From the NCBI RefSeq assembly GCF_008017545.1, contig NZ_VRTZ01000001.1, forward strand, positions 186,001 to 250,000: 64,000 bases of DNA, read 5' to 3'. Position 1 is the stretch's first letter; the number at the start of each line of letters is the position of its first letter. A program made the translations under genes and the position numbers. A model generated the notes under the pieces. That model was not told where the DNA came from. It was given only the letters and a program-made list of their open reading frames with translations, and searched no databases. This DNA is from Homoserinibacter sp. GY 40078. GTDB lineage: Bacteria > Actinomycetota > Actinomycetes > Actinomycetales > Microbacteriaceae. This document shows positions 1 through 64,000 of the stretch, in pieces.

Positions 1-1226
1 GGTACCGAGAGCCAGTTCCACAGCGGGCGGGTGAAGTTGGCGTAGGTCATCGCGCCGTGCCAGGCATCGCCCGTGAAGTCGCCTCCCGAGGCATCGTTCG
101 TCGACTCGCCGACGAGCAGAGTGTCGGCATTGACCTCGATCATCGTGCGGCGGATCGTGGTGCGCACCGCCTCGTTCAGATCCTCGTCCCGGAAGCGCCC
201 CGTCATGTTGGCCACGTCGATGCGCCACCCGTCGAACGAGAACGGCGGCTGCAGATACCGGGCCACGACCGAGCGCTCACCCTCGATGAAGCGCGCCCGA
301 AGCTCGGAGGAGTTCCAGTTGAACTTCGGCAGGCTCGAGAAGCCGAGCCACGACACGTACTCCGACTGCCCCTCGTCCAGCCAGAGGTAGAAGCCGCTCT
401 CCTCGGCCTCCGGGTTGCCGAACGCGGCACGAAACCACTCGTGGGCGTCGCCCGAATGGTTCGTGGTGAGGTCGCCGATCACCCGGATACCGCGCTCATG
501 CGCCGCCTCGACGAGGCGCACGAGAGCCTCGTCACCGCCCAGGAGCGGATCGACGTGGTCGAACGACAGCGCGTCATAGCGGTGGTTCGACCGCGCCGGG
601 AAGACGGGCGTGAGGTACAGCAGGTTGACGCCCAGATCGACGAGGTGATCGAGATGCTCGCGCACCCCATCGAGGTCGCCGCCGTAGAACTGGGTTCCCG
701 TTCCCGGGCCCTGGTGGATTACCGGGTCGCCCCACACGGCCGGCTCCGCCCACTCCGGCGGCTCACGGTCGTCAGCCGCCGCCGACCGCGCGAAGCGATC
801 GGGGAACACCTGGTACATCACCATCTCGCGCGCCCAGGCCGGCGGAGGCGGGAAAGTCACCAGCCGGAAGTCGTCGATGTCACGCGTCTCGATCGTCGAC
901 AGCCCCTTGGAGGTGAGCCACCACGTGTTCGCGTCGACATCCTCCATGAGCCAGCGGTACCCGTGCACCGGGTTCTCGACCACGACCTCCGCCTCCCACC
1001 ACACGTCCGCGTCGGTCGAGTGCACGACCCGGGCGTCGGAGTAGCGCGGCTCGCGGTCCGGGTTGGAGCGCACCCGCACCACCCGCAGCTCCGCGAAGCC
1101 GCGCGGCACCCGCAGGCGCACCCGCACCGGTTCGCCCAGGACGGGCTCCTCGGTGGAGACGTAGAGGGGCGAGCCGTCGTGGTGCGGCAGGCCTGCCGGA
1201 GACGAGGGACCCGGAGCGCGCGTCAT
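1..1226 (-). CDS. GH13 alpha-amylase-family glycosidase (3' end outside window)
   Basis: About 408 codons are visible; the C-terminus lies beyond position 1. The protein starts MTRAPGPSSPAG and has an N-terminal beta-sandwich-like stretch (roughly residues 20-125) resembling the extra domain of neopullulanase/cyclomaltodextrinase enzymes. The GH13 barrel follows: MVMYQVFPDRF, a GDLTTNHSG region, DGWRIDVAN carrying the expected nucleophile Asp, and LVGESTND carrying the expected acid/base Glu. It probably hydrolyses maltodextrins in the cytoplasm, since no signal peptide is seen. The ATG at 1226-1224 has no Shine-Dalgarno, but a TAGGGT -10 hexamer ends 6 nt upstream, so the transcript is probably leaderless. 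It is divergent from the alpha-glucosidase gene at 1343. Family is sure; exact specificity is not. Confidence 0.88.
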   Translation of the reverse strand, partial: MTRAPGPSSPAGLPHHDGSPLYVSTEEPVLGEPVRVRLRVPRGFAELRVVRVRSNPDREPRYSDARVVHSTDADVWWEAEVVVENPVHGYRWLMEDVDANTWWLTSKGLSTIETRDIDDFRLVTFPPPPAWAREMVMYQVFPDRFARSAAADDREPPEWAEPAVWGDPVIHQGPGTGTQFYGGDLDGVREHLDHLVDLGVNLLYLTPVFPARSNHRYDALSFDHVDPLLGGDEALVRLVEAAHERGIRVIGDLTTNHSGDAHEWFRAAFGNPEAEESGFYLWLDEGQSEYVSWLGFSSLPKFNWNSSELRARFIEGERSVVARYLQPPFSFDGWRIDVANMTGRFRDEDLNEAVRTTIRRTMIEVNADTLLVGESTNDASGGDFTGDAWHGAMTYANFTRPLWNWLSV

Positions 1227-1232
1227 GCGGGC

Positions 1233-1238
1233 ACCCTA
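1233..1238 (-). promoter_or_regulatory. -10 element for leaderless GH13 gene
   Basis: TAGGGT on the minus strand ends 6 nt before the ATG at 1226. That spacing puts the transcription start at the start codon. Confidence 0.5.
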
Positions 1239-1278
1239 GCGCTCGCCCGTTTCCGCCCGATGACACGGCGGACGCGAA

Positions 1279-1308
1279 TTGACATCCGACCATGCAAACG
1301 CTTACGAA
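1279..1308 (+). promoter_or_regulatory. Promoter overlapped by a LacI-type operator
   Basis: TTGACA (1279-1284) is followed after 18 nt by TACGAA (1303-1308). Inside lies TGCAAACGCTTACG (1293-1306). This matches the LacI/GalR-family pattern TGNAANCGNTTNCA with a central CG and one mismatch at the last base. The operator would cover the -10 region, so a sugar-responsive LacI-family repressor probably controls the alpha-glucosidase gene. The regulator itself is not identified. Confidence 0.6.
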
Positions 1309-1342
1309 GGGGGGACCGCCCCCGATCGCAGGATGGAGCACC

Positions 1343-3004
1343 ATGAACACCACGACCCGAGGCGCGATGGCACGCGACGACTGGTGGCGCTCTGCCGTCA
1401 TCTACCAGATCTACCCGCGCTCCTTCGCTGACGCGAGCGGCGACGGGGTCGGCGACCTGCCTGGGATCACGCGACGCCTCCCCGCTCTCGCCGAACTCGG
1501 CGTCGACGCCGTGTGGCTCTCGCCCTTCTTCACCTCGCCGCAGGCGGACGCCGGGTACGACGTGGCCGACTACTGCGACGTCGACCCGCTGTTCGGCACA
1601 CTCGCGGACTTCGACGCGATGCTCGCGAATGCGCACGATCTCGGGATGCGGGTCATCGTCGACCTCGTACCCAACCACTCCTCGATCGCGCACGCCTGGT
1701 TCCGGGCAGCCCTCGCGGCCCCTCCCGGCTCCACCCAGCGCGCCCGCTACATCTTCCGCGACGGCCTGGGCGAGAACGGCGAGCTGCCGCCGAACAACTG
1801 GGAGTCGGTCTTCGGCGGACGCGCCTGGACCCGCGTCACCGAGGCCGACGGTACGCCCGGCCAGTGGTACCTCCATATCTTCGACAGCTCCCAGCCCGAC
1901 TTCGACTGGACCAACAACGAGGTGCAGGAACTCTTCCGCGGGGTCCTGCGGTTCTGGCTCGACCGCGGAGTGGACGGATTCCGCGTCGACGTGGCCCACG
2001 GGCTCGCGAAGGCGGCCGGCCTGCCCGACTACACGCCGCCGGAGGACAGCGGCAGCATGGGCGGCGACGAAGCCGACGTGCCGTACTGGGCCCAAGAGGG
2101 CGTGCATCCGATCTACCGCGACTGGCACGAGGTGCTCGCCGCGTACGGACCCGACCGCATCCTCGCCGGTGAGGCGTGGGTGGAGCCGCTCACGAAGCTC
2201 GCGAAGTGGGTGCGCCCCGACGAGATGCACCAGACTTTCAACTTCAGCTACCTCGAGACCCCGTGGGCGGCCGACCGGCTGCGCAGCGTGGTCGACGAGT
2301 CGCTCGCCGCGTTCGGATCGGTCGGTGCGCCGAGCACCTGGGTGCTGTCGAACCACGATGTGATCCGGCACGCGACCCGCCTCGCCCTCACCCCGCCGCC
2401 GCCCCAGGGGCAGGGCCTCGGGCCCGCGTCGACGCTGCACCCGGACGCAGTGCTCGGTCTGCGACGGGCGCGCGCCGCGACCTCGTTCATGCTCGCCCTG
2501 CCCGGATCCTCGTACCTGTACCAGGGCGAGGAGCTCGGCCTGCCGGAGGTCATCGATCTGCCCGACTCTGCTCGGCAGGACCCGAGCTTCTTCCGGACGG
2601 CGGGGAAGATGTACGGACGCGACGGGTGCCGCGTGCCGATCCCGTGGGAGGCGAGCGCACCGGCGACGGGCTTCAGCCCCACGGGAAGCAGCTGGCTACC
2701 GCAGCCCGACGGCTGGGCCGACTACGCCCGCGACGCACAGGCCGGTGTTCCGGGCTCGACCCTCGAGCTCTACCGCAGCGCCCTCACCGCCCGCCGCGAG
2801 CACGCCCTCGGCGACGGCGAACTCAGCTGGCTGCCGTCATCCGACGAGGCGGTGCTCGCTTTCCGCAACGGCGAGGTGACCGTGGTGGCCAACACCGGGT
2901 CCGCCCCGGTGCCGATGCCTGTTGGGCGCGTCATCGTCGCGAGTGGACCCGTGTCGGAGGGCGAGCTGCCTGCCGACACGACGGTCTGGCTGCTGGACGC
3001 CTGA
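1343..3004 (+). CDS. Alpha-glucosidase / oligo-1,6-glucosidase, GH13
   Basis: A 553-residue cytoplasmic enzyme of the oligo-1,6-glucosidase/alpha-glucosidase group. It removes glucose from maltodextrin or isomalto-type oligosaccharides. Visible features are AVIYQIYPRSFADASGDG near the N-terminus, DLVPNHSS, GFRVDVAHG with the nucleophile Asp, LAGEAW with the acid/base Glu, and VLSNHD with the third catalytic Asp. Length fits the family. The ATG at 1343 is preferred over an in-frame ATG at 1292 because GGATGGAG lies just before it, and because the upstream ATG falls inside the promoter and operator. It is divergent from another GH13 gene, so the two likely form a starch/maltodextrin pair. Confidence 0.92.
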   Translation: MNTTTRGAMARDDWWRSAVIYQIYPRSFADASGDGVGDLPGITRRLPALAELGVDAVWLSPFFTSPQADAGYDVADYCDVDPLFGTLADFDAMLANAHDLGMRVIVDLVPNHSSIAHAWFRAALAAPPGSTQRARYIFRDGLGENGELPPNNWESVFGGRAWTRVTEADGTPGQWYLHIFDSSQPDFDWTNNEVQELFRGVLRFWLDRGVDGFRVDVAHGLAKAAGLPDYTPPEDSGSMGGDEADVPYWAQEGVHPIYRDWHEVLAAYGPDRILAGEAWVEPLTKLAKWVRPDEMHQTFNFSYLETPWAADRLRSVVDESLAAFGSVGAPSTWVLSNHDVIRHATRLALTPPPPQGQGLGPASTLHPDAVLGLRRARAATSFMLALPGSSYLYQGEELGLPEVIDLPDSARQDPSFFRTAGKMYGRDGCRVPIPWEASAPATGFSPTGSSWLPQPDGWADYARDAQAGVPGSTLELYRSALTARREHALGDGELSWLPSSDEAVLAFRNGEVTVVANTGSAPVPMPVGRVIVASGPVSEGELPADTTVWLLDA

Positions 3005-3032
3005 ACCCGGGCCTGAGCGCCGCACGGGCGAC

Positions 3033-3980
3033 TCAGCCGGCGTGCGCCTTGAGCCAGATGTAGGGGTCAACGTACTCGCCGTCGACCTTGATCTCGAGGT
3101 GAAGGTGCGCGCCGGTGGCCTGGCCGGTCGCCCCGACGAGCCCAAGGAAGTCACCGACCTCGACCTTCTGGCCCAGCTCGATCGGCGACGAGTCCCACTG
3201 CATGTGCGCGTAGCTCGACGTCACGACGTGGCCGTCGATCTGGTGCTCGATGGTGAGGTTGTTGCCCCAGCTGCCACCGTGCGGCTCACGGCGGATCACG
3301 ACACCGGAGGCGATGGCGAAGATCGGCGCCCCCGCTCCTGGCGTCAGGTCGATCGCGTTGTGCTCCGTGGAGCATCCGCTGCACGGCGCGGGACGATAGC
3401 CGAATCCTGACGAGATCGGCACGAAGTAGGGGAACGGCCAACGAACCGATCCTCCGTTCGTGACGCTGTAGAGGTAGTTGCCCTGGCTGCCGTACTCCTC
3501 CTGCAGCTGCTGAGCCCACGACTTCACGTCGAAGCTGTCGCGCGTGACCTCGGACGCGTCGGTGAGGACGTCCTCCGCCACCTCGACCTCCTGGCCCGGC
3601 ACCGTCGTCTTCGCTGCGAGCGGCGCATCGGCGGCCGCCGCTACGACGGAATCCGCGAGCACGTTCGCGGGGAGCGACACACCCACGAGGAAGGCGCCGA
3701 CGACGAACAGCGCCCCCGCCGAGAGCAGGCGCGCCCCGAGGGGTCGCCGCCGGTGCTGCGCGGCGCGGCTTCGGGGCCGGGGTTCGCTCACCGGAGGAGC
3801 GAGCGCGGCGGGAGTCGGTGGGAGCTCGGCCGGCAACGGGGGCACGAGCGGCGGCGCGCTCGGCGGAGCCGGGTGTGCCTGTGCCTGTGCCTGCGCCTGC
3901 GCCGCGGCGGCGCGCTCACGTTCACGGAGCTCGCGTCGAGTGGTCGCCGGGGGAAGCGAATCGAGGTCGCTCGCGCTCAC
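3033..3980 (-). CDS. Membrane-anchored M23 peptidoglycan endopeptidase
   Basis: A 315-residue protein. It has an N-terminal cytoplasmic part rich in Arg/Glu, then an AQ repeat and a Pro-rich linker (about residues 24-70), one membrane segment near residues 85-105, an extracellular linker and a C-terminal LytM/M23 domain. Zinc-site motifs are visible: TEHNAIDL, YAHMQ and HLHLEI. M23 enzymes cut peptide crosslinks in the cell wall. Its GTG start (3980) has no ribosome-binding site of its own and overlaps, as GTGA, the stop of a 17-codon ORF that does have a strong one. Translational coupling, or a one-base frameshift that split off the true N-terminus, are the two explanations. It is convergent with the alpha-glucosidase gene. 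Confidence 0.88.
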   Translation of the reverse strand: MSASDLDSLPPATTRRELRERERAAAAQAQAQAQAHPAPPSAPPLVPPLPAELPPTPAALAPPVSEPRPRSRAAQHRRRPLGARLLSAGALFVVGAFLVGVSLPANVLADSVVAAAADAPLAAKTTVPGQEVEVAEDVLTDASEVTRDSFDVKSWAQQLQEEYGSQGNYLYSVTNGGSVRWPFPYFVPISSGFGYRPAPCSGCSTEHNAIDLTPGAGAPIFAIASGVVIRREPHGGSWGNNLTIEHQIDGHVVTSSYAHMQWDSSPIELGQKVEVGDFLGLVGATGQATGAHLHLEIKVDGEYVDPYIWLKAHAG

Positions 3981-4030
3981 GAGTCCGGATGCCGGGTGGG
4001 CAGGGAGGCAGCGTGTGAGAGATCGCTCAC
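3977..4030 (-). CDS. 17-codon coupled leader ORF before the M23 peptidase
   Basis: AGGAGG lies 5 nt before a GTG (4030), which opens VSDLSHAASLPTRHPDS and then TGA. The TGA overlaps the GTG start of the peptidase as GTGA. The ribosome-binding site is ideal, so this is the real entry point for ribosomes here. Its residues (Ser, Leu, Pro, His) read equally well as the N-terminus of the peptidase after a -1/+2 shift. It is therefore either a true coupled leader or a frameshift. Confidence 0.45.
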   Translation of the reverse strand: MSDLSHAASLPTRHPDS

Positions 4031-4146
4031 TGGCTCCTCCTGACGACCCCACGACGGGCGGATCGGTTCCGGCAGCACGCCGGATGGACGCGGATTCCAT
4101 CCAATCGTATCGAACCGTGAGGGGGGCGACCACACCCCACGATGGG

Positions 4147-4944
4147 TCACGCCCCCAGCTCGACCAGAAGCTCCTCGAGCGGGCCGACCACATCCGGGTG
4201 CCCCGCGAGGAAGAACTCGCGGCTCGGGCGGTCGACACCGAGGCCCTTCACCACGGCTCCCGCCTCCTCGGCGATCAGGGCGCCCGCGCCGTGATCCCAC
4301 GGGTTGAGCGTGCGCTCGTAGTAGGCGTTCAGGCGCCCCGCGGCGACGGAGGCGATGTCGAGCGAGGCTGTGCCCGCACGGCGGATGTCGCGCACCCGCG
4401 GGACGAGACCCGCGACCACGGCACCCTGGCGGGCCCGCATGGCCGAGTCGTAGGCGAAGCCGGTGGCGACGAGCGCCTGCTCCAGCGGCACCGGATCCGC
4501 GACCCGCAGCGGCCGATCGACCAGGAACGCGCCGCCGCCCCGGGAGGCGGTGAAGAGCTCGCCGGTCGCCGGGTTGAAGACCGCGCCCGCGAGCGCGGTC
4601 CAGCTGAGCGGATCGGGATCTCCCTCCACGACGGCGACGCTCACGGCGTAGTGCGGGATGCCGTAGAGGTAGTTGACGGTGCCGTCGATCGGATCGACCA
4701 CCCAGGTGATGCCGCTCGATCCGCCGGTGGAGCCGCCCTCTTCGCCGAGGATCGCGTCGTTCGGGCGTGCTCCCGCGATGCGCGCACGCACCAGTTCCTC
4801 CACCTCGCGGTCGGCGGCCGTGACCACGTCGACGATGCTCGACTTCGTCGCCGCGACCTCGACCCCCTCGCGGCGTCGCGCCGCCGCGAGCTCCCCCGCC
4901 TCGACGGCGATCGCACGGGCGAGGGTGAGGAGTTCGCGGCTCAT
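4147..4944 (-). CDS. suhB: Inositol-1-monophosphatase family protein
   Basis: A 265-residue Mg-dependent sugar phosphatase of the FIG superfamily. It hydrolyses inositol phosphate, or a related substrate such as histidinol phosphate or 3',5'-bisphosphates. Motifs seen are the Glu pair in LGEEGG, the metal-binding VDPIDGTVNYLYG, and the C-terminal WDHGAGALIAEEAG. The ATG at 4944 follows GGAGGG. In actinobacteria inositol phosphatases feed myo-inositol to phosphatidylinositol and mycothiol. The exact substrate cannot be told from sequence. The next gene (M23) begins about 115 bp downstream. Confidence 0.85.
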   Translation of the reverse strand: MSRELLTLARAIAVEAGELAAARRREGVEVAATKSSIVDVVTAADREVEELVRARIAGARPNDAILGEEGGSTGGSSGITWVVDPIDGTVNYLYGIPHYAVSVAVVEGDPDPLSWTALAGAVFNPATGELFTASRGGGAFLVDRPLRVADPVPLEQALVATGFAYDSAMRARQGAVVAGLVPRVRDIRRAGTASLDIASVAAGRLNAYYERTLNPWDHGAGALIAEEAGAVVKGLGVDRPSREFFLAGHPDVVGPLEELLVELGA

Positions 4945-4983
4945 ACCCTCCAGCCTCCCACGGCCGGATGAGCGGCGGCGGCT

Positions 4984-6657
4984 CTACGATCGGCGCGGGC
5001 GGCGGCGAACGCTCACCAGCACCGCACCCACGAGGAGCAGCGCCGTGATGACGCCCGCGACGAGCACGGGGTCGGCGCCGGTGTCCGCCAGCTCGGCGGG
5101 CGCAGCGTCGCCGCCGTCGGAGGGGTCCGCCGGTTCCGCAGGCGTGACGGGAGTCGGTTGCATCTCGACCGCTCCGATATCGATCACGCCGTCGTAGACC
5201 CGGAGGTAGAGCCCACCGCGCTGGTCGGTGCTCGGAGCGGACACGATCGCGGGGTCGCCGGCGTCGATCGCGGGAGACCCGTCTGCCAGAGCGTGCGTGA
5301 GCGTCGGCCCGCCGTTGTCGGCGAGCGGCTCGAGACCCGGGTCGGCAACTCCCCACGACGCCGGATCGCCGTCGATCGCGGCACCGATGATGCGGGAGCT
5401 GCCGATCACACTCCAGGCGACCGCTGTGTCGGTGTCCGACACGTAGATATCGGCTGCGCCGCCGCCGCCGAGTGCGTTGCCCGCCACGATGCTGTGCGAG
5501 ATCCGCAGCTCGTCGTCGCCACCAGCGTCTCCGTCGACGAGGATCCCCACCCCATCGTTCGCCGTGACCGTCGAGTGCTCCACCGACACCCGGGCGGTGG
5601 TGCCGACGAACGCATTGATGCCGCTGCCGCTGTTGCCCGAGAGGGTCGAGTTCACGACCTCGAGTCGCTCCGCGACCTGCGTCTGCACGCCGGGGCCTTC
5701 GATCCCCGACACGGTACTCCGCGTGAGGGTGAGCGCGACGGAATCCATCTCGATCCCCGCGATGGTGCCCCCGGAGATCGCCGAGTCGACGAGCTCGAAG
5801 GCGTTGCCGAAGCCGCTGATGCCCCCGTACGAGTTATCCGCGAGCGTTGTCCGAATCACCGAGACGGTGCTGCCGGAGAAGGCATCGAGGCGCAGTCCCC
5901 ATCCGTCGGCATCCGATACCCGCGAATCCACGAGCTCAAGCGATGACGTGTCGTACAGCGAGCCAGACACTGCGTGGGCACCCGAACCCTCGATCGTGGT
6001 GTCTCTCACGACGACCGAGAGCGCACCGAAGGTGTTGTCGATGGAGAGCCCGGCTGAGGTCGAGTCAGAGATCGATGCGTCCTCGATCTCGACAGACCCT
6101 CCGTCACCACTGACCGAAATGCCCACGCTCGAGTCGTGGAACCGTCCGCCGTCGACCAGCACCTCCGACCCGGGTACGACGTAGAGCGACACCGCGGGAG
6201 CGCTGGGGGTGGCGGCATCGACGTTCTCGAGCGCGAAGGACTGTCCGGCGGCGAGTGACACCGCGAGCGGCGACCCGCTGATCCCGGTGAGGGTGGCGTC
6301 GCGCAGCGCACCGCCCGCGTCTTGGAAGAAGAACCCGGTGCGGAACCATCCGTCTCCGTCGATCGTGACCCCGTTGCCGCGGATCTCGACGCCGTCGGTG
6401 ATCGTGGGAAGGTCGGCACCGAGGAGGATGTCGTCCACCTGAATGTCAATCGTGGCAGCCCCGGTCACTGCGTTCGCCTGCTCGATGGCCCACCCGAGCT
6501 CACCGGGCTGCGGGACGGCCGAGGTGGTCGAGGCGTTGACGACGAGCGTCGGGCCTGCAGCCGATGCGGGCGCACCTGCGATCAGCGCGAGAGGCGCCGC
6601 GAGGGCCAGTGCAGAGAGCGCGGACAGCGCGAAGTGTCGGGAACGGGAAGGGGCCAC
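4984..6657 (-). CDS. Secreted beta-helix surface protein with choice-of-anchor Q region and LADTG tail
   Basis: A 557-residue protein. It has a signal peptide of about 33 residues ending near APASAAG and a long run of short Ser/Thr/Asp/Gly-rich repeats typical of a right-handed beta-helix (about residues 60-400). A stretch with [20 protein letters not shown] and DIGAVE follows, as in choice-of-anchor Q proteins. The tail has a Pro/Asp linker, LADTG, a hydrophobic helix and RRRPRRS. LAXTG is the form used by class E sortases of high-GC actinobacteria, so covalent anchoring to the cell wall is likely. The ligand or substrate is unknown. The start is GTG at 6657 with GAGGAG upstream. Confidence 0.8.
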
Positions 6658-6788
6658 CGGGAGGTCTCCTCAGAATCGAATCGCGGCGCGCCGAGACAAG
6701 ACGCGCCCATCCCAGGCAATCCGTTCGACGGGCGGCGGGCAATGGACCTGGGTCCCCTCTCGGACCGTCCGATGTGCGCGCGGTGGGA

Positions 6789-7445
6789 CTACCCGGCGGG
6801 AGCGCCGAGGAACTCGATCACGGCCTGAACGCGCCGGTGGCTGTCGGCGGCGACCGCGAGATCCAGCGCGTCGTAGAGGTTCGAGACGTGACGCACGACG
6901 GCCTTCTCGGTGATGTGCAGCAGCTCGGCGATCGCGACGTTGCTGCGCCCTTCGGCCATGAGCGCGAGCACCTCGTGCTGCCGCTCGGTGAGCACCTCCA
7001 GGCGACGCACGGCTCGACCCGAGCTCATCACGGACTGGACCAGGTCGTGGTCCATGACCGTCTCCCCCGCGACCACGCGCTCCAGCGCCGCGATGAACTC
7101 GTCGACGTCGGCGATCCGGTGCTTGAGGAGGTAGCCCACCCCGGCATCCGCAAGGCCCATCAGTTCAAGCGCGTACTCCCGCGCGACATGCTGAGACAGC
7201 ACCACGGCAGCGGTTCCCGGACGATCGGCGAGGACCCGGCGGAGGGCGCGGAGGCCGTCGTCGGTCTTCGTCGGCGGCATGCGGATGTCGGTGATGACGA
7301 GGTCGACCTCATTCGCTCGGGTGGCGTCGATGAGGGCGTCGGCGTCGGCGACCGCGGCCACCACCTCGAACCCCGCGCGCGCGACGATGAGCTGCAACCC
7401 CTCGAGCAGCAGGGTCTCGTCTTCGGCGATGACGACGCGCGTCAT
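6789..7445 (-). CDS. NarL/LuxR-type response regulator
   Basis: A 218-residue regulator. The receiver domain (1-120) carries the acidic pocket at Asp9, the phospho-acceptor Asp53 in VITDIRM and a downstream Lys region. The C-terminal LuxR-type helix-turn-helix (about 145-205) contains LTERQHEVLALMAEG and the recognition segment ITEKAVVRHVSN. Its start ATG overlaps the end of the histidine kinase gene by 4 bp, so the two are co-translated partners. Target genes cannot be read from the sequence; the neighbouring surface-protein gene is one possibility. Confidence 0.92.
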   Translation of the reverse strand: MTRVVIAEDETLLLEGLQLIVARAGFEVVAAVADADALIDATRANEVDLVITDIRMPPTKTDDGLRALRRVLADRPGTAAVVLSQHVAREYALELMGLADAGVGYLLKHRIADVDEFIAALERVVAGETVMDHDLVQSVMSSGRAVRRLEVLTERQHEVLALMAEGRSNVAIAELLHITEKAVVRHVSNLYDALDLAVAADSHRRVQAVIEFLGAPAG

Positions 7446-9172
7446 CCGAGTTCGTCGCCCGCGTCGCGCGGCAGGTCGGCGACGAGACGTGTGCCCCCGC
7501 CCGTTCGAGGCTCGACCTCGAGCCGACCCCCGACCGCTTCGACCCGGTCGCGCAAGCGTCCGAGCCCGGAGCCGACGACGAGTGCGGCGCCACCGAGTCC
7601 GTCGTCATCGACGCAGACGCGGATGCCGTCGCCACGATCCTCCGCGCTGATCCGGATGCGCGAGGCGGCCGCATGCTTGATGACGTTGCTGATGCCCTCG
7701 GCGACGACCATGTAGGCGGCCGACTCGACCTCGGGGGCGAGCCGGCCGGGTCCGAGCTCGAGTTCCAGCTCGACCGGCATCGCGATCTCGTCGACGAGCT
7801 CGCGGATGGCGCTCGACACCCCGCGCTCGGTGAGCGCGGCCGGCATCACCGCGTGCACGAACGCGCGAAGATCCGCGATCGCCTGGTCGACTCCGCTGCG
7901 GAGCCCCCGCAGTGCGGCGGCATCCCCGGTCCGTTCCGCCTCGCTCGCGGCAAGCGCGATCATGACGAGCCGGGACTGGAGGCCGTCGTGCAGGTCGGCG
8001 GCGATCCGACGGCGTTCGTCCTCCGCCGCACCGACGAGGCGCCGCCGTGACGCGCGCAAGCCGTCGCGACTGGCACGCAGATCGGCCGCCAACCTCTCCC
8101 GTTCGATGGCGAACCCGAGCACACCCGCCGCCGACATGGCCAGCTCGTGCTCGCCCACGATGCGCGTGTCGTACCGTACGGCCCCGACCCGCCTGCCGTC
8201 GACCTCCGCACCTGCGAGCGCCAGACGCGGGTCGTCGACCAGCGCCGCACCGGATGCATCGACATATCCGCCTGCAGCGTCCGACCAGTAGACGATCTCG
8301 GCGCTGGGGTCCCCGAGCACGGCACGCAGCGCGCTTCCGAGGTCACGTCGGGCATCGTCCGAGGCCGCAACCCGGTAGCTCAGAGCTTCCAGCCGCCCCG
8401 TGCTCTCGAATCCGCCACGGGCGAGCGCGACGAGGAACTCGATCGGCACCCCGGCGATGAGGATGAGCTGCACGACCTCCACGTACACCGGGTCGGCATC
8501 CGGAATCACACCCACGAGAAGCGCGAGGCCGAGTGCCGCCACTCCGTAGACATAGAGCGGAGCGAGGACGCGTCGGCGCACCGCCGAGGCGAGGCGCAGT
8601 CGGTTGAAGAGCAGCACGGCGGTCGCGACGATCACACCGACCCAGGCAAGCTGTTGCACCGTCGTCGCGACGGCGAAGGCGACCGGATCGGGGCTCGTCG
8701 CGAGCGGCGAGGAGGCGCCGAAGATGAAGACCGGTACCTGCAGGACCGTGCCCGTGATCCACGCACAGGTGACGGTGATCGGGCTGCACGCGCCACGAAG
8801 GGACCCGGTGGGGAACGCGTGCAGCGCGTGGATCACCACCGGTAGAACGAGTGCGCCCCCGAGTGCGCCGATCGCGACCAGGAGGGGGGCGCTGAAGAGA
8901 TCGAGGCCGGACAGCAGGAGGGCGAATCCGCCCCCGAGCAGGAGGAACCCCATGCGGTTCGCAGGTCGACGTACAGCTGCGACCACGCCCGCGATCGCAG
9001 AGACCGCCGCCGCGATCGGTGTGGCCGCCACGAGAGCCGGATGCGTCTCCGGTGTGCGCACGGCTCCCTCCGCCAGTTCGACGATTCCGAAGAGGATGAT
9101 CGCGGCACCCATGAGGACCGGCACCATCGCCTCGGCTGAGATGGCGCGCCAAGAGGGGAGGGCCGACGTCAC
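7442..9172 (-). CDS. Sensor histidine kinase (HisKA_3 type)
   Basis: A 576-residue membrane kinase. The first 230 or so residues contain eight or more hydrophobic segments and no large extracellular domain. A cytoplasmic GAF-like linker follows, then the dimerisation/phosphoacceptor motif RRRIAADLHDGLQSRL (His near residue 393). The HATPase domain has an N-box in GISNVIKHAAA and G-boxes around VDDDGLGG. It should phosphorylate the adjacent NarL-type regulator. The multi-helix sensor suggests that it senses membrane state or a membrane-soluble signal (inference). The start codon is GTG at 9172. Confidence 0.9.
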   Translation of the reverse strand: MTSALPSWRAISAEAMVPVLMGAAIILFGIVELAEGAVRTPETHPALVAATPIAAAVSAIAGVVAAVRRPANRMGFLLLGGGFALLLSGLDLFSAPLLVAIGALGGALVLPVVIHALHAFPTGSLRGACSPITVTCAWITGTVLQVPVFIFGASSPLATSPDPVAFAVATTVQQLAWVGVIVATAVLLFNRLRLASAVRRRVLAPLYVYGVAALGLALLVGVIPDADPVYVEVVQLILIAGVPIEFLVALARGGFESTGRLEALSYRVAASDDARRDLGSALRAVLGDPSAEIVYWSDAAGGYVDASGAALVDDPRLALAGAEVDGRRVGAVRYDTRIVGEHELAMSAAGVLGFAIERERLAADLRASRDGLRASRRRLVGAAEDERRRIAADLHDGLQSRLVMIALAASEAERTGDAAALRGLRSGVDQAIADLRAFVHAVMPAALTERGVSSAIRELVDEIAMPVELELELGPGRLAPEVESAAYMVVAEGISNVIKHAAASRIRISAEDRGDGIRVCVDDDGLGGAALVVGSGLGRLRDRVEAVGGRLEVEPRTGGGTRLVADLPRDAGDELG

Positions 9173-9209
9173 CCTGTGAGCGTACCGACCTATGCCGCAG
9201 CGTCAGTGC

Positions 9210-10061
9210 TCACCGCGTCCACGGGTCCTCGGGACGCGAGCCTTCGGCGAAGCCGAACGACTCCACCATCGCCACAGCCTCCGGGAAGTTCGCCGCCAGC
9301 CGCTCCGGTTGGTGGGCGTCGCTGCCGAACGTCACCGCGCGGCCACCCTCTTCGGCCCACCACGACGGGATCCAGGGCCACAGCCTCCGCGTGTTCATCT
9401 CGAGCGCACGGCCGGACGCCGCGAGCGCACGCATCGCCCCGCGGAAGCCCTCCTCGAATCGGCGCGGATCGAACGGGCCGACCCGTTCCGCGGGCCACGA
9501 TCGCACGGCGTAGTCGATATGGGTGAAGACGGCGAACGAGTCGGATCCCGCGACCATCCGCGGGATCTCCTCCAGATACGCCCACATCACCTCGTCCGCC
9601 TGGCGGTGCCGGTAGAGCGTCGTGGGCTCGGTGCGCGTGTCGCCGAAGGGCAGCATGTGCAGCGAGCCGTTCACGCGGTCGATGACGCCGCTCGACAGCA
9701 GCTCCGCGGCCTGCTCATCCCAGAGGTGCGGTTGCCCGTACTCGACCCCGGTGAGGATTCGCAGCTCGGGGAACGCGCTCCGGCACCTCTCGATCGCGTC
9801 GAGGTACCCCGCGACGTCGAACGGCGGAACCCGCACGAAGCCGTCCTGGTCGACGTGCTTCTGCGCGTACGGTCCCAGATCGCCGTCGTCCACTCGCCAG
9901 GTGTCCTCGAGATCCAGATGCTCGGTGAACACGAGCGCCGGGAGCCCGATGCGCATCGCCTGCTCGCAGGTGCGCACCATCGTGCCCGCCGCGTCCGGCA
10001 ACGAACCGGCATCCCACGACCACTCGCTGTGCACGTGGGAGTCGGCGGGAAGACGGCTCAT
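9210..10061 (-). CDS. PHP-domain phosphoesterase (histidinol-phosphatase-like)
   Basis: A 283-residue protein starting MSRLPADSHVHSEWSWDAG, which gives the HxH metal motif of the PHP family. Further metal ligands are TEHLD, the Glu in ILTGVEYG, a His in FTHIDYA and the terminal FGSDAH. PHP proteins of this size are often HisK-type histidinol-phosphate phosphatases, but close relatives act on other phosphate esters, so the substrate is open. It sits 3 bp after the LacI regulator gene and may be transcribed with it. Confidence 0.82.
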   Translation of the reverse strand: MSRLPADSHVHSEWSWDAGSLPDAAGTMVRTCEQAMRIGLPALVFTEHLDLEDTWRVDDGDLGPYAQKHVDQDGFVRVPPFDVAGYLDAIERCRSAFPELRILTGVEYGQPHLWDEQAAELLSSGVIDRVNGSLHMLPFGDTRTEPTTLYRHRQADEVMWAYLEEIPRMVAGSDSFAVFTHIDYAVRSWPAERVGPFDPRRFEEGFRGAMRALAASGRALEMNTRRLWPWIPSWWAEEGGRAVTFGSDAHQPERLAANFPEAVAMVESFGFAEGSRPEDPWTR

Positions 10062-10064
10062 CGA

Positions 10065-11114
10065 TCAGGTGGAGGGGCGCACGGGAGCGGTGGACCCGCG
10101 GAGGCGAATCTCGGGCTCGACGAGGATCTCAGCATCGGCCACTTCACGCTTGGCGATGAGAGAGGTGGTCAGGCGTCCGACGTGCTCGGCGATGCGCTCG
10201 ACCGGCTGGCGCACGGTGGTTAGGGGCGGCGCCGTGTAGTCGAGCAGCGGTGAGTCGTCGTAGCCGATGATCGACACGTGACCGGGAACGGTCAGGCCCG
10301 CCCGCTCGACCGCCCGGTACGCCCCGAGAGCCATCTCGTCGCTGGAGGCCACCATCGCCGTCACGCCGGATGCGAGCAGCGTCGCGGCCGCCTGCTGGCC
10401 GCCCTCGATGTTGAAGTGATTCCTCACCACGAGGTCTTCGGCATCCACACCGCGCGCCTCGAGCGCCTCCACGAAGCCCTCCACACGCCGGTCGGCGGGG
10501 ATGTTCCCGACGGGGCCGGCGAGCAGTCCGATGCGGCGGTGACCGAGGTCGTAGAGGTGCGCGACCGCCAGCTCGGCCGCCCGCCAGTCATCCGTCGACA
10601 CCACCGGCGACTCCGCGTCGGGGAACCCTCCGTTGATGCTCACGTAGGGGATGCCGCGCGAGGCGATGAGCTGCACGACCCGGTGGTCGGCGTTCCGGAT
10701 CGTGTTGCTCGAGGAGAGGAACACGATCGCGGCGACCCCCGAGTCCATGAGCGCTGTCACGTAGTCGCGCTCCTGCACCGTTCCGGGGTAGACGGGGCAG
10801 ATGATCGTCTTCAGCCCGTACGGGCTCAGCACATTCTCGATCCGCTCGGCCTGGCGCGCGAAGATCGGGTTCGTGAGGTTGGGAGTGAGCAGCACGACGA
10901 GTTCGTTGCTCATCGGCCGCTCGTAACCGACCTTGCGCAGGGCGTCCTCGACCGCCTGCCGGGTCGCCGCCGAGACTCCGTACTTGCGGTTGAGCACGCG
11001 ACTCACGGTCGCCTCGCTGACCTCCGCGATCTCCGCGATCTCCGCGAGGCTCGACGATCCCTGAGGCGCGCGCGTGCGGCGCTTCACCTCATCGCCGGGC
11101 TGATCTTGCGTCAT
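10065..11114 (-). CDS. LacI-family transcriptional regulator of the sugar locus
   Basis: A 349-residue regulator. The N-terminal LacI helix-turn-helix reads SLAEIAEIAEVSEATVSRVL with the YGVS hinge region after it. The periplasmic-binding-like effector domain (about 70-345) contains NPIFARQAERIE, GHRRIGLLAG and SSDEMALGAYRA. It stands at the end of the permease/binding-protein operon and most likely controls that operon and the divergent glycosidases through the operator region at 14391-14439. The start is ATG at 11114, with GGAGAG upstream. A TAGGGT -10 candidate lies at 11140-11135, so it may also be expressed separately from the transporter genes. Confidence 0.9.
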   Translation of the reverse strand: MTQDQPGDEVKRRTRAPQGSSSLAEIAEIAEVSEATVSRVLNRKYGVSAATRQAVEDALRKVGYERPMSNELVVLLTPNLTNPIFARQAERIENVLSPYGLKTIICPVYPGTVQERDYVTALMDSGVAAIVFLSSSNTIRNADHRVVQLIASRGIPYVSINGGFPDAESPVVSTDDWRAAELAVAHLYDLGHRRIGLLAGPVGNIPADRRVEGFVEALEARGVDAEDLVVRNHFNIEGGQQAAATLLASGVTAMVASSDEMALGAYRAVERAGLTVPGHVSIIGYDDSPLLDYTAPPLTTVRQPVERIAEHVGRLTTSLIAKREVADAEILVEPEIRLRGSTAPVRPST

Positions 11115-11146
11115 CGTGCGTCTCTCCGAAGCAGACCCTACCCGCT

Positions 11147-12028
11147 CTACTGCTTGACCGACCCGGCCAGCAGACCTGCGACGAAGTGCCGCTGCAGGAA
11201 GAGGAACAGGATGAGCACCGGCGTGATCGAGACGAGCGTGCCGGTGAGGAGCGCGCCGTAGTCGGTGGAGCTGACCCCCTGCAGCGATGCGAGCGCGACG
11301 GGCACGGTGTATGCATCCTGGGTGCGGAGCACGACGAGCGGATAGACGAAGTCGTTCCATTGCCCGAGGAACAGGAAGATCGAGCACGCGGCGAGAGCCG
11401 GGCGCACGGTCGGCAGCACGATCTGCAGGAACGTGCGGAACTCTCCCGCGCCGTCGACGCGCGCCGCCTGGATGAGCTCGTCGGGAACCGACGACATCGA
11501 CTGCCGCATGAGGAAGATGCCGAACGGCACCGCCAGGTTCGGCAGGATCAGGGACGGGTAGGTGTTGAGCCAGCCGAGCTCGACCATCATCTGGAAGAGC
11601 GGCACCAGCGTGACCTGCGACGGCAGGGCGAGCGAGGCGATGATGACGACGAAGATCACGTTCCGTCCGGGGAAGGTGAACTTGGCGAACGCGTAGCCGG
11701 CCGCCGAGCAGATGAACACCGCGATCACCGTCGTGACGGTCGCGACGACGAGCGAGTTGCGCAGCGCATCGCCGAATCCCCGGCTCTGGAACAGGGTCGT
11801 CAGGTTCTGCCAGAAGTAGTCGCCGAACCACACGTGCGGGGGCACCGTGAAGATCTCGCTCGTCGGATACGTGGTCGCCACGATCAGCCAGAGGAACGGG
11901 ACGATCATTACGAGCGCGCCGAGCGCGACGAAGACGGTGAGGAACCCGCTGCGGGTCGCCTCACGACGACGGTGCTGCGAGGTGCGCCGGGCCGACGCGC
12001 GGCGGGGGGTCGTCAGCTGCGCGGTCAT
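11147..12028 (-). CDS. Carbohydrate ABC transporter permease, MalG type
   Basis: A 293-residue inner-membrane permease with six predicted helices. The EAA-loop signature reads ELIQAARVDGAGEFRTFLQI, followed by a conserved LP. The C-terminus ends with HFVAGLLAGSVKQ, typical of MalG-type subunits (GLTAGAVKG in relatives). The ATG at 12028 overlaps the stop of the MalF-type gene by 4 bp (ATGA), with GAGGAG upstream. It forms a heterodimer with that gene product. Confidence 0.93.
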   Translation of the reverse strand: MTAQLTTPRRASARRTSQHRRREATRSGFLTVFVALGALVMIVPFLWLIVATTYPTSEIFTVPPHVWFGDYFWQNLTTLFQSRGFGDALRNSLVVATVTTVIAVFICSAAGYAFAKFTFPGRNVIFVVIIASLALPSQVTLVPLFQMMVELGWLNTYPSLILPNLAVPFGIFLMRQSMSSVPDELIQAARVDGAGEFRTFLQIVLPTVRPALAACSIFLFLGQWNDFVYPLVVLRTQDAYTVPVALASLQGVSSTDYGALLTGTLVSITPVLILFLFLQRHFVAGLLAGSVKQ

Positions 12029-12930
12029 GATGCGCGCCTCCTCAGGATGAGCATCTGGATCACGGAGACGAGCGCGACGATGAGGGTCAGCGCGTAGCCG
12101 ATCGCCGAGGCGTATCCGAAGTCGAAGTACTGGAAGGCGTTCTGGTACAGGTACATGCCGATCGTCAGCGTCGCGTTGTTGGGCCCGCCGTTCGTGAGCA
12201 CGTACGGCTCGTCGAACAGCTGGAGCGTGCCGATCGTCGAGAGCACGATGGTGAGCACGAGCGCGGGACGCAGGCCCGGGAGGGTCACGTTGCGGAACTG
12301 CTGCCAGCGGCTCGCGCCGTCGACCGCGGCCGCCTCGTAGAGCTCCGTCGGGATCGCCTGCAGCTGCGCAAGGTAGATGACCGCGTTGTTGCCGACGTAG
12401 TGCCAGCTGAGCGCGAGCACGATCGCCATCTTCGCCCAGAACGGGTCGGCGAGCCACGGCACCTTCGGCAGGCCGATGCTCGAGAGCGCGAAGTTCACGA
12501 GGCCGTCGTCGTACTTCAACAGGGCGGAGAAGAGGATGCCGTACGCCACGAGCCCCATGACGATGGGGATGAAGTACGCGACCCGGAAGACGGTGCGTCC
12601 CCGCAGGAGCCGCGAGTTGAACGCGACCGCAAGGAACACGGCGGTGACGAGCATGATCGGCACCTGCACCACGAGGATCAGCACGGTGTTGCCGAGGGCG
12701 ATCCGGAACAGCGGATCGGATGCGAGGCGGATGTAGTTGTCGAACCCCACGAAGAGCTGCTGGCCCGCCTCATTGGTGGTGAAGCTCAGGTAGAGCGCGT
12801 AGAGGACCGGGTACGCCTTGAACGACAGGAACAGCAGCAGGACGGGCGCGAGGAACGCGAACGGCGTCGCCCAGCGCGAGATCCTGCGTCGTCGCCGGGG
12901 CACGGCCGCGGGCCGGATGGTGGTGCTCAT
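12025..12930 (-). CDS. Carbohydrate ABC transporter permease, MalF type
   Basis: A 301-residue permease with six helices. A short basic cytoplasmic start (RRRRRIS) precedes the first helix, WATPFAFLAPVLLLFL. The EAA loop is ELYEAAAVDGASRWQQFRNV, followed by TLPGLRPAL. The ATG at 12930 (MSTTIRPAAV) is chosen because GAGGAG sits 5-10 nt before it; an in-frame upstream ATG lies inside a hairpin. It pairs with the MalG-type subunit and the binding lipoprotein at 12996-14333. No ATPase gene lies nearby, so it presumably uses a shared MsmK/MalK-type ATPase. Confidence 0.93.
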   Translation of the reverse strand: MSTTIRPAAVPRRRRRISRWATPFAFLAPVLLLFLSFKAYPVLYALYLSFTTNEAGQQLFVGFDNYIRLASDPLFRIALGNTVLILVVQVPIMLVTAVFLAVAFNSRLLRGRTVFRVAYFIPIVMGLVAYGILFSALLKYDDGLVNFALSSIGLPKVPWLADPFWAKMAIVLALSWHYVGNNAVIYLAQLQAIPTELYEAAAVDGASRWQQFRNVTLPGLRPALVLTIVLSTIGTLQLFDEPYVLTNGGPNNATLTIGMYLYQNAFQYFDFGYASAIGYALTLIVALVSVIQMLILRRRAS

Positions 12931-12949
12931 GATCTCCTCGTCATCGCCC

Positions 12950-12983
12950 GGATGCGGGCGCAGTCGTCGCTGCGCCCGCATCC
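12950..12983 (-). promoter_or_regulatory. Stem-loop between binding-protein and permease genes
   Basis: Perfect 14-bp arms (GGATGCGGGCGCAG and its complement) enclose a 6-nt loop. There is no U-tract. Such hairpins in sugar ABC operons protect the binding-protein mRNA or attenuate the permease genes, which gives excess binding protein. That role is inferred here. Confidence 0.65.
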
Positions 12984-12995
12984 GTGTCGTTGCGA

Positions 12996-14333
12996 TCAGC
13001 TCGCGATGTCGCGGCCGGTCTGCTGCGCGAGCAGGTCGGCTGCCGCGTCGAGCGCCTCCTGCGGGTCGGCGCCGCTCAGCAGCACCTGGGTCTGCGCGTC
13101 GGTGTACGCCTTGAGCGCCTTCGCGTAGTCGGAGGTGTAGTAGTCCGGCGGGGTGTCCTCGCTGAGCGCCTCGACGAACAGCTGGTTCACGAGCTCACCG
13201 TCGAAGTAGTCGTTCGGTGCGGTGAACGCGTCGGTGCTCCACATCGGGCTGTAGCTCGGGAAGAGACCCGCACCCTCGTAGACGAGCTCCTGACCTTCGA
13301 GGGTCGCCATCGAGAACTTCACGAACTCCCACGCGGCGTCCTTGTGCGCGCTCGACTCGGCGATCGAGAGGAACGTGCCACCTGCCGAGGCCGCGGTGTA
13401 GCCACCCTCGACCATGGCCGGCGGACGACGCACGGCCCACTTGCCCGCGAGGTCGGGCGCGTTGTCGGGGAAGACCCCCGCCATCCACGACGCGGATGCG
13501 AGCAGGGCGACGTTCGCCTCGCCCTTCACCTGCGTCATGAGGTTGTCCCAGCCTCCGGGGATGTCGGCGACGATGCCGGCGTCGTTGGCCCGCTTCAGGA
13601 AGTCGAGAGCCGCGACGCTGCCGGTGTCGCTCAGGGCGATGTCGCCGTCCTTGTTGAAGAAGAAGGTGCCCTGCAGGCGCGCGAGGATCTGCCACAGGTT
13701 CGCGGAGTCGGACTCCGACGCGGCCTTGTCCATGGCGAACAGGTAGCTGCCCGTCTTCTCCTTGAGGGTGACGCCCGCATCGAGCAGCTGGTCCCAGGTG
13801 GCGATCGAGTCCATGTCGATGCCGGCCTCCTCGAAGAGGTCCTCACGGTAGAAGACCACGTTCGTGTTCACCTCGTAGGGGATGCCGTAGACGTTGCCCG
13901 AGGTGTCCTGCGCACTGCCCCACAGGGTGGCGGGGAAGTCGGACTCGAGGTCGTCCGCGCCCATCTCGCTGAGGTTCGCGAAACCGTCGGGGAAGGTCTC
14001 GATGTAGTTGCCCATGTAGTCGACGCCGATGTTCATGATGTCGGCGAGACCCGAGCCACCGGCGGCCATGCCGGTGGTGATCTTGTCCCAGATCGCCGGG
14101 TTGCCGACGTTCTCGACCTTGACGGTGATGTCGGGGTGGGCATCCTCGAAGGCCGGGATGGCGGCCTCGAGGCCCTGCCCGGGCTGGTCCCAGGTCCAGA
14201 CGGTGATGGTCACGGGCCCGTCGTCGGATGATTCGGGGCTGCAGGCTGTCAGTGCTCCCGCGAAGACCGCTGCGCCGGCGACGACCGCGCCGATCCGGCG
14301 CGCGCGGCTGCGTGCTGTGTGAGGGTACGTCAT
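12996..14333 (-). CDS. Sugar ABC transporter substrate-binding lipoprotein
   Basis: A 445-residue extracellular solute-binding protein family 1 member. A basic N-terminus and hydrophobic core lead to the lipobox LTAC with lipidated Cys31. The mature part has TVWTWDQPGQGLEAAIPAF, a PEVNTN-like segment (IPYEVNTNVVFYRED) and late WEFVKF, as in sugar-binding proteins. It captures the sugar for the two permeases downstream. The sugar is probably the oligosaccharide cut by the divergent GH35 and toroid glycosidases (inference). The ATG at 14333 is the first gene of the leftward operon; a 14-bp-arm hairpin follows its stop. Confidence 0.93.
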   Translation of the reverse strand: MTYPHTARSRARRIGAVVAGAAVFAGALTACSPESSDDGPVTITVWTWDQPGQGLEAAIPAFEDAHPDITVKVENVGNPAIWDKITTGMAAGGSGLADIMNIGVDYMGNYIETFPDGFANLSEMGADDLESDFPATLWGSAQDTSGNVYGIPYEVNTNVVFYREDLFEEAGIDMDSIATWDQLLDAGVTLKEKTGSYLFAMDKAASESDSANLWQILARLQGTFFFNKDGDIALSDTGSVAALDFLKRANDAGIVADIPGGWDNLMTQVKGEANVALLASASWMAGVFPDNAPDLAGKWAVRRPPAMVEGGYTAASAGGTFLSIAESSAHKDAAWEFVKFSMATLEGQELVYEGAGLFPSYSPMWSTDAFTAPNDYFDGELVNQLFVEALSEDTPPDYYTSDYAKALKAYTDAQTQVLLSGADPQEALDAAADLLAQQTGRDIAS

Positions 14334-14390
14334 CGTTCCCAGATCCTCTCTGATCTCTCCGGATCCGACCGTCGGCCGACCCAGAATACA

Positions 14391-14439
14391 GGTTACTCTT
14401 TGCTTGCAAAATGTCATTGCAAGTTTGCATACTGTAACC
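14391..14439. promoter_or_regulatory. Quasi-palindromic operator region of the divergent sugar locus
   Basis: The 49-bp segment begins GGTTAC and ends GTAACC. It contains two perfect inverted repeats, TTTGC-TT-GCAAA (14399-14410) and TGCAA-GT-TTGCA (14418-14429), set 19 bp apart centre to centre. It is AT-richer than the surroundings. It lies between the leftward transport operon and the rightward glycosidase operon. This is the pattern expected for paired LacI-family operators controlling both sides, presumably by the regulator at 10065-11114. -10-like TACTGT (14430-14435, plus) and TATTCT (minus strand, just left of the segment) are candidates only. Confidence 0.65.
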
Positions 14440-14533
14440 GAGGGGTCGGAGCGATGACAAGCACCGATCGCCACGTGATTCATGAGAGAACGGACGCAGA
14501 GCCGTTCCCGAGGTACAAGGAAGTAGCGCCCGC

Positions 14534-16378
14534 ATGTCGGCACAGCCACCCCAGACCACCGCGCAGCTGAGCCCCACGGCGGAGGGTGCATGGAACGCAC
14601 GCGCGCGTGGGACCGAGCCACTCGAGCTGCGGTTCCCGGAGGGGCGCGTCGTGATGCTCGACGGGTCCGCCGAGTGGTTCGTGCTGCCGAGCGACCCGAC
14701 CCACACGGACCTCACCGGATCCGATCGCTGCTGGGTCCTCCCCACGGGAGCCGACGACCAGGCATGGCTCATCGAGACCGATGGGGTGCTCACGGCGCGC
14801 GTCGAGGCGGCGGGGTGGACGGTCATCGCCTCCGCCGAGGCGCGGATCACCGCGCACGCGAGGCGCCCCCACGCCGACCTCGACGGCGGTCGCTTCGCCT
14901 TCGACATCCCGGGGGGCGGCGCGCTCGCCGACGCGCTCGCCGGTTTCTACTGGGACACGATGGTGCCCTCGATCGTCGAGCGGACCACTGCCGCCGACTA
15001 TGCCGACTCGTCGGGCTACGTCGTCAGCACCCTCGCCGACAAGTACCAAGGCACCTACCCGGACGTGGATCACGAGTTCCAGATCAAGGGGCGCCTCGCC
15101 GCCGGCTCCGCCGTCGATCGCGATGTCGTGCGACGCATGATCGAACTGCAGCTGCGCATGATGCGCGAAGACCCCGCCCAGCTCTGGCGTGACCCGTGCG
15201 CCGTGCAGCCCGACGGGGACCGCGAGTACCACGTGCGCCGCAACAGCGCCGACGGCACCGAGAACGCCGTCATGTTCCTCGTCACCGGCAACATCGAGGT
15301 GCTCGAGTCGATCTGGCTGTACGTCGCCGGCACGAGGGACCTCGGTTGGTTGCGCGACAACATCGACGACATCGAGGGCGCCGCGTCGGGTATCGAGCTG
15401 CACATCGACGGCCACGGGCGCCTCTGGGGCGACGTCTACTACGAGGACCAGGTGATCAAGGACGGCCGCGAGACGATGGCGCAGGCCCTCGCGATCCGCT
15501 CCTTCGAGCTCCTCGCCGAGCTCGAGCGGCTCATCGGCCGCGACCAGACCGCCGCGCGCTATCGGGCGCTCGCCGCGCAGATGTCGGCGTCCCTCGCGGA
15601 GCCCCTGCCGCACGGATGGTGGGACCCCGACGCGCAGCGCTACGTCGACTGGGTGGACCGCTCGGGCCGTGTGCACGACCACATCCACCTGCTCGCCAAC
15701 ATCCTCCCCGTGCTCGTGGGGGCAGCCACCGACGACCAGCGCGACGCCGTCGAGCGTCTCGTGCAGCGCGAGCTGCCGGAGTTCCAGCGCTTCCCGACGT
15801 TCCTCTCGGCGCGCATCGCCGACTACACCGACGCGGAGATCGGCGACGGCGGCCCGTACGACCTGTGCGCCGCGGGACGCTACTGGTGCTGGGACGCGGC
15901 CTTCTGGTCGTCGCGCGGAGACGGCCGGATGCTCGACGATCAGCTGCAGCGCGTGGCCGCCGAGGGCGCCACCGACGACTACGTCATGGGCGAGCGCTAC
16001 GACATGCACCACGTGTACTACACAGACGGCCCGAACTGGCACGGAGCCGCCCACTACTACGAGTACCCGTGCGTCTTCACCTGGGTGCTGATGGCCGAGT
16101 ACCTCGGGGTGCGCGCGAGCCTCGACGCCGACCTGCTCGTCGCCCCGCGGCTCGCCGAGCACGGTACGGTCCTGCTCGAGCAGCAGGCATACCAGCTGCG
16201 CTACACCTCGGCGCCGGGGTCGTTCACCCTCGAGAACCTAGCCGACACGGCGCGCTCCTTCCGCCTGGACGTTTCGAGCCTCGCCCCCGGCGCGCGCGTC
16301 GTCGACGGCGCCACGGATGGCATCGTGCGGCTCGCCGCCGGCGAGAGCATCACCCTCGCCGTCGAGGGCGCCGCATGA
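14534..16378 (+). CDS. Six-hairpin (alpha/alpha toroid) glycosidase-like protein, specificity unknown
   Basis: A 614-residue cytoplasmic protein without a signal peptide. An N-terminal beta-rich part (about 1-130) is followed by a helical toroid. Tryptophans and acidic residues are placed as in six-hairpin glycosidases: GFYWDTMVPSIVER, GRLWGDVYYEDQVIKDG, AGRYWCWDAAFWSSRGDG and PNWHGAAHYYEYPC. A short beta-domain ends the protein. The family could not be named with confidence. The catalytic acid is probably among the Asp/Glu of the WGDVYYED or CWDAA segments. It is the first gene of a three-gene operon (4-bp overlap with the next), so it likely acts on the same glycan. AAGGAA lies 11-12 nt before the ATG. 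Confidence 0.7.
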   Translation: MSAQPPQTTAQLSPTAEGAWNARARGTEPLELRFPEGRVVMLDGSAEWFVLPSDPTHTDLTGSDRCWVLPTGADDQAWLIETDGVLTARVEAAGWTVIASAEARITAHARRPHADLDGGRFAFDIPGGGALADALAGFYWDTMVPSIVERTTAADYADSSGYVVSTLADKYQGTYPDVDHEFQIKGRLAAGSAVDRDVVRRMIELQLRMMREDPAQLWRDPCAVQPDGDREYHVRRNSADGTENAVMFLVTGNIEVLESIWLYVAGTRDLGWLRDNIDDIEGAASGIELHIDGHGRLWGDVYYEDQVIKDGRETMAQALAIRSFELLAELERLIGRDQTAARYRALAAQMSASLAEPLPHGWWDPDAQRYVDWVDRSGRVHDHIHLLANILPVLVGAATDDQRDAVERLVQRELPEFQRFPTFLSARIADYTDAEIGDGGPYDLCAAGRYWCWDAAFWSSRGDGRMLDDQLQRVAAEGATDDYVMGERYDMHHVYYTDGPNWHGAAHYYEYPCVFTWVLMAEYLGVRASLDADLLVAPRLAEHGTVLLEQQAYQLRYTSAPGSFTLENLADTARSFRLDVSSLAPGARVVDGATDGIVRLAAGESITLAVEGAA

Positions 16379-18087
16379 CCGCCCTCGACATCGACCTGCG
16401 GCGCACCCCGTTCAGCCGTCGCGGCTCGTACCTCGCGGTCTCGCGTCTCGGTGACGGCGCCTACCTGCGCACCGTCCACGGCGACGCCGCCCGACGCGAA
16501 CTCGTGCAGCTCACGGTCGGCGGCACAGCCACCCCGACGATCGCGTCGACCCCCGGGCGGCTGACGCTCGGCGCGGACGGCGCGCGCCTCGAACTGGCGC
16601 TCGCCGGCCAGGGACGCGCCGCTATCCGGGTGAGCGGTGGCGAGGCGACGCTCGAGTTCCAGGTGTCGTCGCAGTACGACGTCGTGCTCGAGGAGCGCCC
16701 CGGTTCGTGGGTCTTCGTCGCGAGCGGAGCACGACGCAACTACCGCATCGTCGCGAGCGGGGCGCCCGGCGCGGTCCGGCTCGAGGCCGGGTGGGACGGG
16801 CTCAAGGACAGCTCCGCGCGCCTGATCGTCGACGCGTCGGCCTCTCCGGTCGCCCTGACGATCGACGAGTACACGACCACCCCACCCCCCGTCGAGGAGG
16901 CGAACGTCGACGTGTTCGCCCGCGAGAGCGACGCCGAGTTCGCGGCCTGGGCCGCCGTCCACGTGCCCGAGCGTGTCGACGATGCGCGCGAGCCGGGAGC
17001 CCGCCTCGCCGCCTACGTCGCCTGGGCGGCGCTCGTGCCCGCAGGCGGGGCGCTCCGCCGCGAGACGATGCTCATGTCGAAGAACCACATGAACAACGTG
17101 TGGGCGTGGGACCACTGCTTCAACGCGATCGCGCTGTGGCACGACCCGGCGGCCGCCGCCGATCAGCTGCTCACGCTCTTCGACCACCAGGACCCGAGCG
17201 GAGGCATCCCGGACTTCGTGAACGACGCGGGCGCGCAGCCGAACTTCGTGAAGCCGCCGGTGCACGGCTGGGCCGTGGCGTATCTCATGGACCGCGACGG
17301 CCTGAGCGACGAGGCGCTGAGCGAGCTCTACCCGGCGATCTCGCGCTGGACGGACTGGTGGTTCGCGGCACGCGACTACCGAGGCGACGGGATCCCGTCG
17401 TACAACCACGGCAACGACTCCGGGTGGGACAACTCGACGGTGTTCGCGACCGGCGTGCCCGTGCAGAGCCCCGACCTGCTCGCCTTCCTCGCAACGCAGA
17501 TGGATGCCCTCGCGCGGATGGCTGAGCGGCTCGGCCTCCCCGCGGGGGCGCAGCACTGGAGGGGACGCGCCGACGACACGATCGAGCTGCTCATCCGCAC
17601 GTTCTGGCGCGGCGACCGATTCGTGGCGCGGAGCACCCGAACGGGAGACGACATCGCCTCCGACAGCCTGCTGACCCTCATGCCGCTGACGCTCGGCGAC
17701 CGCCTCCCCTCCGAGGTGTTCGCGAGCATGGTCGACCGGCTGCTGACGGGCGACTACCTCACCGAGCGGGGCATCGCGACCGAGCCCACGACGAGTCCGT
17801 ACTACGAGGCGGACGGGTACTGGCGCGGGCCGGTATGGGCGCCGACCATGATGCTGCTCATCGACGGGCTGCGCCGCGGCGGCCGAACCGAGCTCGCAGC
17901 CGAACTCGGCGAGCGCTTCCTCGACACCTGCGCGATGAGCGGGATGGCCGAGAATTTCGACGCGGTGACCGGCGAAGGGCTCCGCGATCTGAGCATGACC
18001 TGGACCGCGTCGGTGTATCTCGCGCTGCTCGACCCGCACACGGCGAGCACCGCCGCCCGCGCCGTGCAGGGGACCGGCGTCGCATGA
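16375..18087 (+). CDS. GH63/trehalase-like alpha-glycosidase
   Basis: A 570-residue cytoplasmic enzyme. A beta-domain (about 1-175) is followed by an (alpha/alpha)6 toroid. Signatures are MLMSKNHMNNVWAWDHCFNA, DPSGGIPDFVND, a GNDSGWDNSTVF motif and the C-terminal YWRGPVWAPTMMLL. These match GH63-type glucosidases and mannosylglycerate hydrolases, where an Asp in the SGWDNS region and a late Glu are catalytic. The ATG at 16375 overlaps the previous stop (ATGA), and the next gene overlaps in the same way. It probably releases a glucose or mannose residue from the imported oligosaccharide. Subfamily and substrate are unproven. Confidence 0.78.
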   Translation: MTALDIDLRRTPFSRRGSYLAVSRLGDGAYLRTVHGDAARRELVQLTVGGTATPTIASTPGRLTLGADGARLELALAGQGRAAIRVSGGEATLEFQVSSQYDVVLEERPGSWVFVASGARRNYRIVASGAPGAVRLEAGWDGLKDSSARLIVDASASPVALTIDEYTTTPPPVEEANVDVFARESDAEFAAWAAVHVPERVDDAREPGARLAAYVAWAALVPAGGALRRETMLMSKNHMNNVWAWDHCFNAIALWHDPAAAADQLLTLFDHQDPSGGIPDFVNDAGAQPNFVKPPVHGWAVAYLMDRDGLSDEALSELYPAISRWTDWWFAARDYRGDGIPSYNHGNDSGWDNSTVFATGVPVQSPDLLAFLATQMDALARMAERLGLPAGAQHWRGRADDTIELLIRTFWRGDRFVARSTRTGDDIASDSLLTLMPLTLGDRLPSEVFASMVDRLLTGDYLTERGIATEPTTSPYYEADGYWRGPVWAPTMMLLIDGLRRGGRTELAAELGERFLDTCAMSGMAENFDAVTGEGLRDLSMTWTASVYLALLDPHTASTAARAVQGTGVA

Positions 18088-19838
18088 GCCACTTCGAGAT
18101 CGGCGAGCACGACTTCCTGCTCGATGGCGAGCCGTTCCGCGTGCTGTCGGGCGCGATCCACTACTTCCGCGTGCATCCGGATCACTGGGCCGACCGCATC
18201 CGCAAGGCGCGCCTCATGGGGCTCAACACGATCGAGACCTACGTGGCGTGGAACCTGCACTCCCCCGAACCCGGCAGCTGGGACACCTCCGGCCGCCTCG
18301 ACCTCGCCCGCTTCCTGCGGACGGTCGCGGATGAAGGCATGTACGCCATCGTGCGACCGGGTCCGTACATCTGCGCCGAGTTCGACAACGGCGGACTCCC
18401 GACCTGGCTGTTCACCGATCCGGGGGTCGGAGTGCGGCGTGGCGAGCAGCGCTACCTCGATGCGGTCGGTACCTACCTCGACCGGGTCGACGAGATCGTG
18501 CGACCGCTGCAGATCGACCAGGGTGGCCCGGTAATCCTCATGCAGGTCGAGAACGAGTACGGCGCCTACGGCGACGACGGCGACTACCTGCGGTTCCTGA
18601 TGGACCGGATGCGGGCGGGTGGCATCGAGGTGCCCCTCACGACCGTCGACCAGCCCCGCGACCTGGCGAAAGGGTCGATCCCCGAGCTGCACATGACCGC
18701 CTCGTTCGGCTCGCGCTCGCGGGAACGGATGGCGACCCTTCGGGCGCACCAGACCACCGGACCCCTTATGTCGTCCGAGTACTGGGACGGCTGGTTCGAC
18801 TCGTGGGGCGACTACCACCACACGACCTCGGCCGCCGATTCGGCCGCCGACCTCGACGAGCTGCTCTCGCTCGGAGCGTCCGTGAACCTCTACATGTTCC
18901 ACGGCGGCACGAACTTCGGCCTCACGAGCGGAGCGAACGACCGCGGGGTCTTCAAGCCGATCGTCACGAGCTACGACTACGACGCGCCCCTGGACGAGGC
19001 GGGACGGCCGACGGAGAAGTACTGGGCGTATCGGGCCGTGCTCGCGAAGCACGGCGAGGTACCCGACGAGGTGCCGGAGGACGCCGATCCGGCGCCCGTG
19101 GACGAGGTGCCGCTCACCGGGCGCCTGCGGTTCCTCGATGCAGTGGATGCGCAGCCCGCGTACGCGACGCGCGCCCTGCCGAGCTTCGGCGAGCTGCGTC
19201 ACGACGCCGCGATCCTCGTGCACTCGACGCGACTGACCCTGCCCGAGGGGGGCATCCTCACCGTGGGCGAGGTGCGCGATCGAGTGCAGATCATCGTCGA
19301 CGGGCAGTGCGTCGGCGTGCTCTCACGCGAGTGGGCGCAGACGACGTGGGCCCTGCCACCCGTCGAGCGCGAGCTCGTTCTCGTGGTGGAGAGCATGGGC
19401 CGCGTCAACTACGGTCCCCGGATCGGCGAGGACAAGGGCCTCATCGGAGGCGTGCGCATCGACGGCGTCGCCGTGGAAGGCTGGTCGACCCGGGCGCTCT
19501 CGGAGACCGACCTGGGCAGGGTGGCCCGCTCCGCGGCGCAAGGCACGGCGGCCGCGGGGGGCGCGATCGCAGGTCTGACTCTCGCCCATGCGCGCTTCGA
19601 GGTGGACGCGATCTCCGACCGCTTCCTCGACACGACCGGATGGGGCAAGGGCATCGCCTGGGTGAACGGCTTCTGCCTCGGCCGGTACTGGTCGCGCCCT
19701 CCGCAGCGGACGCTCTACGTGCCCGGGCCCGTGCTGCACGCAGGCACGAACGAGCTGACCATCCTCGAGCTGGACGGCGCCCCCGTCCCCGTCGTGCGCT
19801 TCGTGGCCGACGCCGACCTCGGCCCCCTCGAAACCTGA
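18084..19838 (+). CDS. GH35 beta-galactosidase
   Basis: A 584-residue enzyme. The TIM barrel begins FLLDGEPFRVLSGAIHYFRV, with RPGPYICAEFDNGG, the acid/base Glu in QVENEYGAYG and the nucleophile Glu in SSEYWDGWFDSWG. MFHGGTNFG is a further GH35 mark. C-terminal jelly-roll domains follow (about 370-584), with WGKGIAWVNGFCLGRYW. It removes terminal beta-galactose from oligosaccharides. No signal peptide is present, so it works on imported sugar. Translationally coupled by ATGA to the preceding gene; last gene of the operon. Family assignment is firm. Confidence 0.93.
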   Translation: MSHFEIGEHDFLLDGEPFRVLSGAIHYFRVHPDHWADRIRKARLMGLNTIETYVAWNLHSPEPGSWDTSGRLDLARFLRTVADEGMYAIVRPGPYICAEFDNGGLPTWLFTDPGVGVRRGEQRYLDAVGTYLDRVDEIVRPLQIDQGGPVILMQVENEYGAYGDDGDYLRFLMDRMRAGGIEVPLTTVDQPRDLAKGSIPELHMTASFGSRSRERMATLRAHQTTGPLMSSEYWDGWFDSWGDYHHTTSAADSAADLDELLSLGASVNLYMFHGGTNFGLTSGANDRGVFKPIVTSYDYDAPLDEAGRPTEKYWAYRAVLAKHGEVPDEVPEDADPAPVDEVPLTGRLRFLDAVDAQPAYATRALPSFGELRHDAAILVHSTRLTLPEGGILTVGEVRDRVQIIVDGQCVGVLSREWAQTTWALPPVERELVLVVESMGRVNYGPRIGEDKGLIGGVRIDGVAVEGWSTRALSETDLGRVARSAAQGTAAAGGAIAGLTLAHARFEVDAISDRFLDTTGWGKGIAWVNGFCLGRYWSRPPQRTLYVPGPVLHAGTNELTILELDGAPVPVVRFVADADLGPLET

Positions 19839-19991
19839 GCGTTCCCGCGCTGCGCACCGACAGTTAACCGGGGCGTCCGGGGGCGTCCAGACGATCACCC
19901 CCAACGGGTCACCGGCGGCGGCTTGCCTCAGTCGGCCGACGTTGAGATTCGCTCGCGACGGCACGACCACCCCTGCCTGCGAGGAACCCCC

Positions 19992-22900
19992 ATGCCTTCC
20001 GCCCCTGCGCGCCTACGTTCACTGCTGCCCTCCTTCATCGGGCGCCGTCCCCGGGCTGCGGCCGCCGCGGGGCTCGCCCTCCTCCTCGTGGCGGGCGTCT
20101 CGGCTCCGCCTGCGCTCGCCGCCACCACCGACGCGGGAATCACGCTCTCCGTCGACAACGGCCAGCTCCTGGTGGGCACCGTCGACCTGACGGCCACCGA
20201 CTCCCGCTCGGGTGCGCCGCTCACGATCAGCATCGACGGAGTCGAGCGCGACGCGGTCGCCGCGCCGATCGCGAACCTCGTCTTCCAGGCGCACGGGTGG
20301 GAGTCGAACACACTCAACACCTGGGTGATCAACGGCTCGAAGACCATCACGCCGCTCACCCGCTACTGGGATTGGGCGTCGGCGACCTGGTCCATCCCGG
20401 CGGGCGCACTCGTCGCGGGCACCAACACGATCGAGCTGCGCACCGGCAGCACGACGATGGTCCACGACCCGGCCGCGGGCGCCAACGACGACTTCCGCGT
20501 GAGGAACGTGGGAGTGAAGTTCCCCGACGGGACCACGATCACCGACCCGGCCTACGGCACCAACGTCGCCGTGGACATGGGCGACAGCAGCTCGGTCGCC
20601 AAGCTCAGCAACACCTGGACGTTCCAGATCCCCGAGAGCCGGGTGGTCGCGAAGTCGAGCTACTCCTGGAACACCGACCAGGCGGATGCCGGCGAGCACG
20701 TCATCACCGCGACCTCGGCCGACGGCACCCGTTCCGTGAGCACCACCGTTCGCGTTGGGTCATGGGCACCGGCCCCCGAGCGGGTCGTGCTGACCCCCGC
20801 GGCCGACGCGTCCACGGCGCAGTCGATCACCTGGCGCACCGGATCCGCGACGACTGCGGGCGAGGTGCACATCCGCGAGGCCGGATCGGAGGGCGACTGG
20901 CGCGTCGTCGACGCCTACGCCAACGCGCCGATCTCGAGCGGAGGCGTCGCGACCCGCACGCACTCCGCGACCGTGACCGACCTCACGCCCGACACACGCT
21001 ACGAGTACTACGTGGGCTCCGATGACGGCCAGAGCAGCACCTACGAGTTCCGCACCGCGGGCGACGCCGACGACCCGTTCACGTTCATCTACTTCGGCGA
21101 CGCGCAGAACGAGCTGACCGAGAAGTGGGCGCCGGTGGTCGACGCCGCCTACGCGAAGTACCCCGACGCGATCGGCACCGTCAACGCGGGCGACCTCATC
21201 GACGCATCCCGCAACGACAGCGAGTGGACCGAGTGGTTCGACGCGATGGACGGCCGCACCCAGACCGGCAACGTCATCGCCGCGCCGGGCAACCACGAGT
21301 ACGTCGGCGACACCTTCCTCACGAAGTGGAAGTCGAACTTCGAGTACCCGCTGAACGGGCCCACCCCGGATGACGCCGAGGCCGCGAGCGAGGCGGAGAT
21401 CCAGAAGGCGGCCTACGAGGAGCAGATCGCGGAGTCGCTGCGCGAGACGGTGTACTACACCGACTACCAGGGTGTGCGATTCATCGCGCTCAACGCCTCG
21501 CGCAACGAAGCCGCCGACCTCTACACGCCCGACGACCTCCCGCCGTGCTCGACCGACTGCCCCGACCCGAAGCAGCTGTGGATGCAGATGCAGGCCGAGT
21601 GGCTCGACCACATCCTCGAGACGAACCCGAACCGCTGGGCGGTCGCCGTGTTCCACCAGCCGGTGTTCTCCACCGCCGTGGGCCGCGACGAGGCCGACCT
21701 CCGTGCGGCGTGGCTCCCGGTCTTCCAGAGCCGCGACATCGACCTCGTGCTCATGGGCCACGACCATAGCTACGCCCGCGGGTTCGTCGACTCCGACGCG
21801 ACGTCCACCCCCGGCGTGACCACCGGACCCGTCTACGCCGTCTCGATGTCCGGGCCGAAGTACTACGAGGTCCAGCCCGCCGACGACAACGTGTGGACGC
21901 AGAACGGCGCGACCCAGGTGACCGCCGCAGCGCACACCTCGACCTTCCAGGGCATCACCGTCGACGGCAACACGCTGCGCTACGAGTCGATCGTGGCGGC
22001 GAAGGACGACCAGTCGACGACCGACGTCGCGGTCGGCGGAACCCTCGACGCCTTCACGATCACGAAGTACGACAGCGGCTGGAAGTTCGTAACCGAGGAC
22101 GGCGTGGCCATCCCGGCCGACCCCGGGACCGCGCCGGAGGAGCCGGAGGACTCGGGGATCACGTTCTCGATCCCGAACGGCAGCACGCTCTCCGGCACCC
22201 GCACGATCACCGCTACCGACGCACGCGCGGACCAGCCCGTCACCATCTCGGTCGACGGCGAGGAGCAGGAGGTCGCACCGACCGCCCGCACCTACATCGC
22301 CTTCGAAGCGCACGGCTACCTGGCGACCACCAAGAACACGATCGTGATCAACGACAACTGGAAGATCGTCCCCGCGACGGCGTACAACAACTACGCCACG
22401 GGACGGTTCCTCGTACCCGCGGCCGCGCTCCACCCCGGAGCGAACAAGATCCAGTTCTACACCGGCAGTACCGACATGATGAACGACCCCGCGACCGACG
22501 GACGCAACGACGACTTCAACATCCGGAACCTCCGCCTGGAGTACTTCGACGGCACCACCGGAACGGATCCGCGCATGTCGCCGACGGCGATCGCCAACAT
22601 CGGCGACAACGGCACGAACGTGCGCAGCTGGACGTGGGACGTGGAGATCCCCTCCGAGAACCTGAAGTCGGGCAGCTCGACCTTCACCTGGGACACCACG
22701 ACGGCCGAGTACGGCACGCACGAGCTGACCGCCACCTCGGCCGACGGGTCGCGCAGCACCAGCATCTCGGTGTTCGTCGACAACCACGAGCCCGTGCAGC
22801 TCGACCTCGCGGACGGCAGCCTCGTCAACGGGGTGCGGCAGCTCACTGTCACCACCGACGTGGCCCCGAGCCTCACCGTCGACGGTCAGGAGCTGACCCT

Positions 22901-25900
22901 CGAGCGGCGACACCGTGTGGTCGACCCGGTCTTCACCTTCGAGGGCGACGGATTCCAGCCCGACGCGATGATGAACAGCATCTGGGTCAACGGTCGGCTC
23001 TACCGCGTGCTCGGGGTTCCCGAGGCCGCCCACGGATGGAAGACGGTGCGGGTGACGATCCCCTGGGACGAGCTCCAGTCGGGCACCAACGTGATCCGCA
23101 TCCGCGCCGGCGCGAACCTCAGCGTCGACGGATCGCCTGTCGACGTGTTCTCGACGCGCAACTCGCGACTCGAGTTCGGTGGCGGTCGCGCGCTCACGGA
23201 TACCGCCCATTCGGCCACCGAGAGCCTCAGCTACTCGAACACGACCAAGTACCGCGACTTCACCTTCACGATCCCGGAGGAGTGGGAGTACGTGTACCAG
23301 CACGACTGGGACACGACCGTGCTCGACGACGGCCTGCACACGGTGGTCGCGTCGCGCGACGACGGATACAGCACGGATTCGGCGACGGTCACCCTCGACA
23401 ACTCCGGGCCGGCGATTCAGCTCGGCGCACCGCTCGAGGGCGCGGACTACGCGAAGTCGTCGTTCGTGGTCGACGCCACGGCCTCCGACTCGCACGACGT
23501 GGCCGAGACCTCCTTCGCGATCGACGGCGAGCCGGTCGAGAACGGGCAGCGCGTGACCGCCGATGACCTGCGTGACGGCGCCCACACCTTCACCGCCACC
23601 GCGGTCGACTCGCTCGGGAACGCCTCCACACGCACGGTGACGTTCACCACGACGGGCAACTACCCACTCCTGCCGACGGGCCCCTCGCCTGTGGCGGGCG
23701 CGCTCGACCAGAGCCCCGCCGACACGGTGCTGAGCGCCACGGTCGCCGACCCGAGCTCCGACTCGCTCGACGTATCGATGCGCTGGGGCTACCGGGGCGA
23801 CTTCGCCTCCGGCGCCATCGGGGCCACGCAGGGCTCTTCGCTCACGGCGGTGCCTTCCCTCTCCGCGGGATCCGAACTGGACGCGGACGACACCGCCTCG
23901 CTCGCAGTGCGGGACGGCGACGAGGTGACGACCACCGGAGACGCGGCGTACCCGTTCCAGCAGTACGAGATCGCGGTGCCGGATGACCTCGACACGGAGG
24001 TCTTCACCGCGGAGTGGTCGGGATCGGTCCCCGCGACCGAGCGCGCCGCCCTCTCGGTGTGGAACCACCGGACGCAGTCGTGGCAGCTGGTCGACTCCGG
24101 CACGGGCGCGGATCTGACGCTCTCGGGCGACGTGTCGATCGCCGACGCCGTGCGCGACGGCACCGCACAGCTCCTCGTGCAGGACGTGGCCGCCACGGTC
24201 ATCGCCGAGGACGACGACGCCGCGGTCTGGGCGTGGATCAGCGACACGCAGTTCTACGCCCAGGACGGCTCGCCCACCTACGAGAAGCAGGTGAAGTGGG
24301 TGCTCGATCACCGCGAGTCCGACGGCATCGGATACGGCGTGCACACCGGCGACATCGTCAACAACCGCCTGCTGTCGGAATGGGAGTTCGCCTCCGCCCA
24401 GCAGAAGCTGTGGGATGACGCCGGATTCCCCTACGGAATCCTCCCCGGCAACCACGACGTGGACGCCGACGGCGGATACGCGAACTACAAGAGCTTCTTC
24501 GGTGAGGACCGCTACGCCGACAAGCCCTGGTATGGCGGCGGATACGACGACAACGTGCAGCACTTCGACGTCCTCTCGACCCCCGCAGCCGACTACCTCG
24601 TCGTGTACCTCGACTGGCTGCTCGACGAGGCGGACATCGACTGGGCGAACGACGTCATCCGCTCGCACCCGGACGACAACGTCATCGTGGTCACGCACCA
24701 GTACCTCGCGGACGGCGGCGGCTACACCTACCCCGGACCGGTGATCTTCGACCGGATCGTGGCACCCAACCCGAACGTCGATGCCGTGCTGAGCGGCCAC
24801 GTCGATGTCGAGCTGAACGTCAAGCAGGTCAACGGCCGTCAGGTGATCGAGGTGATGGCCGACTACCAGTCGGCTCCGAACGGTGGTGACGGCTGGATGC
24901 GCACCATCACGTTCGACGCGGAGCACCAGACGTTCAGCAACCGCACGTTCTCGCCGACGCGGTCCGGTAGCTACTGGAAGGACGACGCGATCGAGAACTT
25001 CACGCTCCCGATGACGCTGGAAGCACCCGAGCGCTGGGTGTCGACCGACTACGTCGGGGTGTCCGCCCGCGGAGGCGAGGTCATCGCGTCGTTCGACGAC
25101 GTGCAATCCGGCACGCGCGTGTCGGCACCGGCCGGAGAGCTCACCCCGGAGGTGCGGTCCAGTTGGTACGTCAGCGCGACCGACTCGGACGGGTTCACCA
25201 CGACCTCCGAGCTGTGGGACTTCACCACCGGTGAGGCCGAGGAGCCGGAGGAGCCCGAGGACCCCGACACGGCAGCTCCCGTGCTGACGGTGCCCGACGC
25301 GTCCGTGATCTTCGTCGGCTCCGCGTTCGACGCACTCGCCGGGGTCTCGGCACGCGATGCGGTCGACGGCGACGTCACCTCGAAGATCCAGGTGACCGGC
25401 GCCGACGAGCTCGGCACTGTCGGGCGCCACGTGCTGCGCTACTCGGTGACCGACGAGGCCGGGAACGAGGCGCACGCCGAACGCGTCGTCACGGTCGTGC
25501 CCGTGTCACTCGAGGACGTCCTCGACCCGGAGACCGAGACGCTCGACATCCGTGGCGTCGGCGGCGACCACCGCTCGATCAGCGCCACCGTGCCGGAGGA
25601 CCTCGCCGGTGTGGAGCTGAACTGGGTGGTCTACTCGGCACCCCAGGTGATCGGAGCGAAGGCGTCCGCACCCGGCGGCGCGATCTCCCTCGTCTTCCCG
25701 ACGGCTCTCCCCGCAGGCGAGCACCACCTCGTCGGGTACGACGACGACGGTCAGGTCGCCACCTGGGCCGCGTTCCAGGTCGCGGCCGCACCGGCCGACC
25801 CGGGCGACGACGGGGAGGGCACCGGCACCGGCGGAGACGGCACCGGCGGGGTCATCGCCGCGACCGGCGCGGAGGTCACCGGGCTCGCCGTGGTGGCGAT

Positions 25901-25964
25901 CCTGCTGCTGATCGTGGGCGGCATCGCCGTCGCACGTCGCCGCCGCGGCACGCAGGAGGGCTGA
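19992..25964 (+). CDS. Giant surface protein with two metallophosphoesterase domains
   Basis: A 1,990-residue secreted protein. The signal peptide ends near residue 43 (PPALAATT). A roughly 210-residue domain follows (45-255). Next are a fibronectin-III/purple-acid-phosphatase N-domain (258-355) and a first metallophosphoesterase (360-610; YFGDAQNE, NAGDLID, PGNHEYVGD, GHDHSYARG). Two further copies of the 210-residue domain (720-930, 935-1140) and an Ig-like domain come next. The second metallophosphoesterase (1410-1640) has ISDTQFYAQ, HTGDIVNN, PGNHDVDADGG and a degenerate GHVDVE instead of GHxH. A DUF5011-like domain begins near 1758. The tail has Gly/Thr-rich IAATG, a membrane helix and RRRRG, a sortase-like anchor. 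It likely scavenges phosphate from organic esters outside the cell. ATG at 19992 with GAGGA upstream. The 153-bp gap before it holds no gene. Confidence 0.88.
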   Translation: MPSAPARLRSLLPSFIGRRPRAAAAAGLALLLVAGVSAPPALAATTDAGITLSVDNGQLLVGTVDLTATDSRSGAPLTISIDGVERDAVAAPIANLVFQAHGWESNTLNTWVINGSKTITPLTRYWDWASATWSIPAGALVAGTNTIELRTGSTTMVHDPAAGANDDFRVRNVGVKFPDGTTITDPAYGTNVAVDMGDSSSVAKLSNTWTFQIPESRVVAKSSYSWNTDQADAGEHVITATSADGTRSVSTTVRVGSWAPAPERVVLTPAADASTAQSITWRTGSATTAGEVHIREAGSEGDWRVVDAYANAPISSGGVATRTHSATVTDLTPDTRYEYYVGSDDGQSSTYEFRTAGDADDPFTFIYFGDAQNELTEKWAPVVDAAYAKYPDAIGTVNAGDLIDASRNDSEWTEWFDAMDGRTQTGNVIAAPGNHEYVGDTFLTKWKSNFEYPLNGPTPDDAEAASEAEIQKAAYEEQIAESLRETVYYTDYQGVRFIALNASRNEAADLYTPDDLPPCSTDCPDPKQLWMQMQAEWLDHILETNPNRWAVAVFHQPVFSTAVGRDEADLRAAWLPVFQSRDIDLVLMGHDHSYARGFVDSDATSTPGVTTGPVYAVSMSGPKYYEVQPADDNVWTQNGATQVTAAAHTSTFQGITVDGNTLRYESIVAAKDDQSTTDVAVGGTLDAFTITKYDSGWKFVTEDGVAIPADPGTAPEEPEDSGITFSIPNGSTLSGTRTITATDARADQPVTISVDGEEQEVAPTARTYIAFEAHGYLATTKNTIVINDNWKIVPATAYNNYATGRFLVPAAALHPGANKIQFYTGSTDMMNDPATDGRNDDFNIRNLRLEYFDGTTGTDPRMSPTAIANIGDNGTNVRSWTWDVEIPSENLKSGSSTFTWDTTTAEYGTHELTATSADGSRSTSISVFVDNHEPVQLDLADGSLVNGVRQLTVTTDVAPSLTVDGQELTLERRHRVVDPVFTFEGDGFQPDAMMNSIWVNGRLYRVLGVPEAAHGWKTVRVTIPWDELQSGTNVIRIRAGANLSVDGSPVDVFSTRNSRLEFGGGRALTDTAHSATESLSYSNTTKYRDFTFTIPEEWEYVYQHDWDTTVLDDGLHTVVASRDDGYSTDSATVTLDNSGPAIQLGAPLEGADYAKSSFVVDATASDSHDVAETSFAIDGEPVENGQRVTADDLRDGAHTFTATAVDSLGNASTRTVTFTTTGNYPLLPTGPSPVAGALDQSPADTVLSATVADPSSDSLDVSMRWGYRGDFASGAIGATQGSSLTAVPSLSAGSELDADDTASLAVRDGDEVTTTGDAAYPFQQYEIAVPDDLDTEVFTAEWSGSVPATERAALSVWNHRTQSWQLVDSGTGADLTLSGDVSIADAVRDGTAQLLVQDVAATVIAEDDDAAVWAWISDTQFYAQDGSPTYEKQVKWVLDHRESDGIGYGVHTGDIVNNRLLSEWEFASAQQKLWDDAGFPYGILPGNHDVDADGGYANYKSFFGEDRYADKPWYGGGYDDNVQHFDVLSTPAADYLVVYLDWLLDEADIDWANDVIRSHPDDNVIVVTHQYLADGGGYTYPGPVIFDRIVAPNPNVDAVLSGHVDVELNVKQVNGRQVIEVMADYQSAPNGGDGWMRTITFDAEHQTFSNRTFSPTRSGSYWKDDAIENFTLPMTLEAPERWVSTDYVGVSARGGEVIASFDDVQSGTRVSAPAGELTPEVRSSWYVSATDSDGFTTTSELWDFTTGEAEEPEEPEDPDTAAPVLTVPDASVIFVGSAFDALAGVSARDAVDGDVTSKIQVTGADELGTVGRHVLRYSVTDEAGNEAHAERVVTVVPVSLEDVLDPETETLDIRGVGGDHRSISATVPEDLAGVELNWVVYSAPQVIGAKASAPGGAISLVFPTALPAGEHHLVGYDDDGQVATWAAFQVAAAPADPGDDGEGTGTGGDGTGGVIAATGAEVTGLAVVAILLLIVGGIAVARRRRGTQEG

Positions 25965-25977
25965 GCGCCTGGCGGTC

Positions 25978-25992
25978 GGCCCCGAGCGGGCC
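25978..25992. terminator. Possible terminator between convergent genes
   Basis: GGCCC-CGAGC-GGGCC forms a short GC-rich hairpin in the 34-bp gap between the convergent genes ending at 25964 and 25999. No U-tract follows. Confidence 0.3.
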
Positions 25993-25998
25993 GGCCGC

Positions 25999-26265
25999 CT
26001 ACGCTCCGCCGCCGGCGACCGGCATGTCGAGCGACGAGACCCCCGCCATCGACATGCGCACGTGACCCTCGGTCTCGATGAGCACCGCCAGCACCGCGTC
26101 GCAGTGCACGCATCGCAGCACCCAGCCCATCGCCGAGACGTAGGCCGACGCCGATGCCACGGCCTGACGCGCCCCGCAACTTCCGCACGACGCCTCGGCC
26201 GAGGTGACGTCGCGACCGAAGGCATCCGCGAGGGCGCCGGCGACAGCGTTTCCGTCGAGGTGCAT
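25999..26265 (-). CDS. DUF6510-like small zinc-ribbon protein
   Basis: An 88-residue protein with two CxxC pairs, CGSC and CVHC, about 28 residues apart, the pattern of a small zinc ribbon. It resembles the DUF6510 family. It begins 2 bp after the stop of the FAD/NAD reductase gene, with GGAGGGGG before the ATG at 26265, so it forms a three-gene operon with the reductase and the molybdoenzyme. Its function is unknown. The context suggests an accessory to the sulfite-oxidase-like enzyme or its electron donor. Confidence 0.75.
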   Translation of the reverse strand: MHLDGNAVAGALADAFGRDVTSAEASCGSCGARQAVASASAYVSAMGWVLRCVHCDAVLAVLIETEGHVRMSMAGVSSLDMPVAGGGA

Positions 26266-26267
26266 GG

Positions 26268-27002
26268 TCACCCCCCTCCGAACCTCTCGGTGAGAACGGC
26301 ACGCGGGTCGTGCCCGAGCTCCGTCAGCCAGCCGGCGACGGTCTCGACGAACGGCGTCGGCCCGCACACGTAGACGATGGGCCGGACCTCCGCGGGCCAC
26401 GCCGCCGCCTCGAGCACCTCGCGGGTGATGCGCCCGGGCGGCACGGCCCACCCCGCAGGCGTCTGCCGGGTGTAGACGTAGTCGAGCTGCAAGCTGCCGT
26501 GCGCGGCGAACCCCTCGAGGTCGGATGCGAAGAAGCGGTCGGCCGGAGTGCGCACGGAGTACAGCATCCGGAACCCGGAGGCGTCACCCGCGAGAGCGTG
26601 GGCCTCGGCCATCGCGAAGAGCGGCACGACCCCCGATCCACCGGCGATCAGCTGCACGGGCCGCTCCTCGGAGTCGGGCGACCAGATGAAGTACGAGCCG
26701 AGAGGTCCGTGCACCTCGAGCATGTCGTCGACGAGCAGATCCTCGACGAGGAAGGGCGAGACCTCGCCATTCGGCACCTCGTCGACCGCGAGGACGACGC
26801 GGGTCCCTTCGCCCGACGACGCGATCGAGTACGAACGACTCGCCTGGTAGCCATCGGGGGCGGTGAGGCGGATGTCGAGGTGGGCCCCCGGATCATTGCC
26901 CGGCCAGGTCGGCACCTCCAGCTCGATGCGCCGCGCCGACGCCGTCTCGGGGTGCAACGCCGTCACCTTCGCCGCATGCCATCCGGTGGGGCGTCGGGTC
27001 AC
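26268..27002 (-). CDS. FAD/NAD(P)-binding ferredoxin-reductase-type oxidoreductase
   Basis: A 244-residue two-domain reductase. The FAD domain (about 1-105) carries the flavin motif SRSYSIAS. The NAD(P) domain begins IAGGSGVVPLFAM, and VYVCGPTPFVE near the C-terminus is the usual nucleotide-binding end. No 2Fe-2S domain is present. It probably passes electrons between NAD(P)H and the molybdoenzyme encoded just upstream, either directly or through an unknown carrier. The GTG start at 27002 overlaps the stop of that gene as GTGA, so translation is coupled. Confidence 0.85.
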   Translation of the reverse strand: MTRRPTGWHAAKVTALHPETASARRIELEVPTWPGNDPGAHLDIRLTAPDGYQASRSYSIASSGEGTRVVLAVDEVPNGEVSPFLVEDLLVDDMLEVHGPLGSYFIWSPDSEERPVQLIAGGSGVVPLFAMAEAHALAGDASGFRMLYSVRTPADRFFASDLEGFAAHGSLQLDYVYTRQTPAGWAVPPGRITREVLEAAAWPAEVRPIVYVCGPTPFVETVAGWLTELGHDPRAVLTERFGGG

Positions 27003-27589
27003 CAGTAGCGCTCCTCCTGCCACGGGTCGCCGTGCAGGTGGTAGCCGTTCTGCTCCCAGAATCCGGGGTCGTCGCTCGGCATCGTGACGAGGCCGCGGAT
27101 CCACTTGGCGCTCTTCCAGAAGTACAGATGCGGCACGAGCAGCCGGGCGGGGCCGCCGTGCTCGGGGCTCAGCGGCTCGCCGTCCGCCTCGATCGCGATC
27201 CACGCCTGCCCGTCGAGCAGCTCGTCGAGCGGAACGTTCGTCGTGTAGCCGCCGTAGCTATGCGCCATCACGTAGTCGTGGGTCGTCTCGACGTTCTCGA
27301 ACACCTTGTCGAGCGGCACGCCCCGCCAGGGCATCTCGAGCTTCGACCAGTGCGTGACGCAGTGGATGTCGACGGTGACGTCCTCAACGCCGAGCGCCTG
27401 CATCTCGTCCCACGTCCAGGTGTGCCGCCCGTTCTCGGTGACCACCACGAACTCCCAGTCCGCCGTGTCGATGTCGGGCGTCGGACCCGCCGAGAGCACC
27501 GGCCAGTCCTCGACGAGAGTCTGCCCGGGAGGGAGCCGCGGGTCCCGCTCGCGACCACGGCCGGTGAATCCTCGCGTGATGAACGACAT
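26999..27589 (-). CDS. Sulfite-oxidase-like molybdopterin enzyme (cytoplasmic, short)
   Basis: A 196-residue protein of the sulfite oxidase/YedY-like molybdopterin fold. The molybdenum-ligating Cys is in [11 protein letters not shown], followed by [21 protein letters not shown] and [19 protein letters not shown]. It lacks a Tat signal and the dimerisation domain, so it is the short cytoplasmic type. It starts an operon with an FAD reductase and DUF6510, beside the cofactor-synthesis genes. The substrate is unknown; reduction of an oxidised sulfur or similar group is plausible from YedY-type relatives. ATG at 27589 follows GAGAGGGTGATGCC. Confidence 0.85.
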
Positions 27590-27647
27590 GGCATCACCCT
27601 CTCGTCGAAGCTCACGATATCGACGGCGACGCCCCGCTGTCACGCCC

Positions 27648-27653
27648 TAGGCT
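27648..27653 (+). promoter_or_regulatory. -10 element for leaderless moaA
   Basis: TAGGCT ends 7 nt before the ATG at 27661. No Shine-Dalgarno sequence is present. Confidence 0.5.
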
Positions 27654-27660
27654 GGCGAGC

Positions 27661-28725
27661 ATGACGCGCGTGGCGCTCGGGCTCCCGGAGATGCGCCGAT
27701 CCGCTGCGTCGCCGTCCGTCGAGGGTCGTCCCCGCACCGACGAGCTGATCGATCGCTTCGGCCGCGTGGCGCGCGACCTCAGGGTGTCGATCACGGAGCG
27801 CTGCTCGCTGCGCTGCACCTACTGCATGCCTGCCGAGGGGCTGCCGGTCATCCCCCGACCCGAGCTGCTTGGCGCCGGCGAGATCGCGCGACTCGTGGGC
27901 ATCGGGGCCCGGATGCTCGGCATCCGCGAGGTGCGCTTCACAGGGGGCGAGCCACTCACCCGGGGTGATCTCGTCGAGATCGTGGCACGCTCACGTGCGG
28001 CAGCTCCCGAGGTCCCGCTCGCGATGACGACCAACGGCATCGGCCTCGACCGCCGCGCCACCGCCCTCCGGGATGCCGGACTCGGCCGGGTGAACGTGTC
28101 GCTCGACACCGTCGACCGTGCCCACTTCACGAGCCTCACCCGACGCGATCGGCTGCCCGCCGTCATCGCGGGGATCGATGCGGCGCTCGACGCCGGTCTC
28201 GGGCCGGTGAAGCTTAACGCCGTGCTCATGCGCGAGACCCTCGACGACGCATCCGAGCTGCTCGCGTTCGCCGTGGCGCGCGGGCTTCGGCTGCGCTTCA
28301 TCGAGCAGATGCCACTGGATGCCGATGGCGAATGGGCGCGGACGACCATGGTCACCGCCGACGAGCTGCTGCTGCGGCTCTCGGAGCGCTTCCGTCTCGA
28401 GCCGATCGGCCGCGAGGATCCGTCCGCGCCCGCCGAGGAGTGGCTCGTGGATGGCGGGCCCGCGACGGTCGGGGTGATCGCGTCGGTGACGCGCGACTTC
28501 TGCGAGGCGTGCGACCGCACCCGCATCACGGCGGAGGGGACCGTGCGCTCGTGCCTGTTCGGCGACGACGAGACCGACCTGCGCGGGATGCTGCGCGGAG
28601 GTGCCGACGACCACGAGATCGCCGACCGGTGGCGCGCTGCCATGTGGGGCAAGCGCGCGGGGCACGGCATCGACGACGCCTCGTTCGTGCGACCGGAGCG
28701 CTCGATGGGGGCGATCGGTGGCTGA
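27661..28725 (+). CDS. moaA: GTP 3',8-cyclase MoaA
   Basis: A 354-residue radical-SAM enzyme that starts molybdenum cofactor synthesis by converting GTP to 3',8-cyclo-GTP. The N-terminal 4Fe-4S cluster ligands are C48, C52 and C55 in [12 protein letters not shown]. The C-terminal cluster ligands are CEAC plus a Cys 14 residues later (VRSCLF). SAM-binding TGGEPL is present. The usual C-terminal GG is present as AIGG. MoaA works with MoaC, the N-terminal half of the fusion at 29388-30386. It overlaps moaD by 8 bp and appears to be a leaderless transcript. Confidence 0.95.
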
Positions 28726-28963
28726 GGTCGAGCTGCGCTACTTCGCCGCCGCGGCCGAGGCCGCCGGACGCGACACCGAACGGGTGGAGACGGATGCCGC
28801 AACGGTCGGCGCGCTCGCGACGCTCGTCGCCGAGCGCTACGGCCCCGCGATGGCGCGCATCATCGAGAAAGGGTCGCTGCTGTCGGACGGCATCGTCGTG
28901 CGCGACACCGGCCGGCCGCTCGGCGCGCGACTCGACGTGCTGCCGCCGTTCACCGGCGGGTAG
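28718..28963 (+). CDS. moaD: Molybdopterin synthase small subunit MoaD
   Basis: An 81-residue ubiquitin-fold sulfur carrier ending in PPFTGG; the C-terminal Gly-Gly becomes adenylated and thiocarboxylated. The GTG at 28718 is inside the end of moaA (8-bp overlap), giving [17 protein letters not shown]. It partners MoaE, encoded convergently 12 bp downstream. Its activating enzyme is probably the MoeZ-like protein at 31573-32685. Confidence 0.92.
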
Positions 28964-28975
28964 CAGCCGGGGCCG

Positions 28976-29395
28976 CTACAGGCCCAGCCATTCGCTCGTG
29001 CCCTCGGCCAGGTGCTGGCGCTTCCAGATCGGCGTCGACTCCTTGATGCGGTCGACGAGCCGTCCGCAGGCCGCGAAGGCCTCGGCGCGGTGGGGCGCGG
29101 CGACGACGGCGACGAGGGCGACATCGCCCACGGCGAGCTCGCCGACACGATGCCAGGCGGCCACCCGCAGGCCGGTGTCGGCCGAGACCTCCGCGCACGT
29201 CTGGGCGAGGAAGCGCTCGGCATCCGGATGCGCACGGTAGTCGAGACCGCGCACGGATGCGCCGTGGTCGTGATTGCGCACGACACCCTCGAACACGACC
29301 ACCGCGCCATCGGCATCCGTCGTGACGAACGCCTCGAGTGCCGCGCGATCCGGCGGATCGTCGCTGACCCGGGCGAACACACGCGACTCAGTCAT
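28976..29395 (-). CDS. moaE: Molybdopterin synthase catalytic subunit MoaE
   Basis: A 139-residue protein of standard MoaE length. It has VVFEGVVRNHDHG with the conserved Arg/His region, LDYRAHPDAE and the C-terminal active-site Lys segment IKESTPIWKRQ. With MoaD it converts cyclic pyranopterin monophosphate to molybdopterin. The ATG at 29395 (MTESRVFARV) overlaps the end of the moaC-mogA gene by 8 bp, so it is the last gene of the leftward cofactor operon. It is convergent with moaD. Confidence 0.94.
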   Translation of the reverse strand: MTESRVFARVSDDPPDRAALEAFVTTDADGAVVVFEGVVRNHDHGASVRGLDYRAHPDAERFLAQTCAEVSADTGLRVAAWHRVGELAVGDVALVAVVAAPHRAEAFAACGRLVDRIKESTPIWKRQHLAEGTSEWLGL

Positions 29396-30386
29396 GGCCG
29401 CCTCCGGCGAGCTGGTGGTGCAGATGCGCGAGCAGCGGCTCCAGCGCGGCGATGCCATCACGCACGGCGCCGGGTGATCCGGGCAGGTTCACGACGATGC
29501 TGCTCCCCGCGATGCCCGCGAGCGCCCGGCTGAGAGCTGCGCCCGGAGCGGTCGCCCGGCCCGCCGCACGGATCGCCTCGGCGATGCCCGGCAGCTCGCG
29601 GTCGAGTACGGCGCGGGTCGCCTCGGGGGTTCGGTCGTCGGGGTGCACGCCCGTACCGCCGGTCGTGACCACGAGGTCGGGAGCGTCGGCGAGGGCCGTA
29701 CGCAATGCGCCCTCGATCTCGGCGTCGGCCACGACGAGCGGCGCGTCGACGCGGTAGCCGAGGCCGCCGAGCCATGTGACGAGCGCGGGGCCCGTGGTGT
29801 CGGCGCGCGTCCCGGCGGCAGCGGAGGTGGATGCGACGATCACGGCGGCCGAGCGGGGAGGTGCGTCGGCGGCGTGGGGGTGGGCGTGTGCATCCGCATG
29901 CGGGGACGTCGAGCCACCCTCCCGCTCCCAGTGACCGTGCCGACCGCCCGACTTCTCGAGCAACCGGATCCAGCCGAGCACCGCCGCCGGATCGACGGCC
30001 TTGATCATGTCGTGGAGCGTGAGACCGGCGATCGCGACCGCCGTCAGCGCCTCCATCTCGACTCCCGTGCGCGCGGTCACCGTCGCCGACGCCTCGATGA
30101 GCACCCGATCATCGGCGAGCTCGAAGTCGACCGTGACCTGGTCGAGCGGCAGCAGGTGGGCGAGCGGGATGAGTTCGCTCGTGCGCTTCGCGCCGGCGAT
30201 GCCCGCGAGCCGAGCGGTGACGAGAACGTCGGCCTTCGGCAGTCCGTCGCCGCGGATGAGTCCGATCACCTCGGGTGTGGTGACGATCTCGCCGGCGGCG
30301 CGGGCGACGCGACGCGTGACGGCCTTCGCCCCCACGTCGATCATGCGGGCGCGACCGTCGTCGTCGAGGTGGGTGAGCTCGCTCAT
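29388..30386 (-). CDS. MoaC-MogA/MoaB fusion protein
   Basis: A 332-residue two-domain enzyme. Residues 1-158 are MoaC (cyclic pyranopterin monophosphate synthase), with TSELIPLAHLLPLDQV, the GVEMEALTAV helix and the DMIKAVDP motif. A His/Ala-rich linker (about 160-178) follows. Residues 180-332 are a MogA/MoaB molybdopterin adenylyltransferase, with VTTGGTGVHPDDRTPEA and NLPGSPGAV. The fusion places two non-consecutive steps in one chain. It overlaps moeA by 4 bp (ATGA) and moaE by 8 bp. Confidence 0.94.
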   Translation of the reverse strand: MSELTHLDDDGRARMIDVGAKAVTRRVARAAGEIVTTPEVIGLIRGDGLPKADVLVTARLAGIAGAKRTSELIPLAHLLPLDQVTVDFELADDRVLIEASATVTARTGVEMEALTAVAIAGLTLHDMIKAVDPAAVLGWIRLLEKSGGRHGHWEREGGSTSPHADAHAHPHAADAPPRSAAVIVASTSAAAGTRADTTGPALVTWLGGLGYRVDAPLVVADAEIEGALRTALADAPDLVVTTGGTGVHPDDRTPEATRAVLDRELPGIAEAIRAAGRATAPGAALSRALAGIAGSSIVVNLPGSPGAVRDGIAALEPLLAHLHHQLAGGGHD

Positions 30387-31567
30387 AGGGCCACGGTATC
30401 CACCCGCGCACCCGCGGGCAGGTCGCCGACCGTCGCGGGGATGTCGAGGAGCACGTCGGCCGCCGCCAGCGCGGCCGCGAGGTGCGAGCCGACCCCGCCG
30501 ACCGGCTCGACTCCCTCGTCGGTGCGGCGGGCGCGGAGGAACCGGCGCCGACCCGGGGGCACCGAGATCGGCGCCGACAGTCGTGCCGTGTCGCGGACCC
30601 GCGGCGGAAGCGCCGCCGCCTCTCGCAGCGCCGGGGAGAGGAAGAGCGCGAAGCTGATCTGGGCGCTCACGGGGTTGCCGGGGAAGGCGACCACGGGCAT
30701 CCCGTCGACCGCGCCGTGCGCTTGCGGACCGCCCGGCTGCATCTCGACGGTGCCGACCGTGCCGCCCACGGTCTCCAGCAGCGCACGCACCGGCTCGTAG
30801 TCACCCATCGAGATGCCACCACTCGTGACCACGAGCTCGGCGCCCGCCTCGCGGACTCGCGCGACCGCATCCTGCAGGGCGCGGGGGTCATCGCCGACCC
30901 GCTCGACCGCCACGAGCTGTGCGCCGTCCGCACGCACAGCCGCGGCGAGCGCGACACCGTTCGCGTCGGGGATCTGGCCGTCGGCGAGCGACTCCCCCGG
31001 CTCGACGAGCTCGCGTCCCGTGCTGATGACGGCCACACGGATGCGTTCGCGCACAGGCACGTCGCGCACCCCGGCCGCCGCGAGCGCGCCGAGATGCCGC
31101 GCCTGGAGAAGGACGCCCGCGCTGAGCAGCAGGCCACCGCTCGGCAAGTCGCTGCCCGCCTCCCGCACATATGCCCCGAGCGGCACGGAGGCAGCGAACC
31201 GCACGCGCCCGTCCGTCTGCTCCACGGCCTCCACCGGCACGACGGCGTCGGCCCCGTCGGGCAGCGGGGCACCGGTCATCACCTTCATCGCGACCCCGGC
31301 GGGCAGCGACGGCGCGGCGACTCCGGCAGGTACCGCGCCCGCGACCGCGAGCTCCGCGGGCGCATCGGCGAGGTCGGCGGCGCGGACGGCGTAGCCGTCC
31401 ATCTGCGAGTTGCGGAAGGGCGGCAGATCGATCGGAGTGCGCACATCCGCTGCGAGAACCCGGTCGAGCGCGTGATCGAGCGCGACCGTCTCGCTGGGGC
31501 GCCGCAGCACCGGCTCCACGAGCGCCGCGATCCGCGCCGCGTAGTCCTCGACGGGGATCCGCTGCAT
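30383..31567 (-). CDS. moeA: Molybdopterin molybdotransferase MoeA
   Basis: A 394-residue protein with all MoeA domains. It has LPPFRNSQMDGYAVRA near the N-terminus, the KVMTGAPLPDGADAVVP stretch, the MogA-like core VTSGGISMGDYEPV with FPGNPVSAQISF, and the small C-terminal beta domain. It inserts molybdate into adenylated molybdopterin made by the MogA half of the next gene. ATG at 31567 is used; a GATACT hexamer 7 nt upstream may be a leaderless -10. It lies 5 bp after the MoeZ-like gene. Confidence 0.94.
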   Translation of the reverse strand: MQRIPVEDYAARIAALVEPVLRRPSETVALDHALDRVLAADVRTPIDLPPFRNSQMDGYAVRAADLADAPAELAVAGAVPAGVAAPSLPAGVAMKVMTGAPLPDGADAVVPVEAVEQTDGRVRFAASVPLGAYVREAGSDLPSGGLLLSAGVLLQARHLGALAAAGVRDVPVRERIRVAVISTGRELVEPGESLADGQIPDANGVALAAAVRADGAQLVAVERVGDDPRALQDAVARVREAGAELVVTSGGISMGDYEPVRALLETVGGTVGTVEMQPGGPQAHGAVDGMPVVAFPGNPVSAQISFALFLSPALREAAALPPRVRDTARLSAPISVPPGRRRFLRARRTDEGVEPVGGVGSHLAAALAAADVLLDIPATVGDLPAGARVDTVAL

Positions 31568-31572
31568 GGAGT

Positions 31573-32685
31573 TCAGTATCGCGGCACGGACGGGTCGACC
31601 GCCCGGCTCCAGGAGTCGATCCCCCCGCGCAGGTGCCGCGCGTCGGCGAAGCCCGCCTGCCGCAACAGGTCGAGCGCACGAGCCGAGCGCACCCCGTGGT
31701 GGCAGTACACGACCGTGGGGAGCCCGGGGTCGAGTTCGGCGATCCGAGCCGGCAGCTCGCCGAGGGGGATCACCGTGGCGCCGGGCAGCGCTGCCGCCTC
31801 GACCTCCCACGGTTCGCGCACGTCGAGCAGGAGGGGCGGGGTGTCGGATCGCAGCACTGCGGCGAGCTCGTCCGGCTCGATGCCCGCATCCGCGTCTGGC
31901 GCGGGCGTCGCGGCCTGCGGGGCAGCTTGCGGGGCGGCAGGGCGCGTCGGCGGCCCGCTCGTGTCACGATCCGGATCACGGGCGAAGTCGAGCCGTCGCA
32001 TCGCGCCGGTCAGCGCATCGACATCGATCACCGATCCGACGAGCGGTGTGCCGACGCCGGTCAGGAGCTTCAGCACCTCGGTGGCCATGAGACCGCCGAT
32101 GGTGGTGCACACCGTGGGCAGCACGCCCGCAACCTCGCAGGTGTCCGGATCGTCCGTCGGCTCGGGGAAGAGGTCGCGGTAGTCCACGCCGTGCGCGCCC
32201 CACACGACCCCCGCCTGGCCCGAGAAGCGCAGCGCGGATCCCCACACGAGGGGGATGCCCGCGGCGGTGGCCGCGTCGTCGGCGGCGAAGCGGGCGGCGG
32301 CGTTGTCGGAGGCATCCACGAGCACGTCGGCACCCGCCACGATCTCCGCTGCTGATCGCGCGTCGAACACCAGTGCCACCTGCACGACGCGTAGCTCGGG
32401 CGCGATCTCGGCGAGACGCTCGGCAGCGGACTCGACCTTCGCGCGACCGACGTCGCCCGGACCGTGCAGGGTCTGGCGGTGCAGGTTCGTCTCGTCGACG
32501 ACGTCGGGGTCGACCACGACGAGGGTGCCGACACCGGCAGCTGCGAGCGCGGGCAGCACGGCGCTGCCGAGCCCGCCCGCGCCGATCACGACCACCCGGG
32601 CATCCGCGAGACGCCGTTGGCCCTCGGTGCCGAAGCCGGGCAGGATGCGCTGGCGGGCGTAGCGGGGCGAGGTCGCCAGATCCAT
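31573..32685 (-). CDS. moeZ: MoeZ/MoeB-like adenylyltransferase with rhodanese domain
   Basis: A 370-residue fusion. The N-terminal E1-like domain (about 1-245) contains the nucleotide loop VIGAGGLGSAVLPALAAAG, the catalytic Arg region NLHRQTLHG and the late Cys segment VLPTVCTTIGG. The C-terminal rhodanese domain (about 275-370) has the active-site Cys in VYCHHGVRSA. It activates MoaD (and perhaps ThiS or CysO) by adenylation and sulfur transfer. The structural zinc CxxC of E. coli MoeB is replaced by DYRD, as in some actinobacterial MoeZ. An AACAAT hexamer 6 nt before the ATG suggests a leaderless start. Confidence 0.9.
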   Translation of the reverse strand: MDLATSPRYARQRILPGFGTEGQRRLADARVVVIGAGGLGSAVLPALAAAGVGTLVVVDPDVVDETNLHRQTLHGPGDVGRAKVESAAERLAEIAPELRVVQVALVFDARSAAEIVAGADVLVDASDNAAARFAADDAATAAGIPLVWGSALRFSGQAGVVWGAHGVDYRDLFPEPTDDPDTCEVAGVLPTVCTTIGGLMATEVLKLLTGVGTPLVGSVIDVDALTGAMRRLDFARDPDRDTSGPPTRPAAPQAAPQAATPAPDADAGIEPDELAAVLRSDTPPLLLDVREPWEVEAAALPGATVIPLGELPARIAELDPGLPTVVYCHHGVRSARALDLLRQAGFADARHLRGGIDSWSRAVDPSVPRY

Positions 32686-32726
32686 TCTCAGATTGTTCCA
32701 CCTGTCGAGAAGGCCGCAGATGCGGC

Positions 32727-32732
32727 TAGCAT
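32727..32732 (+). promoter_or_regulatory. -10 element before leader ORF and mop gene
   Basis: TAGCAT ends exactly 6 nt before the ATG of the 7-codon leader ORF at 32739. Confidence 0.45.
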
Positions 32733-32738
32733 CGCGCC

Positions 32739-32762
32739 ATGAGAACGCGGATGCGGCGATGA
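32739..32762 (+). CDS. Arg-rich 7-codon leader peptide before mop/TOBE gene
   Basis: ATG-AGA-ACG-CGG-ATG-CGG-CGA-TGA encodes MRTRMRR. The -10 hexamer TAGCAT stands 6 nt upstream, so the predicted mRNA starts on this ATG. Its TGA overlaps the ATG of the next gene (ATGA), and the next gene has no clear ribosome-binding site of its own. Translation of this peptide would then be needed to express the molybdenum regulator. Coding status is inferred from position only. Confidence 0.4.
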   Translation: MRTRMRR

Positions 32763-33172
32763 GCGGGTTCAGCGTGCGTGAGGCGGCGAGCCTTCTCGGG
32801 GTGAGCGACGACACGGTGCGGCGGTGGGCAGAGGCCGGGCGGCTCTCGATCACGACGCCTCCCGGGGGTCGGCAGACGATCGACGGCATAGAGCTGGCCC
32901 AGCTCGCGGAGGAGCTGGCCGCGGAGGCGCGACGGGGTGCGGAGTTCCCGGGCACGGCGATGTCGTCGCGCAACCGCTTCACCGGGCTCATCACGCGCGT
33001 GCAGCGCGACGGCGTCATGGCGCAGGTCGACATCCAGGCGGGGCCGTTCCGGGTGGTGTCGCTCATGACCCGGGAGGCGGCCGACGAGCTGGCTCTCGAG
33101 CCGGGCATGCTCGCCTCCGCGGTCGTGAAGGCCACGAGCGTGAGCGTGCAGCTGCCGGGCGGCGGAGCGTGA
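32759..33172 (+). CDS. Helix-turn-helix plus TOBE (Mop) molybdate-binding protein
   Basis: A 137-residue protein. The N-terminal MerR/excisionase-type helix-turn-helix (about 1-55) reads FSVREAASLLGVSDDTVRRW. The C-terminal single TOBE/Mop domain (about 70-135) has SSRNRFTGLITRV and the late SAVVKATSVSV strand, which binds molybdate. This architecture is typical of a molybdate-sensing regulator next to mod genes in actinobacteria. It probably controls modABC, whose first gene overlaps it as GTGA. It could equally be a storage protein; the helix-turn-helix argues for regulation. Confidence 0.88.
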   Translation: MSGFSVREAASLLGVSDDTVRRWAEAGRLSITTPPGGRQTIDGIELAQLAEELAAEARRGAEFPGTAMSSRNRFTGLITRVQRDGVMAQVDIQAGPFRVVSLMTREAADELALEPGMLASAVVKATSVSVQLPGGGA

Positions 33173-33936
33173 AGCGGTTGCTGCGCGTCGCCGCGATGGC
33201 GATCGGGGCGAGCGCGCTCCTGAGCGCATGCGGCGGAGCGACTCCGGATGCGGATCAGGAGGGGCTCGGCACGATCACGGTGCTCGCCGCGGCGTCCCTG
33301 ACCGAGAGCTTCGACGCGCTCGCCGCGGAGTTCGAGCGCAGCCATCCGGGGTCGCACATCATGCTCTCGTATGGGGGCAGCTCGGGGCTCGCCCAGCAGA
33401 TCGTCGCGGGTGCGCCCGCGGATGTGTTCGCATCCGCCGATGAGGCGACCATGTCGACGGTCGACGAGGCGGGGCTCGCCGCCGATCCCACTCCGTTCGC
33501 GAGCAACACGCTCGAGCTCGTGGTGCCGGTGGGCAACCCGGGGGATGTGAACGGGATCGACGATCTCGCGCGCGACGAACTCGTGGTGGCGCTGTGCGAT
33601 CCGGCGGTGCCGTGCGGGGCGGCGGCGGTCAGGTTGCTCGACCTCGCGGGGGTGGCGGCGGCGCCCGACACGCTCGAACAGGACGTGAAGGCCGTGCTCA
33701 CCAAGGTGACGCTCGATGAGGCGGATGCGGGACTCGTCTACGTGACCGACGGTCGCGCCGCCGGTGGCGAGGTAGAGGAGCTCGCGATCGACGGGGCGGA
33801 CGAGGTGCGGAACCGCTACCTCATCACCGCCGTCGACGGCGGCCCGAACCCGCGCGGCGCGGCGGCTTGGATCGCGTTCGTGACGGGTGAAATGGGGCGG
33901 GAGGTGCTGGCGGATGCTGGCTTCGGCGAGCCCTGA
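33169..33936 (+). CDS. modA: Molybdate ABC transporter substrate-binding lipoprotein ModA
   Basis: A 255-residue lipoprotein. The signal ends in LLSAC with lipidated Cys21. The mature part has VLAAASLTESFDALAAEF, LSYGGSSGLAQQI and GAPADVFASAD, all characteristic of ModA oxyanion-binding sites. The GTG at 33169 overlaps the stop of the TOBE gene (GTGA). It delivers molybdate (or tungstate) to ModB/ModC, whose genes follow with overlaps of 23 and 4 bp. Confidence 0.94.
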   Translation: MKRLLRVAAMAIGASALLSACGGATPDADQEGLGTITVLAAASLTESFDALAAEFERSHPGSHIMLSYGGSSGLAQQIVAGAPADVFASADEATMSTVDEAGLAADPTPFASNTLELVVPVGNPGDVNGIDDLARDELVVALCDPAVPCGAAAVRLLDLAGVAAAPDTLEQDVKAVLTKVTLDEADAGLVYVTDGRAAGGEVEELAIDGADEVRNRYLITAVDGGPNPRGAAAWIAFVTGEMGREVLADAGFGEP

Positions 33937-34732
33937 CCGGCGGCCGCGTCCCAGCGCGCTGCTCGTGGCGGTCGCCGCGATCGGCGTCGGCGTGCTCGTG
34001 CTGCCGCTTGTTGCGCTCCTCGTGCGTGTGCCGTGGCCCGAGCTGCCGGGGCTCCTCGCGAGCGGCCCCGTGCTCGAGGCCCTCGGACTGTCGTTCCTCA
34101 CCGCCTCGATCTCGACTCTCGTGTGCGTGGTGCTGGGCGTGCCGCTCGCGGTCGTGCTCGCGCACGCCGACACCTGGCGCACCCTGCCGCGCCGCCTGCT
34201 GCGCACGGCCGTGACCGTCCCGCTCGTGCTGCCACCGGTCATCGGCGGGATCGCCCTGCTCATGCTCTTCGGGCGGAGCGGCGTGCTGGGGCCCGCACTG
34301 GCGGCGCTCGGCGTCGGCCTCCCGTTCACGACCCCCGCGGTCGTCATCGCCCAGACCTTCGTGGCTCTGCCGTTCCTCGTGTTCGCGGTGGAGGGCGCGC
34401 TGCGCGGACTCGATCGGCGCATCGAGCAGGCGGCGGCGACGCTCGGAGCGAGCCGGATGCAGACCTTCGCGCTCGTGACCGTGCCGACGGTGGGCCCGGC
34501 GATCGCGGCGGGCGCGATCCTCTGCTTCACTCGCGCGCTCGGCGAGTTCGGCGCGACGATCACCTTCGCCGGCTCGCTGCCGGGCGTCACCCGCACGCTG
34601 CCGATCGCGAGCTATCTGGCCTTGCAATCGGAGCCGGGGGATGCGATGGCCCTCGCCGTCGTGCTCCTCGCGGTTTCCGTGCTGGTGCTGCTGGTGCTGC
34701 GCGATCGCTGGGCGCCGGGGATCACGCGATGA
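33914..34732 (+). CDS. modB: Molybdate ABC transporter permease ModB
   Basis: A 272-residue inner-membrane permease with five to six helices and the EAA-loop signature RIEQAAATLGASRMQTFALV. TRALGEFGATITFAG is the usual ModB C-terminal segment. The ATG at 33914 is preferred over one at 33887 because GGGAGG lies about 9 nt before it. The start overlaps modA by 23 bp, and its end overlaps modC by 4 bp. Confidence 0.93.
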   Translation: MLASASPDRRPRPSALLVAVAAIGVGVLVLPLVALLVRVPWPELPGLLASGPVLEALGLSFLTASISTLVCVVLGVPLAVVLAHADTWRTLPRRLLRTAVTVPLVLPPVIGGIALLMLFGRSGVLGPALAALGVGLPFTTPAVVIAQTFVALPFLVFAVEGALRGLDRRIEQAAATLGASRMQTFALVTVPTVGPAIAAGAILCFTRALGEFGATITFAGSLPGVTRTLPIASYLALQSEPGDAMALAVVLLAVSVLVLLVLRDRWAPGITR

Positions 34733-35454
34733 ACGGGCTCGAGGCGAGGCTGACGCTCGAGCGGCCCGGCTTCCGACTGGAGCTCGCCGTTGAGGTGGCG
34801 CGCGGTGAGACCGTCGCCCTCCTGGGGCCGAACGGGGCCGGGAAGTCGACCGCGATCGCCGTGCTCTCGGGTCTGCTCGCCCCCACCCCCGGGCGCGTGG
34901 TGCTCGGAGGCCGGGTGCTGGACGATACGGCGGCCCGAGTACATGTCGACCCGGCGCGGAGGCGGGTGGGTGTGGTGTTCCAGGATCTGCAGCTGTTCCC
35001 GCACCTCTCGGTGCGCGACAATGTGGCGTTCGCGGCCTGGGTCGGCTCGCGCAGCCGGCGGCGGGGGCGCATGCGCGCCCAGGAATGGATCGAGCGCTTC
35101 TCGCTCGAGGCGCTGGCGGACGCCCGTCCCCGGGAGCTCTCCGGTGGTCAGGCGCAGCGAGTGGCGCTCGCGCGTGCGCTCGCATCCGAGCCGGATGCGC
35201 TCCTGCTCGACGAGCCGATGTCGGCGCTCGACGTGGAGGCCCGCGCCGACGCCCGCGCGGAGCTCGCCGAGCACCTGCGGGGATTCGACGGCCCGACGGT
35301 CCTGGTGACGCACGACCTCGCCGACGCCGAGGCACTCGCGGGTCGCGCGCTCGTGCTCGAAGGCGGACGGGTCACGCAGGCGGCGACGCTCGCCGAACTC
35401 CGCGCCGCGCCGGCGACGCCGTACGTCGCGCGGCTCGTGGGGGCAGGAGCGTAG
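34729..35454 (+). CDS. modC: Molybdate ABC transporter ATP-binding protein ModC
   Basis: A 241-residue ATPase. It has Walker A LLGPNGAGKST, Q-loop VVFQDLQLFPHL, signature ELSGGQAQRVALARAL, Walker B ALLLDEPMSALD and the switch His in VTHDLADAE. The C-terminal TOBE domain of E. coli ModC is missing; the separate TOBE protein at 32759-33172 may take over molybdate sensing. ATGA overlap with modB. Confidence 0.93.
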   Translation: MNGLEARLTLERPGFRLELAVEVARGETVALLGPNGAGKSTAIAVLSGLLAPTPGRVVLGGRVLDDTAARVHVDPARRRVGVVFQDLQLFPHLSVRDNVAFAAWVGSRSRRRGRMRAQEWIERFSLEALADARPRELSGGQAQRVALARALASEPDALLLDEPMSALDVEARADARAELAEHLRGFDGPTVLVTHDLADAEALAGRALVLEGGRVTQAATLAELRAAPATPYVARLVGAGA

Positions 35455-35497
35455 GCCTCTCCGATCGACATCTCAGCGAGCGATGCGTCCCTGGGAT

Positions 35498-36115
35498 TCA
35501 TGGCAGCGACCGGAGCACCGGAATCGGCCCGAGACCATCGATGGGGCGTGCGTGCTCCTCCCACTCCTGCACCAACGCCGACCCGCGAGCGGCGAGATCA
35601 CGAAGCTCGGTTTCGGTGACGTCAATCACTTGCCCCTCGTTGCCCGTGATCTCCTCGATCCGGTCCGCGATGGCTGACGCGCCGCGCAGCCGATCGTCGA
35701 TGCGAACGGAGTCATCAAGAACCAGAAGCACGTCAAGGTCGCTGTCGGGGCCCGCGGTCGATGTCGCGACCGAGCCGAACACCGCGACCCGCACAGATTC
35801 GTCGAACTCGTCCCGAGCGACGTCGACGATCTCCTTCTCGAAGGCGACGCGTGAGGCCAGCAGACTTTCGAGGGGCCCCCAGTAGACGTGGCGACGGTTC
35901 AGCCCGAACAACGTGGCATGTGAGGTCTCGGTCGCCGTCACGAGGCCGATCTCTCCGAGCCGACGGAGGTACCGGTGGGTCGACGAGGGGCTCGCGCCGC
36001 CAGACAGCTTGGCAATCTGCCTCCCGCTGGTCGGGTCGGCGAGGCGTGCCAGTGTGCGCAGGATCGCGGCCTCAGTTGACCCTAGGAGGTCGGCGCCCGG
36101 TGCGGTGAGGAGCAT
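35498..36115 (-). CDS. Winged-helix plus nucleotidyltransferase (MNT-type) protein
   Basis: A 205-residue protein. The N-terminal winged helix (about 1-75) has SGRQIAKLSGGASPSSTHRYLRRLGEIGLV. The C-terminal minimal nucleotidyltransferase domain has VFGSVATSTAGPDSDLDVLL, matching GSx10DxD, and a later metal-site Asp candidate in VIDVTETE. MNT domains often act as antitoxins by AMPylating a HEPN toxin, but no HEPN gene is next to it. Its 5' end faces a perfect 16-bp palindrome 10 bp upstream, which suggests self-regulation. Base composition is a little more AT-rich than the neighbours. ATG at 36115. Confidence 0.78.
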   Translation of the reverse strand: MLLTAPGADLLGSTEAAILRTLARLADPTSGRQIAKLSGGASPSSTHRYLRRLGEIGLVTATETSHATLFGLNRRHVYWGPLESLLASRVAFEKEIVDVARDEFDESVRVAVFGSVATSTAGPDSDLDVLLVLDDSVRIDDRLRGASAIADRIEEITGNEGQVIDVTETELRDLAARGSALVQEWEEHARPIDGLGPIPVLRSLP

Positions 36116-36124
36116 GGCGGTATT

Positions 36125-36157
36125 GTCTCAAATTTGAGACGGTTGCGTCAATATTGA
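36125..36157 (-). promoter_or_regulatory. Two palindromic operators upstream of the MNT gene
   Basis: GTCTCAAATTTGAGAC (36125-36140) is a perfect 16-bp palindrome ending 10 bp before the start codon. TCAATATTGA (36148-36157) is a second, 10-bp palindrome. Both lie in an unusually AT-rich stretch. They are candidate binding sites for the winged helix of the adjacent protein. Confidence 0.6.
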
Positions 36158-36235
36158 TACATTCGTGGTATTCGATCCCACGGGATCGGCCGCAGAGCTC
36201 GTCGAGGCGTAGACCTCCGCGCCCCACGAAACGAC

Positions 36236-36271
36236 GAAGCCCCCGTGAATCAGTCCGATTCCGGGGGCTTC
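36236..36271 (-). terminator. Terminator downstream of tRNA-Tyr
   Basis: Perfect 10-bp arms GAAGCCCCCG / CGGGGGCTTC enclose a 16-nt loop, with a T-rich stretch after the stem on the minus strand. It lies 6 bp after the tRNA 3' end. Confidence 0.75.
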
Positions 36272-36277
36272 CGCGTG

Positions 36278-36359
36278 TGGCGAGTGAGGGATTCGAACCC
36301 CCGAAGGCTACGCCGGCTGATTTACAGTCAGATCCCTTTGGCCGCTTGGGTAACTCGCC
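36278..36359 (-). tRNA. tRNA-Tyr(GTA)
   Basis: An 82-nt class II tRNA. The acceptor stem is GGCGAGT/ACTCGCC with discriminator A, the anticodon stem CTGA/TCAG, the anticodon GTA at 36325-36323, a long variable arm as in bacterial tRNA-Tyr, and a T-arm with GGTTCGAATCC. CCA is not encoded. Confidence 0.95.
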
Positions 36360-36466
36360 ATGTGCGCGCCCGGCCGGTGTAGTCACCGACCGGATGCGCC
36401 ACACAAGAATACAAGGTCCGGAGCGTCCCCGAGACCACAGCCCGCTCCGCGCGGAAGCACGCTCGG

Positions 36467-36472
36467 TAGACT
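36467..36472 (+). promoter_or_regulatory. -10 element for LacI-type regulator gene
   Basis: TAGACT lies 28 nt before the GTG at 36501. Here the transcript carries a short leader containing AGGAGG, unlike the leaderless genes nearby. Confidence 0.45.
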
Positions 36473-36500
36473 GCGGGCAACATCCAGCGCAGGAGGACGC

Positions 36501-37514
36501 GTGGCCGGCATCCACGAGGTGGCACGGCTCGCGGGTGTTTCCGCGGCGACCGTCTCTCGGGCACTGTCCGGCCGAGGCGCCGTCTCGGCGGCCACCCGGG
36601 AGCGAGTCCAGGCAGCCGCGACGCAGCTCGGATACGTCGTCTCATCGAGCGCATCCGGCCTCGCCACCGGCCGCACCCGCAACGTCGGCGTCGTGATCCC
36701 GTTCCTCAATCGCTGGTTCTACAGCGCCGTGATCGAGGGGGCGGAATCGGCGCTCCTCGAGCAGGGCTACGACCTCACCCTGTACAACCTCGGCGGCAGC
36801 GCCGACGAACGTCGGCTCGTGTTCGAGCACTTCCTGCTGCGCAAGCGGGTCGATGCGGTCATCGCGATCTCGCTCGAGCTCACGCCCGCCGAGGTGGAGC
36901 GGCTCATCGCCCTCGACAAGCCCATCGTCGGGGTCGGCGGCCCGCTCGCCGGCGTGCGCACCCTCAGCCTCGACGATGAGCAACTCGGCCGCATCGCCAC
37001 CGAGCACCTGCTCTCTCTCGGGCACACCGCCATCGCCCACATCGGCGGTGACGCCCTCGAGATGGACTTCCACCTGCCCACCCATCGCCGCCACGGATAC
37101 GAGACCGCGATGCGCGCCGCCGGCCTCGACCCGGCGGAGAGCCGGTTCCACGCCGCCGACTTCACGATCCCCGGCGGACACCGCGCCGCGACCCAGCTGC
37201 TCGCCGACCCCACCGCGCGACCGACGGCGATCTTCGCGGCATCCGACGAGATGGCGATCGGCGCGATCCTCGCCGCGCGCGACCTGGGACTCGACGTGCC
37301 CGGCGACGTCTCGGTGATCGGCATCGACGACCACGAGCTGGCCGGGTTCTTCGGCCTCACGACGATCGCGCAGTTCCCGGCGCTCCAGGGGCGGATGGCG
37401 GTGCAGGTGCTCATGGACGAGTTGCACCCCGACCCGCGCACGTCCCGCAGCCTCAACACCGAGCTGCCGCACGAGCTCGTGGTGCGATCGAGCACCGCGG
37501 CGCCCCGCGGTTAG
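36501..37514 (+). CDS. LacI-family transcriptional regulator
   Basis: A 337-residue regulator. The helix-turn-helix is IHEVARLAGVSAATVSRALS at the very N-terminus. The effector domain has IPFLNRWFYSAVIEGAE, the GHTAIAHIGG segment and AASDEMAIGAILAARDLG. GTG at 36501 follows AGGAGG with ideal spacing; longer in-frame starts run into the tRNA. No sugar operon is adjacent, so its targets are elsewhere. The operator at 1293-1306 is one candidate but is only a guess. Its stop overlaps the convergent transglycosylase-like gene. Confidence 0.9.
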   Translation: MAGIHEVARLAGVSAATVSRALSGRGAVSAATRERVQAAATQLGYVVSSSASGLATGRTRNVGVVIPFLNRWFYSAVIEGAESALLEQGYDLTLYNLGGSADERRLVFEHFLLRKRVDAVIAISLELTPAEVERLIALDKPIVGVGGPLAGVRTLSLDDEQLGRIATEHLLSLGHTAIAHIGGDALEMDFHLPTHRRHGYETAMRAAGLDPAESRFHAADFTIPGGHRAATQLLADPTARPTAIFAASDEMAIGAILAARDLGLDVPGDVSVIGIDDHELAGFFGLTTIAQFPALQGRMAVQVLMDELHPDPRTSRSLNTELPHELVVRSSTAAPRG

Positions 37515-38296
37515 CTCGACGGCGACGCCAACGCTTCCGCGGCGTCCTCCGTGTAGCGGATCGCGTACTGCGCGACCGTGCCGAGGTACACCTCCGGCGC
37601 GTTGTACGAGCGGATGCCCGCGCGCCAGCCGTCCTCCGTGTCGAACGCGGTGCTCGCCCGGCAGAGATAGTTCGCGGCTGAGAGCGCCGCGTCGAACACG
37701 TTCTGCGGATCCTCCACGCCGTCCCCGCCACCATCGACGTGCCAGTTGCGCCACGCCTCCGGGATTAGCTGCATGGGACCCACGGCGCGATCCGCGTCCG
37801 GGTCGCCGTCGATCTCGCCGTCGTCGCTGTCGGGCACGAGCGCTACGCCCTCGCCGTCGAGCGCGACGCCGAAGATCGGCGGGACGGCCGTGCCGCCCTC
37901 GTCGAGACTCGAGCCGTCATGCCGCCCGTGGTCGGATTCGGTCGCACCGATACCGGCGAGGGTCTCCCACCCGAGCCCGCACTCGGGCATCTCGCGGGCC
38001 TTCGCGATCGCGGCCCCCGCGTACGCGGCGAGCGCGACCTCGGGGATGCCCGTCACCGCCGCCACCTCGGCCACCCACTCGGCATCCGCGAGCCCTGTGA
38101 TCCCGGGACCGGATCGCGGATCCGCCGCAACCGGCGGCTCGGCCGGCGGCGCCCAGCTGGGCAGCGGCTCCGGTTCGGAGAAGATGCCACCCCCTCCCGC
38201 GCGCGGCGCAAGGAAGACCGCGATCGCGACCACGACGACCGCGAGCCCCGCCACCACAGCGGCGACGATCGCGAGAGGACGCAGGACGGCACGCAT
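37511..38296 (-). CDS. Lytic transglycosylase-like cell-wall protein
   Basis: A 261-residue membrane-anchored protein. One N-terminal helix (about 9-30) is followed by a Pro-rich linker and a lysozyme-like domain (about 70-255). [16 protein letters not shown] carries the probable catalytic Glu, and [17 protein letters not shown] and ANYLCRAS are further domain marks, as in MltB-like transglycosylases. It cuts peptidoglycan glycan strands. The divergent yajQ start is only 22 bp away, with overlapping -10 elements between. The stop overlaps that of the convergent LacI gene. Confidence 0.82.
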
Positions 38297-38303
38297 CAGT
38301 CAG

Positions 38304-38312
38304 ACCTACCAT
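38304..38312. promoter_or_regulatory. Overlapping divergent -10 elements
   Basis: TACCAT (38307-38312, plus) ends 6 nt before the yajQ ATG at 38319. On the minus strand TAGGTC (38309-38304) ends 7 nt before the ATG of the transglycosylase-like gene at 38296. The two hexamers share 38307-38309. Confidence 0.45.
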
Positions 38313-38318
38313 GGCCAC

Positions 38319-38807
38319 ATGGCAGATTCCTCTTTCGACATCGTCAGCAAGGTCGACACGATGGAGGTGCAGAACGCCCTCAGCCAGGCCCAGAAGGAGA
38401 TCGCGCAGCGCTACGACTTCAAGAACGTGGGCGCGTCGATCGAGTTCTCGGGCGAGAAGATCCTCATGAAGGCGGCCTCCGAGGATCGCGTGAAGGCGGT
38501 GCTCGACGTGTTCGAGCAGAAGCTCATCAAGCGCAGCATCTCGTTGCGCTCGCTCGACGCGGGCGACCCCTTCGCCTCCGGCAAGGAGTACCGCATCGAG
38601 GCGCGCATGAAGGAAGGCATCAGCTCCGACGACGCGAAGAAGATCTCGAAGATCATCCGCGACGAGGCGCCGAAGTCGATCAAGTCGCAGATCCAGGGCG
38701 ACGAGCTGCGCGTGCAGTCGAAGAGCCGCGACGACCTGCAGGCGACCATCGCGCTGCTGAAGGGCAAGGACCTCGATGTCGCCCTGCAGTTCGTGAACTT
38801 CCGCTAG
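38319..38807 (+). CDS. YajQ-family nucleotide-binding protein
   Basis: A 162-residue protein that starts [20 protein letters not shown]. It has the typical RYDFK motif, [13 protein letters not shown] and the C-terminal [11 protein letters not shown]. Two ferredoxin-like RRM folds are expected. In some bacteria YajQ binds cyclic di-GMP or nucleic acid; its role in actinobacteria is unclear. Length is exactly that of the family. A leaderless start at 38319 is predicted from the TACCAT element. Confidence 0.94.
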
Positions 38808-39304
38808 AGGTTCATCTCGGCCCAGGCGGCGATCGCCGGGTAGCGCGAATACGCCTCGTCCTCCTCGAACGGCTGACCTTCCGGCTCCGCATCCGGATCG
38901 GGCCCGTCGTCCGAGAACTCGAGCTCGCGCTCCTCCAGCAGGTCGAGCACCACGTATTCGAGCTCCTCGTTCTCCAGTTCGGTGGTGTCGAAGTAGGCGA
39001 CGAGCCCGTGCGGGTCACGGGCGGCCTGCTCGACCGCATCCGCTCCCTTGCCGATCAACCACGACCGGAAATAGTGGAACGAGTCGTCGCCCATGCCGCC
39101 CTGCGCCACGAAGCCGGCGGCCCAGACGTCCCAGGTGCCCAGGCGCACCAGCTGCCGCCGGTACTCGGCGCGGAACGAGATGAGCTCGTCGTCCGAAAGA
39201 TCTTCCAGCACCCCGCCCAGGGCTCCCGCGTCCGCGGACGGATCCTGCGGTGAGCGCCCGTCGCGGGCCTGATCGATGAGCTCGAAGAAGCGATTCTGGT
39301 TCAC
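38804..39304 (-). CDS. DUF4240 domain protein
   Basis: A 166-residue acidic cytoplasmic protein. It starts [15 protein letters not shown] and has [20 protein letters not shown] and [12 protein letters not shown], the marks of DUF4240. The function of this family is unknown. The GTG at 39304 has the -10 hexamer TAGCAT ending 6 nt upstream. Its stop overlaps the yajQ stop by 4 bp; the two genes are convergent. Confidence 0.85.
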
Positions 39305-39310
39305 TCTCGG

Positions 39311-39316
39311 ATGCTA
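39311..39316 (-). promoter_or_regulatory. -10 element for leaderless DUF4240 gene
   Basis: TAGCAT on the minus strand ends 6 nt before the GTG at 39304. Confidence 0.5.
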
Positions 39317-39384
39317 ACGCCGACCTGCGACGGCGGCTCGACCCCACCGGACGCTCCATCATGGCGCGGCGCACTCCGACACGA

Positions 39385-39390
39385 CAGACT
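39385..39390 (+). promoter_or_regulatory. -10 element for leaderless cls
   Basis: CAGACT ends exactly 6 nt before the GTG at 39397. This favours that GTG over the in-frame ATG at 39361. Confidence 0.4.
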
Positions 39391-39396
39391 GATCCC

Positions 39397-40866
39397 GTGG
39401 ACGAACAGCTCATCGCCTGGCTTTCGCTCGCGACGCTCGTCGGGCTGCTGCTGATCGACCTGGGGGTGCGCATCACGGCGCTCATCGTCGTGCCCCGCAA
39501 CCGCCGCCCGCAGACGGCGACCGCCTGGCTGCTCGCGATCTTCTTCATCCCCTACTTCGGCATCCTGTTCTTCCTGATGTTCGGCAGCGCGCGGCTGCCG
39601 AAGGGTCGCCGCCGGAAGCAGCGCGAGATCAACGAGTACATCCTCGAGACGACCGAGGGCATCGACCTCGTGCGCAAGGACCCGAGCTGGCCGGAGTGGC
39701 TGGAACCGCTCGTCGAACTGAACCGCACACTCGGCTCGATGCCGCTCGTCGGCGGCAACACGGCGCGGATGTGGTCGGACAACCAGGAGTCGCTCGATGC
39801 CATGGTCGACGAGATCCGTCAGGCGAAGCGGGTCGTGCACGTCGAGTTCTACATCCTCTCGCTGGACGAGACCACGCGACCGTTCTTCGAAGCGCTCGCC
39901 GAGGTCCGCGCCCGCGGGGTGAAGGTGCGGGTGCTGCTCGACCATCTCGGCAACTTCCAGTACCCCGGATACCGCCGGACGAAGAAGTTCCTCACCGAGG
40001 CCGGGATCGAGTGGCACCTGATGCTGCCGCTGCAGCCGTTCAAGCGGAAGTTCCAGCGACCCGACCTGCGCAACCACCGCAAGCTCGTGGTCATCGACGG
40101 CGAGATCGCCTTCACCGGATCCCTCAACGTCATCGAGACGCCGTACCAGCGCAAGAAGAACCACAAGCGCGGGCTGCACTGGAAGGACTATTGGGCGAGG
40201 TTCGAGGGGCCGGTTGTCGCCGGGATCGACGCCGTGTTCGTGACCGACTGGTACTCCGAGACCGACGAACTGCTCGTGCGGGAGTCCGCACCGGTGCGCA
40301 CCATGGGCGACGGCGATATCGACTGCCAGGTGGTGCCGAGCGGTCCCGGGTTCTCGGTTGAGAACAACCTGCGCCTGTTCAACTCGCTCGTCTACAACGC
40401 GCAACGGCGCATCGTGCTCGTGAGCCCCTACTTCGTGCCCGACGACTCGATGCTCTACGCCGTGACGACCGCCGCGCAGTCGGGGTTGCACGTCGAGCTG
40501 TTCGTCTCCGAGATCGGCGACCAGTTCATGGTGTACCACGCGCAGCGCAGCTACTACGAGGCTCTGCTGAAGGCGGGGGTGAAGATCTACCTCTTCCCCG
40601 CGCCGACGATCCTGCACGCGAAGCACATGACCTTCGACGACGAGGTCGCGATCATCGGATCGAGCAATATGGACATGCGCTCGTTCACCCTCGACCTCGA
40701 GATCTCGGTCATGGTGCACGGCGGGTCGTTCCTCGCCGGGCTGCGCGAGGTGGAGGACTCCTACCGTGCCGTCAGCCGCGAGCTGACTCTCGAGGAATGG
40801 CAGAGACGCTCATTCGGCACCCAGACCCTCGACAACCTGATGCGCCTCACCGCCGGCCTCCAATAA
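39397..40866 (+). CDS. cls: Cardiolipin synthase (PLD superfamily)
   Basis: A 489-residue membrane enzyme. Two N-terminal helices form the PLDc_N region, with FFIPYFGILFFLMFG. Two PLD motifs follow, NHRKLVVID...GSLN and LHAKHMTFD...GSSN, each matching HxKx4D. It joins phospholipids to form cardiolipin. The GTG start at 39397 is chosen from the -10 spacing; a 12-residue longer form from ATG 39361 is possible. The gene is convergent with the ferredoxin reductase gene; a hairpin and a G-tract lie between. Confidence 0.92.
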   Translation: MDEQLIAWLSLATLVGLLLIDLGVRITALIVVPRNRRPQTATAWLLAIFFIPYFGILFFLMFGSARLPKGRRRKQREINEYILETTEGIDLVRKDPSWPEWLEPLVELNRTLGSMPLVGGNTARMWSDNQESLDAMVDEIRQAKRVVHVEFYILSLDETTRPFFEALAEVRARGVKVRVLLDHLGNFQYPGYRRTKKFLTEAGIEWHLMLPLQPFKRKFQRPDLRNHRKLVVIDGEIAFTGSLNVIETPYQRKKNHKRGLHWKDYWARFEGPVVAGIDAVFVTDWYSETDELLVRESAPVRTMGDGDIDCQVVPSGPGFSVENNLRLFNSLVYNAQRRIVLVSPYFVPDDSMLYAVTTAAQSGLHVELFVSEIGDQFMVYHAQRSYYEALLKAGVKIYLFPAPTILHAKHMTFDDEVAIIGSSNMDMRSFTLDLEISVMVHGGSFLAGLREVEDSYRAVSRELTLEEWQRRSFGTQTLDNLMRLTAGLQ

Positions 40867-40867
40867 C

Positions 40868-40932
40868 CCCGCGAGATGTCGAAAAGTGCGGGTTTCGGCC
40901 CGCGAGATGTGCAGATATGGACATCTCGCGGG
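40868..40932. repeat. Intergenic inverted-repeat element 1 (two direct, one inverted copy)
   Basis: CCCGCGAGATGT occurs at 40868-40879 and 40899-40910 and, inverted, at 40921-40932. The second and third copies form a perfect 12-bp hairpin with a 10-nt loop. It lies directly after cls in a convergent gap and may act as a bidirectional terminator, but no T-tract is present. Confidence 0.8.
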
Positions 40933-40934
40933 AT

Positions 40935-40952
40935 GGGGCGGGGCGGGGCGGG
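40935..40952 (+). other. G-quadruplex-capable tract
   Basis: Four G-runs (GGGG, GGGG, GGGG, GGG) are separated by single C residues and end at the stop codon of the opposite-strand ferredoxin reductase gene. The tract meets the usual G4 pattern on the plus strand. Confidence 0.6.
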
Positions 40953-42299
40953 TCAGGGGCGGGAGACGCGGACCATGTCGTCGCGGGGGACGACCTTGAT
41001 GCGGGCGCGACCCTCGGGCTCGCCGAGCGCGATCTCGTGGGCGTCGAGGCGGTGCCAACCTTCGAGGTCCGTGTACTCGACACCTCGCTCATCGAGTAGC
41101 CGCACCACGGCGTCCTCGTCGGGCTCCGCCGGGCTCCACCAGCTCGCCTGATCCTTCACGAGGTGCGAGATGGTCTCCATCGCATCCGACTTGGTGTGCC
41201 CGATGAGACCCACGGGCCCACGCTTGATCCATCCGGTCGCGTACACGCCCGGCACGATGTTGTTGTCCTTGTCGAGCGCCTGGCCCTCGTGGTTGGGGAT
41301 CACGCCGTGCTTCTTGTCGAACGGGATGCCCGGCAACGGCGAGCCGAAGTAGCCGATCGCCCGGTACACGGCCTGCACCGGCACCTCGCGGATCTCTCCC
41401 GTGCCGCGCACGCCGCCCTCGCCATCCGGCTCAGTGCGCTCGTACCGAAACGCGGTCACGCCGTTCTCGTCGCCGAGCACCTCGAGCGGCTTCGCATAGA
41501 AGTGCAGATGCAGTCGCCGCGACGCGGCCCCCACCTCGCGCTGACGCCACTGGCCGAGCACGCGATCGATCACCAGCACCTGCTTGTTCGACTCGATCGC
41601 GCGGCGTGAGGCCTCGTCGTAGTCGAAGTCCTCGTCGTAGACGATCATGTCGACGTCGCGCAGCTCGCCGAGCTCGCGCAGCTCGAGCGGGGTGAACTTC
41701 ACCTGCATCGGTCCGCGGCGGCCGAACACGTGCACGTCGGTCACCGGTGACGCCTGCAGCCCCTCGTAGACGTTCGCGGGGATCTCGGTGGGAAGCAGAT
41801 CCTCCGGATGCTTCGCCAGGATGCGCGCTACGTCGAGCGCGACGTTTCCGTTGCCGACGACCGCCACCGACTCTGCCTCGAGCGGCCAGGTGCGGGGGAA
41901 GTCCGGGTGCCCGTCGTACCAGCTCACGAACTCCGCGGCGCCGTAGCTGCCGGGGAGGTCGATCCCGGGGATGTCGAGCGATGCGTCGCGCACGGCACCG
42001 GTCGCGAAGATGACCGCGTGATAGTGGTGCTTGAGGTCGTCGAGGGTGATGTCACGCCCGTACAGCACATTGCCGAAGATGCGGATGTCGCCCCGGTCGA
42101 GCACTTCGCGCAGGGCCGTGATGATGCCCTTGATGCGCGGGTGATCGGGCGCGACACCGTAGCGGACGAGGCCATACGGCGCGGGCAGCTGCTCGAACAG
42201 GTCGATCGAGACGTCGAACGAGCGCTCGTGCTTCAGCAGGATGTCGGCGGCGTAGACACCGGCGGGGCCGGCGCCCACGATGGCGAGGCGGAGCTTCAT
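40953..42299 (-). CDS. fprA: Ferredoxin/adrenodoxin-type NADP+ reductase
   Basis: A 448-residue flavoprotein of the FprA/adrenodoxin reductase family. The FAD site is LAIVGAGPAGVYAADILL, then PYGLVRYGVAPDHPRIK. The NADP site is VAVVGNGNVALDVARIL. It ends with GVYATGWIKRGPVGLIGHTK. It exchanges electrons between NADP(H) and ferredoxin, feeding P450s or other redox enzymes. It is a single gene, downstream of which lies a G4-capable tract. ATG at 42299, with AAAGGA about 10 nt upstream. Confidence 0.93.
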   Translation of the reverse strand: MKLRLAIVGAGPAGVYAADILLKHERSFDVSIDLFEQLPAPYGLVRYGVAPDHPRIKGIITALREVLDRGDIRIFGNVLYGRDITLDDLKHHYHAVIFATGAVRDASLDIPGIDLPGSYGAAEFVSWYDGHPDFPRTWPLEAESVAVVGNGNVALDVARILAKHPEDLLPTEIPANVYEGLQASPVTDVHVFGRRGPMQVKFTPLELRELGELRDVDMIVYDEDFDYDEASRRAIESNKQVLVIDRVLGQWRQREVGAASRRLHLHFYAKPLEVLGDENGVTAFRYERTEPDGEGGVRGTGEIREVPVQAVYRAIGYFGSPLPGIPFDKKHGVIPNHEGQALDKDNNIVPGVYATGWIKRGPVGLIGHTKSDAMETISHLVKDQASWWSPAEPDEDAVVRLLDERGVEYTDLEGWHRLDAHEIALGEPEGRARIKVVPRDDMVRVSRP

Positions 42300-42355
42300 G
42301 CGGGAGTGGGTCCTTTCGTGTGCGCCGGGGGGCGCGGCGATGCGTCGAGCCGCAG

Positions 42356-43414
42356 CTAGCTGGAGCGCTCGACGATCGCCTGGGCGAAACGGGTGAGGGA
42401 CTTCTTGACCGGTCCCTGCGGCAGAGGTGCGAGAGCAGCAACCGCGGCATCCGACCAGCGGTTCGCTTCCGCGAGCGTGGCCGCGGTGACGGGGTGGTCG
42501 CGTAGCTCGGCGACCGCGGCGGCGAACACGGCCGGGTCATCGGCGGCGGCGCCCTCTTCCAGGCGCTCCACGAGTGCTGCGGCCGCGGCATCGGTCTCGG
42601 CCTCGCGGCGCAGGTAGAGCAGCGGCAACGTGGGCACGCCCGCTCGCAGATCGGTTCCCGCCTGCTTGCCGGTCTCCTCGATGGCCGTCGAGAGATCGAT
42701 GACGTCGTCGATCAGTTGGAACGCGACGCCGATCCGCTCACCGAACTCCTCGACGGCCGGCTGGTAGGCCTCGTCGGCGTGCGAGAACACGACGCCCACG
42801 ACCGCCGCGCACGAGATGAGCGAGCCGGTCTTGTCCGAGAGCACCTGCAGGTAGTGCTCGATCGGATCCTCGTCGGGGCGGGGCCCGACCGTCTCGTGCA
42901 GCTGCCCGAGGCAGAGGCGTTCGAACACGTTCGCCTGCAGAGTCAGGGCGCGCTCGCCGAGCGTCGCGATGAGCTTCGAGGCACGCGCGAACAGGAGGTC
43001 GCCCGTGAGGATCGCGACCGAGTTGCCCCACACGGTCTGCGCGCTCGGCACTCCCCGCCGGACCTGAGCGTCGTCCATGACGTCGTCGTGGTAGAGCGAG
43101 GCCACATGGGTGATCTCGACCGCCTGTGCAGCGCGCACCACCTCGTCGGTGATGCCCTCACCGAGCTGGGCGGTCAGCAGGGCGAGCACGGGGCGCACCC
43201 GCTTGCCGCCGGCGTCCATGAGGTAGCGGCTCGTGGCATCCGCGATGTCATCGGCGAACGCCAGCTGCTCGGCGAGCCCCGCCTCGACCCGTTCGAGTCC
43301 CGCCTCGATAGCGCGGGCGAAGCCGCGTTCCTCGCCCGAGGCGAAGAGCGCGTCGCCGAGTCCCAGCGAGGCGCCGAGAGTCCGGCGTCGAGCGAGCGAG
43401 TTGGTCGGGGTCAC
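42356..43414 (-). CDS. Polyprenyl diphosphate synthase (menaquinone side chain)
   Basis: A 352-residue trans-isoprenyl diphosphate synthase. It has GGKRVRP, the first Asp-rich motif in LYHDDVMDDAQVRRG, the conserved DKTGSLI and the second motif in FQLIDDVIDLS. It elongates farnesyl or geranylgeranyl diphosphate to the long chain that MenA attaches. Its position next to menG supports a hepta- to undecaprenyl quinone role. The GTG at 43414 keeps the gene clear of menG; longer forms would overlap that gene. Confidence 0.9.
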   Translation of the reverse strand: MTPTNSLARRRTLGASLGLGDALFASGEERGFARAIEAGLERVEAGLAEQLAFADDIADATSRYLMDAGGKRVRPVLALLTAQLGEGITDEVVRAAQAVEITHVASLYHDDVMDDAQVRRGVPSAQTVWGNSVAILTGDLLFARASKLIATLGERALTLQANVFERLCLGQLHETVGPRPDEDPIEHYLQVLSDKTGSLISCAAVVGVVFSHADEAYQPAVEEFGERIGVAFQLIDDVIDLSTAIEETGKQAGTDLRAGVPTLPLLYLRREAETDAAAAALVERLEEGAAADDPAVFAAAVAELRDHPVTAATLAEANRWSDAAVAALAPLPQGPVKKSLTRFAQAIVERSS

Positions 43415-43433
43415 GATGGGCCGATCTGTGGTG

Positions 43434-44186
43434 TCAGGTGGTCGTGCGCGGAGCGCGACGGCGGGCGGCGGAGGCGCGGGTGGCCGCATCGGCCGGCTTG
43501 CGCCCCCGGTGCAGGGCGACGACGCCCCCCGTGAGGTTGCGGTAGGCGACTCGGGTGAACCCGGCGCCGCGGATCCAGCGGCTCAGCTCCTGCTGATCCG
43601 GCCACTGCTCGATGGATTCCATGAGGTACCGGTAGGCGTCGGGGTTGGTGCTCGCGAGCTTCGCGACGACGGGCATGCCGAGCTTCATCCACGCGTCGTA
43701 GCCGAGCCGCATGACGGGGTTGCCGGGGTGCGAGAACTCGCACACCACGAGGCGCCCGCCGGGCTTCAGCACGCGATACATCTCGGCGAGCGCGGTGAGC
43801 GGATGGGCGATGTTGCGCAGCCCGAAACTGATGGTGACGGCGTCGAACTCCTCGTCGCCGAACGGGAGCTTCTCGGCGTCGGCCTCGACGAACTCGATGT
43901 CGGGCTGGCGACGGCGCCCTTCGGCGATCATGCCGGGCGAGAAATCGGCTGCGATGACCCGCGCACCGGACTTCGCGATGGCCGCGGATGACGTGCCGGT
44001 ACCGGCCGCGATGTCGAGGATGCGCTCACCCGGCTCGGGGGCGATCGCCTTGACCGTCGCAATGCGCCAGAGCACCGAATTGCCGACCGAGAGGATGTCG
44101 TTGGTGCGGTCGTACCCGCGCGCGACGTCGCTGAACATGCCGGAGACGTCCTCCGGCCTTTTGTCCATATCCGCCCTGTTCACCAC
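43434..44186 (-). CDS. menG: Demethylmenaquinone methyltransferase
   Basis: A 250-residue SAM-dependent methyltransferase of the UbiE/MenG family. It has VARGYDRTNDILSVG, motif I in ILDIAAGTGTSS, SFGLRNI, and the late FEFSHP-like CEFSHPGNPVM. It methylates demethylmenaquinone, the last step of the pathway. Two adjacent GTG codons (44186 and 44183) can start it; a TAGGAT hexamer ends 5 or 8 nt upstream, respectively. Divergent from menF. Confidence 0.94.
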   Translation of the reverse strand: MVNRADMDKRPEDVSGMFSDVARGYDRTNDILSVGNSVLWRIATVKAIAPEPGERILDIAAGTGTSSAAIAKSGARVIAADFSPGMIAEGRRRQPDIEFVEADAEKLPFGDEEFDAVTISFGLRNIAHPLTALAEMYRVLKPGGRLVVCEFSHPGNPVMRLGYDAWMKLGMPVVAKLASTNPDAYRYLMESIEQWPDQQELSRWIRGAGFTRVAYRNLTGGVVALHRGRKPADAATRASAARRRAPRTTT

Positions 44187-44191
44187 GGGCC

Positions 44192-44197
44192 ATCCTA
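44192..44197 (-). promoter_or_regulatory. -10 element for menG
   Basis: TAGGAT on the minus strand ends 5 nt before the first GTG and 8 nt before the second. Confidence 0.45.
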
Positions 44198-44257
44198 TCC
44201 GGGCCGTATGCCGAGGGGCCGGGCCGTTGGGCCCCGCTGCCCGTCCCCCGCCCGGCT

Positions 44258-44263
44258 TAGGCT
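44258..44263 (+). promoter_or_regulatory. -10 element for leaderless menF
   Basis: TAGGCT ends 6 nt before the GTG at 44270. Confidence 0.5.
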
Positions 44264-44269
44264 GGTGGG

Positions 44270-45532
44270 GTGACCGATCCCGTGGGCGAGCTGCCCGTGC
44301 TGACCTCCCTCACGCGCGTGGTCGACCCGGTGACTTCCCTGTTGCCGCTGCTCGATCCGGTGTCCCCGCTGCTGTTCATGCGACGCGGCGAGGGAGTTGC
44401 CGGACTCGGCGAGACCCTGCGGTTGACCTTCCGCGGGCCCGACCGCATCGCTCAGGCCGCCGAGACGTGGCGCCGGATCGCGCAGGCCGCGACTGTGGTC
44501 GACCAGGTCGGGATATCGGGAACCGGCCTGCTCGCCTTCGGCGCCTTCACGTTCTCGGCGGAGTCCGAGTTCGAGAGCGTCCTCATCGTGCCGCAGACGA
44601 TCGTGGGTCGGCGCGACGGCGTCAGCTGGGTCACGCAGATCTCGATCGCCGGCACCCCGTCCGCTCCCCGGGAGCCGGAGGCGATCCCGCTCGGCGCCGA
44701 GTTCCGCATCTCGCTTCAGCCGGGCACGGTCGACCGCGAGCGCTACCGCAAGATGGTCACGGATGCCGTCGCCCGCATCCGCACGGGGCCGTTGCGCAAG
44801 GTCGTGCTCGCCCGCGATCTCGTGGGCCACGTCCCCGCCGGAGGCGACATCCGCCGCGTGCTGGTCGATCTCGCCCTCGGCTACCCCGACACGTGGACAT
44901 TCGCGGTCGACGGCCATATCGGCTCGAGCCCCGAGACGCTCGTGCGGGTCAACCACGGCCAGGTGTCGGCACGTGTGCTCGCCGGCAGCATCGCGCGAGG
45001 CGCGGACGCCGAGAGCGACCATGCGGCGGCGGTCGCCCTCGCAACCTCCACGAAGGACGTCGACGAGCACCGATACGCGGTGCAGAGCGTGCTCGCCGCC
45101 CTCGGCCCGCACGCGCGCGGGGCCGACGGCCGGGGGGTCGCCGCGAGCGAGTACCCGTTCGCGCTCAAGCTGCCGAACCTGTGGCACCTCGCGACCAACA
45201 TCGAGGGCACTTTGAGCGACGGATCGTCGGCTCTCGATCTGGCGGCGGCGCTGCACCCGACCGCGGCCGTCGCAGGAACGCCCACGGCAGCGGCGCTCGA
45301 GACCATCCGCGAGCTCGAGCCCCTCGATCGCGGCCGCTACGGCGGGCCGGTCGGCTGGGTGGATGCGAACGGTGACGGCAAGTGGGCCGTGTCGCTGCGC
45401 TCGGCCGAAGTGGATGCCGAGGGCGGCATACGCGCCTTCGCCGGCGCGGGCATCCTCGCCCCGTCCGACCCGGATGTCGAGTTCGACGAGACCGCGCTCA
45501 AGTTCCGCCCGGTGGCCGAAGCGTTCGGCTGA
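44270..45532 (+). CDS. menF: Isochorismate synthase MenF
   Basis: A 420-residue chorismate-binding enzyme. It has KVVLARDLVG, PETLVRVNHG, the TSTKDVDEHRYAVQ motif and the terminal VAGTPTAAALETIRELEP with YGGPVGWVD. It converts chorismate to isochorismate, the first committed menaquinone step. A salicylate-type isochorismate synthase is a less likely alternative given the neighbours. GTG start, probably leaderless. Convergent with the PPK2 gene 9 bp away. Confidence 0.92.
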   Translation: MTDPVGELPVLTSLTRVVDPVTSLLPLLDPVSPLLFMRRGEGVAGLGETLRLTFRGPDRIAQAAETWRRIAQAATVVDQVGISGTGLLAFGAFTFSAESEFESVLIVPQTIVGRRDGVSWVTQISIAGTPSAPREPEAIPLGAEFRISLQPGTVDRERYRKMVTDAVARIRTGPLRKVVLARDLVGHVPAGGDIRRVLVDLALGYPDTWTFAVDGHIGSSPETLVRVNHGQVSARVLAGSIARGADAESDHAAAVALATSTKDVDEHRYAVQSVLAALGPHARGADGRGVAASEYPFALKLPNLWHLATNIEGTLSDGSSALDLAAALHPTAAVAGTPTAAALETIRELEPLDRGRYGGPVGWVDANGDGKWAVSLRSAEVDAEGGIRAFAGAGILAPSDPDVEFDETALKFRPVAEAFG

Positions 45533-45541
45533 CGGGTCGCC

Positions 45542-46372
45542 TCAGCCGCTCGCGCGCAGCGCCGCCTGCTGCGCGGCGACGTCGAAATCGGGTGGCGGCC
45601 AGTCCTGGCCGAGCGAGCGCAACGCATCCGTCAGGATCTCGGCCACGGCGAGCCGCGAGTACCACTTGCGGTCCGCGGGCACGACGAACCACGGAGCCTC
45701 GTCAGTGGAGGTGCGCTCGATCGCCACCTGGTAGGCATCCTGATAGTCGTCCCACAGCGCCCGCTCGGCCAGGTCGCCGGGCTCGAACTTCCAGTACTTG
45801 TCGGGGCGCTCCAGTCGCTCGGCCAGCCTGCTGCCCTGCTCCGCGCGCGAGATGTGCAGCATGCACTTGACGACGAGCGTGCCCGAGGCGACGAGACGCT
45901 GCTCAAAGTCGACGATCGCGCCGTAGCGACGCTCGATCTCGGCGGCGTCGGCGAGCGCACGCACCCGCCCGATCAGCACGTCCTCGTAGTGGGAGCGGTC
46001 GAACACCCCGATGATGCCAGGGCGTGGAAGCTCTCGCTCCACGCGCCACAGGAAGTCGTGCGCCAGCTCTTCGGGAGTCGGCCGCTTGAACGCATGCACG
46101 TGGGCCCCCTGGGCGCCGACCGTGCCGACGACGTGCCGCACGATTCCGCCCTTTCCCGAGGTGTCCATGCCCTGCAGTACGAGCAGCACGCTGCGCGGGT
46201 CGTGCTCGGCGTTGGCGAAGAGCAACTCCTGCCGCCGCTCGAGCTCGGGCCGTCCCTCCACGAGGGACTCCTCGCCCTCCCGCTTGCCACCCGAGAACCC
46301 GGGGGTGGATCCGGGGTCGACGTCGACGAGCCGGAACCCGGGCCCCGCACGCAACTCATCAGCGAGACTCAT
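45542..46372 (-). CDS. Polyphosphate kinase 2 family protein
   Basis: A 276-residue PPK2. It has the Walker A LLVLQGMDTSGKGG, the lid and Walker B region FDRSHYEDVLIGRV, and WFVVPADRKWYSRLAVAEIL near the end. PPK2 enzymes use polyphosphate to phosphorylate ADP, GDP or AMP. The subclass is not certain; a single-domain ADP/NDP- or AMP-using enzyme is expected. The ATG at 46372 has TACCGT ending 6 nt upstream, so it seems to have its own leaderless promoter although it follows menD by 20 bp. Confidence 0.92.
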   Translation of the reverse strand: MSLADELRAGPGFRLVDVDPGSTPGFSGGKREGEESLVEGRPELERRQELLFANAEHDPRSVLLVLQGMDTSGKGGIVRHVVGTVGAQGAHVHAFKRPTPEELAHDFLWRVERELPRPGIIGVFDRSHYEDVLIGRVRALADAAEIERRYGAIVDFEQRLVASGTLVVKCMLHISRAEQGSRLAERLERPDKYWKFEPGDLAERALWDDYQDAYQVAIERTSTDEAPWFVVPADRKWYSRLAVAEILTDALRSLGQDWPPPDFDVAAQQAALRASG

Positions 46373-46378
46373 GGAGCC

Positions 46379-46384
46379 ACGGTA
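46379..46384 (-). promoter_or_regulatory. -10 element for leaderless ppk2
   Basis: TACCGT on the minus strand ends 6 nt before the ATG at 46372. Confidence 0.4.
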
Positions 46385-46392
46385 GTGGCAGG

Positions 46393-48051
46393 TCAGCGCG
46401 AGAGGGCGACCTCGACGATCGTCCGCCCCGGGGAGGGGGTGAGGGCGCCGTCGAGCTGCCCCACCTCGGTGACCAGGCGGTGCTCCCATCCGTACGCCGA
46501 CGCGAGGGCCGCGAGGTCGACATCCTGCGGGGTGAGCAGCACGCGGTCGGCGAGTGCCGGGTCCGCGGATCGGGCGACCTCGAGTCCGTCGAAGATCGTG
46601 CCGCCATGGTCGTTGCCGACGATGAGCTGCAGCCGCGGCCATGGCTCGCCGGCCCCGCCGAGCAGCGACCCCACGTCGTGCAGCAGCGCCAGATCGCCGA
46701 GCAGAACGCGCGTGATGCCGGGCCGGGTCTCGTCGCGCTGGGCCGCGATGCCGATGCCCGTCGCGGTCGCGATGGTACCGTCGATGCCCGCGAGGCCGCG
46801 GTTCGCGTGTACGCGGATGCGCTTGCCGGGAGCGACGCGATCGAGCTCGCGGATGAGGCGGGAGGCTCCCACGACGAGCCGGTCGTGCGGCCAGCTCGCG
46901 TTCCACACGGCCTCGACGAGGCGGCGGCGCGAGACGGGCGCGCGCATCCGCTGGAGCTGCTCGCGCGCGAAGGCCGCGCGCTCCGCGTAGTCGGTGCCGA
47001 TCGACGAGACCGACCCCTCGTCCTCGTCGAGCAGCTGACGCGACGCGTGCACCCATCGCCTCGCCCACGACGGATCGGGCTCGTCGCCCTGGCCGGTGAC
47101 GACCACCGCGTCCACGATGCGGGCCGCGCGGCGTCCCGGGTTGTAGGCGTCGAGGCCCCGCCCCCGCACGACGATCGTCTCCACACCGCGCCGCTCGATG
47201 AGCGCCGGCACCTCACGGCTGAGGGTCGGATGCCCGAACACGACCACACGCTCGACCCGGTCGCCGAATCCGGCGGCTCCGAGCAGCTCGCGGTACGCGG
47301 GCACCAGTTGTGGTCCGAAGCGGGCGCCGCTCGACACCTCGGCGAGGAGCGGTGCCCCGAGCTCGCGGGCGATGCGCTCGGCATCCTCTCCCGCGTCGGC
47401 TCCCGCCACGACGACCGTGCCGGGTCGGGGTTCGAGCTCCAGCACCTCAGCCTGCGACGGAGTCGCGGGATCCCACTCGCCCGGCTCCAGATCGGGCAAC
47501 CGCACCGCCGACGAGAGCGGCTCACGGAACGCGAGGTTCACGTGGCGCGGACCTCGGATGCCGTCGAGCACCTCCGCCGCGAGCGCATCCGCTGCGTCCT
47601 CCTCACCGGCGTCGCCGGTCGGCGCCGGGACGTCCCACGAGTGCGGCGCGACGTCGCCGAAGATGCCCGCCTGGCGGGTGGTCTGGTTCGCCCCCACGCC
47701 ACGCAGCTCCTCCGGACGGTCAGCGCTCACGATGAGCAGGGGCACCCCGGCGTGTGCCGCTTCGAGCACGGCCGGGTGGAGGTTGCCGACGGCGGTACCC
47801 GACGTGGTCACGACGACCGCCGGCACTCCCGTCTCGACGGCGAGCCCCAGCGCGAGGAACCCCGCGGAGCGCTCGTCGATGCGCACGTGCAGCGTCAGAA
47901 GGCCCGCCTGCTCGAACCGCGCTGCGGCGAGTGCGAGCGCCTGCGACCGGGACCCGGGACACACCACCAGGTCGGTCACGCCGCGGCGCACGAGACCCGC
48001 CAAGAGAGCGGTCGCGTAGACGCTCGCCGGGGCGTCGGCGGGCGCGCTCAC
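46393..48051 (-). CDS. menD: SEPHCHC synthase MenD
   Basis: A 552-residue thiamine-diphosphate enzyme. It has [17 protein letters not shown], the ThDP Glu region [25 protein letters not shown], and the C-terminal metal/ThDP segment [16 protein letters not shown] with [12 protein letters not shown]. It adds 2-oxoglutarate to isochorismate. The GTG at 48051 overlaps the stop of the preceding small membrane-protein gene (GTGA). Length is normal. Confidence 0.94.
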
Positions 48052-48413
48052 CGGGGGGACTTCGGGGTGTCGCCGTCGGTGTCGCCGTCGAGCTCCGACA
48101 GCCGCTTCTCGAGATCGCGGATGCGCTCTTCCCGCGCCTTCTCCTGCGCGAGACGCTGGAGGAACGCCGGGTCGTCGTCCGGCGCACTCGGCGCTGGGCG
48201 GTAGCGACCGTGATTGCGCTGCTCGAGCCGCTCGCGCCCGAGGGTGAACCACAGGATCGGCCCGATGATGGCGATCGCGATGATGATCACGGCCCACAGC
48301 CCTTTGGGGAGGGACCGCACGCGAGATGGGTCGATGCGGATGAGGTCGACGATCGCAGAGACCAGCAGCACCAGCGTCAGGATGAACGGCAGGTAGCGCA
48401 GCAGAGCGGCCAT
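48048..48413 (-). CDS. PLD-nuclease N-terminal (PLDc_N) membrane protein
   Basis: A 121-residue protein with two membrane helices, [18 protein letters not shown] and [19 protein letters not shown], matching the PLDc_N domain. An acidic, Arg-rich cytoplasmic tail follows. No catalytic PLD domain is attached. It stands directly before menD in many actinomycetes and is coupled to it by GTGA; a link to quinone synthesis is only inferred. ATG at 48413 with TACAAT ending 6 nt upstream. Confidence 0.85.
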
Positions 48414-48419
48414 GTCCCG

Positions 48420-48425
48420 ATTGTA
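48420..48425 (-). promoter_or_regulatory. -10 element for the PLDc_N-menD unit
   Basis: TACAAT on the minus strand ends 6 nt before the ATG at 48413. Confidence 0.5.
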
Positions 48426-48455
48426 GGCGGCCAGGCCGTGCGGATGCCCGGCGCC

Positions 48456-48461
48456 TAGAAT
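48456..48461 (+). promoter_or_regulatory. -10 element for leaderless DUF4229 gene
   Basis: TAGAAT ends 6 nt before the GTG at 48468. The divergent -10 for the PLDc_N gene is only 30 bp away. Confidence 0.5.
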
Positions 48462-48467
48462 TGCCGC

Positions 48468-48827
48468 GTGCCCGCCTGGATCCTCTATTCCCTCATCCGA
48501 ATCGCCCTCTTCGCGGGGTCGTTCGCGGTGCTGATGCTCCTGCAGGTGCACATCGTGATCTCCGCCGCGGTGGCGGCCATCGTCGGGCTCACGATCTCGT
48601 ACATCTTCTTCGCACCGCTGCGGGCGCGCATGGCCGCCGAGATCGCCGAGAGCCGCACCCGACGGGGCGACCGCGACGGCTCGGATGAGGTGCGCGGCAT
48701 CGACGAGGACGCCGAGGACGCGCTCCTCGAGTCGGAGCCCGAGGCCCCTGCCGATCCCGCGGACGGGACGGATGAGACGGACGCGACGGGCGCGACCGAC
48801 GACTCAGAAGGCGAGCGCCGCGGCTAG
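48468..48827 (+). CDS. DUF4229 membrane protein
   Basis: A 119-residue protein with two helices, [20 protein letters not shown] and an [16 protein letters not shown] segment, then a basic loop and a long acidic Asp/Glu/Ala tail. It matches DUF4229, an actinobacterial family of unknown function found beside men genes. GTG start, leaderless. Its 3' end overlaps the menA gene by 24 bp in convergent orientation. Confidence 0.85.
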
Positions 48828-49835
48828 GCCGACCTCGAAGGCGAGCGCGGTCAGCAGCGTGAGCCGGAGCGCGGTGACGAGTTCACGCGACGTCCGCGCG
48901 GTCATGACGATCAGCACCGCCGGCACTCCCGCGAGCAGCGCGAAGTATACGAACGGCGCGTTCGCGTAGAACAGCACGAAGAACGCGAGGACGCCGAACG
49001 GTGCCGCCATGAGCACCGCGTAGAGGATGCGCGAGCCGAGGTCGCCGACCCGCACGGCCACCGTGCGCTTACCGGCGAGGGCATCCTGGGCGCGGTCGCG
49101 CAGGTTGTTGACGTGCAGCACCGCCGCCGCGAAGAATCCGGCGGCGACGCCGCCGAGCCACGCCTCGATGCCGACCTCGTCCATTCCGACCTGCACGAGC
49201 GTCGTGCCGACGACGGCGACCACGCCGAAGAAGAGGAACGCCGACAGCTCGCCGAGCGCCGCGTAACCGTAGGGCCGTCGGCCACCGGTGTAGAACCACG
49301 CGGCCGCGATCGCGACGACGCCCACCGCGAGCAGCCACCAGATCTGGGTGAGCACCACGAGGGCGAGGCCCGCGAGCGCCGCGAGGCCGAAGAACACGAG
49401 CGCGACGATGAGCACGTGACGCGGGTTCGCGCGCCCGGATCCGACGAGACGCGCGGGGCCGACACGGTGCTGGTCCGTGCCGCGCACCCCATCCGAGTAG
49501 TCGTTGGCGTAGTTCACGCCGATCTGCAGGAGCCCCGCAACCGCGAGGCACAGCAACGCCCGAACCCAGTGGTCGTACCAGACCGTCATCGAGACGGCGG
49601 CGGCACCCGTTCCGAGCACGACGGGCCCGATCGCGAGCGCAAGGGTCTGCGGACGGGCCGCCTGGATCCAGGTGCCGAGCGTCGCGGGCTGTGCCTCTGC
49701 CGGCGGCCTCCCTCCGGGCCGGCCGCTGCGGCCACGGCCCTTCTTGGAGGGCTGCTTGCCGGATGCACCCCGGGATGTCGCACGTCCCTTCGCACGATCA
49801 AGGGCCGCCGGATCGAATCGCTGCTGCTTCGCCAC
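48804..49835 (-). CDS. menA: 1,4-dihydroxy-2-naphthoate polyprenyltransferase MenA
   Basis: A 343-residue UbiA-family membrane enzyme with about eight helices. It has the Asp-rich motif NYANDYSDGVRG and the second region NNLRDRAQDALAGKRT. It attaches the polyprenyl chain to dihydroxynaphthoate. A basic, Gly-rich 50-residue N-terminal extension precedes the usual start. The GTG at 49835 has TAGGCT ending 6 nt upstream; the first three bases of that hexamer are the menE stop codon. A longer form is not possible without entering menE. Confidence 0.93.
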   Translation of the reverse strand: MAKQQRFDPAALDRAKGRATSRGASGKQPSKKGRGRSGRPGGRPPAEAQPATLGTWIQAARPQTLALAIGPVVLGTGAAAVSMTVWYDHWVRALLCLAVAGLLQIGVNYANDYSDGVRGTDQHRVGPARLVGSGRANPRHVLIVALVFFGLAALAGLALVVLTQIWWLLAVGVVAIAAAWFYTGGRRPYGYAALGELSAFLFFGVVAVVGTTLVQVGMDEVGIEAWLGGVAAGFFAAAVLHVNNLRDRAQDALAGKRTVAVRVGDLGSRILYAVLMAAPFGVLAFFVLFYANAPFVYFALLAGVPAVLIVMTARTSRELVTALRLTLLTALAFEVGLAAALAF

Positions 49836-49841
49836 GGAGGA

Positions 49842-49847
49842 AGCCTA
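49842..49847 (-). promoter_or_regulatory. -10 element of menA overlapping the menE stop
   Basis: TAGGCT on the minus strand ends 6 nt before the GTG of menA, and its TAG is the stop codon of menE. Confidence 0.45.
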
Positions 49848-50999
49848 CTGAGCTTCTCCGTGACCTCCTGCCAGCTCCCCGCCTGCGAGCTGTGCGAGCG
49901 CGCGACGATCGAGCTTGCCCGAGGGGAGGTGAGGCAGGTCCACGACCCGCACGATCCGCTCCGGCCGCGCGGCCGGCCCCAGCCGCTCACCCACGGAGGC
50001 CACAGCCACGTCGTCGTCCACCTCATCGCCCGCGGCCACCGCGACGGGGCGCTGGCCCCACCGCGCATCCGGAACCGCGACGACGGCGACCCGATCGAAT
50101 CCGGGGTGCCGACGCAGTTCCTCCTCGATCGCCGAGAGCGCCACCTTCACACCGCCCGACACGAGCACGTCGTCGAGCCGGCCGAGCACGCGCAGCGTCT
50201 CGCCGTCCCACTCCCCCGCGTCGGCGGTGCGGAACCAGCGCTGTCCGTCGTCGTCCACGAAGCGGTCATCGGTCAGCGCGGGGTCTCCGAGGTAGCCGTC
50301 GGCGAGCACGGGTCCGGCGAGCCGCACCTCACCGTCGACGACCCGCACCCGTGTCGTGCCGATGGGTCGCCCGTCGTACACGCACCCGCCGCTCGTCTCG
50401 CTCGAGCCGTAGCTGCGGACGACGCGGATGCCCGCCCCACGCGCCCGGTCCACGAGCGGCGCGGGCGTGGCCTGCCCGCCCACGAGCACGGCCTGGAATC
50501 GGGCGAGGGTCGCGCGGGCGGCGTCGTGGTCGAGCAGCGTCGCCAGCTGGGCCGGCACGAGGGCGGTCGCGTGGGCGAGGTCGGGGGTGAGGCGCGACGC
50601 GGCGTCCACGAACGCCTCCGGTACGAAGGGTCCGGGGGCGACCGCGACAGGATCGCTGCCCGCGCTGAGTGATCGAGCGAGCACGTTGAGCCCGGCGATG
50701 TAGTGCACGGGAAGCGCGAGCACCCACTGCGCCGGTCCGCCGAGCGCCGACTCGCTCGCGGCCGCGGAGGCGAGCACCGCATCCGCGGGGAGCACGACGC
50801 GCTTCGGGCGTCCGGTCGATCCGCTGGTCTCCACCACGAGCCCCACATAGCGCGGCACCTCGGCGGGCAGCGGAGTGGGATCCGACCCTGCAGCACTGGA
50901 CGCGACGAAGAGTGCCGGTCCCCCTGCGAGCGCCGAGCGAAGCGCCGCGAGCACCGCATCCGGCCCCGCGGACGCGGCGACGCGCGCGAGCGGTCTCAT
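49845..50999 (-). CDS. menE: o-Succinylbenzoate-CoA ligase MenE (short form)
   Basis: A 384-residue acyl-adenylate-forming enzyme, shorter than the 450-490 residues of typical MenE. It has the phosphate loop ETSGSTGRPKRVVL, the adenine segment RSYGSSETSGGCVYDG, the hinge GRLDDVLVSGGVKV and the catalytic Lys in LPSGKLDRRAL. It makes o-succinylbenzoyl-CoA for MenB. The ATG at 50999 lies 4 bp after the menB stop. Confidence 0.92.
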   Translation of the reverse strand: MRPLARVAASAGPDAVLAALRSALAGGPALFVASSAAGSDPTPLPAEVPRYVGLVVETSGSTGRPKRVVLPADAVLASAAASESALGGPAQWVLALPVHYIAGLNVLARSLSAGSDPVAVAPGPFVPEAFVDAASRLTPDLAHATALVPAQLATLLDHDAARATLARFQAVLVGGQATPAPLVDRARGAGIRVVRSYGSSETSGGCVYDGRPIGTTRVRVVDGEVRLAGPVLADGYLGDPALTDDRFVDDDGQRWFRTADAGEWDGETLRVLGRLDDVLVSGGVKVALSAIEEELRRHPGFDRVAVVAVPDARWGQRPVAVAAGDEVDDDVAVASVGERLGPAARPERIVRVVDLPHLPSGKLDRRALAQLAGGELAGGHGEAQ

Positions 51000-51003
51000 C
51001 GGG

Positions 51004-51891
51004 CTAGAAGTGCCAGGGGTAGGCCGACCAGTCGGGATCACGCTTCTCGAGGAACGCGTCGCGACCCTCGGCAGCCTCGTCGGTGCCGTAGGCGAGCCGT
51101 GTCGCCTCGCCCGCGAAGACCTGCTGCCCGACCATCCCGTCGTCGACGGCGTTCATCGCGAACTTGAGCATGCGGATCGCGGTGGGGCTCTTGCCGAGGA
51201 TCGTGCGGGCCCACGCGAGGCCGGTGGTCTCGAGCTCCGCATGCGGCACGACGGCGTTCACCGCCCCCATCTCGTAGGCGCGGTCGGCGTCGTACTCCTC
51301 CGCGAGGAAGAACACCTCGCGAGCGAACTTCTGGCCGACCTGCCGCGCGAAGTACGCACTGCCGTACCCCGCGTCGAACGAGCCGACATCCGCGTCGGTC
51401 TGCTTGAAGCGGGCGTGCTCTCGGCTGGCGATCGTCAGGTCGCAGACGACGTGCAGCGAATGCCCGCCACCCGCCGCCCAGCCGGGGACGAGCGCGATGA
51501 CGACCTTCGGCATGAAGCGGATGAGACGCTGCACCTCGAGGATGTGCAGGCGTCCGGCACCGGGCGCCTCACCCTCGCGGTACTCGTAGCCGGCGCGCCC
51601 GCGGATGCGCTGGTCGCCGCCGGAGCTGAACGCCCATCCGCCGTCCTTCGGGCTCGGGCCGTTGCCCGTCAGCAGCACGACGCCGACACGGGGGTTCTGG
51701 CGGGCGTCGTCGAGCGCGCGGGCGAGCTCGTCGACCGTCTGCGGACGGAACGCGTTGCGCACCTCGGGTCGGTTGAAGGCGACGCGCGCGACGCTGCCCG
51801 ACTCGTCGAGGTGGTAGGTGACATCGCCCAGCCCCTCGAATCCGGGAACCTCGCGCCAGACCTCGGGGTCGAAGAGCTCCGAGACGGTCAC
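51004..51891 (-). CDS. menB: 1,4-dihydroxy-2-naphthoyl-CoA synthase MenB
   Basis: A 295-residue crotonase-fold enzyme. It has RPEVRNAFRPQTVDEL, the oxyanion loop FSSGGDQRIRGRAGY, PGWAAGGGHSLHVVCDL and DADVGSFDAGYGSAY, all MenB-specific. It closes the second naphthoate ring. The GTG at 51891 overlaps the stop of the previous membrane-protein gene (GTGA). The C-terminal SAYPWHF is the usual MenB end. Confidence 0.95.
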   Translation of the reverse strand: MTVSELFDPEVWREVPGFEGLGDVTYHLDESGSVARVAFNRPEVRNAFRPQTVDELARALDDARQNPRVGVVLLTGNGPSPKDGGWAFSSGGDQRIRGRAGYEYREGEAPGAGRLHILEVQRLIRFMPKVVIALVPGWAAGGGHSLHVVCDLTIASREHARFKQTDADVGSFDAGYGSAYFARQVGQKFAREVFFLAEEYDADRAYEMGAVNAVVPHAELETTGLAWARTILGKSPTAIRMLKFAMNAVDDGMVGQQVFAGEATRLAYGTDEAAEGRDAFLEKRDPDWSAYPWHF

Positions 51892-52253
51892 ATCGCCCCC
51901 AGCCAGCTCAGGCCGCCCAGCACGACGACGGGGTTGAGGATCACGCCGACGACGATCGCGGCGATGCCCCAGCCGCGCCCCCATCGGCCGACGACGGCGG
52001 CGATCCCGGCCATCACGGCGAGGATGCTCAGCAGCACGGCCGAGACGGAGAGGCCGATGCCGACCTCGACGAAACCCTGGGCGAGGAACGCGAGAGCGAT
52101 GGCCCAGGTGAACACCATGAGGATCGCGATGGCCCCGGCGAGCGCGCCGGGCCAACGGGGTCGGGATGCCGGGGAGGGCTCCTCGTCGATGGCGTCCTCC
52201 GCCGGGACCTGCCCGCCGGAGCGCGCCTCGAAGATGTCCAGACCGTCGCTCAC
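51888..52253 (-). CDS. Small membrane protein of unknown function (DUF4190-like)
   Basis: A 121-residue protein. An acidic cytoplasmic start of about 35 residues is followed by two to three helices (ALAGAIAILMVFTWAIALAF, then VGIGLSVSAVLLSILAVMAG and a last one) and a short tail. It resembles DUF4190-type proteins, but the match is weak. It precedes menB with a GTGA overlap and so may be co-expressed with men genes. The GTG at 52253 has TAGGGT ending 6 nt upstream. Confidence 0.7.
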   Translation of the reverse strand: MSDGLDIFEARSGGQVPAEDAIDEEPSPASRPRWPGALAGAIAILMVFTWAIALAFLAQGFVEVGIGLSVSAVLLSILAVMAGIAAVVGRWGRGWGIAAIVVGVILNPVVVLGGLSWLGAM

Positions 52254-52259
52254 CCTCTC

Positions 52260-52265
52260 ACCCTA
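52260..52265 (-). promoter_or_regulatory. -10 element for the small membrane protein-menB unit
   Basis: TAGGGT on the minus strand ends 6 nt before the GTG at 52253. Confidence 0.5.
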
Positions 52266-52300
52266 GGCCCCGGCCTTCGCGCGACCGGGCGCCTCTCCGC

Positions 52301-52306
52301 GACAAT
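52301..52306 (+). promoter_or_regulatory. -10 element for leaderless menC
   Basis: GACAAT ends 6 nt before the GTG at 52313. Confidence 0.45.
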
Positions 52307-52312
52307 GGGGGC

Positions 52313-53287
52313 GTGGTGCCCGATGTGGAGGAGCTGCTCGACGGAGCGCACGTGGTGCGTCTTCCGCTCGCCGCGCGCTTCCGCGGCCTGACCGAACGCG
52401 AGGCGATGCTCGTGCACGGGCCGCGCGGGTGGGCCGAGTTCTCGCCCTTCGTCGAGTACGGCGACGCCGAGGCGGCTTCGTGGCTAGCTGCGGCGATCGA
52501 CGCCGGATGGGGTGACCCGGCACCGGTGCTGCGGGAGCGCATCCCGGTGAACGCGACCCTACCGGCGGTCCCCATGGAGAGGATCGCGGAGGTGCTCGCT
52601 CGCTTCGACGGCACCCGCACTGTGAAGATCAAGGTCGCCGACGCCGGGGAAACCCTCGCCGACGATGTGGCCCGGGTGCGCGAGGTGCGACGCATCCTCG
52701 GACCCGAGGGGCGCATCCGACTGGACGCGAACGGCGGATGGAACGTGGATCAGGCCGAGCACGCCGCGCACGCCCTCGCCCCCTTCGACCTGGAGTACCT
52801 GGAGCAGCCGTGCGCGACCGTCCCGGAACTCGCCGAGTTGCGGGAACGGCTCCACGACTGGCAGCTGCCGATCGCCGCGGACGAGAGCGTGCGGAAGGCC
52901 GACGACCCGCTCGCCGTGGCGCGGGCCGGTGCGGCGGACCTGCTCGTCGTAAAGGTGCAGCCGCTCGGCGGCGTGACGCGCGCGCTGCGGATCGTGGCGG
53001 AGGCGGGGCTGCCCGCCGTCGTCTCGAGCGCGATCGACACCTCGGTGGGGCTCGCGATGGGCGCGCGCCTCGCCGCCGCGCTCCCCGAGCTCGACGTCGA
53101 CTGCGGGCTCGGAACGGCGGCGCTCCTCGCGGCGGACGTGACCGGCGATCCGCTCACGCCCGCCGGAGGCCATATCGAGGTGCGCCCCGTCGAGCCGGAT
53201 CTCGCACTGCTCGCCGCGCACGCGGCACCCCCCGAGCGCGTCGCCTGGTGGCGCGATCGCCTGCGCCGCGCGCACGCGCACCTCTGA
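52313..53287 (+). CDS. menC: o-Succinylbenzoate synthase MenC
   Basis: A 324-residue enolase-superfamily enzyme. It has the catalytic Lys region VKIKVAD, metal ligands in IRLDANGGWN, LEYLEQP and AADESV, and the second Lys in VVKVQPLGG. It dehydrates SHCHC to o-succinylbenzoate. Two consecutive GTG codons (52313 and 52316) are possible starts; the first fits the -10 spacing better. Divergent from the small membrane protein and menB genes. No menH gene is seen in the window. Confidence 0.9.
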   Translation: MVPDVEELLDGAHVVRLPLAARFRGLTEREAMLVHGPRGWAEFSPFVEYGDAEAASWLAAAIDAGWGDPAPVLRERIPVNATLPAVPMERIAEVLARFDGTRTVKIKVADAGETLADDVARVREVRRILGPEGRIRLDANGGWNVDQAEHAAHALAPFDLEYLEQPCATVPELAELRERLHDWQLPIAADESVRKADDPLAVARAGAADLLVVKVQPLGGVTRALRIVAEAGLPAVVSSAIDTSVGLAMGARLAAALPELDVDCGLGTAALLAADVTGDPLTPAGGHIEVRPVEPDLALLAAHAAPPERVAWWRDRLRRAHAHL

Positions 53288-53423
53288 CGTGGGGGCGCGA
53301 GTTCGCGACCCGTGGGCACGCCTCGAAGGTGAACATTCCGCGAATACGTTCGTCACCCGATGTAGTTCGCATTGGACGCTGCCATTGTTGCAGCGAAGCC
53401 ATTAGCAATTGGGGGGACTCGGG

Positions 53424-54755
53424 TTGAACCGGTTCATTTCTCGCGCATCGGTCACATTTGGCGCAGCAGTCCTGGCCGTCACGGGCCAACCGGCGATCAC
53501 CTCGCACGAACCGCTGATCGAGTCGCTGGCTTTTCAACACGGGGCAGCCAGTGAAGAGGAGGTCGTGTACAGACTGGATATCCCCGATGCCACCGACCTC
53601 TCCATGAGCCAGCTGAAGGAAGCAGCCTCAGTTGTGGGCGTCGAGTTGCGAACCGTCATCTTCGAAGGTGAAGAAGGGGTTGGGCAGCTGATGGTCGTAG
53701 ATGGCGACACGGCGGAGACTCTGGAGTCGCGGGCACAGCAATTGTTCCTTGACGTAGACGCTGAAGTTCCTCCCATTGCTGGGGCGCTAGTGGCCGCCCC
53801 CACGAGTCTTCATGAAGGGGCCATCATGATCGGGGCGACTTCAGTCGAACTTCATAGAGGCAGCAGCACGGCGCGCACGACGGCAACGCCCTCAACCGCG
53901 TCAATCGACCTTCCGCCGGTCGGAGGCGCACGATTCACGAACTGGGGAGGGTACGTGCCTCACGTAACCAACGGGTGGCCCGGCTGGCTCAGCCAAAACG
54001 ACTGGGACGCATATTTCCCCTTCACATACAGGGCTGAGGGCTTCAACATCAATCGCTGTGTCCAGTTGGTTGCTGGGGAGTGCCTTCAGACGGCGAAGCG
54101 AGCGGTCTTGACTCAGTCGATCATCTGGACGGGAGGAAGTCACACGGCTTACTGGCCTGACTCGCAGAACTGGGGATTTGAGTTTGGTTCAGCTATGTAC
54201 AACTACTCGCTGTGCGGTGGCGCCGGCTCACCCACTTTCACGCCAGGTTGGTGGCTGAACCCTGTGTACGCAGAGTGGTCGACAAATGTGCCGTCGGATG
54301 CCATGCCCTATCAAGACGTGAATCGGGAGTTCGATGACTGCCAGACAACTACCCACGAGCTGGGAATAAGGTACCCCTCGCTCCTGGTCGCGGGGGCGGA
54401 GTACATCTACTCGGTCAGCTCCGCCCGCAATATGTACCGCCCGTCGTCCACATACTCCGCCTCCTTCCAAGCGGTACACGATGACTGCCCTCCCAACACG
54501 GCGCGCGATTGGCTTACCCACTGCATGGGCCTGAATGAACTGATCGACTTTCCATATGGGCGCCAGTCGGCAACTGTTATCAACGCCTCGAATGACTTCA
54601 CCTTCCCGGGATGCGCACGCATGTACGCAGGGTGGGCACATCCGCTGTCATGGTTCAACGGCAACTACCAAGAGGTACCGGTTCCCATGGGGGCCCCTTA
54701 TGATCCCTCGGATTTGAGCTTCTACGATGGCTGTTTCAGCAATGACTGGCTGTGA
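53424..54755 (+). CDS. Secreted Cys-rich protein of unknown function, atypical composition
   Basis: A 443-residue protein not recognised from any family. A hydrophobic N-terminal segment (SVTFGAAVLAVTGQPAI) looks like a signal peptide. An alpha/beta domain (about 45-130) follows, then a Ser/Thr linker and a large C-terminal domain (about 165-443) with eight Cys, many Trp, Tyr and Asn, and NWGGYVPHVTNGW. Four disulfides are likely, so it acts outside the cell. The start is TTG at 53424, preceded at 7 nt by GGGGGGA; a longer TTG at 53409 is possible. GC is clearly below the neighbours, and codons such as AGA, ATA and TTG are more frequent, a sign of transfer. Confidence 0.72.
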   Translation: MNRFISRASVTFGAAVLAVTGQPAITSHEPLIESLAFQHGAASEEEVVYRLDIPDATDLSMSQLKEAASVVGVELRTVIFEGEEGVGQLMVVDGDTAETLESRAQQLFLDVDAEVPPIAGALVAAPTSLHEGAIMIGATSVELHRGSSTARTTATPSTASIDLPPVGGARFTNWGGYVPHVTNGWPGWLSQNDWDAYFPFTYRAEGFNINRCVQLVAGECLQTAKRAVLTQSIIWTGGSHTAYWPDSQNWGFEFGSAMYNYSLCGGAGSPTFTPGWWLNPVYAEWSTNVPSDAMPYQDVNREFDDCQTTTHELGIRYPSLLVAGAEYIYSVSSARNMYRPSSTYSASFQAVHDDCPPNTARDWLTHCMGLNELIDFPYGRQSATVINASNDFTFPGCARMYAGWAHPLSWFNGNYQEVPVPMGAPYDPSDLSFYDGCFSNDWL

Positions 54756-55332
54756 ACGCGCGAGCGACCCAGGCGCCACGCGACCTCCGATCATCACGTC
54801 GGCGGTGTTCTCTCTTGCCGCCCTCGCGCTCTGGCTGCCGATTCTGGTCTGGCTCGCCTCGCCGGATCGCGACGACCCGATCGGGCGACCCGGCGAACTC
54901 CTCATCGTCGGCACGGTGGCGATCCAGATCCTGTCGATCGCTGTGGCCCTCTTCCTTCACCTGGTGAGCACGACCTGGGAGGCGACGAGGCCGCGGATCC
55001 TCTCCGCCCTCATAGCCGCGGCGGCGGCACTCGCGTGGTCATGGTGGGCGGCGATCTCGATGCTCGAGCTCCCGGCTGGTGGGATCGCGGTGTTCGTGTT
55101 CGCCGCGGTGCTGCTCATCGCTCCCGCGCTCATCCCCGCCGCGCGCCCCGGGATCCGTCGCGGCGCAGCGATCCTTGCAGCGACCTCCGTGCTCGTGGCG
55201 TCGTTCGCGCTCACGCTGGAACGGCTGTCGCCGATCCTGATCGCCCCGGCCACGGTCTACGTCGCCGCGATCCTCCTGGGCAGTGCGCCCAGCGCCCTGC
55301 TCAGAGCCCGGAGTAGGCGTGGAACCCCTTGA
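54742..55332 (+). CDS. Membrane protein of unknown function
   Basis: A 196-residue protein with about six hydrophobic segments, including ITSAVFSLAALALWLPILVW, a LLIVGTVAIQILSIAVALF stretch, IAVFVFAAVLLIAPALI and a last pair near the C-terminus. It is not assigned to a family. The start overlaps the end of the Cys-rich secreted-protein gene; ATG 54742 is used, but ATG 54727 is also possible. The overlap suggests co-translation and perhaps a functional pair. GC rises again here. Its 3' end overlaps ccsB by 32 bp in convergent orientation. Confidence 0.65.
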   Translation: MTGCERASDPGATRPPIITSAVFSLAALALWLPILVWLASPDRDDPIGRPGELLIVGTVAIQILSIAVALFLHLVSTTWEATRPRILSALIAAAAALAWSWWAAISMLELPAGGIAVFVFAAVLLIAPALIPAARPGIRRGAAILAATSVLVASFALTLERLSPILIAPATVYVAAILLGSAPSALLRARSRRGTP

Positions 55333-56293
55333 AGAAGAGGTTCACGATCGTGAAGTTGAAGAGCACGGCGGTGAAGCCGACGATCGCGAGCCACGCGGAG
55401 CGTGAGCCACGCCATCCGCGGGTCGCGCGGGCGTGGATGTAGCCAGCGTAGACGACCCAGATGATGAACGTCCACACCTCCTTGGTGTCCCAGCCCCAGT
55501 AGCGGCCCCAGGCATGCTCGGCCCAGATGGCGCCGGCGATGAGGGTGAAGGTCCAGAAGGCGAAGCCGATCACGTTGACCCGGTACGCGAGGTTCTCGAG
55601 GGTCTCCGATCCGGGGAACCCGCCGAGGAAGCGCAGCGACGATGATCCTGCCTCACGCCTCGCCTGCAGCAGCTGGGCGATCGAGAGCCCGGCCCCGAGG
55701 GCGAAGAACCCGGTGCCGAGGATCGCGACGAACACATGCACGACGAGCCACGCCGACTGCAGCGCAGGGGGCAGCGGAACGATGTCGACGTAGACGTTCA
55801 TCGTCGCCAGCATGAGCAACAGGGTCACGAGACCCGTGATGTAGGCGCTGAGGTAGCGCACGTCGCGCCAGATGCTCACGAGCAGGTAGACGCCGACGAT
55901 GACCGCGGTGCCGGTGAGGGCGAACTCGAACATGTTCGCCCACGGGGCCCGGGACGCGGCGACGCCCCGCAGCACGATCGCCGCCACATGGATGACGAAC
56001 CCGAGCACGGTGAGGGCGAACGCGACCCGCTGCAGGCGGCTGGCCGGACTCGCGACCGCCGTCGCCGACGCGGCGGCCGGGGGGCGCGGGGGCGCGGCGA
56101 CGGTCGTGCCGCTGGAGGCGGATGCCCCCGCGGCCGACACGGAACCCGCGGATGCGGCCAGCGGCTGGGCGGCGAGCACCTCACTCGAGCGGCGGGCCAG
56201 ATCGACCACCGACACGATGAAGGCGATCACGTAGACCGCTGCCGCCGAGTAGACGGCGAGCAGCGAGTAGGCGGCGATCGTCGTGGGGGTCAC
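55301..56293 (-). CDS. ccsB: Cytochrome c biogenesis protein CcsB (ResC)
   Basis: A 330-residue membrane protein of the CcsA/CcsB family with about eight helices and the heme-handling Trp-rich segment WGRYWGWDTKEVW. Conserved His lie near helices (AAIVLRG/VIHV; EHAW; YIHARAT). A Ser/Ala/Pro-rich loop of about 45 residues lies between helices 1 and 2. With ResB it carries heme across the membrane and attaches it to apocytochrome c. The GTG start overlaps the resB stop by 4 bp. Confidence 0.92.
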   Translation of the reverse strand: MTPTTIAAYSLLAVYSAAAVYVIAFIVSVVDLARRSSEVLAAQPLAASAGSVSAAGASASSGTTVAAPPRPPAAASATAVASPASRLQRVAFALTVLGFVIHVAAIVLRGVAASRAPWANMFEFALTGTAVIVGVYLLVSIWRDVRYLSAYITGLVTLLLMLATMNVYVDIVPLPPALQSAWLVVHVFVAILGTGFFALGAGLSIAQLLQARREAGSSSLRFLGGFPGSETLENLAYRVNVIGFAFWTFTLIAGAIWAEHAWGRYWGWDTKEVWTFIIWVVYAGYIHARATRGWRGSRSAWLAIVGFTAVLFNFTIVNLFFKGFHAYSGL

Positions 56294-57945
56294 GGGTTCA
56301 TCCTACGTTCGAGCCTCTCCTGATGGCGCCGGGCGAGATCGGCGACGGCTGCCGCCAGCGTCGGATCCTCGCCGCGGGCGAGTCCCGCATACTCGATGCG
56401 CGTGCCGTCGCCGTCGGCGACCGCCTTCACCCACATCCGACGTCTCGGCACGAAGAGGCTGAGCAACAGCCCTCCGAGGATCAGCAGCGCGAACACCAGC
56501 ACCCAGCCCTCCGTCGGGTCGTGGTGGAACTCGACGCTCGCGAAACGCTTGAGCCCCGTGAACTCGATCGTCCCGAGCCCGTTCGGCAGCTCCGCGGTCT
56601 GACCCTGCACGAGCTTGATCGACTCCGTGTCCGCCTGCGGACCTGCGATCTGCTCGAGCTCGTCGACATCGAGCGTGTAGGCGTTGACGCTCACACCCGC
56701 GTCGAGGCCGAGGTCGCCGGTGTAGACGTTGAGGCTCAGCAGGCTGGCGTCGCCCGCGTACGGCGAGAGCGAGGTGAAGGTGCCGTCGGTCAGCTCGAGC
56801 GGGTCCGGGTAGAAGAAGCCCATGAAGCCGAGTTGCTCGTCGAGGCCATCGGGCACCTTGATCACCCCGCGGCTCATGAGGTTGCCGTCGAGCGGCAGGA
56901 ACGCGACCGGACCCGTGTAGGCGACCGCTCCCGAGGTGTCGCGCACCGTCACGACCGGCGCGTAGCCGTTCCCGAGCAGGTACGCCTTGGTCCCGCCGAT
57001 CTCGAACGGCTCGTTGACCTTGAGGTCGGCATCCGTCCAGTCGGTTCCCGGCGTGCGGACGGAGAGGTGCGCCGTGTAGTCGACGGGCTGGTACACGCCC
57101 GTCGCCGGGTTGAGTTCGTAGTGCCCGTCGAAGTCGTCGAGCCGCACCGAGAACGGCTCGAGAGCCTGCTCGGTGAAGAACCGTCCCGGATTGAACGAGT
57201 CGTACCCGGCCAACGAGTTGGTGAAGGCGGTGTCCTGCACGATCACCTTCTGCCCGTTGTATCCGAAGCCGCCACCGACCCCGACCGTGACGAGCACGCC
57301 GACGAGCGCCGCATGGAAGACGAGGTTGCCGGTCTCGCGCAGGTAGCCCCGCTCGGCCGAGATGGAGTCGCCGCCCGGCACGGGGTAGGGCTCGACGCGG
57401 TAGCCGGCCGACCGCAGCGCTGCGCGGGCCTCGTCGACGGCGGCCTCGACATCCGCGCCGCTTCGGACCTCGGTGTGGCCGACGAGACGGGACAGCCGCA
57501 CGGGGGTCTTCGGGGGCCGTGCGCGCATGGCTTCGAGGTGGTGCTTGGTGCGCGGAAGGATGCAGCCGACCAGCGAGACGAACAGCAGCAGATAGATCGC
57601 CGAGAACCAGGGCGAGCTGAACGTCGAGAACACCCCGAGCGCGTCGAGGATCTTGAACGAATCGGGGTTCTCTGCCTTGTACTGCAGCACGCCGTTCGGG
57701 TCGGAGCTGCGCTGCGGCACGAGCGATCCCGGCACGGCGGCGAGCGCGAGGAGGAGCAGCAGCACGAGCGCCGTGCGCATGCTCGTGAGCTGCCGCCAGA
57801 AGAAGCGCAGGTAGCCGACCAGGCCGAGCTTCGGTTGCGCGACGCCCGAGCCCGGCTCGGGCACGGGCTGATCGATGTGGTCCGCGGGACGCAGCGGGTC
57901 GGTGGACTTCGCGGCGGTGCGGTCAGAGCGGGGTGCTGAAGCCAC
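56290..57945 (-). CDS. resB: Cytochrome c biogenesis protein ResB
   Basis: A 551-residue ResB family protein. Four membrane helices include [20 protein letters not shown], a [17 protein letters not shown] segment, [17 protein letters not shown] and a C-terminal [18 protein letters not shown] large extracellular domain lies between the third and fourth. It forms the heme lyase with CcsB. The start is GTG at 57945, which overlaps the ccdA 3' end by 23 bp; a slightly later start is possible. Confidence 0.92.
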
Positions 57946-58657
57946 CGATCACCGCCCCCAACTGCGACATGAGCGCGCTCCACAGGCCGGTCACCATGAG
58001 CGCCCCGATCACGACGAGCAGCACGCCGCCCGCGATGTTGATGGCGCGGATGTGGCGACGCACCCATCCGAGGCTCGTCCCGACCCAGCCGAAGCCGAGC
58101 GCCACGAGAAGGAACGGGATGCCGAGGCCCGCGCAATAGGCGAGCCCGATGAGCACGGCCCGCCACGGGTCGCCGCCGTAACCGGCGAGGAATCCGACCG
58201 CGGTCAGGGTCGGGCTGATGCAGGGCGTCCATCCGAGTGCGAAGACGACGCCGAGCAGAGGCGCGCCCACGAGACCCGTCTGCGGACGCCACGACGGCTT
58301 CACCTGGCGCTGCAGGATCGTCACCTGCCCGATGAAGGCGAGCCCCAGGACGATGATGATGATGCCGCCGAGACGCATCAGGAGGTCGCCGTACTGCAGC
58401 AGGAAGCGCCCCGCCGTGCCTGCGAGCACGAATACGGCGAGGAACACCGCCGAGAACCCGGCGACGAACAGGGCGGCGCCGGCCGCCATCCGCGAGCGAG
58501 TGCGGGCACGACCGCTCGTGACGCCCGAGACGTATCCCAGGTAGCCCGGCACGAGCGGCAGCACGCACGGGGAGAGGAACGAGAGCAGGCCCGCGGCGAG
58601 CGCGATCGGCACGGCGAGCCACAGCCCGCCGTTCACGACGATGTCGCCCGGGTTCAC
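57923..58657 (-). CDS. ccdA: Thiol-disulfide transporter CcdA
   Basis: A 244-residue DsbD/CcdA-family protein with six helices. The first redox Cys is in [21 protein letters not shown]; the second is in [11 protein letters not shown]. It passes reducing equivalents from cytoplasmic thioredoxin to the TlpA-like protein and then to apocytochrome c. The GTG at 58657 lies 2 bp after the tlpA stop, so the set tlpA-ccdA-resB-ccsB is one operon. Confidence 0.93.
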
Positions 58658-58659
58658 GG

Positions 58660-59283
58660 TCAGTCCGTCTCGGCGAGGAGGTCGTCGATGATGTCGGCTA
58701 CGACGCTGGGGCTGTCGATGAGGCCGCTGTAGCGTGCCGCCACACGCCCTTCGCGATCGAGGATCAGAGTCGTGGGAACCGAGTTCGGGGCGTAGGCGCC
58801 GCCCGCGAAGGCGAGCTGCACGCCGTTATCGGCGACATCGATGATCGACGGATAGGTGACCCCGTGCTCCTCGGCGAACGCGAGGGCCGTGCCGGCGTCG
58901 TCGCTCACGTTGACGCCGAGCAGCGTCACGTCGTCGTCCGAGAACTGCTGGTGCAGCTTCTCGAGGTCGGGTGCCTCCTCGCGGCATGGCGGGCAACTGG
59001 CGTACCAGAAGTTCACGACCACGACCCGACCCACGAGCTCGTCGGAGCTGATCGGCTCACCCGAGTCGAGCGTGCCGCCGAACACGACCGCGGGCTCCCG
59101 GTCGGCCGGGGCGATCGTGACGAGCCTGCCGTCGCCGGAGATGTATCCGCCCCCGGTGCCCTGCTCGTACTGTTCAGCCAGGTGCCCGGATTCGGCGGTG
59201 CATCCGGCGAGCAGCAGCCCGGCGAGGGCAAGCGGTGCGACGAAGCGCACGCCGAGACGGCGGGCTGTGGTGCGGGCGTTCAC
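58660..59283 (-). CDS. TlpA/ResA-like thioredoxin lipoprotein
   Basis: A 207-residue lipoprotein. Signal and lipobox end at LLLAGC with Cys28. A thioredoxin fold follows, with the redox motif C97-P-P-C100 in [13 protein letters not shown] and the cis-Pro region in [10 protein letters not shown]. It keeps apocytochrome c thiols reduced outside the membrane, using electrons from CcdA. The GTG at 59283 overlaps the stop of the phosphatase gene as GTGA. Confidence 0.92.
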
Positions 59284-59909
59284 ACGGCTCCCAGATCGAT
59301 GGACTGCGCGAGCAACTCTGCCGCAGGTTCCTGATAGTCCACCTCGATGAAGGCCGCGCCATCCCAGGCGAGGGTCGTGATGCTCGAGAGCGTGCAGCGC
59401 CGGGTGCGCGGATCGTGTGCGAGCGGCTTGCGGGCGACCGTGCGCGCGACCATCCAGATCGGCAGCTGGTGGCTCACCAGGACGGCCTCGCCGCCGTCCG
59501 TCTCGGCGTACGCCTGCGCGACGGCTGCGAGCATCCGGCGACGGATGGACGTGAACGCCTCGCCCCAGGTGGGGCGCCACGGCCCGACGAGGTAGGGCCA
59601 GTTGCGCGGATCGCGGAGCCCCTTGCGCACGTTGGTTCCCTCGAAGCGGTTGGCCGGCTCGATGAGGCGGTCGTCGAGGCGCGGCTCGAGCCCGAAGCGC
59701 GCGGCCCAGGGGGCTGCCGACTCCTGGGTGCGCTGCAGCGGGCTCGCGGCGAGGGAGGTGATCGGGTGGCCGTCGAGCGAGGCGGCGGCGAGCGCAGCCA
59801 TCTTGTGTCCGAGCTCGGAGAGCCCGTAGCCGGGGAGCCGCCCGTAGAGCACGCGTTCGGGGTTGTGGACCTCTCCGTGGCGCACGAGATGGACGAGGTC
59901 GGCCGGCAT
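59280..59909 (-). CDS. Histidine phosphatase family protein
   Basis: A 209-residue branch-2/phosphoglycerate-mutase-like phosphatase. The catalytic His is in HLVRHGEVHN, the second Arg segment in SPLQRTQESA, and the late His in VLVSHQLPIW. The substrate is unknown; such proteins hydrolyse sugar phosphates or nucleotide derivatives. It heads the cytochrome c maturation operon in many actinomycetes. The ATG at 59909 has TAGAAT ending 6 nt upstream. Confidence 0.88.
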   Translation of the reverse strand: MPADLVHLVRHGEVHNPERVLYGRLPGYGLSELGHKMAALAAASLDGHPITSLAASPLQRTQESAAPWAARFGLEPRLDDRLIEPANRFEGTNVRKGLRDPRNWPYLVGPWRPTWGEAFTSIRRRMLAAVAQAYAETDGGEAVLVSHQLPIWMVARTVARKPLAHDPRTRRCTLSSITTLAWDGAAFIEVDYQEPAAELLAQSIDLGAV

Positions 59910-59915
59910 CCGCCC

Positions 59916-59921
59916 ATTCTA
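59916..59921 (-). promoter_or_regulatory. -10 element of the cytochrome c maturation operon
   Basis: TAGAAT on the minus strand ends 6 nt before the ATG at 59909. Confidence 0.5.
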
Positions 59922-59953
59922 CGGAGCGCGCTCGCGCGCGCCGCCCTCCCCCC

Positions 59954-60008
59954 GAGGGGTCGCAAACTGCTGGAGACACGGCGTGTTTCGCGCAGTTTGC
60001 GACCCCTC
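59954..60008. repeat. Intergenic inverted-repeat element 2
   Basis: Perfect 17-bp arms (59954-59970 and 59992-60008; left arm GAGGGGTCGCAAACTGC) enclose a 21-nt loop. The loop itself contains an imperfect inverted repeat around ACACGGCGTGT. It lies midway between two divergent leaderless promoters. Confidence 0.8.
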
Positions 60009-60038
60009 AGGAGACGGAAGGGGGCCGCAGGCGGCGAC

Positions 60039-60044
60039 TAGACT
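60039..60044 (+). promoter_or_regulatory. -10 element for aspS
   Basis: TAGACT ends 8 nt before the GTG at 60053, without a Shine-Dalgarno sequence. Confidence 0.5.
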
Positions 60045-60052
60045 CGACCCCC

Positions 60053-61372
60053 GTGACCTCACGCACCCTCGTCAAGAACCTCGCCGCCGAAGCGGACGGC
60101 CCCGTCAGCGTCTCCGGATGGGTGGAGACGGTTCGCGATCAGAAGAAGGTGCAGTTCGTCATCCTGCGTGACGAGACCGGGGCCGTGCAGCTGGTGCACC
60201 CCCGCACCGACGTGGAGGAGCCGGGCAGCGACCCGATTGCCACAGCGATCTCCGCCCTCACCCACGGCACGTTCCTCACCGTCACCGGCGAACTCAAGCA
60301 CGACGAGCGGGTCAAGCTCGGCGGACTCGAGGTGAAGATCGGCGACATCGAGGTGGCGGCGGCCGCGCTCGACCTGCCCATCGCGGATGACTCGTCCATC
60401 GACAAGCGCCTCGACTGGCGTTTCCTCGACCTGCGCCGCCCCGAGCAGAACCTCGTCTTCCGGGTTCAGACCACCTTCCTCCACGCGCTGCGCACGTGGT
60501 GGGTCGAGAACGACTTCATCGAGATCCACACGCCGAAGCTCATGGCATCCGCGTCGGAGAGTCGGGCGGAGCTCTTCGAGGTCGGCTACTTCGAGACCAA
60601 GGCCTACCTCGCGCAGAGCCCGCAGTTCTTCAAGCAGATGGCACAGCCGGCAGGGTTCGGCAAGGTGTTCGAGGTGGCGCCGGCGTTCCGGGCCGACCCG
60701 TCGTTCACGTCACGTCACGCCACCGAGTTCATCTCGGTCGACGCGGAGATCAGCTGGGTCGACTCCCACGAGGACGTCATGGCCATGCACGAGCAGCTGC
60801 TCGTCGCCGGCCTCACCGCCGTGAAGGAGAAGCACGGCGCCGAGATCGAGGCCACGTTCGGCGTCGAGATCGTCGTCCCCGCCACGCCGTTCCCGCGGAT
60901 CCCGCTCACCGAGGCCCACACGATCCTCGAGTCGCGCGGCTACACCGTGCCCCGCACGGATGGCGACCTGGACCCGGAGGGCGAGCGCCGCCTCTCGGAG
61001 TACGTGAAGGAGCAGTACGGGCACGAGTTCGTGTTCGTCACCGACTACGCGAGCGGCATCCGGCCGTTCTACCACATGCGCCACGAGGGCGACCCGAGCC
61101 TCACGAAGAGCTACGACCTGCTCTTCAACGGCACCGAGATCTCGACCGGCGCCCAGCGCGAGCACCGGGTCGATGTGCTGGTCGAGCAGGCCCGCGAGAA
61201 GGGTCTCGACCCGGAGGAGCTCGGCTTCTACCTCGACTTCTTCCGCTACGGCGTGCCCCCGCACGGCGGATTCGGCATGGGCCTCAACCGCGTCACGATG
61301 CTGATGCTGCACCAGCCGTCGATCCGCGAAGTGACCTACCTCTTCCGCGGGCCGAACCGCCTGCTGCCGTAG
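60053..61372 (+). CDS. aspS: Aspartyl-tRNA synthetase, archaeal-type short form
   Basis: A 439-residue class II synthetase. The N-terminal OB-fold (about 1-105) has VSGWVETVRDQKKVQFVILR. The catalytic core has motif 2 in VFEVAPAFRADPSFTSRH, FISVDAEISW, and motif 3 in GGFGMGLNRVTMLML. The 140-residue GAD insertion of normal bacterial AspRS is absent. This is the archaeal/eukaryal lineage, which in bacteria is often non-discriminating and charges both tRNA-Asp and tRNA-Asn, the latter corrected by GatCAB. GTG start, probably leaderless. A convergent DUF1508 gene follows after an inverted-repeat element. Confidence 0.93.
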   Translation: MTSRTLVKNLAAEADGPVSVSGWVETVRDQKKVQFVILRDETGAVQLVHPRTDVEEPGSDPIATAISALTHGTFLTVTGELKHDERVKLGGLEVKIGDIEVAAAALDLPIADDSSIDKRLDWRFLDLRRPEQNLVFRVQTTFLHALRTWWVENDFIEIHTPKLMASASESRAELFEVGYFETKAYLAQSPQFFKQMAQPAGFGKVFEVAPAFRADPSFTSRHATEFISVDAEISWVDSHEDVMAMHEQLLVAGLTAVKEKHGAEIEATFGVEIVVPATPFPRIPLTEAHTILESRGYTVPRTDGDLDPEGERRLSEYVKEQYGHEFVFVTDYASGIRPFYHMRHEGDPSLTKSYDLLFNGTEISTGAQREHRVDVLVEQAREKGLDPEELGFYLDFFRYGVPPHGGFGMGLNRVTMLMLHQPSIREVTYLFRGPNRLLP

Positions 61373-61394
61373 CGCGACCGCGCTCCCGCGCCCC

Positions 61395-61458
61395 CGTGAG
61401 AGTACGCACTTCTGCGTACCGCGACGCGTGAGAGCACGCAGAAGTGCGTACTCTCACG
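61395..61458. repeat. Intergenic inverted-repeat element 3 (two direct, one inverted copy)
   Basis: Perfect 23-bp arms at 61395-61417 and 61436-61458. GTGAGAGTACGCA (61396-61408) also recurs in direct orientation with one change at 61428-61440. It lies between the convergent aspS and DUF1508 genes. No T-tract follows. Confidence 0.85.
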
Positions 61459-61475
61459 GAGCCGAGAACGGCGGG

Positions 61476-61688
61476 TCAGGCGGTTTCGCGGTAGGAGGGC
61501 TCCTGCAGCACGGTGAGGTCCTCGAGGGTTGCCCGCGGGATGGAGCGCATCACGGCCTCGACCATGGCGACCGCGGAGGCCTTCGCGACGTAGTTGCCGC
61601 TCACGGCAACCGTCTGGCCGCTCTCGGACACGATGCGCCAGAAGAACGGCTGTGTGGGGTTGTTGCTGCGAACGACTTGGAAACGCAT
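61476..61688 (-). CDS. DUF1508 / YegP-like small protein
   Basis: A 70-residue protein, FQVVRSNNPTQPFFWRIVSE and GQTVAVSGNYVAKASA, that matches the YegP/DUF1508 beta-alpha repeat unit; one repeat is present rather than the two of YegP. Function is unknown. The ATG at 61688 follows GAGGAG, and a TAGTCT -10 lies at 61727-61722, so this gene has a normal leader. Confidence 0.85.
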   Translation of the reverse strand: MRFQVVRSNNPTQPFFWRIVSESGQTVAVSGNYVAKASAVAMVEAVMRSIPRATLEDLTVLQEPSYRETA

Positions 61689-61721
61689 CTGTGGGTCTCC
61701 TCGGGGGGAAGGGATGTCGAG

Positions 61722-61727
61722 AGACTA
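61722..61727 (-). promoter_or_regulatory. -10 element for DUF1508 gene
   Basis: TAGTCT on the minus strand lies 33 nt before the ATG at 61688. The 118-bp gap up to 61806 holds nothing else recognisable. Confidence 0.4.
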
Positions 61728-61806
61728 GACCCGATCGTCTCCCCCCACCAGAGGGTCAGCGCCGACCCCAGCGCGAACCTCAGCGGGCGCCCGCAGGAGT
61801 CCGCGA

Positions 61807-62103
61807 TCAGGCTCGGTAGTCGACGCAGCTGCGCGACGCGACGACCGAGCGGATGAAGGCGGCGGCCTCCACGTGCGCTGGGTGCACCTGATACGCGGCG
61901 AGATCCTCTTCGGTGGCGAAGTCCGAGTCGAGCACCACGTCCCAGTTGCCGTCGGTGGCCCCCAGGTCGATGCCCACATCGAGCCGGAGCGCAGGGACCA
62001 GTCCGCGAAGCCCTTCCAGGCGGTCGCGGATGCCGGCCGCGTCGGCAGCCCGTGCCTCCGCATCGGTCGCGGCGAGCTTCCAGCTGACGATGTGGCGGAT
62101 CAC
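61807..62103 (-). CDS. Dabb-type stress-responsive alpha/beta-barrel protein
   Basis: A 98-residue single-domain protein. VIRHIVSWKLA opens the Dabb fold, with DVVLDSDFATEEDLAAY and HPAHVEAAAFI as the conserved second half. Dimeric ferredoxin-like barrels of this type bind small hydrophobic compounds; the precise function is unknown. The GTG at 62103 overlaps the stop of the glutaredoxin-like gene (GTGA). Confidence 0.85.
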   Translation of the reverse strand: MIRHIVSWKLAATDAEARAADAAGIRDRLEGLRGLVPALRLDVGIDLGATDGNWDVVLDSDFATEEDLAAYQVHPAHVEAAAFIRSVVASRSCVDYRA

Positions 62104-62357
62104 GAGGTCGCCTCCCGGGCGTCGAGGGCGCGCCGGAGCCGATCCGGATCGACGCGCCAGATGGTGTGCACGCGGTCGTCGATGAGCAGCACGGGGATCT
62201 CCTCGGCGTACTGGGCGAGCAGGCGCTCGTCCTCGAGGATGTTGCGCTCCTCGACCTCGAGCCCGCGCTCGGCCGCCACCTCGGAGACGATCGCGCGCGC
62301 ATCGTCGCACAGGTGGCATCCGGGCTTTCCGAGAAGAGTCAGGCGCGGATCGGGCAC
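62100..62357 (-). CDS. Glutaredoxin-like (DUF836) protein
   Basis: An 85-residue thioredoxin-fold protein with the redox motif KPGCHLCDDA near the N-terminus and the cis-Pro segment EEIPVLLIDD. It resembles the glutaredoxin-like DUF836 family. Its substrate is unknown. The GTG at 62357 lies 6 nt after a TAGTCT -10 hexamer that overlaps the -10 of the divergent HAD gene. Coupled to the Dabb gene. Confidence 0.87.
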   Translation of the reverse strand: MPDPRLTLLGKPGCHLCDDARAIVSEVAAERGLEVEERNILEDERLLAQYAEEIPVLLIDDRVHTIWRVDPDRLRRALDAREATS

Positions 62358-62362
62358 GCACC

Positions 62363-62369
62363 TAGACTA
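62363..62369. promoter_or_regulatory. Symmetric overlapping divergent -10 elements
   Basis: TAGACTA read on the plus strand gives TAGACT (62363-62368), and on the minus strand TAGTCT (62369-62364). The two -10 hexamers share five bases. The minus-strand one ends 6 nt before the GTG at 62357, and the plus-strand one 9 nt before the ATG at 62378. Confidence 0.55.
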
Positions 62370-62377
62370 TGGGGGTC

Positions 62378-63145
62378 ATGCCCGAGGAACATCCCGCGAC
62401 CCCGAGCGAGCGACCGGTCGTCGCGTTCTTCGACGTCGACAACACGCTCATGCGCGGCACGAGCGTGTTCCACGTCGGACGCGAGGCGTGGTCGCACGGC
62501 ATCATCGGATGGCGGGACATCGCCCTCTTCGCGTGGCACCAGCGACGGTTCATCAAGGTCGGCGAGAACCACGAGCACATGGGCTCCGCGCGCGAGCGGG
62601 CGCTGGGGCTCGTGGCTGGGCACACCGAGAATCAGATCCGCGCGCTGGCCGAGAACATCTGGGACCACCGCATCAAGCCCAGGCTGTGGCCCGAGACGGT
62701 CGCCCTCGCGCACGAGCACATCGCGAAGGGCCATCAGGTGTGGGTCGTCTCGGCGACACCGGTAGAGGTGGGCGAGCTGATCGCGCGCAAGCTGGGGCTG
62801 ACGGGCGCGCTCGGCACCCGCGTCGAAGCAGTCGACGGCGTGTATACAGGACGCCTCGTGGGGTCCGTGCTGCACGCCGAGCACAAGGCCGTCGCGGCGC
62901 GCGAGCTCGCCGAGAGCATCGGCGCCGACCTCGCCGCATCGTGGGCGTACTCCGACAGCCGCAATGACATCCCCCTGCTCGAGCTGGTAGGCAACCGCGT
63001 CGCCGTGAACCCTGATGCCGGGCTCGCGCGGTACGCCGCCGAGAAGGGCTGGCCGACGATGCGGCTCGACCACGCGTCGATCAAGGCCCAGCAGAAGCGG
63101 GTGCGGCGCGAGGCCAAGCCGGTGGGGCGCGGCCGACGCGACTGA
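62378..63145 (+). CDS. HAD-IB family phosphatase (SerB-like)
   Basis: A 255-residue HAD hydrolase. It has motif I FFDVDNTLMRG, motif II VVSATP, a Lys in HAEHKA and motif III/IV in AYSDSRNDIPLLE. The C-terminus is Arg/Lys-rich. It belongs to subfamily IB with SerB and the CDP-alcohol-linked phosphatases; the substrate is unknown. ATG 62378 is preferred over ATG 62369 because the latter touches the -10 element. Confidence 0.88.
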   Translation: MPEEHPATPSERPVVAFFDVDNTLMRGTSVFHVGREAWSHGIIGWRDIALFAWHQRRFIKVGENHEHMGSARERALGLVAGHTENQIRALAENIWDHRIKPRLWPETVALAHEHIAKGHQVWVVSATPVEVGELIARKLGLTGALGTRVEAVDGVYTGRLVGSVLHAEHKAVAARELAESIGADLAASWAYSDSRNDIPLLELVGNRVAVNPDAGLARYAAEKGWPTMRLDHASIKAQQKRVRREAKPVGRGRRD

Positions 63146-63195
63146 TCGCCCCGAGCCCGGCTGCGCAGCCCGCAACGACGATCACCGCAACGACG

Positions 63196-63222
63196 AAGCC
63201 CCGGACCTGAGGCCCGGGGCTT
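63196..63222 (-). terminator. Terminator downstream of the bS22-like gene
   Basis: AAGCCCCGG / CCGGGGCTT form a 9-bp stem with a 9-nt loop in the gap between convergent genes. It may serve both directions. Confidence 0.65.
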
Positions 63223-63245
63223 GCGGAATGAACTGCGGTGCAGTC

Positions 63246-63344
63246 CTACTTCTTGTTGCGACGCTGGTGACGCGTCTTGCGGAGAAGCTTGCGGTGCTTC
63301 TTCTTCGCCATGCGCTTGCGGCGCTTCTTGATGACGGAACCCAT
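63246..63344 (-). CDS. bS22-like / COX24-domain small ribosomal protein
   Basis: A 32-residue, highly basic protein, MGSVIKKRRKRMAKKKHRKL and then a further run of Arg/Lys ending QRRNKK. This is the AURKAIP1/COX24 motif found in actinobacteria and identified as ribosomal protein bS22 in mycobacteria (established for that group; applied here by similarity). The ATG at 63344 has GAGGTG upstream. Two -10 hexamers, TAGGCT (63406-63401) and TAGACT (63420-63415), stand before it. Confidence 0.88.
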   Translation of the reverse strand: MGSVIKKRRKRMAKKKHRKLLRKTRHQRRNKK

Positions 63345-63400
63345 GTTCACCTCACTCGTTCGTCGTCGGACCGACTCCGGGTCCTGGACGAACCGCGGGA

Positions 63401-63420
63401 AGCCTAACCGGGAGAGTCTA
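63401..63420 (-). promoter_or_regulatory. Promoter candidates for the bS22-like gene
   Basis: TAGGCT (63406-63401) and TAGACT (63420-63415) on the minus strand are both acceptable -10 hexamers; the transcript has a leader of about 50 nt. Confidence 0.35.
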
Positions 63421-63439
63421 CCAAAGGCGCCGACGGCGC

Positions 63440-63640
63440 TCAGCCGACCTGGGCGCCCCCGCCCGCGAGGCCCACGACTCCGGCGACCGCCGACTCGGGG
63501 ATGCGGTACGAACGTCCGAAGCGCACCGCCGGCAATTCGCCCGCGTGCACAAGACGGTAGACGGTCATCGTCGATACGCGCATCATGTCGGCGACCTCTT
63601 GGACGGTGAGGAAGCGGACGTCAGACAGATCCTGCGCCAT
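63440..63640 (-). CDS. BldC-like excisionase-type DNA-binding protein
   Basis: A 66-residue MerR-like helix-turn-helix protein. RFLTVQEVADMMRVSTMTVYRLVHAGELPAV carries the two helices, and GRSYRIPESAV the wing. It matches the small excisionase/BldC family that is conserved in actinobacteria as chromosomal regulators. BldC of Streptomyces binds direct repeats head to tail (known). The ATG at 63640 follows GGAAGG; a longer GTG form would translate the upstream repeats. No integrase is nearby, so a phage origin is unlikely. Confidence 0.85.
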   Translation of the reverse strand: MAQDLSDVRFLTVQEVADMMRVSTMTVYRLVHAGELPAVRFGRSYRIPESAVAGVVGLAGGGAQVG

Positions 63641-63670
63641 GCTTCCGCCTTCCCGGCCCGTGTGGTGGTT

Positions 63671-63697
63671 GTGACTCGTGTGACTCCTGTGACGGGA
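63671..63697. repeat. 9-bp tandem direct repeats upstream of the BldC-like gene
   Basis: GTGAC recurs at 63671, 63680 and 63689 with an exact 9-bp period (units GTGACTCGT, GTGACTCCT, GTGACGGGA), and a fourth GTG at 63698. The array lies 31 bp upstream of the start codon of the BldC-like gene. The rest of the gap to 63785 shows no gene. Confidence 0.55.
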
Positions 63698-63785
63698 GTG
63701 CACTGGCACAGGCTATTGGGCGAGGGATGCCGCTGTCTAGGGCGGGTGATGGCCTTCGGCCAGGACCCGCCGCCTGGACGATGCG

Positions 63786-63998
63786 TCAGGCGGTGACAGT
63801 CCCCAAGAACAGCTGCGACTCCGTGAGCCGGGTCTGCATCGCGGTCGCGAGCGAGGTGAGCACGGACCGCGAACGGGACATCCCGATCGCACCGCCCATC
63901 ATCCCCGCGCCGGATTGCTGGGCGATCCGCGCGACGAGATTGCCCTCGTGCGAGAAGAAGGAGACCGTGTAGACCAAGCGCTGCTTCTTCCCCGCCAT
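63786..63998 (-). CDS. Small protein of unknown function (5' end near window edge)
   Basis: A 70-residue frame beginning MAGKKQRLVYTVSFFSHEG and ending FLGTVTA. It has no recognised family. A Gly/Met-rich middle (SGAGMMGGAIGMS) could be a short hydrophobic turn. The ATG at 63998 is two bases from the window end, so the ribosome-binding site is not visible and the true start may lie further upstream. Coding is supported only by codon bias. Confidence 0.5.
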   Translation of the reverse strand: MAGKKQRLVYTVSFFSHEGNLVARIAQQSGAGMMGGAIGMSRSRSVLTSLATAMQTRLTESQLFLGTVTA

Positions 63999-64000
63999 CG

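Follow-up and report, generated by a model that had tools for sequence, protein, structure and literature searches.

ShfP (YvnB) of Bacillus subtilis is a sporulation phosphoesterase that releases glycerol, which delays the sporulation of neighbouring cells (PMC11488536). Analysis of mutants, in which the histidine pair of motif V was replaced jointly rather than singly, showed that its function needs the phosphoesterase residues, and lipoteichoic acid was considered by the authors to be the likely substrate (PMC11488536). Within a large surface family, ShfP is the only member with a known role that we found in the literature. The same species possesses YfkN, a large sortase-anchored trifunctional nucleotide phosphoesterase that combines cyclic-nucleotide phosphodiesterase/3'-nucleotidase and 5'-nucleotidase activities (PMC3222306). 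A further group for comparison is the purple acid phosphatases (PAPs), in which an N-terminal domain (PF16656) precedes the metallophosphoesterase domain (PF00149).

Here we report the analysis of a gene from a high-GC actinobacterium, encoding a protein of 1990 residues with two different metallophosphoesterase domains, termed MPE1 and MPE2, and a module repeated three times (R1, R2 and R3). As our best explanation, the protein is probably a member of the ShfP/YvnB-like cell-surface calcineurin-like phosphoesterases, namely a wall-anchored glycopolymer phosphoesterase that has gained a second enzyme and in which the first metal site of MPE2 is altered.

Overall architecture

The gene spans positions 19992–25964 of the window, the 64,000-nucleotide stretch of Homoserinibacter sp. 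GY 40078 that was analysed, and lies on the forward strand, as do all its features given below. A ribosome-binding site (GAGGAAC) stands ahead of the ATG, and the frame of 1990 codons contains no internal stop. By inspection only, residues 1–44 (19992–20123) resemble a signal peptide, with an arginine-rich n-region, a hydrophobic core and a cleavage-like site at ALA-ATT. At the other end, the motif IAATG is followed by a transmembrane stretch and RRRR (25854–25961), corresponding to the sortase-like tail described in the earlier note. This tail scored 16 bits (E 0.008) against the NCBIfam LAVTG model, under the cut-off of 27, and three sortase-family genes are present in the same genome. The protein is accordingly predicted to be secreted and anchored by sortase through a non-canonical sorting motif.

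Pfam analysis detected the Metallophos domain twice, with a PAP N-terminal domain ahead of the first copy only, in agreement with the earlier claim of two dissimilar metallophosphoesterases. The module of PAP N-terminal domain and MPE1 lies between the additional, duplicated R1 and R2, on the N-terminal side of a ShfP-like core; at this place, lamin-tail domains or R modules in tandem are found in the relatives. A second metallophosphoesterase motif was found in none of about 145 relatives examined, and the present protein is the only one with two GNH[D/E] motifs among the ORFs collected. Similarly, MPE1 was absent from all 40 proteins of the order with an R module and from the proteins of all 80 named loci, these counts deriving from partial genome samples. 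The combination, which had been called unusual, is indeed so within this family; however, YfkN offers a precedent for two phosphoesterase activities in one wall-anchored protein (PMC3222306). Pfam revealed no UshA/CpdB-type domain in the 1990-residue protein. Such domains are, we presume, the building blocks of YfkN.

Structure of the repeated module

The three modules comprise residues about 47–257 (R1, 20130–20762), 717–931 (R2, 22140–22784) and 934–1138 (R3, 22791–23405). Self-comparison gave 43.6% identity between R1 (47–255) and R2 (720–929), with an E value of 1e-48 and an alignment score of 437, where shuffled sequences averaged 40 (SD 7). R3 (935–1137) aligned with R1 or R2 at 26–28% identity (E 4e-11 to 8e-13; z 18 and 22). 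All three pairs scored far above shuffled sequences (z 18 to 58), so that the E values and shuffles rule out a chance likeness, and the three-fold repeat proposed from the letters alone, together with its quoted start, middle and end motifs, was recovered by the self-alignment that had been suggested as a check. In the tree of R modules, R1 and R2 are sisters (100/98), and R3 forms a long branch of uncertain placement. Modules of this type are carried by 49 of the 396 genomes of the order.

For R1, AlphaFold gave a model with a mean pLDDT of 92 from an alignment of R1–R3 and 53 relatives. The order of its strands points to a separate sandwich placed between two sets of three strands. The nested part (residues 87–215, 20250–20636), about 129 residues predicted with a few extra, folds on its own with a pLDDT of 91.7 and a pTM of 0.84. 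Once the outer halves were joined, R2 matched the Ig-like family Big_7 (PF17957) at 27.2 bits (E 6e-6), above the cut-off of 24.1 bits, followed by R1 at 21.5 bits (E 4e-4) and the module of a ShfP homologue at 14.3 bits (E 0.07), whereas the joined halves of R3 gave no match. Against the same library, uncut R1 showed no Big_7 match, and 6 of 56 uncut R members matched weakly. Given the strand order, the matches of the joined halves and the independent folding of the nested part, the module is most likely a Big_7-like Ig domain interrupted, after 'DG', by a nested beta-sandwich of about 129 residues. The same three lines of evidence led us to reject a single new uniform fold. The repeat therefore stands as first noticed, but not its description as an unrecognised domain, as the module is probably of a known Ig type with a nested sandwich and recurs in the ShfP/YvnB family; the nested part is present in such surface phosphoesterases of both Bacillota and Actinomycetota.

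Searching solved structures by Foldseek with the whole R1 model retrieved only pairs of Ig domains at an uninformative TM-score of 0.14. The nested sandwich alone yielded nothing significant (best E 0.06). Its top neighbours, none of them significant, were lipoxygenases, matched in what we take to be their N-terminal PLAT domain, a rhamnogalacturonan lyase of family PL4 (structure 1nkg; probability 0.51, E 0.19) and vCBM60. In addition, Pfam PL4 domain III gave a borderline match for R1, with 27.4 bits for the whole protein against a cut-off of 27, and 17.4 bits or less for a single R domain. The nested sandwich thus weakly resembles PL4 domain III, PLAT and CBM60. Because this likeness is weak, with nothing significant among solved structures, we only infer, by analogy, that the R module may bind glycans.

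The ShfP-like core

Residues 933–1750 align end to end with a ShfP homologue of Bacillus spizizenii (L188), with 29% identity over 855 columns and an E value of 2e-106 in BLASTP. Judged from this alignment, they form a complete ShfP-like core with the domains in the same order: the R module R3, an Ig-like domain of Big_7/Big_13/OmpL47 type (residues 1140–1222, 23409–23657; Pfam and NCBIfam), a linker domain (1223–1405, 23658–24206), MPE2 (1410–1640, 24219–24911) and an end domain reaching residue 1750 (24912–25241). Both proteins also share the DTQ, GD, GNHD, H and GH motifs. Numbered from its first Met, the homologue has D927, N997 and H1114/H1116 at exactly the residue numbers mutated in B. 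subtilis ShfP (PMC11488536), and D963 and H1080 are likewise matched in the alignment. An identity of 29% is nevertheless too low for the substrate to be transferred.

In contrast to ShfP, the 1990-residue protein has a second, PAP-like phosphoesterase, two more R modules and a wall-anchor-like tail, has lost the last histidine of motif V, and has no known sporulation context. Moreover, the lamin tail domain (PF00932), present in L188 and in another relative (L071), gave no Pfam match here; this domain appears common in the family yet not defining, because relatives from Jiangella also lack it. Scanning named genomes with the core from R3 to MPE2 confirmed 526 stretches encoding relatives, and the best 80 of these 526 belong mostly to Bacillus, Paenibacillus and their kin, with some Actinomycetota. 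The core profile found no match among solved structures. Within the same order, four proteins (L080, L085, L088 and L090) similarly carry two or three tandem R modules followed by a ShfP-like phosphoesterase with DTQ, but they lack MPE1, keep GHEH or GHRH, and have R modules of another clade.

The PAP-like phosphoesterase

Residues 262–355 (20775–21056) constitute a Fn3-like PAP N-terminal domain, matched by PF16656 at 59 bits against a cut-off of 30. It is followed by MPE1 (21075–21851), matched by PF00149 above its cut-off, which is the domain order of PAPs. The motifs GDAQ369, GD400, GNHE433, H555 and GHDH589 are all intact, and their GDAQ, GD, GNHE, H and GHDH are invariant in 26 sequences. 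MPE1 thus shares the domain order and most motifs of PAPs; however, its motif I is DxQ, and the segment GDLID at residues 400–404 bears Asp404 at the position of the Fe(III)-binding Tyr of GDLxY. This residue is Asp or Asn in 26 of 26 sequences. The absence of the Tyr rules out a true purple acid phosphatase, and, given Asp404 and the DxQ motif, MPE1 should not be purple. The nearest relatives of MPE1, with 68–70% identity, are scattered through the family and lack the R module. In a more distant relative, a GH92 mannosidase and a PAP module like that of MPE1 share a single frame of 1952 codons (L111:2893–8748), a fusion which, by analogy, hints at phosphorylated mannans as substrate.

Genomic surroundings and putative substrate

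Upstream of the gene, the same strand encodes an MGH1-like glycosidase and a GH35 beta-galactosidase and, ahead of these glycosidases, a 614-residue ORF (14534–16378) that has a strong coding signal but matched nothing in Pfam or NCBIfam. Further to the left are a LacI regulator and a transporter of the sugar ABC type. The downstream side has a DUF6510 gene and an oxidoreductase pair, with a molybdopterin-binding protein as one of its members, on the opposite strand. Searches for promoter and terminator patterns gave nothing at either end of the gene. In two congeners, the sequence shared with the window lies to the right of the gene, starting at 25994 in one and at 26206 in the other, and the gene itself has no match; the former match begins about 30 bases past the stop codon. 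As these congeners share the right flank without the gene, and the eight other genomes examined from the genus all lack it, the gene sits in a variable region.

These surroundings raise the tentative possibility that the target is not the cell's own wall but a phosphorylated glycan imported by the adjoining sugar cluster. The gene begins 153 bases beyond GH35 in the same orientation, no terminator being detected in the interval, the congeners have the sequence that follows 25994 while lacking the gene that precedes it, and the GH92 fusion links an MPE1 relative to a mannosidase; against this, the ShfP core occurs in many genomes with other architectures. For a wall polymer, the genome itself offers three glycerophosphotransferase matches of the teichoic-acid type, two of them in one frame of 1023 codons (L212, C2:188764–201643), whose product is a candidate source of the substrate.

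The altered metal site of MPE2

Every residue of the ShfP catalytic set (D927, D963, NHD997–999, H1080, H1114 and H1116) is matched in MPE2 except H1116, the residues kept being D1418, Q1420, D1454, NHD1487–1489, H1569 and H1603. DxH is the textbook form of the first of these motifs in metallophosphoesterases, and DTQ in its place is common to all 119 aligned sequences. The alteration is found in motif V, where GHVD (residues 1602–1605, 24795–24806) replaces GHYH, corresponding to the degenerate GHVD pointed out in the earlier note. Among 118 relatives, a few of them from organisms sampled twice, the position of His1116 is occupied by His in 113 and by Thr in five Bacillota (L135, L141, L144, L168 and L195). 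In the 1990-residue protein the residue is either missing, by a one-residue deletion in the multiple alignment, or represented by Asp1605 in BLASTP; as the two alignments differ, GHVD may have arisen either from a His-to-Asp change or from the loss of one codon. The R modules of the five Bacillota group in one clade (99/91), and their GHxT therefore looks inherited; since Thr occurs in these family relatives, His1116 of ShfP is not strictly family-defining. The nearest relatives of MPE2, two Jiangella proteins (L121 and L122) with 50% identity, lack the R module and both keep GHIH; L121 also carries a laminin-G-like domain. The best match in the family sample reaches 40% identity, and no close relative at E 1e-60 was found in the phylum sample.

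As is well established for this superfamily, the histidine at the end of motif V is a ligand of the first metal. With this ligand missing, the first metal site of MPE2 would be altered, whereas the second should be intact; the domain is possibly inactive. Alternatively, MPE2 may still be a full enzyme in which Asp1605 or a water replaces His, the two domains acting in sequence as phosphodiesterase and phosphomonoesterase to strip the polymer completely. The retention of all other catalytic residues, the pairing of Asp1605 with His1116 in BLASTP, the single clade of Thr-bearing proteins, in which the loss of His looks inherited rather than freshly broken, and the precedent of more than one phosphoesterase activity in anchored YfkN (PMC3222306) speak for this version. 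We nonetheless regard it as unlikely, given that the multiple alignment favours a deletion over substitution by Asp and that His is kept in so many relatives, the nearest included. Finally, the many Ig-like and beta-sandwich domains, among them a bacterial surface Ig-like domain (PF16403, residues 1771–1835, 25302–25496), the anchor-like tail and one altered active site might suggest mainly an adhesin with both phosphoesterase domains as leftovers or binding modules, but this is very improbable in view of the intact and invariant motifs of MPE1 and the need of ShfP for its phosphoesterase residues (PMC11488536).

Proposed mechanism

The ShfP-like wall-anchored phosphoesterase that we favour enables us to propose a putative mode of action. 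The R modules would serve as spacers and glycan-binding parts, holding the enzyme on a phosphate-bearing wall polymer. MPE1, with all metal-ligand motifs intact, would account for most of the phosphate release. MPE2, lacking the last His of its first site, might be weakly active, use another metal, or merely bind substrate. The substrates may be teichoic acids, as polymers of glycerol phosphate, or glycans that bear phosphate, from which phosphate would be gained together with glycerol or sugar; this assignment is conjectural and takes its lead from ShfP and the wall-polymer genes. It is conceivable, though doubtful, that the second phosphoesterase was inserted into the repeat array and took over catalysis, the ShfP-like site becoming a one-metal enzyme or a lectin-like module that binds phosphate polymers, with the GHxT clade as an independent case.

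In summary, the family itself is known, and what is new is a second enzyme between duplicated R modules, a lost metal ligand and the way in which the repeat is built. An actinobacterial protein of 1990 residues is now tied to ShfP, and the repeat of the family probably consists of an Ig domain in which a second sandwich is nested. This protein and the GHxT clade provide two natural sets for asking whether the last histidine of motif V is needed. Furthermore, because a single anchored chain combines two phosphoesterases of different kinds, the idea that a phosphate polymer is attacked in two steps becomes testable.

Follow-up and report, generated by a model that had tools for sequence, protein, structure and literature searches.

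A candidate -10 element shared by two divergent, apparently leaderless or near-leaderless genes of Homoserinibacter sp. GY 40078 and its relatives

Geometry of the intergenic element

The question raised by this locus of Homoserinibacter sp. GY 40078 is whether a single -10 element could serve two divergent genes whose mRNAs both begin at or very near their start codons. Within the window (the whole stretch of DNA that was analysed, 64,000 nucleotides), the start codons of two back-to-back genes are separated by a spacer of 20 bp (62358-62377), in which the symmetric heptamer TAGACTA, a sequence of the form TANNNTA, can be read at 62363-62369. Its plus strand holds a putative -10 hexamer, TAGACT (62363-62368), 9 nt 5' of the ATG codon at 62378 of a HAD-IB family hydrolase gene, and its minus strand holds another, TAGTCT (62364-62369), 6 nt 5' of the GTG codon at 62357 of a glutaredoxin-like (Glrx-like) gene; both are TANNNT sequences at -10 distance from a start codon, and five bases (62364-62368) are common to the two. 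The coordinates, the five shared bases, the two distances and the size of the gap had been given in the original prediction for this locus, and all agree with the sequence. No -35 consensus was evident by eye at a spacing of 17 bp on either side.

With 7 nt between the -10 element and the transcription start site (TSS), the optimum according to Warman et al. (2026, PMC12825309), the minus TSS is predicted to be the first base of the GTG codon (62357), which would make this mRNA leaderless. The plus TSS is predicted to lie 7 to 10 nt past the -10 element (62375-62378), which would give a leader of 0 to 3 nt. The distance from 62357 to the predicted plus TSS would then be 18 bp for a start at 62375 and as much as 21 bp for one at 62378, in a range of 7 to 25 bp between opposite-strand TSSs that was taken to define a bacterial bidirectional promoter with a shared -10 element. 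A62364 and T62368 are each used by both hexamers, in the reciprocal arrangement of -11A and -7T by which Middlemiss et al. (2023, PMC10268837) describe such promoters.

Genes and start codons

The Glrx-like (DUF836) protein of 85 amino acids is encoded on the minus strand (62100-62357) and matches PF05768 (E = 2.6e-22) with a score of 79.4 bits, above the Pfam gathering cut-off of 26. The HAD-IB family hydrolase of 255 amino acids is encoded on the plus strand (62378-63145) and matches PF12710 and TIGR01490, the latter with a score of 171.9 bits, above the NCBIfam cut-off of 98.3. Downstream of the Glrx-like gene on the minus strand is a Dabb (stress-responsive A/B barrel) gene (61807-62103; PF07876), of which the GTG start codon overlaps the Glrx-like stop codon as RTGA (62100-62103), an overlap kept in 9/9 genomes of the genus that probably reflects translational coupling.

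Both start codons are tightly bounded, because a stop codon of each reading frame falls within the box. In the Glrx-like frame a TAG stop at 62369-62367 leaves the GTG at 62357 as the sole start between the stop and the conserved core of the protein. In the HAD frame a TAG stop at 62363-62365 leaves two candidates, ATG 62369 and ATG 62378, of which the former was rejected as it overlaps the box and is unreachable for a TSS set by the box.

The original prediction had also stated that neither start codon has a ribosome-binding site, and no convincing Shine-Dalgarno sequence was found at either. The best anti-Shine-Dalgarno duplex 5' of the start is -1.8 kcal/mol for the Glrx-like gene and -4.3 kcal/mol, a middling value, for the HAD gene; the median is -3.1 for the 41 genes of the same genome sample that have TANNNT at 6 nt (see below), compared with -6.25 for the 278 other predicted genes, a figure that is biased low because it is the best over candidate starts. 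A GGGGG sequence lies 2 nt 5' of ATG 62378, closer than a normal Shine-Dalgarno sequence would be.

Signs of leaderless genes in the same genome

In Actinobacteria, leaderless genes are marked by TANNNT located some 12 bp 5' of the start codon (PMC3160421, 2011), and in Mycobacterium tuberculosis, where leaderless genes are common and the primary TSS of 505 genes lies no more than 5 bp from the start codon, TANNNT without a conserved -35 element is the usual -10 element (Cortes et al. 2013, PMC3898074). Its use in mycobacteria is confirmed by PMC4128351 and PMC10937400, in the available parts of which nothing was found on a shared -10 element. The Homoserinibacter genome was sampled over 464 kb (the window and 20 other stretches), in which a simple gene caller predicted 319 genes. 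TANNNT peaks exactly 6 nt before candidate start codons, with 41 occurrences, whereas the remaining 30 spacings between 0 and 30 nt average 2.6. Of the 52 adjacent divergent pairs listed in the 464 kb, 5 carry a box for each gene, and the two boxes overlap at the TAGACTA locus only. Separate TANNNT boxes at leaderless distance on both sides are found in the window between 59909 and 60053 and between 44186 and 44270, and elsewhere in the sample at L231:10114/10163 and L232:3855/3919.

Conservation within the genus

The pattern CAY-N5-TANNNTA-N5..8-RTG occurs at 2 places in the whole genome, versus 8 for the reversed control, so the bare motif is at chance level genome-wide and carries no evidence by itself. 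The second match, at C1:1146501 (= L230:6501), lies inside a mechanically called ORF of 449 aa and was taken to be a chance occurrence; a near-match at L227:9445 has no predicted plus-side start codon in range.

The divergent gene pair together with CCTAGACTATG is kept in 9/9 genomes of the genus that were searched, TAGACTA itself included. In these nine genomes 18 of the 20 intergenic columns are invariant, versus 12 of 102 four-fold degenerate sites in the flanking genes (6/30 in the Glrx-like gene and 6/72 in the HAD gene; Fisher p = 8.7e-12). Coding constraint was ruled out as an explanation for this conserved stretch, there being a stop codon in the box in both frames. As far as sequence comparison goes, it is the conserved position of the element, not its motif, that lifts it far above chance.

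The chance frequency of the bare pattern bears on the possibility that transcription in one direction only uses the site, the other gene being served by an upstream promoter within the coding sequence of its neighbour, and its matching hexamer being accidental. Such an accident would come easily, since a single A after TANNNT automatically creates a reverse TANNNT. The outer bases of the heptamer argue otherwise: T62363, which only the plus hexamer needs, and A62369, which only the minus hexamer needs, are both kept in all nine genomes. The behaviour of the two boxes in more distant relatives, described next, also speaks against an accident.

The gene pair in other genomes

Homologous loci were collected from a family sample, in which 86 of 249 genomes matched at E <= 1e-60, from an order sample, in which 106 of 248 matched at E <= 1e-40 and 30 of the loci were laid out, and from a further sample of 80 named contigs. 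The Glrx-like gene is divergent and adjacent at 191 of 199 HAD loci, and 162 distinct pairs remained after identical regions had been removed.

TANNNT is present 4 to 11 nt before an in-frame start codon of the HAD gene in 161/162 pairs, and likewise of the Glrx-like gene in 161/162 pairs, the pairs being phylogenetically related rather than independent and the starts being picked among in-frame candidates by the presence of a box, a freedom that was given equally to the controls. Six control motifs free of overlap with the common forms of the box (TANNNA, TTNNNA, AANNNT, ATNNNT, TNANNT and ATNNNA) were found in 4 to 19 of the 162. Two further controls gave higher counts (TNNANT, 99 for HAD and 16 for Glrx-like; TNNNAT, 42 and 10), which we attribute to their overlap with common forms of the box. 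The Glrx-like spacing is nearly uniform, at 6 nt in 143 pairs, 7 nt in 14, 8 nt in 3 and 5 nt in 1; the HAD spacing is 7 nt in 61 pairs, 6 nt in 46, 9 nt in 32, 8 nt in 16, 10 nt in 5 and 11 nt in 1.

In the relatives whose two boxes lie apart, the box of each gene stays at the fixed distance typical of that gene. Neither box therefore has the look of an accident, and the use of TAGACTA in one direction only is very unlikely. The claim of a shared -10 element for two leaderless genes has strong support from the 162 pairs and from the 6-nt peak in the genome itself as regards the sharing and a leaderless or near-leaderless state. For the HAD gene it has to be softened: its 9-nt spacing in Homoserinibacter exceeds the commonest values of 6 and 7 nt, its mRNA may carry a leader of 2 to 3 nt, and given the predicted range of 0 to 3 nt, near-leaderless is the safer term.

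Outside the order, a HAD box at leaderless distance is present in 14 of 22 loci (the set comprised 23 loci, of which one proved to be from the same order and has both boxes), and none of the five divergent Glrx-like neighbours there (0/5) has a box at leaderless distance. At L245, L252, L253, L258 and L259, all outside the order, such a box precedes the HAD gene but is missing before its divergent Glrx-like neighbour. The leaderless state of the Glrx-like gene may be a trait gained inside the order, and since no Glrx-like box at leaderless distance was seen in the five neighbours outside it, the double-leaderless state would not be class-wide; as far as this small sample indicates, it extends no further than the order.

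Separate and overlapping boxes

Both boxes are present in 160 pairs. In 129 of these, the box positions are at least 11 bp apart, and the boxes are separate. In the other 31 the boxes overlap, and they do so in two registers only: +1, in which the boxes share five bases as TANNNTA (27 pairs, with the element in the same place as TAGACTA), and -4, in which they share two bases as ANNNTANNNT (4 pairs). With 7 nt from the -10 element to the TSS, these registers predict TSSs 18 bp (+1) and 23 bp (-4) apart. In E. coli bidirectional promoters, 18 bp is the commonest distance between TSSs, and 10 and 23 bp are also common (Warman et al. 2026, PMC12825309); the distance of 18 bp is explained by the reciprocal pairing of -7T and -11A (Middlemiss et al. 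2023, PMC10268837). The predicted distances, 18 bp in this genome and 23 bp in the four pairs of the -4 register, are thus like those of E. coli.

The comparison with relatives also bears on whether the palindrome could be the binding site of a regulator instead of a -10 element. Its symmetry and its strong conservation in the genus would suit a regulator. In relatives, two TANNNT boxes stand in place of the single motif, each still at its distance from its start codon, and the palindrome is lost; a regulatory palindrome was rejected on the ground that it vanishes while the boxes stay, and we regard it as extremely improbable.

The shared or separate state of the boxes changes at least 8 times on a quick tree of the HAD proteins, in which several inner branches are weakly supported, so the shared-box class recurs. 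The five-base class is found in Homoserinibacter and its congeners, in a Schumannella-like clade, in L039 and L041, and in a Salinibacterium/Rhodoglobus clade; the two-base class is found in L062 and in L099, L103 and L106. Protaetiibacter mangrovi and Homoserinibacter gongjuensis are cultured relatives with the shared box. The comparison points to several events in which two separate promoters became one, or one became two again, gain and loss being indistinguishable on the tree. It is a real possibility, to which we give a little less than even weight, that the leaderless promoters of this one conserved divergent pair have fused more than once in the Microbacteriaceae into a single -10 element, always in one of two registers that share consensus bases, so that one melting site would produce two mutually exclusive mRNAs starting at start codons and the spacer DNA would be reduced to the promoter core.

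Proposed mechanism

The reading that best accommodates the positions, conservation and spacings described above is that TAGACTA is very probably the core of a bidirectional promoter of the sigma-A type with two leaderless or near-leaderless outputs. RNA polymerase would melt the heptamer in either orientation, because TANNNTA holds TANNNT on both strands, and the critical bases of one strand, -11A and -7T, would pair with those of the other. The leftward mRNA would begin at, or within about a base of, the Glrx-like GTG codon and would probably continue into Dabb as the second gene of the transcript, and the rightward mRNA would begin 0 to 3 nt before the HAD-IB ATG codon. Both mRNAs would be translated by leaderless initiation, without a Shine-Dalgarno sequence. 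The arrangement probably arose when the spacer separating two ancestral leaderless promoters, once longer, shrank until their -10 boxes fused.

The original prediction went further in proposing that the choice made by the polymerase decides which protein is made. Such an antagonistic switch, in which firing one way excludes the other and the two proteins are inversely regulated, has in its favour that five physically shared bases make simultaneous occupancy impossible and that in E. coli interference does occur when one direction is strongly activated. It occurs only then: at all five E. coli bidirectional promoters tested, the basal level of transcription was insufficient for the two directions to compete (Warman et al. 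2026, PMC12825309), which leaves the proposal unsupported. Moreover, the two separate boxes of 129/160 relatives indicate that sharing is unnecessary for function, which argues against a needed switch, and we consider a switch unlikely at this locus.

Comparison with known promoters

The TAGACTA site resembles the bidirectional promoters of bacteria (Warman et al. 2021; Warman et al. 2026, PMC12825309; Middlemiss et al. 2023, PMC10268837) in its one near-symmetric -10 element and reciprocal -11A and -7T. Enterobacterial bidirectional promoters are defined by mapped TSSs, whereas the TAGACTA site is known from sequence alone; unlike them, it has the TANNNT -10 element of Actinobacteria, and both of its products are apparently leaderless protein-coding mRNAs. 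The word leaderless is absent from the main text of both PMC12825309 and PMC10268837. The site also resembles the leaderless genes of Actinobacteria (PMC3160421; Cortes et al. 2013, PMC3898074), with TANNNT at -10 distance and neither a Shine-Dalgarno sequence nor a conserved -35 element; the parts of these papers that were available describe such genes singly, whereas here one pair of hexamers would serve two start codons. Closely juxtaposed divergent promoters are common in the M. tuberculosis genome, and prpD (Rv1130) and Rv1129c are divergent neighbours there, like the two genes at TAGACTA, for which both leaderless TSSs have been mapped (PMC3898074). No shared -10 element is stated for that pair in the available part of the report, and the likeness is one of description, not of compared sequence.

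No earlier report of a -10 element shared by two leaderless genes was found in the open-access literature, in which a search joining leaderless genes with bidirectional promoters brought up one archaeal paper and PMC3898074 and nothing on point. Searches for a transcriptome study of the genus found none, and a search for the M. tuberculosis homologue gave one paper, on a different subject. Two features already known, leaderless genes and bidirectional promoters, would come together here at a single conserved site. The same gene pair offers a natural comparison set of separate boxes (129 pairs), two-base overlaps (4) and five-base overlaps (27), a series that lends itself to asking directly whether two genes with a shared -10 element are thereby put in competition, and how bidirectional promoters are gained and lost.

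Other features of the window

A long inverted repeat with arms GTGAGAGTACGCACTTCTGCGT and their complement is present at 61395-61460, between convergent genes at 60053-61372 (plus strand) and 61476-61688 (minus strand). Five places in the 464-kb sample, among them this one, have a 16-base core of an arm in two inverted copies about 41 bp apart, and the repeat looks like a dispersed hairpin element. On the minus strand at 63246-63344, a very basic ORF of 32 amino acids was read by eye, which we take to resemble the small actinobacterial ribosomal protein bS22.
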